45,738 nucleotides of DNA from Sedimentisphaerales bacterium (lineage in GTDB: Bacteria; Planctomycetota; Phycisphaerae; Sedimentisphaerales; Anaerobacaceae): the NCBI GenBank assembly GCA_016934255.1, contig JAFGTG010000017.1:1-45738 (forward strand). The letters run 5' to 3'. Below the pieces are notes generated by a model. That model did not search any database, was not told where the DNA came from, and worked only from the letters and a program-made list of their open reading frames with translations. How positions within the stretch are numbered: the stretch's first letter is position 1; every line of letters begins with the position of its first letter. This document shows positions 1 to 45,738 of this stretch, in pieces. Position numbers and translations under genes: made by a program.

Positions 1-146
1 GCGATCGTATTCAGGGTATCCCCCTCACATTCATAATAAGCGATGAGTTTCGCCTGTGCCGTGTTGAGCAAGACCATGACCACGACAATCATCAGATATA
101 CATGAGGGCATGAAACGGAAACCGGGTTTTCCCATAGGTACTTCAT
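1..146 (-). CDS. Exported LamG-like protein, N-terminal part only
   Basis: The reverse strand has an open frame from an ATG at 146 to the left edge (48 codons, partial). A GGAG ribosome binding site lies 8 bases upstream (155-158). The protein starts MKYLWENPVSV, has a hydrophobic stretch (residues about 19-32, MIVVVMVLLNTAQA), then KLIAYYECEGDTLNTI. That last piece resembles the opening strand of LamG/concanavalin-like domains (LIAYY.FEGD) that follow the signal peptide in many planctomycete surface proteins. A shorter start at 92 would give a cleaner signal peptide but has no binding site. Function beyond an exported carbohydrate-binding-type protein cannot be judged from this fragment. Confidence 0.6.
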   Translation of the reverse strand, partial: MKYLWENPVSVSCPHVYLMIVVVMVLLNTAQAKLIAYYECEGDTLNTI

Positions 147-233
147 TGAAAATACTCCTACAAGCTTCAGGTCTTATAATAACCGAATTTCGTCTCATTG
201 TACACAATATTCCGGCTAAATCAGCGGGACAAT

Positions 234-269
234 TAAAAATTAAAGGTACCATAAAAATTAAAGGTACCA
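234..269. repeat. Exact tandem duplication of an 18-bp unit
   Basis: Two identical 18-bp units lie head to tail at 234-251 and 252-269; each ends in the palindrome GGTACC followed by A. The second copy runs into GGTCCC and a T-run at 271-280. The array sits in the upstream region of the leftward gene at 146. No coding role is visible. Confidence 0.85.
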
Positions 270-346
270 GGTCCCTTTTTTGTAATAAACATCTGAGCCT
301 GCAAGACAAGAACATAATTTCAGTCCGCATCGTTCCATATCGGGCA

Positions 347-373
347 CTAATCACTAATGGAGCTCTGACCCCA
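347..373 (+). repeat. Second copy of the transposase 3'-end sequence
   Basis: This stretch matches, with 24 of 26 bases identical, the reverse complement of 1892-1917, which covers the stop codon and downstream flank of the transposase fragment at 1914-2147. Both copies contain CTAATCACTAAT followed by AGCTCTGACCCC. It is probably a leftover of the same REP/RAYT family. The rest of 147-456 shows only the 18-bp duplication at 234-269 and no believable gene. Confidence 0.6.
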
Positions 374-456
374 GATTTCACATCTTGAAAAATAATGATA
401 AAAAAGAGTTCAAAAAAAGTGAAGATTGGTAATTGACAAAGGTCGTTCCATATCAG

Positions 457-481
457 GGTGGGGCTTGCCCCACCTTTTTTT
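457..481 (+). terminator. Rho-independent terminator-like hairpin
   Basis: A 7-bp GC-rich stem (GGTGGGG / CCCCACC) with a CTTG loop is followed by seven T residues. It points to the right and sits directly upstream of the padR promoter, so it would shield padR from read-through. No rightward gene was recognised upstream of it. Confidence 0.65.
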
Positions 482-507
482 CTCACGAAAAAAATAATCT
501 TCCCCCC

Positions 508-536
508 TTGACATATATCCGCAACGGATATATTAT
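508..536 (+). promoter_or_regulatory. Sigma-70-type promoter overlapping a PadR-like operator
   Basis: TTGACA at 508-513 and TATTAT at 531-536 are separated by exactly 17 bases. A perfect inverted repeat overlaps the spacer and -10: ATATATCC at 513-520, GCAAC at 521-525, GGATATAT at 526-533. A symmetrical site inside its own promoter is what an autoregulating PadR repressor would use. The expected transcript start (about 542-544) coincides with the padR start codon, so the mRNA may be leaderless. Confidence 0.65.
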
Positions 537-542
537 GGAGGT

Positions 543-905
543 ATGATGAAGAATATAACCAATAAGCCTCTTACTCCGGCAGTACTTCATATCCTCCTCG
601 CCCTCTCCACGGAAGAGCGACACGGCTATGGAATTATGAAGCAGGTCGAGTCGGATTCACAGGGAAAAGTGAAGATGGGACCGGGAACGTTGTACGGATC
701 GCTCAGCCGCATGATGGAGGCGGGATTGATTCGCGAAAGCGAAAAGAAAATAGATCCCAAGATGGATGACGAACGGCGAATCTACTATTCAATCACCGGA
801 TTCGGGCAGAAAACGCTCGCGTCAGAATTAGAGCGGTACCGTGAAGTTGTGGGGATAGCAAAGGAGAAGCGGCTTTTGCCGAACACGTTCGCCTATGACA
901 AATAA
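543..905 (+). CDS. PadR-family transcriptional regulator
   Basis: This 120-residue protein has the whole PadR winged-helix fold. LTPAVLHILLAL opens helix 1, RHGYGIMKQVE forms helix 2, GPGTLYGSLSRM is the recognition helix, and DDERRIYYSITGFG makes the wing. The family usually represses a neighbouring membrane protein or transporter gene and its own promoter. Two ATGs are possible (543 and 546); GGAGG at 537-541 is 1 base from the first and 4 from the second, so the exact start is open. The stop overlaps the start of the next gene by 11 bases, so the two are co-transcribed. The inverted repeat at 513-533 is the likely operator. Confidence 0.9.
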   Translation: MMKNITNKPLTPAVLHILLALSTEERHGYGIMKQVESDSQGKVKMGPGTLYGSLSRMMEAGLIRESEKKIDPKMDDERRIYYSITGFGQKTLASELERYREVVGIAKEKRLLPNTFAYDK

Positions 906-1659
906 ACGTTCGATACCACGCTATAAACACTGGTACGCACAACTGCTTCGCCTCTACCCGAAGCCGTACCACGATCGCTTCGGCGAAGGAATGGAGCAAA
1001 CCTTCACCGATCTTCTCCGAGAGCGCGCAGAGGAAGAAAGAGGATTGTTTGGTTGCGCTGTCTGGATGTTCATTGAAACATCCGTGGGAATTATGAGAGA
1101 GAACAGGAAAGGTATCATTATACAAAACACAAGAAGATTCATGGTGTGGGCTGTCGTCGTAGCACTTATAGTGATGATACCTATAGCGATGCAGTTCACC
1201 AATGAAGTGCAGTGGAATGAAGCCGTTGCTTATAGCGTCATACTGCTGGCTGTTGGCGGCCTTTACGAACTGGTAATGGCTTTGAGGACGCGCAATAAGG
1301 TGTATCGCTTCGCTTTTGGCGTTGGGCTTGCGGGAGCGTTCCTCCTGGGCTGGGTGAATGGCGCTGTTGGCATTATCGCAAGCGAGGACAACCCTGCCAA
1401 CTTGATGTACGGAGCAGTATTCGCTGTCGGTCTCATCGGCTCCCTTATTTCACGCTTCAAGCCGCGTGGGATGGCGCGGACATTGTTCGCGGCGACGTTC
1501 GTTCAATTACTTGTTCCCGTATTCGCACTGTTCGTCTGGCCCGCCCAAGCCTCTTGGGGCGAGCCGGTCGTTATCGACGTGTTTGTTTTCAATTCCATTT
1601 TCGCCGTGCTGTTTGTTGTATCGGCTTTGCTGTTTCGACGCGCGGCGCGTGTACGCTGA
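895..1659 (+). CDS. PadR-linked multi-pass membrane protein
   Basis: The gene overlaps the end of padR and forms a two-gene unit with it. The N-terminal 65 residues are soluble (YAQLLRLYPKPYHDRFGEGM, then an acidic-basic helix), a cap often seen on membrane proteins paired with PadR regulators. About six hydrophobic segments follow, at roughly residues 80-100, 108-126, 137-157, 168-186, 194-214 and 224-244. No transporter signature or ATPase partner is visible. By context it is the target of PadR control, perhaps an envelope-stress or permease-like protein. The function is not known. Confidence 0.8.
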   Translation: MTNKRSIPRYKHWYAQLLRLYPKPYHDRFGEGMEQTFTDLLRERAEEERGLFGCAVWMFIETSVGIMRENRKGIIIQNTRRFMVWAVVVALIVMIPIAMQFTNEVQWNEAVAYSVILLAVGGLYELVMALRTRNKVYRFAFGVGLAGAFLLGWVNGAVGIIASEDNPANLMYGAVFAVGLIGSLISRFKPRGMARTLFAATFVQLLVPVFALFVWPAQASWGEPVVIDVFVFNSIFAVLFVVSALLFRRAARVR

Positions 1660-1913
1660 AGGGATAAAGTATTAAATCCTCCGATTATTTTGACGTGTCT
1701 AAAAAATTGTATATCGCAGTCGATTATGATGTCTCGCTGATTGAGGATTCGAAAAATCCAGGAATTTTGAAACAACTCGGTACAAGGGGTAACCGAAGAA
1801 AATAAAAGGAAAAATGAAAAATAGGGACGCCAGTGTTATCGGACATTTTGCAACATTGTTTGAGGTGTGCTGAGTCTCAGGCAGTCTCTGGGGGGTCAGA
1901 GCTTGATTAGTGA
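1660..1913. other. Gene-free stretch with a transposase 3' flank
   Basis: No coding region is supported here. The right part (about 1880-1913) holds CAGAG/CTCTG arms around a G-run, part of the 3' flank of the transposase fragment that reappears at 347-373. AAATAGGGACGCC at about 1820-1835 resembles the short GGGACGC ends often found beside RAYT genes; that resemblance is from memory and weak. Confidence 0.4.
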
Positions 1914-2147
1914 TTAGCTGTTCTGCTCTATTGACTCCTCCTTTTCTTCGATCGCTCTGAGCGTTTTTCCATGCCTTCTCACATTGGCTTGGACGTATCG
2001 AACGGATCGACTCACGCTGGAGACACTGTTATATCCGAGCGTCTCGGCAATCTCGATACAGGAATATCCATACCAGCAACGACTTACAAATGTCGCCATT
2101 GCTCGGTTTCCGCGTGTCCTTGGAAGTTTTTTCGGTTGAGCAAGATT
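1914..2147 (-). pseudogene. C-terminal fragment of a REP-associated (RAYT/IS200-like) transposase
   Basis: An open frame of 77 codons (from after a TGA at 2150-2148) encodes NLAQPKKLPRTRGNRAMATF, then SCIEIAETLGYNSVSSVSRSVRYV and a charged tail. The segment CIEIAETLGY.SVSSVSRSV is the DnaA-like helix-turn-helix at the end of many REP-associated tyrosine transposases (EIA..LG.S.SSVSRAV). The catalytic HUH domain (His-x-His and Tyr) is absent, because a stop and low-complexity TCAATC repeats come directly before it. This is therefore a remnant. It hints that transposases of this family once worked here, which fits the many REP-like repeats nearby. A free-standing small DNA-binding protein is less likely. 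Confidence 0.5.
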
Positions 2148-2200
2148 TCAATAGTCAATATTAAATCGTCAATCGTCAATTATCAATCATTCACGGTTGC
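2148..2200. repeat. Degenerate TCAATcgTCAAT-type short repeat
   Basis: The stretch is made of irregular copies of TCAATA/GTCAAT/TCGTCAATC between the transposase remnant and udg. A related run (AATCATCAATCATCAATAT) is at about 14056-14080. Only one arm is present, unlike the paired arrays at 17383, 21922 and 33955. Confidence 0.5.
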
Positions 2201-2233
2201 CAGGTCCTCCAGCTATCGTTAGAATTCCTATCG

Positions 2234-2983
2234 ATGGAAAACCAAGTGGATATCAATAAAGTGGTTCGTCAGCATCTTGAGATGGAGCAGTTTTTTAGCG
2301 GTTTTACTCTCAAGAGTGCCGCAGAAGAACCCGAGTCACAAGGGCAAGAGGACACGCGCGTCCCGAGAGGAGTCGAAGGAATGGCTGTTGCTGAAAAAGC
2401 TGCTGAGTTGGAGAAAATTGCCGAGGAGGTCCGTCGATGTTGCCAGTGCGGCCTGGGATCGACACGGACAAATCCTGTGCCCGGCGAAGGCAATCCGGAC
2501 GCCCGTATTATGTTCGTCGGCGAAGCGCCCGGCGCCGATGAAGATGCGCAAGGCCGGCCGTTTGTCGGCCGGGCCGGCCAGTTACTGGATAAGATTATCA
2601 ACGCGTGCGGCCTCAAGCGGGAAGATGTTTTCATCGGCAATATATTGAAATGCCGCCCGCCGGACAATCGCGATCCGCGGGCCGAGGAGATCATAAGCTG
2701 TCTGCCCTATCTTCAGAAGCAAATCGAGATTATCGAGCCGGAGGTGATCATCGCCCTGGGCGCCCACGCGGCCAGAACGCTCCTGGACACCACCAAGTCC
2801 ATCGGCCAGCTCCGGGGCCAGTTCCATGAGTATTACGCCGGGATCGGCCGGCCGCCGATTAAGCTGATGGCGACCTATCACACGGCTTATCTGCTGCGGA
2901 GCTATACACCTGAGAACAGACGGCGCGTCTGGGAAGATATGAAAAAGGTCCTCGCCGAACTCGGCTTGCCCGTTCCGGAATGA
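2234..2983 (+). CDS. udg: Type-4 (Fe-S) uracil-DNA glycosylase
   Basis: The enzyme removes uracil, formed by cytosine deamination, from DNA and starts base excision repair in the cytoplasm. Of its 249 residues the first 65 are a charged extension common in planctomycete members. The core follows: Cys69-x2-Cys72, motif [17 protein letters not shown] (96-112), GNILKCRPP (135-143, Cys140), Cys156, and IIALGAHAA. The four cysteines at 69 (or 70), 72, 140 and 156 match the 4Fe-4S ligands of the family. The last motif reads [10 protein letters not shown] (His216) where HPA/HPS is usual, so a proline is replaced by threonine; the active-site histidine is kept. The gene stands alone. Confidence 0.92.
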
Positions 2984-3074
2984 TCGGAAAGCGATGACGC
3001 CTTTCGGCTTTTCAGATCGCCTCCTAAGAAAATAGATTTCATAGACACGCCCTACGATTCTGTAGGTTGCCATT

Positions 3075-3154
3075 TGTCATGCTGAACGCAGTGAAGCATC
3101 TGCGCAATAATCTATGTTACCGGCCCAGATTCTTCGCTTCACTCAGAATGACAA
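3075..3154. repeat. REP-like imperfect palindrome, GTCATnCTGA family
   Basis: The left arm (TTGTCATGCTGAACGCAGTG, continuing AAGCATCTG) pairs with the right arm (CAGATTCTTCGCTTCACTCA, continuing GAATGACAA) with few mismatches. This is the widespread GTCATTCTGAGCGAAGCGAAGAATCT-type intergenic repeat. It lies between the convergent genes udg and panB, where it could also stop transcription both ways. Confidence 0.75.
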
Positions 3155-3160
3155 GGCATC

Positions 3161-3281
3161 AAGGTGTGCATTCCGTAAGGAGTCCAAAGGACGGTACGCC
3201 TTTTTGCTGCCGGACGTATATCGGTGTTTATGTTGGCTCCCTTTCTGCGTTGGGGCTTCTATGGTATGCGATGCACACCTT
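3161..3281. repeat. Inverted repeat with perfect 11-bp arms
   Basis: AAGGTGTGCAT at 3161-3171 is the exact reverse complement of ATGCACACCTT at 3271-3281. The inside carries CCGTAAGG and GGACGGTACGCC fragments that also occur in other intergenic repeats of the window. The rest of the 2984-3344 gap shows no gene. Confidence 0.6.
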
Positions 3282-3344
3282 ACCGTTTCTTTTTCTTCCC
3301 GATGCCAGCCGCAAAGCGGCGTAACGGCTTGTAATATATTGGTT

Positions 3345-4235
3345 TTAGTGGACGTGGGTGTTGATCGGGAGTTCTTCGCTTTTCGGTTCGCCTCTGAGCA
3401 GTTCCTGTAATTGCTCGAATTGCCCCGACTTCATGTGATAGCTATGCGCTTGGTCGGGAAATCTGCCGTCGTGAATATCTTTGGCGTACGTGTTGAACGC
3501 CTCAATCGTTCGTTCGGCTAATTGACCGAAATCCCGTGCAAACTTCGGGCTCGGCCCCTGAGTCAATCCCAGGATATCCGTGACAATGAGTATCTGTCCG
3601 TCGCAATGCGGCCCGGACCCGCAGCTAATGACCGGCACATCGCAGCGGCTGGTGATAATTTCACCAACTTCCGCAGCCGTCCCCTCGATCAGCAGGGCGC
3701 TGGCGCCATAATCGACCATTTGCTCGGCCAGATGGATCATTTCGACGGCCTGGCGGGCCGTTGTGCCTTCAGCTTTGAATCGTCCGATTTTACTAATATT
3801 TTGCGGCCGGATGCCGATATGCCCCATGACCGCGATCCCGGCGTCGCTGACGGCTTTGAGAACGTCGAGGTCCGCGCAGTTCGCCTCGATCTTAACCATT
3901 TGCGCCCCGGCCTGGCTCATAAATCGCCCGGCGTTCTTCACGGCTTCGGTTTTTCCCACCTGGCACGAGAGAAACGGCATATCCGCCACGAGAAAGACAT
4001 TCGGCGCCCCTCGACGAACCGCGGCGGTGATCGTTACCATGAAATCCATCGTCGCCGGGAGCGTCGAATCGTGTCCGAGCACGACCTCGGCCGCCGAATC
4101 GCCGACGAGGATCATCTGCACGTCCGTTTGCGAAACAAGCCTGGCCGTGGTGTAATCGTAGCAACTGACCGCCACAATCTTTTGACCCTGATGCTTGGCT
4201 TCGTTTAAGTCTGTGATTGTGAATCGCCCGTTCAT
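3345..4235 (-). CDS. panB: 3-methyl-2-oxobutanoate hydroxymethyltransferase
   Basis: PanB adds a hydroxymethyl group from 5,10-methylene-tetrahydrofolate to 2-oxoisovalerate, making ketopantoate for pantothenate and coenzyme A. The 296-residue protein is slightly longer than usual (264-280) because of a C-terminal tail. Family marks are all present: VSCYDYTTAR, MILVGDSAAEVVLGHDSTLP (metal-binding Asp46), VADMPFLS (Asp85), KIEA (Glu117), GHIGIRPQ, LLIEGTAAEV (general base Glu184, like E. coli Glu181) and GSGPHCDGQILI. It is transcribed leftward and converges with udg. PanC and panD are not in the window. The upstream binding site is weak. Confidence 0.95.
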   Translation of the reverse strand: MNGRFTITDLNEAKHQGQKIVAVSCYDYTTARLVSQTDVQMILVGDSAAEVVLGHDSTLPATMDFMVTITAAVRRGAPNVFLVADMPFLSCQVGKTEAVKNAGRFMSQAGAQMVKIEANCADLDVLKAVSDAGIAVMGHIGIRPQNISKIGRFKAEGTTARQAVEMIHLAEQMVDYGASALLIEGTAAEVGEIITSRCDVPVISCGSGPHCDGQILIVTDILGLTQGPSPKFARDFGQLAERTIEAFNTYAKDIHDGRFPDQAHSYHMKSGQFEQLQELLRGEPKSEELPINTHVH

Positions 4236-4469
4236 GGCTTTGGTCTCTCATTAATCTATTATTTTTCAGAATATCACAGTCCAATCGTTAGAAAATAGAA
4301 TATGAGAACAACATCCTTCGATCAAGCGTAAAGTAATATAGATACGGGGTTTGGTCTGCCTATATCCGAAAAAATCACAAAAATATTCGCGATTTCCCAA
4401 TATTGAGCTTGATTTCTTAAAGAAAAATTGTAATTTTGGTCATGATTTCGCACTTTTCTTTAAAGAAAT
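4236..4469. other. AT-rich gene-free region upstream of panB
   Basis: No gene is visible. The stretch is AT-rich and includes two similar self-complementary blocks, TTTCTTAAAGAAA (about 4413-4425) and TTTCTTTAAAGAAA (about 4456-4469). It must hold the leftward panB promoter, which could not be assigned with confidence. Confidence 0.4.
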
Positions 4470-4600
4470 TGTTGCTGTCTACACGATGATAATTAAGGAT
4501 GATTAATTAGACAGAAAGGGATTTTAAAGCAGCAATTATCAGCTTTTCATCACCCTCCTCCGAAGCCAGATTCTGTAGTCATTAGAATCTGGCTTTTTTA
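4470..4600 (+). ncRNA. Candidate small RNA ending at a strong terminator
   Basis: No gene precedes the terminator at 4563-4600, so it must end an unrecognised rightward transcript. The 90 bases before it contain pairing segments (TTGCTG/CAGCAA and CTGTCT/AGACAG) and then an unpaired pyrimidine-rich ACCCTCCTCC at 4552-4561. A CU-rich stretch directly before a terminator stem is a common design in small RNAs that mask ribosome binding sites. No clear promoter was found, so the 5' end is a guess. It could instead be debris of a lost gene. Confidence 0.35.
4563..4600 (+). terminator. Strong Rho-independent terminator
   Basis: A perfect 12-bp stem (AAGCCAGATTCT at 4563-4574, AGAATCTGGCTT at 4584-4595) has a 9-base loop and a run of six T at 4594-4599. 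It points rightward, toward the 3' end of the leftward sulfatase gene at 4739. There is no annotated rightward gene upstream of it. Confidence 0.85.
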
Positions 4601-4738
4601 GACCCATTAATACTAAAATAGATAATTAGGTAATTGTTAGTAATGTTATAAAGGGTAATATGAGTCGATTTTGACATATGTGGATTGAGGAATACTCTTC
4701 CTATTCTAACAAATCGTATTGTTAACCTTTGAAAACGA

Positions 4739-6196
4739 TTACTTGGCTGTTGAGCCAGTGGGTTTGACGTCTTCGGTCTTCAAACCGAAAGAGTCCGCCC
4801 AGGTGCGGATCTTTTTCCAGAGTTCGTCAGCGATATCTGGTTTTTTATCTAACAAATTGTAGCGTTCGCCGGGATCCCTTGTGAGGTTGAACAGCCGTGC
4901 GCCCGTTCCATCAGGATTGATGAGCAGCTTCCAGTCGCCGTCGCGGACGGCGAGGCTGGGACTGACGAAGTCCGGGTTGCCCGGGCGAAGGCGAGAATAA
5001 GGCTCTCCATATTGCCAGAAAATAGACCGGCTGCGTTTGCGAGGTTGGCCGAGCATAACAGAGTGCATATCTTCGCCGTCATGACGGACGGTCTCGGGCA
5101 GATCGACGCCGGCGAAATGACAGAAGGTCGGCGCCAGATCGATGCCGCACATAATGGTTTGGCTGTCAACGGCGCCGGCGGGAATCACGCCCTTCCATCG
5201 GGCGATGAACGGCATGCGGATTCCGCCCTCGTAGAGGCTCCATTTGCGGCCGTAAAGCGCGCCGGTGAAGCCGGGCGGATCGAAGCCTTTGCGATAATAG
5301 TGTGGCCAGTCGGTCGGGCCGTTATCGCTGGTGAAGACGACGAGCGTCTTTTCCGCCAGCCCGGCCGCGTCAAGGCTGTCGAGCAGCCTGCCGATCTGGC
5401 GATCCAACTCTTCCAGCACGGCGAAGAACTTCTGCTCGAACGGATTGTCCGTCACCGTCTTCCATTTTTCGATAGCTTCTTCGGGCGGAAGGTGGGCGTC
5501 GTGCACATCGTTGGGAAACAGCTCGATGTAGAAGGGCCGATCCGAATTCTGGCGAATGAATTTCAATGTTCGATCGACGTAGCGCTGCGTCGATTGATGC
5601 TTGGGCAGATATTCGATCTTACCCCGCCCGAGCTTAGCGCTCTGGCCGGAGAGGCCTTTCTTCGAGAACAAGATGCGATCTCCCAGCCCTTCGAAAGCAA
5701 CGAGGGATTCATCGAATCCGTACTCTTGAGGCAACGGCGCATCGCCGACGTCCCGGCCGCCGCCCACGTGCCATTTACCGAAGTGAGCGGTGGCGTAGCC
5801 CGCCTGCTTGAGAATCCGGGCGGTCAATGGCGCTTTAGGATCGAGCCAGTTGGCCATCTGGCGTTTGTGATTGTTGGCGCGGGATTCGAGATAGGAATGA
5901 ATCCGCCAGCGAATCGGGTACTGGCCTGTCATAACCGCCACGCGCGAGGGCGAGCAGATCGGCGAGTTCGTATAAAATTGTGTTAAGCGCAAGCCTTCGG
6001 CGGCGAGCCGGTCGATATTCGGCGTTTTCATCAGGGGATTGCCGAAACAGTTCGGATCGGCGTACCCCATATCGTCGATGAAAATAAAGATGATATTCGG
6101 CCGACTCGTGCGAGCCATCGTCGAGCCAAAAACCGGTGCGGATAATCCAAGCACACCCGCGCCGCACATCTTAATAAACGTCCTTCGTTGTATCAT
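4739..6196 (-). CDS. Exported sulfatase (type I, formylglycine-dependent)
   Basis: This 485-residue enzyme should hydrolyse sulfate esters from glycans outside the cytoplasm. The N-terminus has a Tat-like signal (RRTFIKMCGAGVLGLSAPVFG). The catalytic core begins PNIIFIFIDDMGYADPN, with the metal-binding Asp pair. The site converted to formylglycine is Cys81 in SPICSPSRVAVMTG (CxPSR). AHFGKWHVG, the FTSDNGPTDW metal motif and a C-terminal KLLINPDG.GARLFNLTRDPGE complete the sulfatase S1 pattern. The gene is last in a leftward three-gene run, 29 bases after the nitrilase-like gene. Which sulfated sugar it acts on cannot be read from sequence. Confidence 0.93.
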   Translation of the reverse strand: MIQRRTFIKMCGAGVLGLSAPVFGSTMARTSRPNIIFIFIDDMGYADPNCFGNPLMKTPNIDRLAAEGLRLTQFYTNSPICSPSRVAVMTGQYPIRWRIHSYLESRANNHKRQMANWLDPKAPLTARILKQAGYATAHFGKWHVGGGRDVGDAPLPQEYGFDESLVAFEGLGDRILFSKKGLSGQSAKLGRGKIEYLPKHQSTQRYVDRTLKFIRQNSDRPFYIELFPNDVHDAHLPPEEAIEKWKTVTDNPFEQKFFAVLEELDRQIGRLLDSLDAAGLAEKTLVVFTSDNGPTDWPHYYRKGFDPPGFTGALYGRKWSLYEGGIRMPFIARWKGVIPAGAVDSQTIMCGIDLAPTFCHFAGVDLPETVRHDGEDMHSVMLGQPRKRSRSIFWQYGEPYSRLRPGNPDFVSPSLAVRDGDWKLLINPDGTGARLFNLTRDPGERYNLLDKKPDIADELWKKIRTWADSFGLKTEDVKPTGSTAK

Positions 6197-6225
6197 GCTT
6201 CCAATCTCTTATATTTGCTTCAGTT

Positions 6226-7230
6226 TTATATGCGTTTGCCTTCTTTACGAGCCTGATTAATTCGTTCTCGGCTTCGATGCTGATAGTCCCGAAGCGGTTC
6301 GATCTTGTATGTCTTTAATACCTCTCGTACGCGCACGCCCGGCTTTATGGCCTTAAACAACCACCACGGCGCGAGGTCCTCCTCGCTCAGCTTCCTCTCG
6401 GCAGCGATTTCATCCTTACGTTCCTCGAGCATTTGTTCGACCTTTTCGCGATGGAAGTCGTAATGGACGAACGTGCGATCCAGGTCCAACGTCGCAATGA
6501 ACTGTTTCGGCATAGGCTGGGTGACATTCTCAATCGGTTTGCCGGTGATGTCCATGATATTGCCGGCGCCGACGGGGACGATATAGTAGTGATGGAGAAT
6601 CGCAAAAGCATTCAACGGCGAGCCCCCTCCGTAAGCGCTCGGCCAGAAAACGATATCCACGTCCTTTGTATCGCACTCGTGCCACAGTTCAGGGAAGTTT
6701 AAATCGAAACAGGTCAAAATACTGATCCTGCCGAAATCCGTGTCGAAAATCTTCACGCCTTCGGTGCTCACGTGCAATCCCTCTCCCCAAAACACGAATA
6801 TCTTTCGATAATAACCCGCAATCTTGCCCTCACGGTCGAGAAGCACCGCCGTGTTGTACTGCTTTTCGCCTGCCTGCTCGCGGATAGGGCAGATCACGTA
6901 CATATTGTACTGCTTAGCGAGTTTCGCCACGGCGTCGGTCGTCGGTCCCGGCACAGGCTCCGCTTCGGTTCCCGCAAATTCCTCGGGCAAGCACGCGATA
7001 TCCACGCCGTTGAGCCCGGCCGTATGAAGATGCTCAATCGCCAGTTTCAACTTTGCATCGTGATGGCCCCCGAAGCCGATGCAGATCGCGGATACTTTCA
7101 CCTGCCTGCCCGGCAGTTTCTCCCGGTCCAATTGCGGGATGACCTTTTGATCCTGAGCGTCTTGAGCAAAGCCGGTTCCCACAAAAAGGACCACCAGAGC
7201 ACAAATGTCAAATAAAATGTGCGATCTCAT
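6226..7230 (-). CDS. Exported carbon-nitrogen (nitrilase-family) hydrolase
   Basis: The 334-residue protein has a signal peptide (residues 1-22, LFDICALVVLFVGTGFA) and then a nitrilase fold with a complete Glu-Lys-Cys triad: LPEEF (Glu83/84), YYRKIFVF (Lys143) and ILTCFDLNFPE (Cys174). Members cleave amides or nitriles. Most are cytoplasmic, so export is notable but recurrent in planctomycete glycan loci. An upstream in-frame TTG at 7251 would lengthen the protein by seven residues; the ATG at 7230 places the signal peptide properly. It lies between the propeller gene (52 bases upstream) and the sulfatase, suggesting joint use, perhaps on N-acetylated or amidated sugars. The substrate is unknown. 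Confidence 0.85.
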   Translation of the reverse strand: MRSHILFDICALVVLFVGTGFAQDAQDQKVIPQLDREKLPGRQVKVSAICIGFGGHHDAKLKLAIEHLHTAGLNGVDIACLPEEFAGTEAEPVPGPTTDAVAKLAKQYNMYVICPIREQAGEKQYNTAVLLDREGKIAGYYRKIFVFWGEGLHVSTEGVKIFDTDFGRISILTCFDLNFPELWHECDTKDVDIVFWPSAYGGGSPLNAFAILHHYYIVPVGAGNIMDITGKPIENVTQPMPKQFIATLDLDRTFVHYDFHREKVEQMLEERKDEIAAERKLSEEDLAPWWLFKAIKPGVRVREVLKTYKIEPLRDYQHRSRERINQARKEGKRI

Positions 7231-7282
7231 TTTCGTTCTCGAAAGCTCCAAAAAAATTTTCTATTTGAGTATAGCTTTGGGT

Positions 7283-8533
7283 CTAAGAAAAATCAAGGTG
7301 GGCGATATGGAGCTGGCGAGTGCCGGTTTTGGAATCGATGCCATCGAAGCAGATCGCGTCCCCAGTGCGGTTCCAGCGGGGATGGAAATCGCAGCGCAGG
7401 TCGCCGGAGATGTTGCGTTTAATTTTCATATCGAGTGTCACGAGCGTTTTGCCCCGTTTGGTTTCGACGTTGTAAAGGATCAGCGATTGGTTCAGGCCGC
7501 GTTTGCGGTCCGTGGCGAGCCAGTTCCCGTCGGGCCCGAAGGTGCAGTGACCGTCGAAATCGAGCAGTCCTTCGCCCAGGACCTTGTAATCATTTTTACC
7601 GTCGGTGAAAAGAACATGCCGCCGGCCCTTGCTTTGATATTTGAAGGTCGCGATGATTTCTCTGTCGTTGCGCCAATCGAAATGTGAGACGCTACTTCCA
7701 TAGGGGATGACCTCGCGCAGATTGCCGCCGTCCCGATCCGCGGTGAACATGCCGGTTTCGAGGCGTCCGTTTTCCATCGAGCGACCGAGGAAGAAAAAGC
7801 GCGAGTCGCTTTTGTTGAACACGGTATGATTGCACCACAAATGGCGATCTTTCAATTCCGGATGCCGGTCCCTGATAAGCTGATAGAAATCGAGCACCGA
7901 AACCGCCAAAGACCGCTCGCCCGTTCGCATATCCATCACGAAGACGCCATCATTATCCGGATGAGGGACGTTAATCGTCGGATCTTCAATCCCCTGGTAG
8001 CCGACGGTTTCTCGCAGGCGGCCGAGCCGACCGTAGGACAGGCTCAGGGCGTATCGGCCGGAATGGCTCAGACCGTTAATCGCGGCCGGGAGGATGCGTT
8101 TTTTACCGGTCAGGATATTCATCACGACGGAGATAATCTGATTACCCTGACGGTCGTTGTAGAGGATTTCATCGTCGTCCAACGGATTCCAGTGGAGCAT
8201 GGCTCCCTGCTGGAGGTTCCAGGCATGGGTCTCGCCAATCTTCTCGAACGTACCGGTTTTTGCATCCACAAGACCGATCGCCGCCGGCTCATCCTGAGTA
8301 GGGAAATGATTCTGAAACGGACTTTCCAGCGAGAGCAAATGCGTCCCAGAGCGGTTCCAGGGACAGATACCATAATACCCGAAGAAATGATGCCTCGGAC
8401 CATGCGTCAACGTTTGGATTTTGCACTCGGGCAGTCCGCTTGCATTTTTCGCGTATATACGCATACTTGAAAAACTCAGCACCGTTCCGCCGGCCAGAAT
8501 CTGTTTCAAAAAGTTCCGTCGAGAGTTAACCAT
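7283..8533 (-). CDS. Tat-exported TolB/oligogalacturonate-lyase-like beta-propeller
   Basis: The start at 8533 is set by GGAG eight bases upstream. The 416-residue protein begins with a Tat signal (MVNSRRNFLKQILAGGTVLSF). The rest is a series of blade-like repeats (GYYGICPWNRSGTHLLSL, QGAMLHWNPLDDDEILYNDR, HCTFGPDGNWLATD, DFHPRWNRTGDAICFDG) typical of TolB/WD40-type propellers. This layout, including HHFFGYY and the conserved His and Trp residues, recalls oligogalacturonate-lyase-like and related planctomycete propellers, but lyase activity is not shown. It is the first gene of the leftward run with the nitrilase-like protein and the sulfatase. Confidence 0.75.
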   Translation of the reverse strand: MVNSRRNFLKQILAGGTVLSFSSMRIYAKNASGLPECKIQTLTHGPRHHFFGYYGICPWNRSGTHLLSLESPFQNHFPTQDEPAAIGLVDAKTGTFEKIGETHAWNLQQGAMLHWNPLDDDEILYNDRQGNQIISVVMNILTGKKRILPAAINGLSHSGRYALSLSYGRLGRLRETVGYQGIEDPTINVPHPDNDGVFVMDMRTGERSLAVSVLDFYQLIRDRHPELKDRHLWCNHTVFNKSDSRFFFLGRSMENGRLETGMFTADRDGGNLREVIPYGSSVSHFDWRNDREIIATFKYQSKGRRHVLFTDGKNDYKVLGEGLLDFDGHCTFGPDGNWLATDRKRGLNQSLILYNVETKRGKTLVTLDMKIKRNISGDLRCDFHPRWNRTGDAICFDGIDSKTGTRQLHIAHLDFS

Positions 8534-8927
8534 AGTATTCTCCAGTTCACTTTTTATCTTAACCGCTGACGTCGTCCTGAGCAAGAACGAAGGATTTCAC
8601 GGATTTTCCGAGCTAAAGACAATAAATGGAAAAGATAGTGTACGATATTTCGCACCTTTTCATTTGCTGACGACTCTGGATTCCTGTTTTCCCAGGAATG
8701 ACAAACCGCAATATCAGTTATGACAGGGCGCTTGCTTCGGCTACCTATGGGATAGATTTAGTAAAAATGTCGTGTAAGATGGTAAGCACATTTTGAACTA
8801 TACCGATCATCCTAATGATCGTAGAATGTGGTGTATAGGAAAATCAGGATTGCCCGATATTCAATTGAACGAAAAGCCCATCAGAAGACTATAACGTAAT
8901 ACGGTTTACGTAGGAAAGGAAATCAGC
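8534..8927. promoter_or_regulatory. Divergent gene-free region with a nested inverted repeat
   Basis: Both flanking genes start here and face away from each other. Close to the rightward gene lies a nested inverted repeat at 8787-8830: CGATCAT (8804-8810), loop CCTA, ATGATCG (8815-8821), with outer arms CACATT (8787-8792) and AATGTG (8825-8830). It could be an operator. The left half holds scraps of REP sequence (GTCCTGAGCAAGAACGAAGG at about 8571-8590, and GATTCCTGTTTTCCCAGGAA followed by TGAC at about 8679-8702). Confidence 0.45.
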
Positions 8928-9869
8928 ATGGATACATGTAAGCTTTGCGGTGGAAAGCTGGATGAAGCCGATATCGATTCAAATAGTTCTCTGGACACAC
9001 TGTATCTTATTCATTGCCCAAGATGTAGTGTTTATACTATCACAGATTGTGCTATAGAAGCCGATCTCGATCCTTTTGTAGAAAAACATCTTCACTTGAT
9101 ATCTGCTATGGCAAGATGGAGATCAGAGAAAAGGAGTAGGCTTCATATAGAAGAAAAGTTACTTGTGGATCGTTCTGAATTTGAGTCGCAAATCCTTAGC
9201 GTGTGTCCCCGAAGCGTAGAAGAAAAAACAAACAATATTTTGAGATATGTTGCGGAAAAATCATCATATCCTGGAGCACCGATTAGCTTTAATAAGGAAT
9301 TGGATTACCCGCTATTCTATTGTAAAGGACAATCCGAATTAACATTTTATCTCGACTACCTGAAAAACCGCGGCCTGCTTGGCGAAATAAGCAGTGGAGC
9401 AGGAGGTAATTGGAGGATGCGACTCTCTGTAGATGGTTGTAGAAAGGTAGAGGAACTGGCCAAGCAAAACATCGAATCCAAACAAGCATTTGTCGCGATG
9501 TGGTTCGATGATCGAATGAAATCTGTTTATTCAGAAGGGATAAAGAAACTCGAAGAAGATACAAATTTTATGATGCTTCGAATTGACATGAAGCAATTCA
9601 ATGAGAAGATTTGCGATAGAATTCTTGCTGAAATACGAAGGAGTCGTTTTCTTATCGCGGATGTTACAGAACATAGACAGGGAGTGTACTTTGAAGCTGG
9701 ATTTGCTATGGGCTTGGGTTTACCAGTTATCTGGACATGTAGGGAAGATCAAATAAAAAAGTGCCATTTTGATACGCGCCAGTACAATCACGTTACTTGG
9801 AAGGATGCAGATGAGTTACGGGGGAAACTGAAAGATAGGATTATTGCGACAATCGGACAAGCCTCATAA
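8928..9869 (+). CDS. Zinc-ribbon, winged-helix, nucleoside-deoxyribosyltransferase-like protein
   Basis: Three parts are visible in 313 residues. Residues 4-33 form a zinc ribbon (Cys4-x2-Cys7 ... Cys30-x2-Cys33). Residues about 85-180 look like a winged helix (SELTFYLDYLKNRGLLGEIS, then NWRMRLSVDG). Residues 185-310 form a Rossmann-like domain: KQAFVAMWFDDRM, LRIDMKQFNEKI, RRSRFLIADVTEHRQGVYFE (Glu256) and AGFAMGLGLPVIWTC. That pattern matches nucleoside 2-deoxyribosyltransferase-like and TIR-like N-glycosidase folds, whose catalytic Glu follows the ADVT strand. The gene is clearly richer in A+T than its neighbours and stands alone, which suggests transfer. AGGAAAGGA precedes the ATG. A signalling or defence role is possible but not shown. 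Confidence 0.75.
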   Translation: MDTCKLCGGKLDEADIDSNSSLDTLYLIHCPRCSVYTITDCAIEADLDPFVEKHLHLISAMARWRSEKRSRLHIEEKLLVDRSEFESQILSVCPRSVEEKTNNILRYVAEKSSYPGAPISFNKELDYPLFYCKGQSELTFYLDYLKNRGLLGEISSGAGGNWRMRLSVDGCRKVEELAKQNIESKQAFVAMWFDDRMKSVYSEGIKKLEEDTNFMMLRIDMKQFNEKICDRILAEIRRSRFLIADVTEHRQGVYFEAGFAMGLGLPVIWTCREDQIKKCHFDTRQYNHVTWKDADELRGKLKDRIIATIGQAS

Positions 9870-9989
9870 TGGAACGATGAATTGAAAAATAAGCAATCAG
9901 GTAAAGCTTTGGATTTAAAGGTTTGCTTTTGATATTATCATAACAATAAGGAAATCTAATTCATGACATATGAAGCAGGGTCAACATCA

Positions 9990-10663
9990 ATGAAACGTTT
10001 TCTTCCATTTTGTGCCTGTGTATTCAATATGGTCGCCGTAGCGGACGTATGGGAGGATTTTCCTGTACAAAAGGATCTTCCCGATCCGCTGCGGATGGAA
10101 GATGGGCGGCGTGTGAAAACCGTTGCGGATTGGAGGGAACGACGGGAGGAAATGTTCGCTTTGCTATTGCTTTATGAGTATGGTCGAGTGCCCCCTGCGC
10201 CGGGGAATGTGGAACTGGATCAAGTGTTGGTTGAAGACGTGCGCAATGAGGGACTGACGCGCTATCAGCGGGTCCTGCTGAAGATGGGGCCTGAGCAGAA
10301 GCTGATGATGACATTGCATATCTATTGCCCGGCTAAGCTGAAAGGTTCTCGTCCGGCGATGCTTCGAATCGGGTTGGGCGATGAGGCGGTGCGTGCGGTG
10401 AATGAACGGGGTTATATTTTCGCCTGTTTCGGTAACCAAGAGCTTGATCCGGATACCTTAGAGCGATGCCCGTTTACGAGTTCCTGGGCGTTGCCGAGAA
10501 TCATATGATGCACTTCCGAGAGGGCAATCACGACCAATTGCCCTCGGATTTCAAGCTTTTGCTGGACGTGGCCGTACATTACTTCGAGAAAGCCCCTCGT
10601 CCCGGCAACCTTCGCGTCCTACCCTTCCCGGAGTATGTCTCCAAGTTGCATAGTGCGCCATAG
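9990..10663 (+). pseudogene. Broken CE15-type (glucuronoyl esterase-like) gene with internal deletion
   Basis: The first part (to about 10455) encodes a signal peptide and VWEDFPVQKDLPDPLRMEDG ... WRERREEMFALLLLYEYGRVP ... FACFGNQELDPDT, the N-terminal portion of CE15/acetyl-xylan-esterase-like proteins. The frame then shifts by two, and from about 10466 the sequence gives MPVYEFLGVAENHMMHFREG ... NHDQLPSDFKLLLDVAVHYF, which is the C-terminal end of the same family with its histidine. Roughly 200 residues between them are missing, including the segment that carries the catalytic serine. This is a deletion with frameshift, so the product is inactive. The intact ancestor would have cleaved uronic-acid esters in plant glycans. 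Confidence 0.75.
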
Positions 10664-10770
10664 ATTCGGTCGTGATTTCTCACGACACTCTAACAAAACC
10701 ACGGTATCACAGGTTTGTCATTCTGAGCCGTTGGGCCGCTTCGCGGCTGGTGTCGGGAAGAAAATGAAAC

Positions 10771-10874
10771 GTAGGGAGTGTCCGCCTCTGGCGGATTGCA
10801 CACGCAACATTGGGAGGAGTGTGACGCACGTTGGCCTCATCCGCGTGTGCAAAAACGGAATTTGCACACCCTAC
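10771..10874 (-). repeat. Dispersed element with GTAGGG...CCCTAC ends, copy 1
   Basis: This 104-bp element is the reverse-orientation relative of 28137-28230. Read on the minus strand, both begin GTAGGGTGTGCAAA, pass through TTTTTGCAC.CGCGG, then a variable middle, then CGTGTGCAATCCG, and end in CCCTAC. Each copy has two hairpins (TTTGCAC/GTGCAAA and the ATCCGCC...GGCGGA-type stem). It follows the broken esterase gene. Confidence 0.7.
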
Positions 10875-10886
10875 CGATGCTCACAT

Positions 10887-10974
10887 GTCACCCCTGCGAA
10901 GGCAGGGGGCCGGGGCGTAAAAAAGTGGATTCTACCGTAAGGCATCCCCCAGGGACCGCCTTCGCGGGAATGAC
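10887..10974. repeat. REP-like element, GTCA..CCCTGCGAAGGCAGGG family, copy 1
   Basis: The left arm GTCACCCCTGCGAAGGCAGG and right arm CCGCCTTCGCGGGAATGAC pair imperfectly. The middle contains TGGATTCTACCGTAAGGC and CAGGGACCGCC. The same order of motifs is found at 35962-36056. With the 10771 element it fills most of the gap between the esterase remnant and the GH106-like gene. Confidence 0.7.
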
Positions 10975-11001
10975 AAATCGTGTTTCCGCAACTGGAACGG
11001 A

Positions 11002-13041
11002 TTACGATTTCACAATTCTGAAGATTTTCAGTTCGTGAGGTTGCATTTGTACCAGTCCATGGGGATCGGTTTCGATCTGGCGTCCCGTTTCCGGATCGAT
11101 TGAGAATCGCCGGCCTTCGGCCAGGGTGCGAAACTTGAATGCGAGATTTTTTGGGCCTTCGTTAAAGACGATGTAATAGTGCGTCCCGTTCTTGACTACG
11201 TGGCGGATCCGCAGATCCCACATGTTGGGAATGACACTGACGTCCACCGCGATAAGATCGTCGATCTTTTCGAGCATCGCGGCTTTATTCTTGTTCTTAT
11301 TCCAGTGGATAAGGCGTCCGGCCTTTTCCAGAGTTTGGAGCGCCTCCCTGGCTTTGGAAGGCGGATCGAATTCGAGAATCAACGCCTTATAATGCATTCC
11401 CGCAATATGAATACCGTCCGAATCCACGCGGGCGTCTTCCCACAGATGGCGAGCCTCAAGATAATTGAAGTCGCGCTGGTTCTGGAAGCAAACCTTGGCG
11501 GCTTCCCACGGCAGGTCATCGTTTTGGCCGAGGATCGCCAGCGAGCAGACGTGTTGACTGTCGGTATTCAGCCAGCACAATCGCCGGCATGCGTCGGCGA
11601 AGGGCTTGTACTGATCCCACCAGGGGCTATTAGGCCCGACGTCGGGCGGGCGCTCGTCGATGCGCGGGCCGCGGATCGAGTAGTAGAAGGCATGAGGAAC
11701 GAGCAGGTTGCAACCGCGGACGATCAGCCAGCGCGTTAGCCATTTCATTTCCTCGAAGGTGAAGTTATGACCGTAGGCTCCGCAACATTCGTTCAGATTG
11801 CGCTGGCGGCCGAGATGGATCATGGCCGACGAGGCGCACTTGCCCATCGTGGACTGGGGGCCTTCGAGGGCGTTCGGCTTGCCCGGCTCGAGATAACGCC
11901 AGACCACGTCCTGGCCCGGGATGTCGAAATGCCTCAGGTGTCCGATGTCGTCAGGTGCAGCCGGGTGGCCGGTCAATGCGATATTGTGCGAGAGGCACCA
12001 TCGGTGGATTTGTGCGTAGAAGGTCTCTTCGAGCCTGGCGGTGACGGCGCGGGAGTAGTCTTCCCGGTGCTTCTCGGCGTCCGGCTCGTCCTTATACCAT
12101 AGCGAAGGGAGATACTCGGTAAAATCATAGCCGAGAAACGCATTGACGTGTTCGAGTATCCCCGTCGTTCCGGGAACGGCGCCCCGCTCGGTGCGACGGG
12201 CCAGGATCGACGGTTCGTCGGTGAAGATCGCTTTAACGGTCTTGCCGAAGTGTTGCTTGAACTCATCGTAATACCGCTGATAGACCAGGCGGATAAAGCA
12301 CGCCACCGATTCCGGATTGAGAATGTCCGCGCCGGGCGGCGCGTTCTCAGGCACCTCCCTGTGGTTGTCTCGCCTCGGCGGATCGTCCTCGAGGAAGTGC
12401 AATCCGCGAATAACGGAGTAGCCGGGCCTGATCGCTCGGTCGATCACGGCGATTCGATGACCGTTTTGCTTGCGTTTGACGATCGCAACAAGATTCTGGC
12501 CCTGGGTCAGTTCCGGCTCGCTGTTGGCGCCGATGCGAATATCATATTGGGTTGTGCCCGGCTCGGTCTCGTCGAGGTCGATGGCAAATAAGCCGCGTGT
12601 TCGGAAGGCGGGATTGGCTTCGATGACCTGTCCGCTGGACGAGCCGCTCGGATACATCCCTTCGTCGTACAGCATGACCCACATGTTGCGCCTGGCCGCC
12701 TCTTCAATGGCGAACCGCATGAAGTCGATCATGTTCCGGCTCATCCAGCCGATGCTCCGCGGCAATCCCGCTCGCGGATGAATCAGGAAGGCATGAACGC
12801 CGTGCGTCTGGAAGTCTTTAATTTGGCGCGCGATTTCCTCCTCGGACAGATCGTCGTTCCAGAACCAGAACGGACAAAGCGAAAATTCCGGCCCGCACGT
12901 CTGAAGATCGAGCGCATGCGATTGTCCAGCCTCCGTCGCACCGGCTAATAAGCCGGAAGTCGTTATGCCTATAGCCCCCACGGCCATGGAGGCCATGAAA
13001 CGCCGCCGGTCGATAGGGTATGGATAGTGCTGATTCATCAT
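11002..13041 (-). CDS. Tat-exported GH106-like glycosidase (putative alpha-L-rhamnosidase)
   Basis: A Tat signal (DRRRFMASMAVGAIG) opens this 679-residue protein. The body starts PFWFWNDDLSEEEIARQIKD and continues with HGVHAFLIHPRAGLP, MWVMLYDEGMYPSG, VKAIFTDEPS (an acidic residue pair at a strand end), ALTGHPAA, GRQRNLNECCGAYGH and LLVPHAFYYSIRGPR. This pattern is that of GH106 and its relatives, in which the family enzyme removes L-rhamnose. GH106 members are usually longer (about 800-1100 residues) because of extra beta-domains, so this could be a related but distinct family. It starts 14 bases after the MEMO1-type gene and is probably co-transcribed with it. Confidence 0.65.
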   Translation of the reverse strand: MMNQHYPYPIDRRRFMASMAVGAIGITTSGLLAGATEAGQSHALDLQTCGPEFSLCPFWFWNDDLSEEEIARQIKDFQTHGVHAFLIHPRAGLPRSIGWMSRNMIDFMRFAIEEAARRNMWVMLYDEGMYPSGSSSGQVIEANPAFRTRGLFAIDLDETEPGTTQYDIRIGANSEPELTQGQNLVAIVKRKQNGHRIAVIDRAIRPGYSVIRGLHFLEDDPPRRDNHREVPENAPPGADILNPESVACFIRLVYQRYYDEFKQHFGKTVKAIFTDEPSILARRTERGAVPGTTGILEHVNAFLGYDFTEYLPSLWYKDEPDAEKHREDYSRAVTARLEETFYAQIHRWCLSHNIALTGHPAAPDDIGHLRHFDIPGQDVVWRYLEPGKPNALEGPQSTMGKCASSAMIHLGRQRNLNECCGAYGHNFTFEEMKWLTRWLIVRGCNLLVPHAFYYSIRGPRIDERPPDVGPNSPWWDQYKPFADACRRLCWLNTDSQHVCSLAILGQNDDLPWEAAKVCFQNQRDFNYLEARHLWEDARVDSDGIHIAGMHYKALILEFDPPSKAREALQTLEKAGRLIHWNKNKNKAAMLEKIDDLIAVDVSVIPNMWDLRIRHVVKNGTHYYIVFNEGPKNLAFKFRTLAEGRRFSIDPETGRQIETDPHGLVQMQPHELKIFRIVKS

Positions 13042-13054
13042 AATATATCCCCGC

Positions 13055-13930
13055 TTAGAAGATCATCGCCGCATATCCTACCGCGTCGGTGCTGGTGGTT
13101 CCCATCCTCTCGTGCATGATTTCATTACTGGTGGTGTGTGCGAGCAATAGGCCGTGTTGGCAACCGAGCACCTTCGCGGCGGCGACCGTGGCCGCCGTAG
13201 CGCCGGGACCGCAGGCGTTTCCGTTCTCGGCGGCGTTGGCGAGTAGAGAAGCGGCGTCGAGTTTCAATGCCAAATCGATAAATGTCTTGTCATTCACGTC
13301 CTTGGCCCAGGCCAGGGCTTTCTCGCCCGTGCCCTGGGGGATGAATCCGTAACGCGGGCCGTAATGAGTCAGATCGGTCGAGCCGAGACACATGATTTTT
13401 TTCTGCTCGTCCTCTGCGATCATCTCACCCACTTTTTTACCCAGGACGATGGCTTTCTCCGTCGGAGGAACCAGTATGGGGAGAATCTTCGCGCCGGCGA
13501 AAAGGTATTGTATGAAAGGAACCTGCACTTCGATGCTATGCTCTTGTGCATGAGCGCTCGCATCGCTAATCGCGGCGCCCTTGCTCAACAGAATATCGGC
13601 CAATTCTTCATCAATCGCCGCCTCGCCCAGAGGTGTCTCCCAAACGCCTCTGTTGCAAAGGGCTGGCGACCGGCCGAAGTAGCTGTGTGCGGCTCCGAAT
13701 ATCACGAAGGTATGGACCTTTTCGTGCTGTTGGCGTATCGCCGAAAAGGCCAGCGCCGCCAGAGAGCCGCTGAAGGTCCAGCCCGCGTGCGGGACGATAC
13801 CCGCCACAATCGTCTCCGGCAGCGGATCGCTCAGCGTTCTCGCATCGAGACATTCATTGATTTGATCGACACAGGCATAATGCTGGCCGGGGTAGAACTG
13901 GCCGGCGACAATCGGTTTTCTCGTTTGCAT
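13055..13930 (-). CDS. MEMO1-family protein (AmmeMemoRadiSam system protein B)
   Basis: The ATG at 13930 has GGAGAGG directly upstream; an in-frame GTG at 13951 is less suitable. The 291-residue protein shows the family marks KPIVAGQFYP, GIVPHAGWTFSG (metal-type His), VIFGAAHSYFG, ETPLGEAAID, AHAQEHSIEVQVPFIQ, LGSTDLTHYG (Asp and His) and MGTTSTDAVGYAAM. The fold is that of an extradiol-dioxygenase-like metal-binding protein with no firmly established bacterial function. In many genomes it sits with an AMMECR1-domain protein and a radical SAM protein; neither is in this window. It is divergent from purE and lies upstream of the GH106-like gene. Confidence 0.9.
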   Translation of the reverse strand: MQTRKPIVAGQFYPGQHYACVDQINECLDARTLSDPLPETIVAGIVPHAGWTFSGSLAALAFSAIRQQHEKVHTFVIFGAAHSYFGRSPALCNRGVWETPLGEAAIDEELADILLSKGAAISDASAHAQEHSIEVQVPFIQYLFAGAKILPILVPPTEKAIVLGKKVGEMIAEDEQKKIMCLGSTDLTHYGPRYGFIPQGTGEKALAWAKDVNDKTFIDLALKLDAASLLANAAENGNACGPGATAATVAAAKVLGCQHGLLLAHTTSNEIMHERMGTTSTDAVGYAAMIF

Positions 13931-14114
13931 TTCAGCCTCTCCTTCTTCCACCTAAGGCGTCCCTTATGGGAGATTTATCATTGCCACAAAGGCACGAAAC
14001 CACTAAGATTTACAACTTGTGACTGAATGGTCCACATCGCCGATCGTCACAGTCGAAAATCGTAAATCATCAATCATCAATATATATGTTAGCTTGTTTG
14101 GAAGAGAAAACAAC

Positions 14115-14612
14115 ATGGTATCAAAAAAAATGGTCGCCGTGGTTATGGGGTCGGATAGTGATATGAACGTCATGCAAGGCTGCATCGACCAGCTCGTTTC
14201 CTTGGGTATCGAGCCGGTCGTGCGGATCATTTCGGCGCATCGAACACCGCAGATTGCGGCGGATTTCGCTCAAAATGCGGCCGAAAAGGGCATTCAAGTC
14301 ATTATTGCCGCCGCGGGAATGGCCGCCCATTTGGCCGGCGCCCTGGCGGCCAGAACCACGCTGCCCATCATCGGCGTCCCTTTGGCTTCGAGCGCAGGTT
14401 TAGGGGGGGTTGATGCGCTGTTGAGCACGGTCCAGATGCCGCCGGGCGTTCCGGTGGCTTCGATGGGGATTGGAAAAGCCGGCGCCCAAAATGCGGCTCT
14501 CTTTGCGATTCAAATCCTGGCCTTATCCGACGAAAAACTCAGTGATAAACTGGCGGAATTCAAAAAGGCCCAGGCTAAAAAGGCGATTGAGAAAGACGCG
14601 GCACTTCAATAA
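14115..14612 (+). CDS. purE: N5-carboxyaminoimidazole ribonucleotide mutase
   Basis: PurE moves the carboxyl group of N5-CAIR to make CAIR in purine synthesis. The start at 14115 follows GGAAGAG; the 165-residue length matches class I PurE (E. coli 169). Motifs present are VMGSDSDMNVM, RIISAHRTP (catalytic His), AAGMAAHLAGALAA, PIIGVPLASS and LLSTVQMPPGVPVASMGIG, followed by the NAA helix. PurK is not adjacent, so the substrate may be supplied by a distant purK. The gene is divergent from the MEMO1-type gene. The 14615-14905 stretch after it shows only a short GTAGGGGCAGGTCCGTG-type repeat scrap and no gene. Confidence 0.95.
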   Translation: MVSKKMVAVVMGSDSDMNVMQGCIDQLVSLGIEPVVRIISAHRTPQIAADFAQNAAEKGIQVIIAAAGMAAHLAGALAARTTLPIIGVPLASSAGLGGVDALLSTVQMPPGVPVASMGIGKAGAQNAALFAIQILALSDEKLSDKLAEFKKAQAKKAIEKDAALQ

Positions 14613-14905
14613 ACCAATCGTTGAAATACCCTTCGATTGTGCTCCCTTCGACGTGTAGGGGCAGGTCCGTGTGCTCCCGTGAGGGATGCCTTCGGTACTG
14701 CTCCGGGCCGTTCCTTTGTAGGTTTTTCCTTGACGGACAAGTAACGATTTGGTAGAAACTATGTTATAGCAGATTCTATCTTGGTATATCTTGTTCAAAA
14801 ATTCACGAAGGAGGCCGCGACACGTCAAAAAAGCGTTCATTTGAAATTGCCGATATATAACGATGAATCACGTTGCGAGCTGCCTTGGGAATTAAGATAA
14901 TTTAG

Positions 14906-15141
14906 TCAGAAATAAGACTTTTACAAAATTGGAGGTTAGGCATACTTTTGGAAAGAAAAAATCTGTTTTCCTGATTTTTTCTTTTTAAAATCCAAAGAAC
15001 GATGTAGGGTACATAATATCTAACATCTTACATGATAATGCCTTATCTCAAGATTGTTGATTATTGTCAGAAAATCTTGAAACAGATTTTCTGACAATAA
15101 TATATGCCTAACCTCCAATTTTGTAAAAGTCTTATCAGAAA
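14906..15141. mobile_element. MITE-like element with 32-bp terminal inverted repeats
   Basis: The element spans 14913-15134 (222 bp). Its ends are perfect 32-bp inverted repeats (14913-14944 and 15103-15134, beginning TAAGACTTTTACAAAATTGG). The flanks are identical 7-bp direct repeats, TCAGAAA, at 14906-14912 and 15135-15141, as expected for a target duplication. Inside are two further hairpins: AAAGAAAAAATC/GATTTTTTCTTT (about 14953-14985) and an 18-bp perfect stem with 6-base loop (15060-15077 and 15084-15101). It encodes no protein. It lies upstream of the exported protein gene at 15228. A caution is that TCAGAAA also occurs inside the second hairpin, so the direct repeat may be partly coincidental. 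Confidence 0.75.
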
Positions 15142-15227
15142 CTAACAAGGAATCCATACTTCAATAACAGTCATGATGCATAAATGGTCTAAAAATAGAA
15201 CGTTTTATGATGAAAAGGAGGATTATT

Positions 15228-17381
15228 ATGTCTGGGAAAGTAACATGTTTGGTTTCTTTAATCTTGGTGATTTGTTCTGTCGGTAACGCGGCGAGGATCG
15301 AGTGGAGCGGCGCCGGCGCCGACAACCTCTGGAGCACCCGGAACAACTGGAGTCCTGCTAAAATCCCGACGACGGCCGACGAGGTTTATATTGACGTACC
15401 GTATGCCAAAGCCCCCAATGGACCGGTGATTCAGGAAGGGATCGATGCGAAGGCCCTCGGTCTGGGCTGCGAGGTCCGCGGTGAGCCCAACATGGTGATG
15501 ACGGGAGGAACGCTTGAGATCACGGATTGGGTTTGGTGGGGTGACGGGGATGGATGCCACGGTACGCTTTACCTGAGCGGCGGGACGATCACGGTCACCA
15601 ACGAATTCGAACTCGGGTGGGGAGGAGGTTCGGGAACGATGTACATGACCGGCGGCACCGTCACCGCCGGAGAGCTTGTCATTCCGACGGCAAGCGGATT
15701 GGCGGGTGAACTCTTCCTTCACGGCGGCACGTTCAACGTCGGCAGCGACGGCCTCGAAATCAATACCGTCGGCTATATGGATGTCGGAGGAGGCACGCTG
15801 ATTATCGAGGGCGACTGGACGGCGAAGATCAACGAGTATATTGCCGCCGGCCTGATCACAGCCTACGATGGAGGCGGCTTATTCGAGTTGGACTATAACG
15901 ACAGAAATCCCGGCAAGACAACATTGTCGGCGATCTTCACAGGGAAAGCTTACAATCCTACTCCCGCCGACGGAGCCATCATTGAAGACATGTGGGCGAA
16001 TATCAGTTGGTCGCCGGCAACCGAGGCGATTTCGCACGATGTCTATATCAGCGACAACTTCGACGATGTCAACGATGGTACCGGCGACGCCTTCCGGGGC
16101 AACCAGGCGGCAATATATTTCGTTGTCGGTTTTCCCGGATTTCCTTATCCGGACGGCCTCGTGCCCGGCACAACCTATTACTGGCGCATCGATGAAGTCA
16201 AGGCGGACGTCTCAGTGGTCAGAGGGGATATCTGGAGCTTCAGTATTCCACCCAAGAAGGCCTACAATCCCAGCCCGACCGATGGAGCCGAGTTTGTCGA
16301 TCCGTCCGTCCTCCTAAGCTGGACAGCGGGTTACGGCGCGAAATTACATACCGTTTATCTGGGTGACGATTATGATACCGTGAACGGAGCCACCGGAGGT
16401 TCCCCACAAGGTACAGCCGCTTATCAACCGGCTACGGCGCTTGATCTTGAAAAAGTCTATTACTGGCGGGTTGATGAATTTGACGCTGTAGATACGTACA
16501 AAGGCGATATCTGGAGCTTTACGACGCCGGGCGCCGTCGGCAATCCAAGTCCGGCGAACGGCGCTGAAGACGTGAAGATGATCGCCACGCTAAGCTGGAC
16601 GGCGAGTACGAGCGCCGCGTCTCATGAGGTGTATTTAGGCACGAACGAAGAAGCCGTTCGCAATGCCGATGCAACTTCTCCCGAATATGTGGGTAGTAAA
16701 GCTCTTGGCGCCGAGAGTCACGATCCCGGCAAACTCGCCTGGCATACCACATATTACTGGCGCGTTGATGAGGTCGATGGCCAGGGCAACACACAGAAAG
16801 GTCCGCTTTGGACCTTCACCACGGCCGACTTCATCTCCGTGGACGATTTCGAGGGTTATACGGACAACGACGCGGAAGGCGAGGCCATCTGGCAAAGTTG
16901 GATCGACGGATACGGTGTCGCTGAAAATGGAGCGCAGGCGGGTTACCTGCTTCCTCCTTATGCCGAGCAAACCATCGTCCATGGCGGCCTCCAGTCGATG
17001 CCGCTTGTTTATACCAATGATCCGAGTGCGGCGGCCTATTCCGAAGCGACGCTTACCTTGAGCTACCCGCGCGATTGGACCGAAAATGACGTTAGCGCCT
17101 TAGTGATTTGGTTCCGGGGCAAGTCGGATAATGCGGCTGAACCGTTATACGTCGCCGTCGCGAACAGCGGTGGAGCCGCCGCGGTCGTCACGAATGATGA
17201 TGCGAACGCCGCTCAGAATCGTGAATGGACGAGATGGGTGGTCCAGTTGCAAGCCTTAAGCGATCAGGGGATTAACCTGACGAACGTTAACACGATTTCA
17301 GTGGGGCTTGGCACAAAAGGCGTTATGACGACAGCCGGCGGTACAGGCACGGTGTACTTCGATGATATCGCGCTGTATTGA
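15228..17381 (+). CDS. Exported beta-helix / FN3-repeat surface protein
   Basis: The start at 15228 is fixed by AAGGAGG six bases upstream; the two earlier ATGs are inside or before that site. The 717-residue protein has a signal peptide (1-22, TCLVSLILVICSVGNA). A Gly/Thr-rich beta-helix region (about 45-235) repeats MTGGTLEI, LSGGTITV, MTGGTVTA and LHGGTFNV. Three FN3-like repeats begin near residues 241, 345 and 438, each opening with NP.P.(D/N)GA and closing with YYWR(I/V)DE and a W.F(T/S) strand. A carbohydrate-binding-like C-terminal domain (537-717) ends VYFDDIALY. The likely role is binding or presentation of polysaccharide at the surface; no catalytic residues were recognised. Confidence 0.75.
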   Translation: MSGKVTCLVSLILVICSVGNAARIEWSGAGADNLWSTRNNWSPAKIPTTADEVYIDVPYAKAPNGPVIQEGIDAKALGLGCEVRGEPNMVMTGGTLEITDWVWWGDGDGCHGTLYLSGGTITVTNEFELGWGGGSGTMYMTGGTVTAGELVIPTASGLAGELFLHGGTFNVGSDGLEINTVGYMDVGGGTLIIEGDWTAKINEYIAAGLITAYDGGGLFELDYNDRNPGKTTLSAIFTGKAYNPTPADGAIIEDMWANISWSPATEAISHDVYISDNFDDVNDGTGDAFRGNQAAIYFVVGFPGFPYPDGLVPGTTYYWRIDEVKADVSVVRGDIWSFSIPPKKAYNPSPTDGAEFVDPSVLLSWTAGYGAKLHTVYLGDDYDTVNGATGGSPQGTAAYQPATALDLEKVYYWRVDEFDAVDTYKGDIWSFTTPGAVGNPSPANGAEDVKMIATLSWTASTSAASHEVYLGTNEEAVRNADATSPEYVGSKALGAESHDPGKLAWHTTYYWRVDEVDGQGNTQKGPLWTFTTADFISVDDFEGYTDNDAEGEAIWQSWIDGYGVAENGAQAGYLLPPYAEQTIVHGGLQSMPLVYTNDPSAAAYSEATLTLSYPRDWTENDVSALVIWFRGKSDNAAEPLYVAVANSGGAAAVVTNDDANAAQNREWTRWVVQLQALSDQGINLTNVNTISVGLGTKGVMTTAGGTGTVYFDDIALY

Positions 17382-17382
17382 G

Positions 17383-17476
17383 ATGGGAGTGAGCTAAAGT
17401 GACTAAAGTGAGCTAAAGTGGGCCGGCGATGCTCATAACTTTAGTCACTTTAGTCACTTTTAATTTTAGGCACTTT
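17383..17476. repeat. Self-complementary tandem array, AAGTGAcTA unit
   Basis: The left arm carries three units of GTGA(G)CTAAA (about 17389-17420). The right arm carries the reverse complement, ACTTTAGTC repeated (about 17438-17476). Together they fill the whole 95-base gap between two convergent genes. The transcript of either strand can fold into a long imperfect hairpin, so it may act as a two-way terminator. Confidence 0.8.
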
Positions 17477-18907
17477 TCATTTCAAAGGCCAGAGATCGGC
17501 ATCGGTCCTGATCGTCGAGAAGATTTCTTTTGCTCGCGCTACAATATCCGGATGCGCATCCGCAACGTTGTTTTGCTCACCGATGTCGGATTCGAGATGA
17601 TAGAGTTCAATCGGACGTGAAGGCGCTCTTCGCAAGGCCTTCCAATCGCCTATACGAACCGTTTGTTGTGAGCGTCCTTCATGGAACTCCCAGTAGAGAT
17701 ACTCGTACTGTCTTTGCGGCTGTCCCATCAGGGCGGGAGCCATCGAAATGCCGTCAATCCCTTCGGGCACAGGTGCTCCGGCTAACTCGGCAAACGTCGG
17801 TAAAATATCCCAGAAGGCGGAAATATGCTCGCATCGAGTACCGGCTTTGATTTTGCCGGGCCAACGCGCAATCGTGGGAACGCGAATGCCACCTTCGTAC
17901 AGGTCGCGTTTAGTCCCCTTGAGAGGTCCATTGCTGTCGAAGAAGTCGGGCTGTACGCCACCCTCTTTGTGAGGTCCGTTGTCACTACTGAAGATGACCA
18001 GCGTTTGCTCATCGATTCCCAGCGCCTTGAGCTTGGCAAAGATTCTACCGATATCACGATCCAAACGCGAAATCATTGCCGCCTTGCCCTTTTCAGGCTC
18101 CGGCCAGTCCCTGTCTTTGTAAATACCATAATCGGGAACTTCCATTCCATGCTCGCCGAATTGCTTGGCTTCGTTATTTGCGTGAGGGATCGTGTAGGGA
18201 AGAAACAGAAAGAACGGCCGACGTTGTCGTTCGATGAATGCAAGAGCCTCATCGGTGAAAAGATCGTGGGAGTAATCCACCTTCTTACTCGCCAGGCCCA
18301 CCAGGTCTTCCTGACCTTTCTTGTAGTGTTTTTCCGGATGTCGAACCACGTTTCTCAATGGTATTTTTTCGCCGTTCTTCCAGAGAAAATCCGGGTAGTA
18401 GTTATGAGCGTGCCACATACTCAAGTAGCCGAAGAAGAAATCGAATCCGTTATTGCGCGGACCATTCGGAGGGGATGGGTGCCCGATGCCCCATTTACCG
18501 ATGCAGCCGGTTGAGTACCCGGCTTGCCTGAGAATCTTGGCCACTGTCATCTCGTCCGGCTTGATCAGGAAATCCACATTTCCCCGGACGGTACAATGCC
18601 CTGTATGCTTGCCCGTCATCAGGCAGCAACGGGATGGCGCGCATACCGTACTTCCGGCGTAGTGCTGGGTGAGTTTCATTCCCTCGGCGGCCATCTTATC
18701 CAGGTTCGGCGTCTTGATTTGTTTCTGCCCGAAGCATCCCAGATCGCCATAACCGAGATCGTCCGCCAAAATGAAAATGATGTTCGGCTTTTGTGGATTC
18801 GAGTGACTTCTTGCCGTTGGGCCGGAATATCCGACAACCGGCAGTGCTCCAAACGTCGCCGCTGTTATACCCATCTTTTTTAAGAAATCTCTTCGATGGA
18901 GTCTCAT
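17477..18907 (-). CDS. Exported arylsulfatase-type sulfatase
   Basis: The start at 18907 has AAGGA nine bases upstream and gives a proper Tat signal (MRLHRRDFLKKMGITAATFG). The 476-residue enzyme has PNIIFILADDLGYGDLG (metal-binding Asp pair), Cys89 in STVCAPSRCCLMTG (CxPSR, formylglycine site), GCIGKWGIG, FLPYTIPHAN, FSSDNGPHKEGG and KGTKRDLYEGGIRVP. It resembles arylsulfatase A/N-acetylgalactosamine-6-sulfatase relatives. It follows the GH140-like gene by 19 bases and is the last gene of a leftward three-gene unit, so it probably desulfates the glycan handled by that glycosidase. Confidence 0.93.
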   Translation of the reverse strand: MRLHRRDFLKKMGITAATFGALPVVGYSGPTARSHSNPQKPNIIFILADDLGYGDLGCFGQKQIKTPNLDKMAAEGMKLTQHYAGSTVCAPSRCCLMTGKHTGHCTVRGNVDFLIKPDEMTVAKILRQAGYSTGCIGKWGIGHPSPPNGPRNNGFDFFFGYLSMWHAHNYYPDFLWKNGEKIPLRNVVRHPEKHYKKGQEDLVGLASKKVDYSHDLFTDEALAFIERQRRPFFLFLPYTIPHANNEAKQFGEHGMEVPDYGIYKDRDWPEPEKGKAAMISRLDRDIGRIFAKLKALGIDEQTLVIFSSDNGPHKEGGVQPDFFDSNGPLKGTKRDLYEGGIRVPTIARWPGKIKAGTRCEHISAFWDILPTFAELAGAPVPEGIDGISMAPALMGQPQRQYEYLYWEFHEGRSQQTVRIGDWKALRRAPSRPIELYHLESDIGEQNNVADAHPDIVARAKEIFSTIRTDADLWPLK

Positions 18908-18926
18908 AATTTTCATCCTTACCAAA

Positions 18927-20330
18927 TTATTGTTTCTCGACATCCAGTACAAGAACCCAATCATTTCCGAGTTTTTCCTCGCCCGGGGGATCGAATATCT
19001 TGGCGCCCTTATTTTCTACATTCCCAATTGGTTTGGTCTTGCCGTTTCTCGGATTGAACCAGGAGGCTATGAGCGTTTTTCCTTTCAACTTGCCAAGTTG
19101 TAAGGTGAAGCTCTTTCCTGTGGGTGTATAAACCATAAGAAAATCCCGGCCGCGGAGCGCCTCGATATAATCGACCGGTCGGGTTTGTTCGGTCAGGATG
19201 ATGCCTTGATCTGCAACCGCGGTCGTAAACGACCTCGACTCCATGAGTTCTCTCAAATACCCCATTTGAAACGCGCTGGGTACATCCAGCACCTCGTACC
19301 AGTATCCTTTCGGATTGGCGATCGAACGCCGCCGGGGATCGTGCATCTGCCAGATACTGTGATGGCCGTACGTATGTCCACACGACCCGGCAAAGACCGA
19401 CCAATATGCCCCTCGCCTCGCGTGGTCATCCGTTGCGTTCGTCGGTGGACGTCCGTGCCGAAAGCCCGGGTAGGCCGTCTCGAGGTCCAACATCGGTTTG
19501 ACCGGCTTCATCGAATAGCCGATCTGCATAAGCTGCCAGTTGAAGCTATTCTGCCCGTGGCCGGATTGGGCGGCTCGAATATCGATCCATTTTTCATCAT
19601 TAAAGAACCACCAGCTCGCCCCCGGCCCGGATGTGTGATACGTCATGAGCGTCTTACTATAGTCCTCGACACCGGCTGCGCCGACGGTGACGCCTTTGGC
19701 CATCGCACGCCAGATCGCTCGTGAGGCATCCGTCGGCGCCGCACGGTCCCCGCCAATAATCCAGATGATATTGTCGTGGTTGCGAAGACGCTTGGCGACC
19801 AGCATCCCATACACCTCTGCATTGGCCGAATTGAAAATGCCATCGACAAGTCCGTTTTGCCAGTTGCTGGTGACATAACGTCCCCACGTCGGCAATAGCC
19901 CGACATACAAACCGTATTGACGGGCCTTCTTCAGTGCATATTCGACATGATCCCAGTAATCATTGTTGGGTCCGTCTTCCATATCCAATCGGCTCGGATC
20001 CTTACCATGTAAGGCAAAATGTCCGTACGCATTTGGCTTGTCCAGTCCGCCGTACTCGGCCAGGATCACCGTTTGAATGACCGTAAATCCTTTTTCCGTT
20101 CGATTAGACAAATATCGATCGATTTCCTCTCGCGTCAGATCGTGGATAAGCTGCCAAGCGGTATCCGCCAGCCAGAAAAACGGCGTTCCGTCTTCAAGCA
20201 CAAGGTTGCGATTATTCTCATTGACGCGTAACGGTCCATGTGAAAAATCGACAGGTTTGGCATTCGCCAACCCGGAAATAAGCAAAAGTGTGATACTTAC
20301 CAGAGCAGCAGCTTTTTTGACGTCATTCAT
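18927..20330 (-). CDS. Exported GH140/DUF4038-type glycosidase (apiosidase-like)
   Basis: The 467-residue protein has a Sec signal (AAALVSITLLLISGLANA). The body shows GTPFFWLADTAWQLIHDLTR, then GFTVIQTVIL, GLYVGLLPTWGRYV, NIIWIIGGDRAA (strand-end Asp), MTYHTSGPGASWW, PMLDLETAYPG (Glu) and GAYWSVFAGSCGHTYGHHSI. These are hallmarks of the DUF4038/GH140 TIM barrel; the characterised member is an apiosidase acting on rhamnogalacturonan II. AGGA lies nine bases before the ATG. It sits 15 bases after the membrane protein gene and just before a sulfatase, all in one transcript. The actual sugar is not known. Confidence 0.82.
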   Translation of the reverse strand: MNDVKKAAALVSITLLLISGLANAKPVDFSHGPLRVNENNRNLVLEDGTPFFWLADTAWQLIHDLTREEIDRYLSNRTEKGFTVIQTVILAEYGGLDKPNAYGHFALHGKDPSRLDMEDGPNNDYWDHVEYALKKARQYGLYVGLLPTWGRYVTSNWQNGLVDGIFNSANAEVYGMLVAKRLRNHDNIIWIIGGDRAAPTDASRAIWRAMAKGVTVGAAGVEDYSKTLMTYHTSGPGASWWFFNDEKWIDIRAAQSGHGQNSFNWQLMQIGYSMKPVKPMLDLETAYPGFRHGRPPTNATDDHARRGAYWSVFAGSCGHTYGHHSIWQMHDPRRRSIANPKGYWYEVLDVPSAFQMGYLRELMESRSFTTAVADQGIILTEQTRPVDYIEALRGRDFLMVYTPTGKSFTLQLGKLKGKTLIASWFNPRNGKTKPIGNVENKGAKIFDPPGEEKLGNDWVLVLDVEKQ

Positions 20331-20345
20331 TTTAACATTCCTAAA

Positions 20346-21905
20346 TTATTCTTTTCGGAGCGTCTCCGCAAAGCGAAGGTGGCTTCCCGGTAAAGGTTCG
20401 TCGCTGAGGTTGATGGTCAGATACGCTAATACAAAAATGAGAGCCGGAATCAACAGCCAGCTTATCCAAAACCGAATATTCGGTTTCCACAAGGGATCCG
20501 ATGCGGCCAATTGCGCTTCAGGATAGTGCACCGGTTTGCCGGATAACATCAACACGATGAGCGAGCCTATCCCGGCTGTGATCCAGAATGTCGTATGCAC
20601 GAAAAAAACGCCTTTGTGATCCATATTGGGGAAAGCCTGCACGAAAGCCCCGATGACGGCAATCCAGAGAATAAGAAGGAACAATAGCTGGCCCCGTCCG
20701 AAAGCACTGGCCGGCGCTAAAGGCAATGCTTGTCGGCGATGCCGAATGATGGCAATCAGAACCATGGCTGAAAGCATAAGCCCAACCCAAAGAAACCACC
20801 ATTCCGTCCGGATATTGAAGAACAGGTCTGGAATGTGGTCCTCCTTCGCCCAGTTTCGAACGTTTTTAAAGAGATTGCTCCAAAACATCACCAGGAGTAA
20901 AAAGAATAAGGCGATGATGTTGAGATAACCGCCGGTCCGATCTTCTTCAGGTGGAACGAGCTTTCGGCGAACGCCTCGAAGGAATGCGCACCCAACACCC
21001 AATCCCATAATTAATCCGAAGAGTTGCTCCATCCATTTCCAATAATCCAGACCCTGAAGTGTGCTCAGACGACCGATGGGCCCCCACTGGGCGCGGCCCA
21101 GCATCTGTACAAAATCGCCCATAGCGAAACCGACGCCACCCGCTAAGAAGCCGCCAAGGGCCAACCTGAATGCGGCGCGATCTTGTCTGCGTATGAGATA
21201 AATAACCAGTGCGACGAACAAACCCACGCAGCCCGACCAATTATCACTGCGCGGCGGCGTCATGTGCAATCCCAGCACGACGGTCAGGCAGATATATCCG
21301 GCCCACCAGCCAGCGGCTAAGATGATAATAAAGACGCAGGCCGGCCGGGCGCGGGGAGCGATAAAGGCGTAGGCCCCCGCGGCGAGCAAAGCGGACGAGG
21401 CGGCGAACCAGTCGGTGTCGTGCAAGTACCAGGTTTCAGACAAGGAGTCGGTCAAACCGCTTATGTCCACTGCAAACCAAACGAGCCATAACGCCACCAA
21501 TGGACCGGCGAAGCGCTCCAGAAACGAGCGGGATTGGGTGACACTCTGAGCGAGGATACCCGAACCGATGCCGCCCCATAAAGCTCCGATCAGGAATAAG
21601 CCGGCATAACCATAAGCTACGTTAAGAAATGAGTCGCTCGCCGTATAGCCGATGACGATGCCGTAGCTCATTTGCCCCCCAAACGCCCAGCCGATCCCGC
21701 CGCACATGGCCATAATGCTCGCGCGCTCCCACCAATCCCGCCGGCCTGAGGCCAGACAGATCGAAAGAGCCAAGAGCGCACCCGGGACCATCGCCCCGGC
21801 TTCATGGCCGTAATCGCCCCGGAAGCCCCAACCGACCGACATCGCCAGGCCGGAGAGTAAAACCCCTATGAGTGCAAAATCAGATGGTCGATTTTTCGTA
21901 TCCAT
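20346..21905 (-). CDS. Large multi-pass membrane protein of unknown function
   Basis: The 519-residue protein is mostly hydrophobic, with about 13 predicted membrane segments. The first runs are ALIGVLLSGLAMSVGWGFRG, MVPGALLALSICLASG and SIMAMCGGIGWAFGGQMSYG. Short conserved-looking polar spots are GWGFRGDYGHEAGAM near the N-terminus and the glycine-rich loop GALWGGIGSGILA. I do not recognise a transporter family. It is first in the unit with the GH140-like enzyme and a sulfatase, so transport or sensing of glycan products is a reasonable guess. No clear ribosome binding site precedes the ATG at 21905. Confidence 0.75.
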   Translation of the reverse strand: MDTKNRPSDFALIGVLLSGLAMSVGWGFRGDYGHEAGAMVPGALLALSICLASGRRDWWERASIMAMCGGIGWAFGGQMSYGIVIGYTASDSFLNVAYGYAGLFLIGALWGGIGSGILAQSVTQSRSFLERFAGPLVALWLVWFAVDISGLTDSLSETWYLHDTDWFAASSALLAAGAYAFIAPRARPACVFIIILAAGWWAGYICLTVVLGLHMTPPRSDNWSGCVGLFVALVIYLIRRQDRAAFRLALGGFLAGGVGFAMGDFVQMLGRAQWGPIGRLSTLQGLDYWKWMEQLFGLIMGLGVGCAFLRGVRRKLVPPEEDRTGGYLNIIALFFLLLVMFWSNLFKNVRNWAKEDHIPDLFFNIRTEWWFLWVGLMLSAMVLIAIIRHRRQALPLAPASAFGRGQLLFLLILWIAVIGAFVQAFPNMDHKGVFFVHTTFWITAGIGSLIVLMLSGKPVHYPEAQLAASDPLWKPNIRFWISWLLIPALIFVLAYLTINLSDEPLPGSHLRFAETLRKE

Positions 21906-21921
21906 TCGAGAGAGTTCAAGT

Positions 21922-22075
21922 TTATCAGGGAATCAGGGCATCGGGAGGTGGGTATCAGGTTATCAGGGAATCAGGTGGGTGTTGCTCTTTCCCGATATCC
22001 TGATTTTCTGGTATCCTGATATCCTGTTTCTTTGGTATCCTGCCTACGGATTTCCTGATATTCTGATCCCCACCC
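21922..22075. repeat. Self-complementary tandem array, TATCAGG unit
   Basis: Left arm (about 21922-21985): repeated TATCAGGGAATCAGG and GGTATCAGGTTATCAGG. Right arm (about 21999-22070): repeated CCGATATCCTGAT, GGTATCCTGATATCCTG and TTCCTGATATTCTGATC. The two arms are reverse complements of the same 7-8-bp unit. The array sits between the divergent starts of the membrane protein and the pyruvate kinase, so a terminator role is unlikely here. Confidence 0.8.
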
Positions 22076-22163
22076 ATTGCTTCCTGGCCGCTAAAAACCT
22101 ATAATACCGATCAATGTAACATACTCAGGAATGAAAGTCTAACCTGGATAGGACTGTGATACA

Positions 22164-23189
22164 ATGCCGAGAACGAAAATCGTCGCCACGTTAGGCCCGG
22201 CCAGCAGCAACGCGACCGTCCTCCGAAAGATGTTCACCGCCGGCCTGGACGTCGTCAGGCTGAACGCATCGCACGGGACGCATCAGCAACATCTGGCGTC
22301 CATCGAGCTGATTCGCCGACTCAATAAAAAATACCGACGGCATATCCGGATCATGCAGGATCTCGAAGGTTTTCGGATCAGGGTTGGACGATTCAAAGGC
22401 GAAAAAACAAGGGAGTTGAAAACTCGTACTGTCGTATGGCTGACCCGCGACGTTACAGGCTCCGGGCCGAAGTCGATACCGTTCGATTATCAAGGCGATC
22501 TGACATCCATCAAAGCCAATCAACGGATTTATATCGATGATGGTAATCTGATCCTTCGCGTTAAAAGTACCTCAGTCAACAGCATTAAAGCCCTCGTTGT
22601 CGAGGGCGGTATCCTTAAAGAGAGAAAAGGCATTAACATGCCCGACGTCGATCTCGAATTCGAGGGAATCACGGAAAAAGATAAAAAGGATATCGAGTTC
22701 GGTATTGAACAAGGCGTGGACACGATCGCCCTATCGTTCGTGCGCGACGAACACGATGTCCGTCAGGCCGCGGAGTTGATAAAACCGAGGCTACCAAAAT
22801 GCCAAATTGTCGCCAAGATCGAGAGCCGGCAGGCTATAGAAAATATCGACCGGATTATCGAGGCCGCCGACGGCATCATGATCGCCCGCGGGGACATGGG
22901 CATCGCCATTCCGATCCACGAAGTGCCCATCATCCAAAAACGCATCATTAAAAAATGTAATGCCGCGGGAAAATTCGTCATCACTGCTACGCAGATGCTG
23001 GAACATATGACCGAGCACAGCCGACCGACGCGCGCTGAGGTGGCCGACGTCGCCAATGCTATCCTCGACGGCACCGATTTCGTCATGCTCTCGGCGGAAA
23101 CCGCCGTCGGGCGTTTCCCGTACGAGTCCGTTCTGATGATGAACGAGATTATCAAGTTCACTGAAAAGTCCAAGTCGCAATTGTATTAA
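22164..23189 (+). CDS. pyk: Short pyruvate kinase lacking the C-terminal domain
   Basis: Pyruvate kinase turns phosphoenolpyruvate and ADP into pyruvate and ATP. This 341-residue protein has the barrel (KIVATLGPASSNATVL, RLNASHG, catalytic AKIESRQAIENID with Lys218, GIMIARGDMGI, ATQMLEHM, PTRAEVADVANAILDG, MLSAETAVGRFP) and the inserted B domain (about 70-170). It ends at the close of the barrel, without the roughly 120-residue C-terminal domain that binds allosteric effectors in the usual 470-residue enzyme. QDLEGFRIRVG replaces the normal LDLKGPKIRTG. The next gene starts 17 bases later, so the short form is genuine and not a frameshift. It may be a barrel-only kinase or a repurposed paralogue. 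Confidence 0.85.
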   Translation: MPRTKIVATLGPASSNATVLRKMFTAGLDVVRLNASHGTHQQHLASIELIRRLNKKYRRHIRIMQDLEGFRIRVGRFKGEKTRELKTRTVVWLTRDVTGSGPKSIPFDYQGDLTSIKANQRIYIDDGNLILRVKSTSVNSIKALVVEGGILKERKGINMPDVDLEFEGITEKDKKDIEFGIEQGVDTIALSFVRDEHDVRQAAELIKPRLPKCQIVAKIESRQAIENIDRIIEAADGIMIARGDMGIAIPIHEVPIIQKRIIKKCNAAGKFVITATQMLEHMTEHSRPTRAEVADVANAILDGTDFVMLSAETAVGRFPYESVLMMNEIIKFTEKSKSQLY

Positions 23190-23206
23190 AATGAGGGATT
23201 GAAAGA

Positions 23207-24181
23207 ATGAATTCACAAGACTGTCCAATCGAATGGAACGTATCACGTCGTCGATTTCTCGGGATGGCCGTCGCGGGCGCAGCGCTATCGAGCCTGGATT
23301 TTGCGAGAACGGCGAATGCATCGGCAACATCTGAAAATAAGGGCGGGGCATCGAGAAAGATATGTATTTTCTCCAAGCACCTGCAATGGCTGGATTATCA
23401 GGAGATGGCGAAGACGGCTCGCGAGATCGGATTTGACGGTATCGATTTAACGGTCCGCCCGCGCGGCCACGTTCTGCCGGAACGCGTGCGGGAGGACCTT
23501 CCCCGAGCCGTCCACGCCGCCAGGACGGAGGCGCTCGACGTCCCGATGATGGTGACGTCTATCACGGACCCTGCGGACCCGCTGACTGAACGCATCCTTG
23601 CCACGGCGAGCCAGGCGGGGATTCGTTATTATCGCATGGGCTACTATCAATACGACGACTCCACGGAGATCCGCCAAACGCTCAACGAAGCCGGGGCGAA
23701 ACTTCGCGATCTCGTCGAAATGAACAAGAACTACAATATCGTGGGAACGTACCAAAACCATTCGGGCCCCAGATATGTCGGGGCGCCTCTTTGGGACCTC
23801 GACATTTTGTTTAGAGACCTTGACACGCGCTGGATCGGTTGCCAGTTCGATATCCGGCACGCTACCGTCGAGGGCGGGACAGTCTGGCCCGCTCACTTCC
23901 GGTTCATGTCACGCTATATCAACACGCTCGTGGCCAAAGATTTCAAATGGAGCCAAACGGACAAAGGCTGGCGGGCGGAGAACTGCCCTCTGGGCGAGGG
24001 GATGGTGGATTTTTCAGGATATTCCAAGATGTTGAAAAAGGCGGGGATCGCCGGGCCGATGTCGTTGCATCTCGAATATCCCATCGGCGGGGCCGAGCAC
24101 GGCGCCCAACGCCTGACCGGGGATAAACAACAGGTCATCGAGGCGATGCGAAAAGACCTTCGTTTTCTGCGGAACCTGTAG
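23207..24181 (+). CDS. Tat-exported sugar phosphate isomerase/epimerase-like TIM barrel
   Basis: A Tat signal (SRRRFLGMAVAGAALSSLDF) starts the 324-residue protein. The barrel follows the xylose-isomerase-like AP-endonuclease-2 family: ISKHLQWLDYQEMAKTA-type opening (FSKHLQWLDYQEM), EIGFDGIDLTVRP, GIRYYRMGYYQYD, GTYQNHSG (His), DIRHATVEGG (Asp, His) and HLEYPIGG (Glu). Such proteins isomerise or epimerise sugars; exported forms are common in planctomycetes. It is 17 bases downstream of the pyruvate kinase gene, apparently in one transcript. The substrate is unknown. Confidence 0.85.
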   Translation: MNSQDCPIEWNVSRRRFLGMAVAGAALSSLDFARTANASATSENKGGASRKICIFSKHLQWLDYQEMAKTAREIGFDGIDLTVRPRGHVLPERVREDLPRAVHAARTEALDVPMMVTSITDPADPLTERILATASQAGIRYYRMGYYQYDDSTEIRQTLNEAGAKLRDLVEMNKNYNIVGTYQNHSGPRYVGAPLWDLDILFRDLDTRWIGCQFDIRHATVEGGTVWPAHFRFMSRYINTLVAKDFKWSQTDKGWRAENCPLGEGMVDFSGYSKMLKKAGIAGPMSLHLEYPIGGAEHGAQRLTGDKQQVIEAMRKDLRFLRNL

Positions 24182-24285
24182 GGTGCGATGCATCGCATCC
24201 TTTCGTGTCGAGGGCGTCCCGCCCTCGATTCGCGGGCAAGCCTGTCCTGAGCGAAGCCGAAGGAATGCCCGCGACATTATTGTAG
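24182..24285. repeat. REP-like palindromes between convergent genes
   Basis: The short gap holds GGATGCGATGCATCGCACC-type symmetry (about 24182-24200, GTGCGATGCATCGCATCC), a GAGGGC-GTCCC-GCCCTC hairpin (about 24211-24227) and TCGCGGGCA ... TGCCCGCGA arms (about 24230-24275) around GTCCTGAGCGAAGCCGAAGG. They probably act as a shared terminator. Confidence 0.6.
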
Positions 24286-25251
24286 TCAACTTTTGACGTT
24301 GTTGACAACATTTTGCGGTTTGCCGGCGATGAAAGCGGCGACATTATCGACGGTGACTTTGAGAAGCCTTTCCCGTGCGGCGCGGGTTGCCCAGGCGATG
24401 TGCGGCGTGATATGACAATTCTTAGCAGTCAGAAGCGGGTTATCCTTTGCCGCCGGCTCTGTAGAGAGCACATCCACGCCGGCTCCCGCTATTTCGTCGT
24501 TGTTAAGAGCGTCGGCCAGAGCTTGTTCATCGATCAGCGGCCCTCGGCTCGTATTAATCAGATAAGCGGTCGGTTTCATCAGGGTCAGCTGTTCTGCGTT
24601 GACGAGATTCTCCGTCTGCGACGTAAGCGGACAATGCAAACTCACGACATCGGATTCTCGAAAGACATCGTTCAGTTCCACCCTTCGGTATCCGTCGGGC
24701 ATCTCAGAGTGCGGCGTTATGTCATAAACAACCACATTCATACCGAACGCCCGGGCCACTCTGGCCGTCGAGCGTCCGATTCTTCCGAAACCGACGATTC
24801 CCATTGTTAATCCCTGAAGCTCGACCAGCGGTGTATCCCAATAGCAAAAATCCACACTGTTCATCCAGCGTCCCTCCCGGACCGTCCGCGCATGGTGACC
24901 GACATGGAGTGTTAGGTTAAGCAAATGCGCGAATACCATCTGGACCACGGATTCCGTTCCATAGGTCGGGACATTGCTGACCGGGACGCCTCGTCGGCGA
25001 GCCGCCTCGACATCCACGATATTGTAACCGGTCGCCAGCACACTGATGAACTTAAGTTTTGTCAGGCGGGCGATGGACTCCGCCGATAGCACGGTCTTAT
25101 TGGTTAAAACAATCTCAGCGCCGTTAGCTCGCGGAACGACCTGTTCCGGCGCCGAGCGATCGTGTATGATACACTCCCCCAGGGCTTCCAGACTGTCCCA
25201 GGATAAATCTCCGGGATTCAGAGTGTAGCCGTCTAATACAGCGATTTTCAT
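24286..25251 (-). CDS. D-2-hydroxyacid dehydrogenase (hydroxypyruvate/glyoxylate reductase-like)
   Basis: This cytoplasmic NAD(P)-dependent enzyme would reduce a 2-keto acid. The 321 residues show GYNIVDVEAARRRGVPVSNVP, the Rossmann motif MGIVGFGRIGRSTARVA, VSLHCPLTSQTENLV, LINTSRGPLIDEQAL (catalytic Arg), GAGVDVLSTEP (Glu) and NCHITPHIAWATRAARER (catalytic His). The overall form is closest to glycerate dehydrogenase (HprA). It is 40 bases downstream of the exported hydratase-like gene and is probably co-transcribed, perhaps using the keto acids that gene group releases. Confidence 0.9.
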   Translation of the reverse strand: MKIAVLDGYTLNPGDLSWDSLEALGECIIHDRSAPEQVVPRANGAEIVLTNKTVLSAESIARLTKLKFISVLATGYNIVDVEAARRRGVPVSNVPTYGTESVVQMVFAHLLNLTLHVGHHARTVREGRWMNSVDFCYWDTPLVELQGLTMGIVGFGRIGRSTARVARAFGMNVVVYDITPHSEMPDGYRRVELNDVFRESDVVSLHCPLTSQTENLVNAEQLTLMKPTAYLINTSRGPLIDEQALADALNNDEIAGAGVDVLSTEPAAKDNPLLTAKNCHITPHIAWATRAARERLLKVTVDNVAAFIAGKPQNVVNNVKS

Positions 25252-25291
25252 TAATCATTGATCCTGTTACAGTGTTGCACACACAATGAGT

Positions 25292-26173
25292 TTATTCGAT
25301 GGTCATCGTAATCTTACCCAGGGGGCCACAGTCGCCCACGTAATCACCTTTGATTTCGTCGCCTTTGGCTTTGTAGGCGGGCGCTGCGGTGCCGGTGACG
25401 ATAACCGTGCCGGGCTCCAGCGCGCCTCCGAGCTTGACGACATGGTTGGTGCACCAAAGCAAAGAAATCCAGGGACTACCCATCACGTCCGTCGCGGGAC
25501 TATCGGCCAGGATCTGACCGTTTCGGATCAACTTGAGCCTCAAGGCATCGACATCGGCCTGGCTCGGATCGACGGCGGGGCCGAGGACGAACATGTGGGC
25601 GCCGACGCCGCTGGCGATCTGGTCCTGAACCGTCGGTTTTGCGTCCGGCGCGAAGAGATAGTTCCCGGCATCGAATGCGGTATGCACCCATTTGACATAG
25701 TCTTTTATATGAGCGACGTCTTCGATTTCGTGGTCGATCCGCTTGCCGATGGTAAACGCGACTTCCGTTTCCAGTGTCATTTCGCCAAAGGTGTTTTTTG
25801 GGAGCGTCGTGCCGTTCGGAACGCGTTGAAGGCTAAAGAGCGGGCCGCTGGCCGGCTCCGGGATACCGAACTGTTTTCGGGCGGCTTCGCTGGCATACGC
25901 GACCTTATAGCCTGTTACAGCCCCCAATTCCTTGCTCAGCTCTTTCGCCAGGTTGCGTTGAATCTGATAGGCTTTTGGGATGTTGAATGTCCCGTATGTA
26001 TGGGTCAGAGATGAGATTTGAGTTTGCGTTTTGCGCCCGTTCAGCATCATCTCGATTATCTTTTCCGTGTCGATATTTTGGCCGTACACGCGCGGGCAAT
26101 TTGCGACCACAAAAACGACAACCAGAAAAACAGTGCAAACTCTAAAAAGGGTGGAATTGTGTATCTGTTTCAT
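25292..26173 (-). CDS. Exported 2-keto-4-pentenoate hydratase/FAH-family protein
   Basis: The 293 residues begin with a signal peptide (about 1-31, VCTVFLVVVFVVANCPRVYG). The body matches the hydratase branch of the fumarylacetoacetate hydrolase family: AYQIQRNL, GAVTGYKVAYAS, ETEVAFTIGKRI (metal-binding Glu pair), WVHTAFDAGNYLFA (the usual catalogue acid site region) and GSPWISLLWCTNHVVKLGGA, ending GTVIVTGTAAPAYKAKGD. Relatives are cytoplasmic enzymes of aromatic breakdown, so an exported form is unusual. It has an exceptional ribosome binding site (26175-26185). It lies between the propeller gene and the hydroxyacid dehydrogenase. Confidence 0.82.
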   Translation of the reverse strand: MKQIHNSTLFRVCTVFLVVVFVVANCPRVYGQNIDTEKIIEMMLNGRKTQTQISSLTHTYGTFNIPKAYQIQRNLAKELSKELGAVTGYKVAYASEAARKQFGIPEPASGPLFSLQRVPNGTTLPKNTFGEMTLETEVAFTIGKRIDHEIEDVAHIKDYVKWVHTAFDAGNYLFAPDAKPTVQDQIASGVGAHMFVLGPAVDPSQADVDALRLKLIRNGQILADSPATDVMGSPWISLLWCTNHVVKLGGALEPGTVIVTGTAAPAYKAKGDEIKGDYVGDCGPLGKITMTIE

Positions 26174-26174
26174 T

Positions 26175-26185
26175 GGATCACCTCC
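26175..26185 (-). promoter_or_regulatory. Eleven-base perfect Shine-Dalgarno sequence
   Basis: On the minus strand the ATG at 26173 is preceded by GGAGGTGATCC, which is the exact complement of the 3' end of 16S rRNA (GGATCACCTCC) over 11 bases. The GGAGG core ends seven bases before the ATG. Most genes of the window show only 4-6 matching bases, so very strong translation is expected, unless the excess pairing slows initiation. Confidence 0.8.
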
Positions 26186-26256
26186 AGGTCTAAAATTAAA
26201 CCAGCACTCTACAAACGCCAGGGACTTCTCATATCAAAGGTTATTACGGTTGTTTC

Positions 26257-27573
26257 TTAACGCAGTATAGTGGATCGTCCGAGTTTGGCAACAGGTTCTT
26301 TCACATCATAACACCAAAGCGTGTCGTGATAGCGGAGATAGAGCCGGCCGTCGAGCAGGACCGGATGGGCCCAGGCATCTCGAAGCCGCTTAGCCGACAG
26401 ACGAAACTGTCCCTCGATCTTTAAGCCGTCCGGTTCCGGCCTCAACAGGGCCACCGTGCCGCGCTCGTCGAGGCAATAAAGCCGACCGTCGGCATAGATA
26501 GCCGCTCCCGTCGTGAGGTCTTTCAGTTCGTATTTCGTTCGGCCCGTCTGCCAATCGACTCCGAACCAGTGCTTGGGTCTGCTATATCCGGCGGAAAAGA
26601 GCGTTCCATCGACGAGCACGCCGGAGCCGGTCACCGTATCGAGCGGATGGGTCCAGAGATGTTCGACTCGGATGCCCCGGCCTTCCGTATGGAGCCGATA
26701 GGCCCTGCCGTTCTCAGCGTATGGGGTCACGTAATAGATACAATCCGATCCGTAAATGGGAGTCGAGACGTTGGTGCCGTACGGATTCTTCAACGGGACG
26801 GTCCAGAGCAGCTCACCCGTGTCGGCATCGGCGCCGAAGCCATGCGCCGAGGAACAACTGGCGATGATCCGGCGTCCGGCAAAACGAAAGAGAATCGGCG
26901 AGCAATGCGACGTTTGGTCGTCGCCGAGCGGTTCGGTCGTCCAGACCGTCCGGCCGGACCGCTTGTCCAGGGCGGCCATGAGCGCCTTTGGGCCGCCGGG
27001 CGTGACGATCAATCGCGATCCGTCCACCAGCAGGCATTCACTGAGCGCCCAGGTGATATTGTCGGCCTCGAACCGCTCCAGGATATCGACGGCCCAAAGC
27101 TCCTCGCCGGAGACCGCATTTAGGCAGACCGTACGCCCGTGAGCGTTCATGTGATATAATCGGCCATCGGAGTAAGCGCCGCACGCCCGCGCCCCGGGAT
27201 AAGAGCCTTTCCAGGCCCGTCCGTTTTTGACCTTCCATTGAATATGACCGTCGAGATCAAAGGCGAAAATCACCAGATCGTCACCCGCGTCCCCCGTGAT
27301 ATACAACCGTTCGCCGACGATGATCGGCGAAGACCACCCTTTTCCGAGACCGTCGATTTTCCAGATGAGCTTCGGGCCTTCCGGGGGCCAGCTTGACAGC
27401 AATCCTTTTTCGTCCGATATGCCGTCCCGGCGCGGGCCACGCCATTGAGGCCAATCCGGTTCCGGCGAAGCGATCAGATCGGCAACGGCCCTACTGGAAG
27501 TCACGAGGAACGAAAAACACAGTGAAATATAAAGAACATTTCGCATTATGATTTTGGGATGTTGAAATCTCAT
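26257..27573 (-). CDS. Exported PQQ-binding-like beta-propeller protein
   Basis: The ATG at 27573 has AAGGA eleven bases upstream and is preferred to the earlier GTG/ATG options. After a signal segment (NVLYISLCFSFLVTSSRAVA) the 438-residue protein starts DWPQWRGPRRDGIS, the usual opening of planctomycete PQQ-like propellers, and has repeated blades with GERLYITG, GRLYHMNAHGRTVCL, SGEELW, GRTVWTTEPLG, TGELLWTVPLKN and ADGRLYCLDERGTVALL. No catalytic Asp or cytochrome motif was seen, so it is likely a scaffold or sensor and not a dehydrogenase. It is first in the leftward unit with the hydratase-like and dehydrogenase genes. Confidence 0.85.
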   Translation of the reverse strand: MRFQHPKIIMRNVLYISLCFSFLVTSSRAVADLIASPEPDWPQWRGPRRDGISDEKGLLSSWPPEGPKLIWKIDGLGKGWSSPIIVGERLYITGDAGDDLVIFAFDLDGHIQWKVKNGRAWKGSYPGARACGAYSDGRLYHMNAHGRTVCLNAVSGEELWAVDILERFEADNITWALSECLLVDGSRLIVTPGGPKALMAALDKRSGRTVWTTEPLGDDQTSHCSPILFRFAGRRIIASCSSAHGFGADADTGELLWTVPLKNPYGTNVSTPIYGSDCIYYVTPYAENGRAYRLHTEGRGIRVEHLWTHPLDTVTGSGVLVDGTLFSAGYSRPKHWFGVDWQTGRTKYELKDLTTGAAIYADGRLYCLDERGTVALLRPEPDGLKIEGQFRLSAKRLRDAWAHPVLLDGRLYLRYHDTLWCYDVKEPVAKLGRSTILR

Positions 27574-27725
27574 GTGACGCTCGATCCTTTTATCTGTGCG
27601 GCTATCAACCAATCGCCGTTATCTCCAGAGCAATGAAACACTTACATTTCCATAGATTGTACTCTGTCTGTTGTATGGCGGCAATAAAAGATATTAAATC
27701 AGTTCTGGAGTTGTAGAAAACAATG

Positions 27726-27734
27726 TGATATAAT
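27726..27734 (+). promoter_or_regulatory. Extended -10 promoter for the STAS gene
   Basis: TGATATAAT combines a perfect TATAAT (27729-27734) with the TGn extension. No good -35 lies at the right distance, as expected for extended -10 promoters. The expected transcript starts about 27741, leaving a leader of roughly 50 bases before the ATG at 27792. Confidence 0.5.
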
Positions 27735-27791
27735 ACTATATATCTAACCTTCAATTGTGGCGAACTCAGTTGATTTAGGTAGGAATCGCAC

Positions 27792-28118
27792 ATGGGACAA
27801 GAGTCATCGAGAATAAAGGTGGAATACGGACGGGACGTTACTTTCGTGACATTTCTCGATGAGAGAATCGTCGATGAAGAACATATCCGTCAGATCAAGA
27901 ACGCTCTGGATCCGGTCATCGAGCAAAACCAGGAAGGCAAGCTGGTTCTGAATTTTTCCAACGTGAATTTTATGACGTCCGCCCTTTTGGGCTTATTGGT
28001 ACGAATTCACAAGAACGTATGTGAGTTGAACGGCCAGGTGCAATTGTCCAACCTGGACGCGGATCTGTATCGAATCTTTGAAATCACAAAACTGACGCAG
28101 GTTTTTGACATAACATAA
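27792..28118 (+). CDS. STAS-domain anti-sigma-factor antagonist
   Basis: The 108-residue protein is one STAS domain: VTFVTFLDERIVDEEHIRQI, then KLVLNFSNVNFMTSALLGLL, where the serine/threonine in NFMTSALLG is the usual phosphorylation position, then HKNVCELNGQVQLSN and YRIFEITKLTQVFDI. Such proteins bind an anti-sigma kinase and free a sigma factor when unphosphorylated. AGGA lies eight bases before the ATG. No kinase, phosphatase or sigma gene is nearby, so its partners are elsewhere. Confidence 0.92.
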   Translation: MGQESSRIKVEYGRDVTFVTFLDERIVDEEHIRQIKNALDPVIEQNQEGKLVLNFSNVNFMTSALLGLLVRIHKNVCELNGQVQLSNLDADLYRIFEITKLTQVFDIT

Positions 28119-28136
28119 ATAGGATCGGTCAATCGG

Positions 28137-28230
28137 TAGGGTGTGCAAACTTTGTTTTTGCACGCGCGGAAAGGAGGGCATCCTATAAGTAGCCGCGTGT
28201 GCAATCCGTCGAAGGCGGGCGCACCCTACT
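28137..28230 (+). repeat. Dispersed element with GTAGGG...CCCTAC ends, copy 2
   Basis: The 94-bp element begins GTAGGGTGTGCAAA and ends GGGCGCACCCTAC. Internal hairpins are GTGCAAA-CTTTG-TTTTTGCAC (loop variants) and AATCCGTCGAAGGCGGG. It is homologous to 10771-10874 in the opposite orientation, with the middle part differing. It lies between the convergent STAS and HzsA-related genes. Confidence 0.75.
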
Positions 28231-28303
28231 GGGTTCCGGCGGCCGTTTCATTCTGATGAGATAGAAGGGCGGTTCGTTGAATCCATCATAGATGGCATTG
28301 CCC

Positions 28304-30664
28304 CTAATCTAATGTCGGCTGTATAATTTCCCCTTTGGCCTGGGCGATGGTATTTTCGTACGAGCCGTAGAATTCGCTGTTGCAGTCCAGCCACAGCGTC
28401 AAACGATGAAAGTCTTCCTCCGAAAGTATCACGCCGTAATGTCGCTCGTCCATATAGTCGAGCAGCTTCGAGGCGTGCGCTCCGAATTTTCCGGGAATGG
28501 TCCGGCTGCCCCCGTGGACGCCCGTTTTGATCGAACCATTGCTCACATGGAAGTAGAAACCGTATTTCCCCGCCAGAGTTTGATACGAGCGCGTCCAGCC
28601 GTTTTTGCCTTCGATGGTTCCCGTCAGATCGGGCGCTTTTTCGTTTGTGTGGCAGCTTGCGCAGTTACGGTCCAGGACCGGCTGAACGAGCCGCACGTAA
28701 TTAAACGGATTCGAGCCGTCCACGTCGGATCGAATCTCCGACGGCGCCCGCTTCAGGGCCAGCGGTGTTATATTCGATGGTCGCGACGTTTTCCCTTTAG
28801 GCTCGTGACAGCCCAGGCAGGTCAATTGTTCGCCGGGATGGAGATAAGTACCCGACCTCATCGATTGAATGGCCATGCCTCGTTCATCCAGGGCCTGGAA
28901 GTAGATCAGTTTGCCGACGGGCGCTTCGAAATGCGCGCTGCCGTCAGCCTCGACGGGGACGGTGCCCAGGACCGCCCGGGCGTTTGTTTGGTTGCCGATG
29001 CCGATACGGGGCTGGTTCGGCGGGGGAGTTGTTTTCGGCAAGACCTGGATGATCCGCAACGCGGCGACTCTCGCGCCGGCGGGCCACTGAAAATCACTGT
29101 CGTAAACATTGACGACGGTGATCGTTTCCTTCGGGATGACACCGCCGACTTTCGCTATGTCGGCGGCGGTTTGGACGGTCTGGGTGGGAATCACCGGCGG
29201 CTTTATTCGCGGCCGGAGTGGAATCGGACTCATGCACGGGATCGAAGGATCGCGGTAAATCAGCTCTTTATTGCCGAAGCGATCGATCCAGTAAATGCCG
29301 TGGTTCCTGGCGTTCTTATCGTACACGCAAAGATAATCGTCCTCGCTAAGCGGCCAGGGCGTTCCATAGACCATGCATTCCCTGATCGGTTTGATATGTT
29401 TTTCGGCTTCCGGGAAAGGCACGTCCGGCGTCAGGCGAGTTAACTGTGATGATGCGTTGTCGTCATCGAGGCGGTGGTCGATCAAGACCAGCGAGCCGAA
29501 AGCGTTGCCGTGGTGGGCGGCGGCGGTTGCGATAAATTTGTGCGAGTCCGGGATGGCGCGGATGCTCATTTCCATCCAGGGCCGGGTCTCCCGCTGGACT
29601 GGATAGTTGCCGTGGAACGAGCGCGGATCGCGCCCGTCGGGGAAGCACGTCCAGATATGATGGGCGACGTTCGTATCGCGGTCCACGTAATCCCAGCGGG
29701 TATAGACGACCATACCGTCGTTCGTGACGCTCGGATGCCACTCGTGCGTTTCGTGGTAGCTGAAGAGAATAATGTCACTGCCGTCCGGCGCCATGGAGTG
29801 GAGGGTATAGGTCGGGCAATGCCGGCCGCAGCGAAGGTAGCCGCCCCGGCGCTCGGAGTTGAAGACGATTCGCCCGTTGGGCAAAAAACACGGATCGAAA
29901 TCATTCCACGGGCCGTCGGTCAGTTGAACCAGCCCGGTGCCGTCGGTGTTGACCTTGAAAATGTGGAAGCAACTTTCCGGCGTCCATTCCAGGTCTTTGC
30001 CTTTGCCCTCGGTGTAGGCGAAGAGGATGGTCTTGCCATCGAATGATAATTCGGGCGAAAGGAATCCGCCGGGTTCGAGCTTGCGCCCCTTGAGCCGACC
30101 TTTCTCGACAATAGCGTCGGCCAGAAGATTCGTGAGTTTCGGCTCAGGCCCGAACGGGTCGGATAAAACGAATAATCCCCCTCCGGCAATGGCGTTAAAA
30201 CCGTAGTACTGATCGCACATGTGGAAGACGCCGCCCGGATGGTGACGCTTGATGAACAGGATTTTGCCCATGTTCAGCAACGGGTTACAGAACGCGATCC
30301 GGCGATTTGTCCGGCGAACATCGAAGTATATCTCCCGGCGGTCCTCTAAAGAGACAACCGACGATTCCATATTCACCAGGCGAGCCTCGATCTGCTTTAG
30401 CTCAGCGATCGATGGTTTCAGTTGGGATTCGGATGCCGATAAGCGGCGCAACCGTTCCGCGAGAGTGTACCCTTGCTGAATACATTGCCGGGTGGTTTCC
30501 AGTGAGAAATCGTGTTCCTTTTGCTGTTGTTCGATCCAGTCCGCTTCGACCCATCGGCGCATTGAAGCCCCGACGTCAATTGTTTGAGCCGAGCCGGAAG
30601 AAACACAAAACGCGATGATACACGACGCCACCACCCATTCACACCGAATCCTTCGTTTTTTCAT
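28304..30664 (-). CDS. HzsA-related exported propeller with c-type haem sites
   Basis: The 786 residues start with a signal peptide (VVASCIIAFCVSSGSAQT). A coiled region (40-105) is followed by a propeller (about 110-480) with FLSPELSFDGKTILFAYTEG, FDPCFLPNGRIVFNSERRGG and EWHPSVTNDGMVVYTRWDYV. Then comes a beta-rich middle domain and a cytochrome part with two CxxCH haem sites: CLGCH (Cys616-His620) and CASCH (Cys668-His672). This layout matches HzsA-related proteins, named after the alpha subunit of hydrazine synthase but widespread in planctomycetes that are not anammox bacteria. No other hydrazine synthase subunit is present, so hydrazine production is not implied. An electron-transfer or oxidase role at the envelope is likelier. 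Confidence 0.82.
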   Translation of the reverse strand: MKKRRIRCEWVVASCIIAFCVSSGSAQTIDVGASMRRWVEADWIEQQQKEHDFSLETTRQCIQQGYTLAERLRRLSASESQLKPSIAELKQIEARLVNMESSVVSLEDRREIYFDVRRTNRRIAFCNPLLNMGKILFIKRHHPGGVFHMCDQYYGFNAIAGGGLFVLSDPFGPEPKLTNLLADAIVEKGRLKGRKLEPGGFLSPELSFDGKTILFAYTEGKGKDLEWTPESCFHIFKVNTDGTGLVQLTDGPWNDFDPCFLPNGRIVFNSERRGGYLRCGRHCPTYTLHSMAPDGSDIILFSYHETHEWHPSVTNDGMVVYTRWDYVDRDTNVAHHIWTCFPDGRDPRSFHGNYPVQRETRPWMEMSIRAIPDSHKFIATAAAHHGNAFGSLVLIDHRLDDDNASSQLTRLTPDVPFPEAEKHIKPIRECMVYGTPWPLSEDDYLCVYDKNARNHGIYWIDRFGNKELIYRDPSIPCMSPIPLRPRIKPPVIPTQTVQTAADIAKVGGVIPKETITVVNVYDSDFQWPAGARVAALRIIQVLPKTTPPPNQPRIGIGNQTNARAVLGTVPVEADGSAHFEAPVGKLIYFQALDERGMAIQSMRSGTYLHPGEQLTCLGCHEPKGKTSRPSNITPLALKRAPSEIRSDVDGSNPFNYVRLVQPVLDRNCASCHTNEKAPDLTGTIEGKNGWTRSYQTLAGKYGFYFHVSNGSIKTGVHGGSRTIPGKFGAHASKLLDYMDERHYGVILSEEDFHRLTLWLDCNSEFYGSYENTIAQAKGEIIQPTLD

Positions 30665-30748
30665 GCCGTATCCCCATTACACAACTTTTCGTTCGATTAT
30701 AGCACAATCAAGCGATGGAGTGTAGTGAAGAATTCGGCTCGGGGACGT

Positions 30749-31684
30749 CTATATGTACTCCACCGTTGCCGGAGGCTTGGGCGTCAGGTCGTACAGGCAG
30801 CGGTTGACGTCGTCGATTTCATTGACGATCCGCTCGCATAGCCGGTTCAGCTTATCCCAGGATAATTCGGTCGCCGTCGCGGTTCGCGCATCGGTGCTCT
30901 CGATACATCGCACAACAATAATCTGGCCGAATTCACGCTTGTTGTCCCGGATTCCGGTGGCCCGGTCATTAAGCAAGACGGCCAGATACTGAAAGGCCCC
31001 GCTGTCACCGAGTTCCTCTTCGACGATGGCCGTAGCGGCCCGGACGGTGGCCAGTCGTTCTCTCGTTACTTCTCCCACGATGCGAGTGGCCAGCGCCGGG
31101 CCGGGGAAGGGAATTCGATGGGAGATGTCGGCGGGGAGTTTGAGAAATTCGCAGACCTCACGAACGCCGTCCTTTCGCAGGGTTTTCAGCGGTTCGATAA
31201 TCGAATAGCCGTATGTCTCTTCGGGATCGATGCCGAGTTGAGCCAAAATGTTATGTTGACGTTTGATGCCGGCAACGGTCTCTTCGATATCGGTCAGAAT
31301 TGTTCCGTGGAAGAGAAACTTTGCACCCGATTCCTTAACCAATCTTCCGAAAACTTTGGCATAAAACGTATCCGTGACGGCCTGACGCTTCTGTTCCGGG
31401 TCCGTCAGACCCGCCAACGCGGAAAGAAAATCCTCCTGGGCATCGACCAATTCAACGGGGATATCCATATCGGCAAACGTTTTAACCACACGCTGCGGTT
31501 CGCCTTCCCGCATCAGGGCGCTGTCGATAAAGACCGTTCTGAGTTGATCTCCGAGTGCGCGGTGGCCGAGCACCGTCACCAGGGAACTGTCCACGCCGCC
31601 GCTCAGAGCGTTGATCGCAGTGGCTTCGCCTACCGTTTGCTTGATTTGGGCGATTTGTTCTTCGACAAATGATTTGCACTCCAT
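30749..31684 (-). CDS. guaA: GMP synthase, stand-alone ATP-pyrophosphatase subunit
   Basis: The start at 31684 has AAGGAG seven bases upstream. The 311-residue protein equals the C-terminal two thirds of ordinary GuaA: ALSGGVDSSLVTVLGHRA (PP-loop, 28-45), FIDSALMREGE, FHGTILTDIEETV, HRIPFPGPALATRIVGEVT and the dimerisation domain ending DLTPKPPATVEYI. The enzyme makes GMP from XMP with ammonia. The N-terminal glutamine amidotransferase domain of the usual 525-residue bacterial form is absent, so either a separate glutaminase is coded elsewhere (the two-subunit form known in archaea) or free ammonia is used. It is divergent from the ABC transporter operon. Confidence 0.9.
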   Translation of the reverse strand: MECKSFVEEQIAQIKQTVGEATAINALSGGVDSSLVTVLGHRALGDQLRTVFIDSALMREGEPQRVVKTFADMDIPVELVDAQEDFLSALAGLTDPEQKRQAVTDTFYAKVFGRLVKESGAKFLFHGTILTDIEETVAGIKRQHNILAQLGIDPEETYGYSIIEPLKTLRKDGVREVCEFLKLPADISHRIPFPGPALATRIVGEVTRERLATVRAATAIVEEELGDSGAFQYLAVLLNDRATGIRDNKREFGQIIVVRCIESTDARTATATELSWDKLNRLCERIVNEIDDVNRCLYDLTPKPPATVEYI

Positions 31685-31774
31685 AGCATTCTCCTTAGAA
31701 AACAATAACTGTACTTATCCCGCGGTTATGGTATCATAACGCCGACTTGAGGACAACATAAAGGATGGTTCAAT

Positions 31775-32686
31775 ATGAATGCCGTCGTGCTCGGTGATGT
31801 GTGTAAAAATTTCGGCAAGGTCCACGCCGTGGATCATCTGAACGTAACGGTCCCGGCGGGGGCCATTTACGGCTTTCTCGGCCCCAACGGCGCCGGCAAG
31901 ACGACGACTATTCGCATGATTATGAATATCATCCGTCCCGACAGCGGGCACGTCTCGCTCTTCGAGGGACGCTCCGTCGAGCAGGCCAAAAGCCGAATCG
32001 GCTATATGCCCGAAGAGCGGGGTTTGTATCGCAAGATGACGGTTCGCAGCGTGCTGGCGTATTTCGGAGCGATCAAGGGCGTTGCCAACAAAGAGTTGGC
32101 TCAACGCGTGACGGAATGGCTGGAGCGGGTGGAGCTGGCGAAGTGGGCGGATAAAAAAGTCGAAGAACTATCGCGGGGGATGCACCAAAAATTGCAGTTT
32201 GCCGTCACGGCCATTAATAATCCGGACTTGTTCATCCTCGATGAGCCGTTCTCGGGTCTCGATCCGATTAATACCGACCTGCTCAAAAAAATCATTCTTG
32301 ATATGCGACAACAAGGAAAGACGATTATTTTCTCCACGCACGTGATGCACGAAGCGGAAAAGCTCTGCGAATTCATCCTATTGGTAAACAAGGGAAAGGT
32401 CCTCCTGGACGACCGGCTGGATCAGATCCGATCGCGACAGACATCCGATATTGTGTCCGTTGAGCTTGAGGGCGAAACGGATTTCATCGAAGGGCTTCCG
32501 AACGTTTTGAAAGTGACGTCGGAGGGCAAGCGGCTGGATATTAAACTCGCCCCGGACGCCGATCCGCAGGAGTTGCTTCGAGCCTTCATGGATCGCGTGC
32601 GCGTGCAGGCCTTCGAGGTGAAGGTGCCTTCGTTACATGAAATTTTCGTAGATTTGGTAGGCAAGAGCGATGCTGAAGCTGCTTAA
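31775..32686 (+). CDS. ABC transporter ATP-binding protein (NatA-like)
   Basis: The 303-residue ATPase has Walker A (GPNGAGKTTTIRM, about 37-49), the Q-loop region GYMPEERGLY, signature LSRGMHQKLQFA, Walker B LFILDEPFSGLDP and the H-loop FSTHVMHEAEKL. The C-terminal 80 residues form the extra domain typical of NatA/drug-export ATPases. AAAGGA lies ten bases before the ATG. It overlaps the permease gene by 17 bases, so the two are translated together. The likely role is export of sodium ions or another small substrate; the substrate is not settled by sequence. Confidence 0.93.
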   Translation: MNAVVLGDVCKNFGKVHAVDHLNVTVPAGAIYGFLGPNGAGKTTTIRMIMNIIRPDSGHVSLFEGRSVEQAKSRIGYMPEERGLYRKMTVRSVLAYFGAIKGVANKELAQRVTEWLERVELAKWADKKVEELSRGMHQKLQFAVTAINNPDLFILDEPFSGLDPINTDLLKKIILDMRQQGKTIIFSTHVMHEAEKLCEFILLVNKGKVLLDDRLDQIRSRQTSDIVSVELEGETDFIEGLPNVLKVTSEGKRLDIKLAPDADPQELLRAFMDRVRVQAFEVKVPSLHEIFVDLVGKSDAEAA

Positions 32687-33941
32687 AGTCGCGCAGCGCG
32701 AATATATCGAGACGGCCAAGACCAAGACGTTCATCCTTTCGATCGTGATGCTGCCGGTCATTCTCGTGATCATGGTATTTTTTATAAAACAGCTCAATCG
32801 GCGCACAACCGTGGCTCGCCCGCCCATGAAAGTGGCCGTGACGGATTTATCGAACCAGCTTTCAGCCCAGATCGAAACATCTTTTGACGAATACAATAAG
32901 AAACATCCGAACAGGGAGATCAAACTCCAGGACCTTCAAACGTCCGAAGAATCGGAATCGGCGGATAAACGGATAAAAGACAAGCTTCGTCGCGGCAAGC
33001 TCGACGTCTATATCGTGCTCGATAAAGACCTGCTCGACGGAACCGGTAAGATTCATTTTTATTACCATAAACCCAAGCCGGCGGATACCGACGCCTTTGA
33101 AACGATCAAACGCTCTCTGCATGTGATCGTCGAGAATAAGCGATGCGAGCTGAATAATCTATCACGAGAGCTGTTGGATGACATTCGGCGAGTTGCAATT
33201 GAAGAGGTGGTTGTCGGCGAGACCGACAAGGAGGAACGCGTTCAGGGAAAAAGCGACTTCATCATCAGGATGATGACCCCGTTCTTTTTCATGTATCTAT
33301 TGTTCCTGGGGATTATGACGATGGGTCAACAGATGCTCAGCAGCATCATCGAAGAAAAGAGCTCGCGCGTCATTGAGGTCTTGCTTTCAGCGGTCAGTCC
33401 CTTCCAATTGATGGCCGGGAAGATTCTGGGATTGGTCAGTATCGGTCTGACGGTCGTGTGTCTCTGGGGCGTCGCGGCTATCGGCACGGCGCGCTGGCAA
33501 GGGCTGAACGCCGGGATCGCGTCGTCGTTATTGCCTTACTTCATCCTTTATTATATCCTGGCGTTTTTGCTGTTCGGCTCGACGATGGTGGGGATCGGCT
33601 CGATCTGCAATACGATCAAAGAGACCCAAAGCCTGATGACGCCGGTCATGCTCTTTTGCATTATGCCGCTGTTGGCCTGGCAAAATATCGTTCAGGATTC
33701 GAACGGCATGTTGGCCCGGGTCTTATCGTTTTTCCCGCCAACTGCGCCGATGGTCATGATCTTGCGGCTGTCCGGCGGTTCAGATATTTGGTCAGTCGAA
33801 GTTCTGGCCTCGATTGTCATATTAGCCGCGGCTGTGTTGGTGGCGATGGCCATGGCGGCCAAGGTCTTTCGGACCGGCATCCTCATGTACGGTAAGCGTC
33901 CCGGCCTGATGGAAGTCGCCCGGTGGTTGAAACAAACATAA
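32670..33941 (+). CDS. ABC-2 type permease (NatB-like)
   Basis: The 423-residue permease has one N-terminal membrane helix (TFILSIVMLPVILVIMVFFI), a large extracytoplasmic domain (about 45-200), and five to six C-terminal helices. These include FFMYLLFLGIMTMGQQML, the conserved EEKSSRVIEVLLSAVSPFQL loop, and AFLLFGSTMVGIGSICNTIK. This is the layout of NatB and related ABC-2 exporters. It forms one operon with the ATPase gene it overlaps. The NhaC-type antiporter follows after a repeat-filled gap of about 210 bases. Confidence 0.92.
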   Translation: MLKLLKVAQREYIETAKTKTFILSIVMLPVILVIMVFFIKQLNRRTTVARPPMKVAVTDLSNQLSAQIETSFDEYNKKHPNREIKLQDLQTSEESESADKRIKDKLRRGKLDVYIVLDKDLLDGTGKIHFYYHKPKPADTDAFETIKRSLHVIVENKRCELNNLSRELLDDIRRVAIEEVVVGETDKEERVQGKSDFIIRMMTPFFFMYLLFLGIMTMGQQMLSSIIEEKSSRVIEVLLSAVSPFQLMAGKILGLVSIGLTVVCLWGVAAIGTARWQGLNAGIASSLLPYFILYYILAFLLFGSTMVGIGSICNTIKETQSLMTPVMLFCIMPLLAWQNIVQDSNGMLARVLSFFPPTAPMVMILRLSGGSDIWSVEVLASIVILAAAVLVAMAMAAKVFRTGILMYGKRPGLMEVARWLKQT

Positions 33942-33954
33942 CCGAAAACGGAAG

Positions 33955-34130
33955 CACGAATAAAAATCCGAAACTCGAAATCCGAAATTCGAAACAATAC
34001 TCAATGTTCAAAATTAAAATGATCCAAACAAATCCAGCCGCATGCAAAGCTGTTTTAAATTTCGGTCATTTGGATTTTGGATTTGTTTCGGATTTCGATA
34101 TTCGAATTTAGGATTTCTATAATTGTTTAG
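33955..34130. repeat. Self-complementary tandem array, GAAATCCGAAA unit
   Basis: Left arm (about 33963-33994): AATCCGAAACTCGAAATCCG and then GAAATTCGAAAC. Right arm (about 34050-34120): reverse-complement units such as TTTCGGTCATTTGG, ATTTTGGATTTGTTTCGG and ATTTCGATATTCGAATTTAGG. Units are about 8-9 bp and degenerate. The array fills the gap between the permease and antiporter genes. Repeats of this kind are common in environmental genomes; no role is established. Confidence 0.75.
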
Positions 34131-34155
34131 GATTCTTATTTAAGATTGCGATACA

Positions 34156-35889
34156 TTGAAATCGAAAGCATTGACAAGAGCTATTGTTGGATTTGTGGTT
34201 TTTGGTCTCTTGTGCGCTTTGGCCGCCTTCCTCACTCCCTCCGATCAAACCGATCCTCAACGGGCAATGTGGTACAGCGTCGTGCCTCCGCTATTGGCCA
34301 TCGTGCTGGCTTTTCTGACGCGCCGCGTTTTGCCGAGCCTGGGCATTGCGATTGTGGTTGGCGGCGTCCTGACCCAGGTCCCGCAGGCGCCGCTCAGTGT
34401 CGGTGCCTGGCTCGAAGGTTTCAAGACGTCGGGCATGCATTTGATCGGTACCGTCACGGACAAAACGAATCTTACGATCCTCTCCTTTATTCCCCCGATC
34501 TTCATTATGATCGATGTTCTCGTCGCCTCGGGAGGATTTCGCGGGATCATCGTATGGCTGTTGAAATGGATCAAGGGCCGCAAGTCCGCTCAGGCCGCCA
34601 CGGCGATCATGGGAATCCTGTGCTTCATTGACGACTATACGAACGCGATTGTCGTCGGCTCGATGATGCAGCCGATCACGGACCGGTACCGCGTCAGCCG
34701 GGAAAAGCTCGCCTTCATTGTGGACGCCACGAGCGCGCCGATTGCGGGGCTTGCCGTCGTGAGCACGTGGATCGCCTACGAAGTCAGTCTTTTAACGGCT
34801 ATCGGCCAAACACTGAGCATCGACAAGTCCGGCTATTCGATGTTCTTCGATGCGTTGAGTTTTCGTTTCTATTGCCTGCTCATGATCGCCTTTGTTTTCG
34901 TGCATATTTTCATGGGCCGCGATTTCGGACCGATGAAAACCGCAGAGAAACGCGCTCAAACCACGACGCCGGAAAACAACACGACATTGAATATCGAGAA
35001 AGGTCGGGCGATCAACGCCCTGGTGCCTTTGGCCGGGCTGATACTGTTTCATTTGACGGGTCTGTGGTTCGATGGAACGGCCAATCTCAAAACCGACATG
35101 CAGGAATGGCAAAACCTAAGCCTTACAACCGCCGCGGAGAATATGCCGCCGAAACCCGTCGATCTCGAGTCCCTTTCCCCCGCAAGCTGGGACTACTGGC
35201 GCGAGGTCATCGGGCATACGGAAAACAGCCCGGCGGTCCTTGCCTGCGCCGCGTTGTTCGGCCTGGCGTTGGCTTTATTCTTCGGCAGGTTCCTTGGACC
35301 GTTACGCAAGCCGACGATTATCCAATGCTTTAAAAGCGGAGGCCGGCGGGCTATGATCCCCTTTGTTATTTTAATTCTCGCCTGGTCGCTCAAGAATTGC
35401 TGTGACACGTTAAGAACCGGCGAGTTCCTCACGGCTATTCTGGCCGGGAGGGTTCCGCCGTATCTGTTCCCGCCGATTCTTTTTGTTGTTGCTTCCGTGA
35501 CATCGTTCGCAACGGGCACGAGCTACGGCACGATGGCGATCCTGATCCCAACCGCGGTTCCGATCGCCTACGCTATCGACGGGGGATACGGTTTGACCAC
35601 AATGATCAGCCTGGGGGCGGTGCTGGACGGCGCGATCTTCGGCGACCATTGCTCGCCCATCTCCGATACGACGATCATGAGCTCCATCGCCACCTCGTGC
35701 AATCTCATCGATCACGTGCGGACGCAGCTTCCCTACAGTCTGTTTGTGGCTGGGCTTGTATTGTTCTTCGCCTACCTGCCCAGCGCGATGGGCTTGGCCT
35801 CAAGATGGAGCTTCCTACTGGCCCTGGTCGTCATGGTGTTTTTCTTCCTCGCATTGGCCCGATTCGAAAAAATACAACGAAGCAGATAA
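34156..35889 (+). CDS. NhaC-family Na+/H+ antiporter
   Basis: The 577-residue protein has about 12-13 membrane segments and the NhaC pattern: RVLPSLGIAIVVGGVLTQ, GIIVWLLKWIKG, GILCFIDDYTNAIVVGSMM (the conserved Asp-Asp-Tyr, about residue 160), DATSAPIAGLAVVSTWIAYE, ATGTSYGTMAILIPTAVPIA and LGAVLDGAIFGDHCSPISDT (GDHCSP motif). It swaps sodium for protons across the cytoplasmic membrane. It has an extra soluble loop (about 255-345). The start is TTG at 34156 with no good binding site. It follows the NatAB-like pair, which fits a sodium-handling group. Confidence 0.9.
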   Translation: MKSKALTRAIVGFVVFGLLCALAAFLTPSDQTDPQRAMWYSVVPPLLAIVLAFLTRRVLPSLGIAIVVGGVLTQVPQAPLSVGAWLEGFKTSGMHLIGTVTDKTNLTILSFIPPIFIMIDVLVASGGFRGIIVWLLKWIKGRKSAQAATAIMGILCFIDDYTNAIVVGSMMQPITDRYRVSREKLAFIVDATSAPIAGLAVVSTWIAYEVSLLTAIGQTLSIDKSGYSMFFDALSFRFYCLLMIAFVFVHIFMGRDFGPMKTAEKRAQTTTPENNTTLNIEKGRAINALVPLAGLILFHLTGLWFDGTANLKTDMQEWQNLSLTTAAENMPPKPVDLESLSPASWDYWREVIGHTENSPAVLACAALFGLALALFFGRFLGPLRKPTIIQCFKSGGRRAMIPFVILILAWSLKNCCDTLRTGEFLTAILAGRVPPYLFPPILFVVASVTSFATGTSYGTMAILIPTAVPIAYAIDGGYGLTTMISLGAVLDGAIFGDHCSPISDTTIMSSIATSCNLIDHVRTQLPYSLFVAGLVLFFAYLPSAMGLASRWSFLLALVVMVFFFLALARFEKIQRSR

Positions 35890-35961
35890 GTTAATCATAC
35901 TGACCGTTTAGAGATCGAATCATGAAATAGGTCGTTCAAAGATAATAACATAATACGATTT

Positions 35962-36056
35962 GTCATTCCCGCGAAGGCGGGAATCCATTTCTTTCGTTAT
36001 GTTCCTGGATCCCACCGTAAGGCGTCCCTTAGGGACTGCCTTCGCAGGGAGGACAA
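35962..36056. repeat. REP-like element, GTCATTCCCGCGAAGGCGGG family, copy 2
   Basis: The left arm GTCATTCCCGCGAAGGCGGG (35962-35981) continues AATCC; the right part has CTGGATCCCACCGTAAGGCG and then CAGGGA. The right arm ACTGCCTTCGCAGGGAGGAC pairs with the left arm. It shares motif order with 10887-10974. It lies between the convergent antiporter and GH36-like genes. Confidence 0.75.
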
Positions 36057-36084
36057 CAAGAATCGGTCAGTTTAAGGAAGTTCA

Positions 36085-38244
36085 TTATTCGATAACGAAC
36101 CAGGTAGCTGCCTTTGGGTGGATAGTGACTGGGATTTCGACGTTGTATTTACGATCCAGTTTATAGCGTTTCCTCTTACCTTCTTGCTCACGGACGCGCG
36201 CTCTTTGGGTCAGTCCCGTATAGTACAATGGGAGTGTGAGTGTCTTAGTGACCGTGCGATTGAGAGGATTATAGACCATCGCCAGGCCTTTATGTTTGAG
36301 TCGCGGATTGACGTGCAGAATACAATCGATATCGCGTCCGTCGGGCCGGCGGACGTGGATGATGTCGGAGTCGAGGATATCCCGGTACTTTTTATAAAAG
36401 TCCACCCATTTCTTCACGAGTGCTTTTGTTTCATCCGTATCGTAGAGGCGCGGTCCGCGATAACACGCCTGGACGCCTGAGCCGAAGTTCTGGGTCAGGT
36501 GCGCGCCGTATGCATCGAGGTGCTCGGACAAAGGTTCGAGCGTAGCGGCTGCTCCGCCGCCGTGATACTGTACTAATGGGACGAACATCCAGCCCATAGT
36601 TGGCGATTTCGTCCAGGTGCCGTCGAAAATGTTCTGTCGGCCGAGGATGATCTGTCTTTCACGAGGTAAGGACCAGTTCGTCTCGCGGTAACCCATCGCC
36701 GTTTTATTCGAGCCGGTAAGGAAATACCAATCCGGAACGTTCAGATAGACGCCTCGACCTCGGCACCATTTGTAGAAATCCGTGATCTTTTTCCATTGCT
36801 TCCATTGCGAATCATGGAGTCCGCGATGGCCGGGATGTTTCGTTGAGGCGCAGACGTCGCCGGGATAGGATCCGTCGTGTTCGAGTAGATCGAGGCCCGT
36901 CTGTTCGATGAAGGTTTTGATCTTGGCGAAGTAATCAATCCCCCATTGACTACACAGGCAGGGGGAGTTGTTGAAAATCGCTCCGCCGGGTTTGCCCGTT
37001 TCGGGATTGATCGCGTCGTGTTCATCGCTGATCCGCCGGCTGGCCAGGAGTGAATAGCCGCCAAGCTCGATGCCTTTGCTATGGGCGTAATCGACCAGCT
37101 CTTTCATGTGGGCCAGATAGTCCGGATCGATATTTTCCATGTTGAAGCCGCTACCGAAGGTCATGATGACCATCTCGAAGCCGACCTCGGCGCATTGGTC
37201 GATAGCCAGGCGGACCGATTTCGGATCGGCGTGACGGACGTGCATGATGATCGGATTCTCCGTCGCCCACGGGGCAATCGTTCGGTACATACGCCGCAAG
37301 GCTAAGCCTTTGCGCTCGCGCTCGGTCGTGTCGAAAATCAGCTCGAACGTTCGGAAAGACTCGAACGTATCGCCGGGCTCGATGATCACGTCAGGGCCAA
37401 TAGGCGGTCGGCTTTCCAGCATGACGGGTGTTTTCCGTAAATAATTGATTTGTGTACTGTACTGCGGATCGACCACCCAATGCGTTGTTTTATTGGCGCT
37501 TCTGGGATCGCCGCCGTGGAAGGCGTAATCGCTCTCGATGTGAATGTTAGGATATTCCCACTGCTGAGGCTGCTCGACGCGCGACTCATATTCCACCGCC
37601 GCGAGGATTTCACTGGTAAATGTGTTGAGTTTCACCGGTTTATCGCTGCCGTTTTGAATGGTGAGCCATTTCGCAAGCAGTGGGATGCTACAGTACATCT
37701 CATAATGAATCGAAAGAGTCAGGCCCTTTAGCTTTCCCTCCGGCGGTTCGAAATGAAATATCAGCGATTTACCGGGCGGAGGCCACGGCAAATCCGCCGA
37801 GTAGCGCTTTCGTTTCCAGGCGAAACGTTCCTTCGTCGGGCCGGTATCCATACTCTTAAACTTGAAAGCCTCCGGATTATCGGTCAGTGAATCGAGCCAT
37901 TCGGTCTGTAAATACGCATATTCGACCTGTTCCTGTAAGCCCCCGACCTCATATTTCGTCCCGTCCAGCTCGACAATCGCTTCCGGCTTGACGCCTCGAA
38001 TGACGGATTCGCCGGTCATAAGGTTATCATAAGCAACGGTAGCCGCGTTGGGTTGCACCCGAAACGTCCGGCTGATAAGCCCATTGCTCAGAACCACCTC
38101 CTTGCCGTCGAGACGTTCTTCGATCTGAACCGGCTCTTCAATCGGAGTAACAAGCCAATCCGCGTCGATTGCGGCGTTTGAAATCGTCCCCGTTAATAGA
38201 AGAATCAGCATTTTTAGTGTTATCAATCGCCTTAATTCGGTCAT
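36085..38244 (-). CDS. Exported GH36-like (alpha-galactosidase clan) glycosidase
   Basis: A signal segment (LKMLILLLTGTISNA) starts this 719-residue protein. An N-terminal beta-sandwich (about 35-320) is followed by a TIM barrel: EVGFEMVIMTFGSGFNMEN, YAHSKGIELGGYSLLAS, GLDLLEHDGSYPGDVC (the Asp after EHDG is the likely nucleophile position), RGVYLNVPDWYFLTGSN and GWMFVPLVQYHGGG. A small C-terminal beta-domain ends the chain. The shape and the strand-end acids recall clan GH-D (GH27/GH36/GH31). The exact family and sugar are uncertain. It starts 24 bases after the end of comF, so the two may be co-transcribed. Confidence 0.7.
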   Translation of the reverse strand: MTELRRLITLKMLILLLTGTISNAAIDADWLVTPIEEPVQIEERLDGKEVVLSNGLISRTFRVQPNAATVAYDNLMTGESVIRGVKPEAIVELDGTKYEVGGLQEQVEYAYLQTEWLDSLTDNPEAFKFKSMDTGPTKERFAWKRKRYSADLPWPPPGKSLIFHFEPPEGKLKGLTLSIHYEMYCSIPLLAKWLTIQNGSDKPVKLNTFTSEILAAVEYESRVEQPQQWEYPNIHIESDYAFHGGDPRSANKTTHWVVDPQYSTQINYLRKTPVMLESRPPIGPDVIIEPGDTFESFRTFELIFDTTERERKGLALRRMYRTIAPWATENPIIMHVRHADPKSVRLAIDQCAEVGFEMVIMTFGSGFNMENIDPDYLAHMKELVDYAHSKGIELGGYSLLASRRISDEHDAINPETGKPGGAIFNNSPCLCSQWGIDYFAKIKTFIEQTGLDLLEHDGSYPGDVCASTKHPGHRGLHDSQWKQWKKITDFYKWCRGRGVYLNVPDWYFLTGSNKTAMGYRETNWSLPRERQIILGRQNIFDGTWTKSPTMGWMFVPLVQYHGGGAAATLEPLSEHLDAYGAHLTQNFGSGVQACYRGPRLYDTDETKALVKKWVDFYKKYRDILDSDIIHVRRPDGRDIDCILHVNPRLKHKGLAMVYNPLNRTVTKTLTLPLYYTGLTQRARVREQEGKRKRYKLDRKYNVEIPVTIHPKAATWFVIE

Positions 38245-38268
38245 CGTTGAGTACCTCTCAAGAAAAGG

Positions 38269-39081
38269 CTAACCAGTGCTTTGTCCGGCGACGGCTAAGA
38301 CCAATGCAAAGACCTTAAACGCCCCGGCTTGCTTCAATACAGATGCACATTCATTCAAGGTCGCACCGCTTGTTTTGATATCATCCACAAGACAGATTTT
38401 CCGGCTGGCAAATGGATGCCCATTGCGAACGGCAAAGGCCCCGGCGACGTTTCTGGCCCGTGCGGCGGGACTGGCCATCGCCGGCTGCAATCTCGTGCGA
38501 CGAATGCGAACAAGGTCCGTGCTGACCCTGCCTGTGGGGTGATTTAATTTTTGAGCTAAGATATGTGATTGATTGTACCCGCGAATCATGCGTCTGGACC
38601 AGTGCAGCGGAACCGGCACGAAAAGCTCTACCTCACGATAAAAATCGCTTGCCAGCAATGCAGAATTGGCCATAAAGTCCAAAACATGGGCATGTTCCGT
38701 TTTGCCGTTCTTGAAAGCCAGGATCAATTGTTGCAAGCTCCGGCTATACATCCCCGCCCGAGCGATCCGGTCGAAATGAATCGCTTTGCCCTGGCAATCG
38801 GGACATGCACCGTCCACAATGGCAAATCGACTGGCCTCCCGGCCGCAACGCCGGCAATAATCGGCCCCGGTGCACGCCAGAAGCCCATCCCAACAATCCT
38901 GGCACAAGTCGTGATCCGTTTCACAAATACTTTGGCGACAATTCGTACACACGGCCGGCCAAAGAAGCTGGTTGAGGCCCTGCAGGGTAAAAAGGCCGAT
39001 TCTTTTCAAAAAAAAGGAAGTTTGTTTGGATCTTGTCGTATTCACACCGATCATTATATGGAACGAGAGGAGGATTGCCAT
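38269..39081 (-). CDS. comF: ComF-family amidophosphoribosyltransferase-like protein
   Basis: The 270-residue protein has an N-terminal zinc-binding region with four CxxC pairs (CTNC, CQDC, CRRC, CPDC) and a phosphoribosyltransferase domain ending in the PRPP-binding motif ICLVDDIKTSGATLNECASV (a D-D pair after a hydrophobic strand). FVPVPLHWSRRMIRGYNQSHILA is the ComF family signature. ComF helps DNA uptake in competent bacteria, but the gene is found widely and its activity is not settled. An internal start at 39054 is possible; neither start has a good binding site. Confidence 0.92.
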   Translation of the reverse strand: MAILLSFHIMIGVNTTRSKQTSFFLKRIGLFTLQGLNQLLWPAVCTNCRQSICETDHDLCQDCWDGLLACTGADYCRRCGREASRFAIVDGACPDCQGKAIHFDRIARAGMYSRSLQQLILAFKNGKTEHAHVLDFMANSALLASDFYREVELFVPVPLHWSRRMIRGYNQSHILAQKLNHPTGRVSTDLVRIRRTRLQPAMASPAARARNVAGAFAVRNGHPFASRKICLVDDIKTSGATLNECASVLKQAGAFKVFALVLAVAGQSTG

Positions 39082-39294
39082 TTGGAATTGCTGAAATCAA
39101 AGCTTTTAAAATGTCCAAAAGAGAGAGAATAAGACACATATAAGAATATATAATAATATATTCAATATATCTGATTATAAGATGGCTATCGAAAAAAGAT
39201 AATATGACATCGCATCATTATTGTAAATGCTTTATATATAATATATTACGATAATATTCAGCTTCCGTTATGTTGCATTTTCAACAATCCGATA
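39082..39294. other. Very AT-rich gene-free region
   Basis: The stretch from about 39130 to 39260 is almost entirely A and T (ATATATAATAATATATTC and similar). No gene or clear hairpin is visible. It probably contains the promoters of the divergent comF and folC genes; only the folC promoter at 39295-39323 could be assigned. Confidence 0.5.
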
Positions 39295-39323
39295 TTGACT
39301 CAGGCTCCCTTCGCTGCTATAAT
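39295..39323 (+). promoter_or_regulatory. Near-consensus sigma-70 promoter of folC
   Basis: TTGACT at 39295-39300 and a perfect TATAAT at 39318-39323 are exactly 17 bases apart. The expected transcript start is about 39329-39331. The ATG chosen for folC is at 39334, so the leader would be only a few bases and the mRNA close to leaderless. Confidence 0.75.
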
Positions 39324-39333
39324 CATCGCTTTG

Positions 39334-40749
39334 ATGGTAAGGACTGTGAAAACAACCGGAAAGAAACGACAGAAAAAGTCCTCCTCCAAGGTTGCCAAAG
39401 TTAAGAGTAAAAATGCCTTCCGGAATTACCAGCAGGCGATCTCTTATTTACTTGAGAGGACGGACTATGAGAAGCAAACGCGCCTGCGATACAACGTGAC
39501 AACGTTCAACCTCGACAGGATGGAGAAATTACTATCCTTACTCGGCAATCCTCATCAGAAGGTCAAAACGGTTCATATCGGCGGCACAAAAGGCAAAGGC
39601 TCGACCGCCACGATGCTCGCCAGGATGCTTGAAGCGAACAATTATAAGGTAGGTTTATATACTTCGCCTCACGTCGTGCATTTACACGAGCGCATCATGG
39701 TCAATTCGGAAATGATCAGCGAATCCGAAATGCGGGGTTTGCTCAACCGTATTTACGCCCCGGTGGAGAAGATGTCGAAAACCGATCCCCCCACTTTTTT
39801 CGAGATCATGACGGCCCTGGCGTTCATGTATTTTGTCGATAAGGAAGTCGATATTGCTATTATCGAAACTGGTTTGGGTGGACGCCTGGACAGTACGAAT
39901 GTTATCAAGCCCACAATTATCGGTATCACCAGCTTGAGTATCGACCATCAGGACCAGCTTGGAACGACGATCGATAGTATTGCAGAGGAAAAAGCGGGGA
40001 TTTTCAAACGGGGTGTGCCGGCGATCACTGTCCCCCAGGAACCGGCGGCGATGCAGGTTCTTAAAATGCAAGCGATGTCCCTCGAAGCCCCCTTGAGCGT
40101 CACCGGGAGCGATATTGATTTTTCGCACCGATTCGAAACCTCCCGGGAGCACGGGCCGCACACGCGAATCTGCCTGACAACGCCCACGAGCCGATTCGAG
40201 CATTTACGTGTCCCGCTGCACGGCAAGCATCAGGCGATCAATTGCGGTTTGGCGCTGGCCATGCTGGATAAACTCAAATCCTTCGGCTACACCATAGATA
40301 ACGAAAAGGCCGCCGAGGGACTGTTGAAGGTCTCATTGGCGGGTCGTATGGAGATGATCTGGCACGATCCGAGAATTCTCATCGACGCCGCCCACAACGC
40401 CGCGAGCATCAAGGCCCTCATACACGCCATCGGGCAGAATATCCCGTACGATTCCATGGTCGTTATTTTCGGCTGCAACAACGACAAAGACGTCAAGGGA
40501 ATGCTCGAAATGCTGCAATACGGGGCCGACAAGGTTATTTTCACCCGAAGCAACTCGGCCAAGGCCATGTCTCCGGAAGACCTGGCCGAGATGTACTCAG
40601 AAATCTGTGGAAAAATGTGCCAGACGGCTTCCAGTCTCGGCCAGGCGCTGCAATTAGCCAAAAGCGCCGTCAGCAAAGAAGATCTGATCTGCATCACCGG
40701 TAGCTTCTACCTCATCGGTCAGGCCAAATTACGCTTCCAGCCGAATTAA
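39334..40749 (+). CDS. folC: Folylpolyglutamate synthase / dihydrofolate synthase
   Basis: FolC adds glutamate to dihydropteroate or folates. From the ATG at 39334 the protein has 471 residues: a Lys/Ser-rich extension of about 28 residues, then FRNYQQAISYLLERTDYE, VKTVHIGGTKGKGSTATMLA (ATP-binding P-loop), GLYTSPHVVHLHERI, FFEIMTALAF, IETGLGGRLDSTNVIKP, SIDHQDQLGTTIDSIAEEKAGI and ILIDAAHNAASIKALI. All catalytic motifs are intact. The frame extends upstream to a TTG at 39295, but that TTG is the -35 box of the promoter, so the longer form is rejected. There is no Shine-Dalgarno sequence, in keeping with a leaderless message. Confidence 0.94.
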   Translation: MVRTVKTTGKKRQKKSSSKVAKVKSKNAFRNYQQAISYLLERTDYEKQTRLRYNVTTFNLDRMEKLLSLLGNPHQKVKTVHIGGTKGKGSTATMLARMLEANNYKVGLYTSPHVVHLHERIMVNSEMISESEMRGLLNRIYAPVEKMSKTDPPTFFEIMTALAFMYFVDKEVDIAIIETGLGGRLDSTNVIKPTIIGITSLSIDHQDQLGTTIDSIAEEKAGIFKRGVPAITVPQEPAAMQVLKMQAMSLEAPLSVTGSDIDFSHRFETSREHGPHTRICLTTPTSRFEHLRVPLHGKHQAINCGLALAMLDKLKSFGYTIDNEKAAEGLLKVSLAGRMEMIWHDPRILIDAAHNAASIKALIHAIGQNIPYDSMVVIFGCNNDKDVKGMLEMLQYGADKVIFTRSNSAKAMSPEDLAEMYSEICGKMCQTASSLGQALQLAKSAVSKEDLICITGSFYLIGQAKLRFQPN

Positions 40750-40806
40750 CTCTGGTAACCTCTCAAATCAATCCGGATATGTTATCGATGCCCTCTGCAA
40801 GAGAGA

Positions 40807-41619
40807 TTATTGGGGAATTTGCGGGTAGCTCCCCCGAATACTACCTGGGTGAAAGATAAGATTATTTGACGCAAAGTCCTGTTCAAGTTGTGTCGGATCC
40901 CCTTGGAAGAGATTACCCTGATAGTGGAGTACACACGTGCCTGCTCGTTCCGCGGGTAGAACCGCAACCACCTCACGAGCCTCCCTGAGCATGGAGTGCC
41001 ATTCCCGCATCAAGTCACTGAGCACAGGGACTGCACCATCAAAGCAAAGTCCATCCAATTCAGCGGGCGTGTATCGTCCGGAACGACCCGCCTCTTCCAG
41101 GATCGACAAAGGGCTGAAGCCCGGATCTTTACCGCAGGCCGCCCATGCCAGATAGCCCAGAGGTTGAATTCGTTTGTGACAGGTAATCACGTCCATCCAA
41201 TCGCGGATTTCGAGCCGTCCGGCCATCGCCAGAAGCTTATTCGTTGCTAAATCAAACGGGTGCAACACCAGTCCCAATTCCTCATGCTGGACCAGAGGGA
41301 AAAATCGAAAGGCACTGTCGCGCGTCCATTGCATCAACACCGTATTGGTTCCCTTGCCCACGAGGGCTTCCACATAACCGGGGCGTTCATGGACAGATCG
41401 TAGCTCGTAGCCGTGGTTTTCAAGTAATGTTCGATCAGATTGCCATGTAGCCTCCAAGGCTTCGAGCGTGTCGTGAAAGAGGTCGATATCACGGGAGATC
41501 CGCTTACCTCCAGTTAGAAGGTTAAGCGCAACACCTCCCGCCACATAGGCCTCTCCCTGTTCGAGGCGGTTGGCCGCTATAAGGCGGCAGATGGCTTGCT
41601 GGAATCTGGTGAGAGCCAT
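40807..41619 (-). CDS. AbiEii-like nucleotidyltransferase (putative toxin)
   Basis: The 270-residue protein carries the minimal nucleotidyltransferase motif: AYVAGGVALNLLTGGKRISR (25-43, Gly-Gly then helix) followed by DIDLFHD (Asp44, Asp46). Downstream are FPLVQHEELGLVLHPFDLAT, the family's NK-type helix LATNKLLAMAGRLEIRDWMD, and a Gln/Asp-rich C-terminal half. This is the pattern of the AbiEii/AbiGii toxin family, whose members block growth by modifying tRNA or proteins and can abort phage infection. It overlaps the upstream small gene by 43 bases, typical of a toxin with its partner. A non-toxic nucleotidyltransferase cannot be excluded. Confidence 0.75.
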   Translation of the reverse strand: MALTRFQQAICRLIAANRLEQGEAYVAGGVALNLLTGGKRISRDIDLFHDTLEALEATWQSDRTLLENHGYELRSVHERPGYVEALVGKGTNTVLMQWTRDSAFRFFPLVQHEELGLVLHPFDLATNKLLAMAGRLEIRDWMDVITCHKRIQPLGYLAWAACGKDPGFSPLSILEEAGRSGRYTPAELDGLCFDGAVPVLSDLMREWHSMLREAREVVAVLPAERAGTCVLHYQGNLFQGDPTQLEQDFASNNLIFHPGSIRGSYPQIPQ

Positions 41620-41813
41620 TGGTACAATTCCCCTGCTTTGCGGAAGGCCTCCCGGTCACCGTACCGACGGATGTAATCAAGTGTGCGTAGCACGTCTTGC
41701 AGATCGTTCGGATAGTAATCCGCCCGAAGGAACCACAGACACCGATCTCGGTACGTGTCAACCAGATGATTAATCTGCTTCCGAAGGTTTTTATCGATTA
41801 GGTTCATAATCAT
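41577..41813 (-). CDS. Small partner protein of the nucleotidyltransferase (putative antitoxin)
   Basis: The 78-residue protein (ATG at 41813, or 41807) reads LRKQINHLVDTYRDRCLWFL, then RADYYPNDLQDVLRTLDYIR and RYGDREAFRKAGELYQWLS. It is helical and has no DNA-binding motif that I recognise. It precedes and overlaps the AbiEii-like gene, the usual order for an antitoxin. Similar small proteins appear next to such nucleotidyltransferases in other genomes, to my recollection. The antitoxin function is inferred from position only. Confidence 0.6.
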   Translation of the reverse strand: MIMNLIDKNLRKQINHLVDTYRDRCLWFLRADYYPNDLQDVLRTLDYIRRYGDREAFRKAGELYQWLSPDSSKPSAAL

Positions 41814-41895
41814 ATTATCTTACCGTGTTTCTACGAAATTGGCAAGTTGGTCAGTTTCATCCGGCTTTGAGCTTCTTACGCAACCGATTTTCGAT

Positions 41896-41924
41896 TTGCA
41901 ATATTGGATCATCCGCGGTATATA
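41896..41924 (+). promoter_or_regulatory. Possible rhaB promoter
   Basis: TTGCAA at 41896-41901 and TATATA at 41919-41924 are 17 bases apart (a TATAAC at 41921 would be a 19-base alternative). The expected leader before the ATG at 41966 is about 35 bases and contains AAGGAG. No operator was recognised. Confidence 0.4.
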
Positions 41925-41965
41925 ACATTTCTTTAGGATCAGATACCCGGAATAAGGAGTAGAAG

Positions 41966-43435
41966 ATGGCGGACGAAAAGAAATACATTGCTGTAGATCT
42001 CGGCGCCGAAAGCGGCCGGGTGATGCTCGGCACCGTATCGGCTGATAAAGTCATTCTCGAAGAAATCCACCGTTTCGGTAATGGGCCCATCGAAGAAAAC
42101 GGCTCTCTACGCTGGGATTTTCATCGGCTACTCAAGGAAATCAAGGTCGGTATCGGTAAAGCCGCGAAGGCCGCGGGCAATACCGCGGGTATTGGCATTG
42201 ATAGCTGGGGCGTCGATTTCGGACTATTGGACGCAGACGGCGAGCTAATCGAAAATCCCTATCATTATCGCGACAGCCGGACCAATGGCATTACGGAAAA
42301 AGCATTCGAAATGATGAGTAAGAGGGATATCTACGAGAATACGGGTTTGCAATTCTTACCGTTCAACAGCGTCTATCAGTTGCTCGCGATGCGCCTGAGC
42401 AACTCGCCAACCTTAGCCAGGGCCAAACACCTGATTTTTATTGCGGATCTTTTCAGCTACTTCCTTTGCGGTAAGGTTTTCGCCGAATACAGCCTAGCCA
42501 GCACCTCTCAGTTCATGGACATGCGGACCGGCCAATGGTCGAAGAAAATTCTCGACACGTTGACTCTACCGATAGATATCATGCCTGAAATCGTCGAATC
42601 CGGAACGGTAGTCGGCCCGTTGACGGCTGAAGTTATGAACGAGATCGGTTGTGAATCCATTCCCGTTATCGCAATCGCTTCTCACGATACCGGCTCGGCG
42701 GTCGTGGCCGTGCCGGCGGTCGGCGAGTCGAACTGGGCGTATCTATCGTCCGGGACCTGGAGCCTTATGGGGATTGAAGTACCACAGGCCATCATCGATG
42801 ATAAGACCTTTGCGTATGATTTTACGAACGAAGGGGGCGTAGAGAACACGATCCGGCTGCTCAAGAATATTATGGGTTTATGGCTTATGCAGGAATGCCG
42901 GAGGCAATGGCAGCGTGAAGGAACGGACCTGTCGTATGCCGAGTTGGCGGCGATGGCGGAAAAGGCCGAACCCTTCACACACCACATTGATGTCGATGAC
43001 GGCAGCTTTCTTGCACCGGGAGATATGCCTAAGCGAATTAACGACTATCTGGTCAAAACGGGCCAAAAACCCATCGACGATAAAGGGCAAATGTTAAGGG
43101 CCGTCCTGGAGAGCCTTGCCTTGAAATATCGTTCGGTGATGGAGGCTATGGAAGATGTCGCCGGTAAGAAAATAAATACCCTACACATTGTCGGCGGCGG
43201 CATACAAAACGAACTGCTCTGTCAATTCACGGCTAATGCCCTTGGAAAGAAGGTGATTACCGGACCCGTCGAGGCGACCGCCAGCGGTAATATCCTGGTG
43301 CAAGCCCGGGCCGCCGGACAAATTAAATCTCTCGCCGAGGCCAGAGAAATCCTCAGCAATTCATTCGAGCTCAAAGAGTACGAGCCTCAACAGACATCAC
43401 TCTGGACGGAGCAGTACGAAAAACATCATAAATAA
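41966..43435 (+). CDS. rhaB: Rhamnulokinase
   Basis: RhaB phosphorylates L-rhamnulose to L-rhamnulose 1-phosphate in the cytoplasm. The 489-residue FGGY kinase has YIAVDLGAESGRVMLG (phosphate loop), IGIDSWGVDFGLLDADGELI (catalytic Asp), PYHYRDSRTNG, ENTGLQFLPFNSVYQL, SHDTGSAVVAVPA, YLSSGTWSLMGIE and LHIVGGGIQNELLCQFTANA. AAGGAG lies eight bases before the ATG. It starts a rightward run with the PHP-domain protein and a zinc dehydrogenase. Isomerase (RhaA) and aldolase are not visible in the window. A GH106-like rhamnosidase at 11002 could supply rhamnose. Confidence 0.93.
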   Translation: MADEKKYIAVDLGAESGRVMLGTVSADKVILEEIHRFGNGPIEENGSLRWDFHRLLKEIKVGIGKAAKAAGNTAGIGIDSWGVDFGLLDADGELIENPYHYRDSRTNGITEKAFEMMSKRDIYENTGLQFLPFNSVYQLLAMRLSNSPTLARAKHLIFIADLFSYFLCGKVFAEYSLASTSQFMDMRTGQWSKKILDTLTLPIDIMPEIVESGTVVGPLTAEVMNEIGCESIPVIAIASHDTGSAVVAVPAVGESNWAYLSSGTWSLMGIEVPQAIIDDKTFAYDFTNEGGVENTIRLLKNIMGLWLMQECRRQWQREGTDLSYAELAAMAEKAEPFTHHIDVDDGSFLAPGDMPKRINDYLVKTGQKPIDDKGQMLRAVLESLALKYRSVMEAMEDVAGKKINTLHIVGGGIQNELLCQFTANALGKKVITGPVEATASGNILVQARAAGQIKSLAEAREILSNSFELKEYEPQQTSLWTEQYEKHHK

Positions 43436-43450
43436 AAAAGGAAATGGACT

Positions 43451-44779
43451 TTGATCGAAAAGCTCGAACACGAATTAGACAGTTTTAATGCTAAGCAGAG
43501 AAAAAACGCTCTCCTGGCCTTATGGGAAAAGGCCCAGGCGAGACAGATCGAATTACTCCCACCGAGTACGGCGGTGAACATTCATTGTCATACCTTCTTT
43601 TCCTACAACACCTATGGCTATTCACCGAGCAAGTTCGCCTGGCTGGCGCGCAAGGCGGGATTGGCGGTTGCGGGTGTGGTGGATTTCGACGTGCTCGATG
43701 CTTTGGATGAATTCCTCGATGCATGCAAGCTATTGGGCCTTAAAAGCAGTGCGGGTTTGGAAACGCGGGTCTTCGTTCCCGAATTTGCGGACCGGGTGAT
43801 TAACTCGCCCGGCGAGCCGGGCATCTCCTATCATATGGGTGTCGGATTTCCACGTGCCGATTTGGAAGGCGAGCCAAAAGAATTCCTGCTCGGTCTTCGC
43901 CGGACAGCCCAGCAGAGAAATCAGGATTTGATGGGCCGGGTGAACAAACATCTTGCTCCGGTGACGCTTGACTATGAAGAGGACGTGTGCACTTTAACGC
44001 CATCGGGTAATGCCACTGAGCGCCACATGTGTCTGGCCTATGCTCGTAAGGCGGCGGAACTCTACAAAGATAAGGAAGAATTAGCCAACTTCTGGTCTGA
44101 GAAATTGGGTGTGACCATCGAGACCTCGTGTCTGCCCGAAGCCAAGGAGATAACCAATTCGATTCGGTCCAAGACGATGAAACGGGGCGGCGTGGGGTAT
44201 GTGGAGCCTGACAGAGGCTCGTTCCCGCGGATGGCCGATACGAATCGCTTCATCCTCGACGCCGGCGGAATCCCCGTCCATACCTGGCTGGATGGTACGA
44301 GCGACGGCGAAAAAGCCATCGAGGAATTGCTTGAGGTCGCCATGAGCACCGGGGCGGCGGCGATCAACGTCATCCCGGACCGCAATTATACACCCGGTTC
44401 GCCGAGTGAAAAGCTCGACAACCTCTATCATGTGGTGGAATTGGCGGAAAAGCTGGACGTTCCCGTGGTGATGGGGACAGAGATGAACAGTCCGGGTCAA
44501 AAGTTTGTCGATGATTTCGAGAGCGAGGAATTGAAACCATTAGCCCCCATATTCTTAAAAGGGGCGCACATCGTCTATGCCCACTCCGTGCTCCAGCGAC
44601 AATCCGGCCTCGGATATACCAGCGATTGGGCGGCTAATCACTTTGAGGGTGTCGCCGAAAGGAACCGATTTTACGAACAACTTGGGCGTTCGCTTGATCC
44701 ACAGCATGAAGATAACCTGAGCGGATTGAGTGATGACGCGACTCCGGAGGAAATATCGGATAAGATCAAAGATTGTTAA
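43451..44779 (+). CDS. PHP-domain metal-dependent hydrolase-like protein
   Basis: The start is TTG at 43451 with AAGGA eight bases upstream; the nearby ATG is out of frame. The 442-residue protein has VNIHCHTFFSYNTYGYSPSK (the H-x-H metal site of PHP domains), GLAVAGVVDFDVLDALDEFL, GLETRVFV (Glu), GIPVHTWLDG (His), INVIPDRNYTPG and VVMGTEMNSPGQKFVDDF. PHP proteins are phosphoesterases. It is 15 bases after rhaB, so a role with rhamnulose or rhamnulose phosphate is likely, though its reaction is not known. Confidence 0.8.
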   Translation: MIEKLEHELDSFNAKQRKNALLALWEKAQARQIELLPPSTAVNIHCHTFFSYNTYGYSPSKFAWLARKAGLAVAGVVDFDVLDALDEFLDACKLLGLKSSAGLETRVFVPEFADRVINSPGEPGISYHMGVGFPRADLEGEPKEFLLGLRRTAQQRNQDLMGRVNKHLAPVTLDYEEDVCTLTPSGNATERHMCLAYARKAAELYKDKEELANFWSEKLGVTIETSCLPEAKEITNSIRSKTMKRGGVGYVEPDRGSFPRMADTNRFILDAGGIPVHTWLDGTSDGEKAIEELLEVAMSTGAAAINVIPDRNYTPGSPSEKLDNLYHVVELAEKLDVPVVMGTEMNSPGQKFVDDFESEELKPLAPIFLKGAHIVYAHSVLQRQSGLGYTSDWAANHFEGVAERNRFYEQLGRSLDPQHEDNLSGLSDDATPEEISDKIKDC

Positions 44780-44784
44780 CGCTT

Positions 44785-44869
44785 GTCATTGCGAGGCCTG
44801 TGAAGCAGGCCGCGGCAATCTCAGTTGTTACGTTTGAGATTGCTTCGTCGTTATGCTCCTCGCAATGAC
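44785..44869. repeat. REP-like palindrome, GTCATTGCGAGG family
   Basis: The left arm GTCATTGCGAGGCCTGTGAA leads to GCCGCGGCAATCTCA; the right arm TTGAGATTGCTTCGTCG leads to GCTCCTCGCAATGAC. The arms are reverse complements with a few mismatches. This family is widespread among bacteria. It lies inside the rhaB run, between the PHP gene and the dehydrogenase gene, and may dampen read-through. Confidence 0.75.
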
Positions 44870-44890
44870 GACGGGGGAAAGAAATAAAAG

Positions 44891-45738
44891 ATGACAGATT
44901 TACCTGAGACGCAATACGCCGTACAATTAGTCGGACCTGACGAGCTTATTTTGAACCGATCCAAAAGCGTTCCCCGGCCCGGCCCGTATCAATTGCTCTG
45001 TCGTGTCGAGGCCGTTGGATTATGCTTTTCCGATTTGAAACTACTCAAGCAGTTTTCTTCTCACGTTCGAAAAGGCCCGGTCGTCTCCGGCATCGATCTG
45101 GATATTCTTAACGAAGTCCCCAGCTATGTCCCCAATGAAGCGGCGACGATCCCCGGCCATGAAGCCGTCGTAAGAATCGTATCGATGGGTTCTGAGGTAA
45201 CGTTCGCGAAGCCGGGTGAGCGCTTCCTCGTGCAGACGGATTACCGCTGGCTGCGCACCGCCACGTCCAACGGCGCGTTCGGATATAACTTCGAAGGCGC
45301 GCTTGCTGAGTACGCCTTGATGGATGAGAGAGTCATCACGTCCCCGGAGGGGGAATCGATGCTCCTGCCCGCCAGCGCGGAACTGTCCGGCTCGGCAGTC
45401 GCGCTCGTGGAGCCGTGGGCGTGCGTCGAAGATGCTTATGTCTCTACCGAGCGAACGGGTTTGAAAACGGATGGGCAGATGCTCGTCGTAGTGGATTGTG
45501 ATCTGACCGATGATACGTTTCAGGATTTATTCGCACGATACGGCAAGCCGACGCGGATCACCTGGGTTTCTACATACCCACCGCGGGTGGAACGCGATAT
45601 CAAGGTCGAACGAGTGGCCAAAATCGAAGACCTGCCCGACGCGTCTTTTGATGATGTGATGTATTTCGGGGCCACGCCGGAAACGGTCGAAGCCCTCTTC
45701 GCGAAAGTTGCCGGGAAAGGACTTTTGAATATCGTCCA
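44891..45738 (+). CDS. Zinc-binding medium-chain dehydrogenase-like protein, C-terminus missing
   Basis: An open frame of 282 codons runs off the right edge. It begins MTDLPETQYAVQLVGPDELI and shows the GroES-like zinc domain of alcohol dehydrogenases: RVEAVGLCFSDLKLLKQ (zinc Cys), ATIPGHEAVVRIVSMGSEV (His-Glu), GERFLVQTDYRWL and VALVEPWACVEDAY (Glu). A Rossmann-like part with MLVVVDCDLTDDTF follows, but the usual GxGxxG is not evident in the visible portion. It stands third after rhaB and the PHP gene and probably acts on a rhamnose-derived intermediate. The reaction is unknown. Confidence 0.75.
   Translation, partial: MTDLPETQYAVQLVGPDELILNRSKSVPRPGPYQLLCRVEAVGLCFSDLKLLKQFSSHVRKGPVVSGIDLDILNEVPSYVPNEAATIPGHEAVVRIVSMGSEVTFAKPGERFLVQTDYRWLRTATSNGAFGYNFEGALAEYALMDERVITSPEGESMLLPASAELSGSAVALVEPWACVEDAYVSTERTGLKTDGQMLVVVDCDLTDDTFQDLFARYGKPTRITWVSTYPPRVERDIKVERVAKIEDLPDASFDDVMYFGATPETVEALFAKVAGKGLLNIV

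What the first reader, a model, noticed from the sequence alone, without database searches (positions are those of the whole stretch)
14906..15141. 222-bp MITE-like element with 32-bp perfect terminal repeats and 7-bp target duplication
Directly seen: perfect inverted repeats at 14913-14944 and 15103-15134, TCAGAAA direct repeats on both flanks, and two strong internal hairpins (one with an 18-bp perfect stem). It encodes nothing, so it would be moved by a transposase elsewhere. It is placed upstream of a surface-protein gene and may change its expression. The nested palindrome could alternatively be a regulatory RNA structure.
Basis: seen in the sequence. Interest (0 to 1): 0.7.

Follow-up and report, generated by a model that had tools for sequence, protein, structure and literature searches.

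The report
Mobile non-coding palindrome family (MITE)
The 222-bp palindrome is one copy of a mobile, non-coding DNA element (a MITE) that is present about 60 times in this planctomycete genome and in many related genera; it is a new family of a well-known kind whose helper enzyme was not found.

Summary
In detail: perfect 32-bp inverted ends (33 bp counting a base shared with the flank), TCAGAAA on both sides, and two inner hairpins. The MITE reading is supported. The genome holds 60 left ends and 61 right ends of the family, with none for reversed controls, and relatives are found in 23 of 89 genomes of the same GTDB family (13 of 45 genera). Flanking direct repeats of 6-10 bp sit at the element boundary far more often than in mismatched flanks (for example 13 of 17 copies with at least 7 bp in one relative, against 0%). 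At three clean loci of a relative (UBA9295) the element is absent from congeners, and the empty site carries one copy of the duplicated target, so insertion is shown. No autonomous transposon with these ends was found; the helper stays unknown. The long stem and both inner hairpins covary across genera (15 of 44 pairs changed on both sides, 0 of 500 shuffles), so folding, or arm-to-arm copying, is maintained. Copies lie between genes, mostly tandem genes. The closest known design is QMITE2 of Coxiella. I found no report of this family in the papers held. An effect on the downstream secreted-protein gene is possible but untested.

The parts
14906..14912 (.). left copy of the 7-bp target-site duplication TCAGAAA
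14913..14944 (+). left terminal inverted repeat, TAAGACTTTTACAAAATTGGAGGTTAGGCATA
   Evidence: same kind of end found about 120 times in the genome
14946..14990 (+). inner hairpin 1 (arms 14946-14963 and 14973-14990), conserved in family members
14991..15059 (+). variable centre, poorly conserved between copies and between genera
15060..15101 (+). inner hairpin 2 (arms 15060-15077 and 15084-15101, perfect 18-bp stem); in most other copies the stem has a one-base bulge
15103..15134 (-). right terminal inverted repeat, perfect complement of the left one
15135..15141 (.). right copy of the 7-bp target-site duplication TCAGAAA
14115..14612 (+). context: upstream gene, AIR carboxylase (PurE-like)
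   Evidence: PF00731, E 1.2e-55
15228..17381 (+). context: downstream gene, 717 aa with a signal-peptide-like start and no Pfam match; its ATG lies 93 bp after the element

Best explanation
The feature is one full-length copy of a MITE: a non-coding, non-autonomous DNA element with about 32-bp terminal inverted repeats that inserts into AT-rich intergenic DNA and duplicates 6-10 bp of target. Shown: repetition, defined ends, target duplication, and insertion (empty sites in sister species of a relative). Inferred: a transposase encoded elsewhere binds the two ends and moves the element by cutting and pasting. That transposase was not found, and its family is unknown. Also inferred: when transcribed, the element folds into one long stem with two side hairpins, and this may affect the mRNA of the gene downstream.
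For: Own genome: a dozen near-full copies, most at 89-93% identity, in unrelated flanks and many partial ones, mostly cut at contig ends; 60 left ends and 61 right ends, with 0 for reversed-pattern controls. Family-wide: 23 of 89 genomes, 13 of 45 genera. TSD test at the boundary: at least 6 bp in 15/35 copies of G000 (3.8% in mismatched flank pairs), at least 7 bp in 13/17 of G008 (0%), at least 6 bp in 7/10 of G026 (4.8%). Empty sites: query of joined flanks matched without interruption in congeners G082/G083; alignment shows one copy of the target at G026 C679, C464 and C287. No coding capacity. None of 30 copies lies inside an ORF.
Against: No autonomous element with these ends was found in the carriers searched; transposases of PF01609 in carrier genomes have other ends, and PF00872 is absent from four of six carriers. 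TSD length varies (7 in most G000 copies that have one, 9-10 in G008), and 20 of 35 G000 copies have no duplication of 6 bp or more, as expected if many are old. The empty sites are for copies in a relative, not for the window copy: no same-genus genome is held.
Confidence: 0.94

Rival explanations
1. A fixed regulatory RNA or attenuator of the downstream gene, kept by selection at this locus; the inverted repeats are the two sides of an RNA stem.
For: Very stable fold, z -15.2. Stem pairs covary across genera: 15 of 44 pairs changed on both sides, 108 cells against 23 in shuffles, including the inner hairpins. Position 93 bp before a start codon.
Against: Dispersed in about 60 unrelated places in one genome with target duplications, and empty sites in a relative's congeners. 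No Rfam family. Non-Watson-Crick pairs in the long stem show no bias to G-U over A-C (7 against 10), so no sign of one RNA strand being selected there.
Confidence: 0.03
2. A MITE in origin whose folded form has a further role (RNase III processing site, protection of mRNA inside operons, or a folded single-stranded DNA substrate), which is why the inner hairpins covary. This adds to the best explanation and does not replace it.
For: Inner hairpins are conserved and compensated while the centre is not; copies prefer spacers between tandem genes, 24 of 30, and are rare between convergent genes, 1 of 30. Correia elements are cut by RNase III and ERIC affects mRNA decay (review PMC10969869).
Against: Arm-to-arm correction of palindromes by template switching would give the same covariation without selection. 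Smaller versions lacking hairpin 2 (108 bp, G109 C68) or any interior (44 bp, G081 C74) exist. No expression data. Gene calls for the orientation count are crude.
Confidence: 0.25
3. A REP/REPIN-type palindrome moved by a RAYT (Y1 tyrosine transposase).
For: Palindromic, intergenic, high copy; REPs occur in the PVC group (PMC3733652).
Against: Target-site duplications and 30-bp perfect terminal repeats; no conserved GTAG or CGTC tag at a stem foot in the alignment. A Y1 transposase search was not run.
Confidence: 0.02

Closest known systems
QMITE2 of Coxiella burnetii (PMC5896051)
   Same: 150-190 bp, TIRs of 17-29 bp, direct repeats of 7-11 nt of variable sequence, large stable stem, intergenic, full and truncated copies.
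   Different: QMITE2 holds a GTAG REP that is an IS1111 target and lies mainly 3' of genes; the family here has two conserved AT-rich inner hairpins, no such tag, and lies mostly between tandem genes. No sequence comparison with QMITE2 was made.
Chunjie of Geobacter uraniireducens (described in review PMC10969869; original paper not held)
   Same: 178-235 bp MITE, many full and partial copies, one inserted inside an operon.
   Different: Different bacterial phylum; sequence not compared.
Correia/NEMIS and ERIC elements (PMC10969869)
   Same: Mobile palindromes of 100-200 bp in high copy that fold when transcribed and can affect nearby mRNA.
   Different: From memory, Correia elements duplicate TA only; here the duplication is 6-10 bp. 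Effects on RNA are untested here.

Membership tests
MITE | short (under 500 bp), no coding capacity | tested here: met
   222 bp, no ORF of 80 aa or more inside
MITE | terminal inverted repeats | tested here: met
   32-33 bp, perfect
MITE | target-site duplication at the boundary | tested here: met
   TCAGAAA here; 6-10 bp in many copies against 0-5% in mismatched flanks
MITE | multiple dispersed copies with unrelated flanks | tested here: met
   60 left and 61 right ends in the genome; flanks differ
MITE | evidence of insertion: empty site without the element and with one target copy | tested here: met
   three clean loci of G026 against G082/G083; not possible for the window copy itself
MITE | shares ends with an autonomous transposon that supplies transposase | tested here: inconclusive
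   none found; draft assemblies break at repeats
REP/REPIN (RAYT-associated) | GTAG or CGTC tag at the foot of the palindrome, no target duplication | tested here: not met
   target duplications present; no conserved tag in the alignment
REP/REPIN (RAYT-associated) | a Y1 tyrosine transposase in the genome | not tested
known structured RNA (Rfam) | match to a family above its gathering score | tested here: not met
   only two weak sub-threshold matches

The most novel reading that the evidence does not exclude
The nested hairpins are under selection as a folded molecule, so that this family is a mobile cassette which settles in operon spacers and sets mRNA processing or, when cut down to a single end, supplies the ribosome-binding site of the next gene, with the host benefiting.
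Probability: 0.12. Interest if true: 0.6.

Novelty: new member of a known kind. Interest (0 to 1): 0.36.

Why it matters
It adds a high-copy MITE family with strong anatomy, copy-number and empty-site evidence in a lineage of Planctomycetota (Phycisphaerae; carriers include Sedimentisphaerales MAGs) for which I found no described MITE in the held literature. The covarying inner hairpins, the preference for spacers between tandem genes, and single ends that lie as leaders before genes give concrete, testable material on how such elements are tolerated or used.

Tried and rejected
Autonomous transposon: left ends without a partner (C136, C475, C85, C410, C559, G026 C538) were read and have ordinary genes, not recognised transposases, beside them. 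The TIR-only pattern searches showed no inward-facing pair at 0.6-5 kb that I would accept (some lists were cut). PF01609 transposases have other terminal repeats. PF00872 is missing from G008, G012, G017 and G026, which carry the element. Viral contigs: no match to the ends. Rfam: nothing. Promoter or terminator in the element: promoter-like matches no more than in shuffles, and the only terminator-like sites are outside the element. Empty site of the window copy: not possible, no genome of the same genus is held. A first-pass regex for right ends was wrong and was corrected.

Full report
Observation. The fold is 15 standard deviations better than shuffles. The region is AT-rich (about 30% GC against 45-60% around it) and has no ORF of 80 aa or more.

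Repetition. The window is contig 326 of a 6.3-Mb draft genome in 634 contigs. The 222-bp sequence has a dozen near-complete copies, most at 89-93% identity, and many partial matches, most of them where contigs end inside the element, as assemblies do at repeats. The left-end pattern occurs 60 times and the right-end pattern 61 times, reversed controls 0. Subfamilies with other ends (GAGTTTTGC.., GAGTTCTGAAAAATTG..) and a shorter or longer variable centre are present. In the same GTDB family 23 of 89 genomes and 13 of 45 genera have a match, patchily within genera; G008 alone has 90 right ends. Named carriers are Phycisphaerales UBA9295 (same contigs as G026) and Sedimentisphaerales CSMAG_1460.

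Target duplication. With the boundary fixed from the ends, the flanks of each copy were compared, and the same flanks paired wrongly as control. Repeats of at least 6 bp: 15 of 35 in G000 (3.8% in controls). At least 7 bp: 13 of 17 in G008 (0%). At least 6 bp: 7 of 10 in G026 (4.8%). Length is 6-8 in G000, 7 at the window copy, and up to 9-10 in G008, so the true footprint may be 9 with worn edges; I do not fix it.

Empty sites. No genome of the window's genus is held, so copies of G026 were tested against congeners G082 and G083. Joined flanks matched without interruption at several loci (the query as sent held 6,052 of the 7,227 bases prepared). At C679 the occupied site reads CTAAATTCTCAA|element|GTTCTCAGATAC, and both congeners read through a single copy (CTAAGTTCTCAAATACGC; CTAACTTCTTAAATACGC). 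C464 and C287 are equally clean in G083; C291 and C527 are empty with small flank changes. This shows insertion of the element with duplication of the target.

Helper. None was identified. Single ends, TIR-only patterns in own and related genomes, and transposases of PF01609 and PF00872 were examined. Draft assemblies lose multi-copy insertion sequences, so absence here is weak evidence. Cutting and pasting by a DDE transposase is therefore inference from the ends and the target duplication.

Fold. In 52 copies from five genera, 98.4% of cells of the consensus structure pair, 15 of 44 pairs changed on both sides, 108 cells against 23 in shuffles, and sliding the partners by one column drops pairing to about 60%. 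The inner hairpins take part (for example pair 172-204 is C-G, A-U or U-A). Relatedness inflates such counts, and arm-to-arm correction by template switching could give the same result; in the window copy hairpin 2 is perfect where most other copies have a bulge. In the long stem, G-T and A-C mispairs are about equally rare (7 and 10), which gives no support for selection on one RNA strand. Versions without hairpin 2 or without any interior exist.

Context. Of 30 copies with enough flank, 24 lie between tandem genes, 5 between divergent, 1 between convergent, none in an ORF; intergenic bases in the background are 49, 33 and 18% (crude ORF calls, small sample). The window copy lies between a PurE-like gene and a 717-aa secreted-looking protein without a Pfam match, 93 bp before its ATG. 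An effect on that gene is possible and untested; no promoter or terminator is recognisable inside the element beyond chance.

Verdict. The element meets every tested feature of a MITE; only the helper is missing. Its nearest known design is QMITE2 of Coxiella. I found no report of this family, but the library does not hold all papers. It is a new member of a known kind.

Noticed in passing
L162:3949-4002 (G000 C136), L182 near 1473-1505 (C85), L183 near 662-705 (C410), L184 near 1655-1710 (C559), L104 near 1050-1100 on the - strand (G034 C78): Single ends of the family lie directly before gene starts: between two ABC-3 permease genes, 1 bp before the ATG of an oxidoreductase-like gene where GAAGG of the end could serve as Shine-Dalgarno sequence, before a nitroreductase gene, before a small ORF, and fused to the start of a macro-domain-like gene (this last name is by eye). 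They may be remnants taken over as leaders.
   Followed up: partly
L064 (C99), L077 (C144), L190 (C98); also L062, L128, L140; window 24209-24227: A second dispersed repeat, a double GC-rich palindrome (GTGTCGCGGGCATCCTGCCCGCGATTCGAGGGCGAGACGCCCTCGACAC), is nested in hairpin 1 of three MITE copies and occurs elsewhere in the genome; a related palindrome stands in the window.
   Followed up: partly
L273 (G081 C74, 6184-6227 in the contig): A 44-bp palindrome made of two terminal repeats joined with no interior.
   Followed up: partly
L274 (G109 C68, 1318-1426 in the contig): A 108-bp version of the element that lacks hairpin 2, with a GC-rich hairpin 1.
   Followed up: partly
L206/L281 (G000 C318), L210 (G008 C85): A DDE transposase (open frames of 578 and 615 aa) with terminal repeats CTAGC(A/G)CATGTTCGTCA is found in more than one carrier genome; its ends do not match the MITE.
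   Followed up: partly
L120 (Flavobacteriaceae UBA6231): One match to the left-end core pattern outside the Planctomycetota; probably chance at this pattern length.
   Followed up: no
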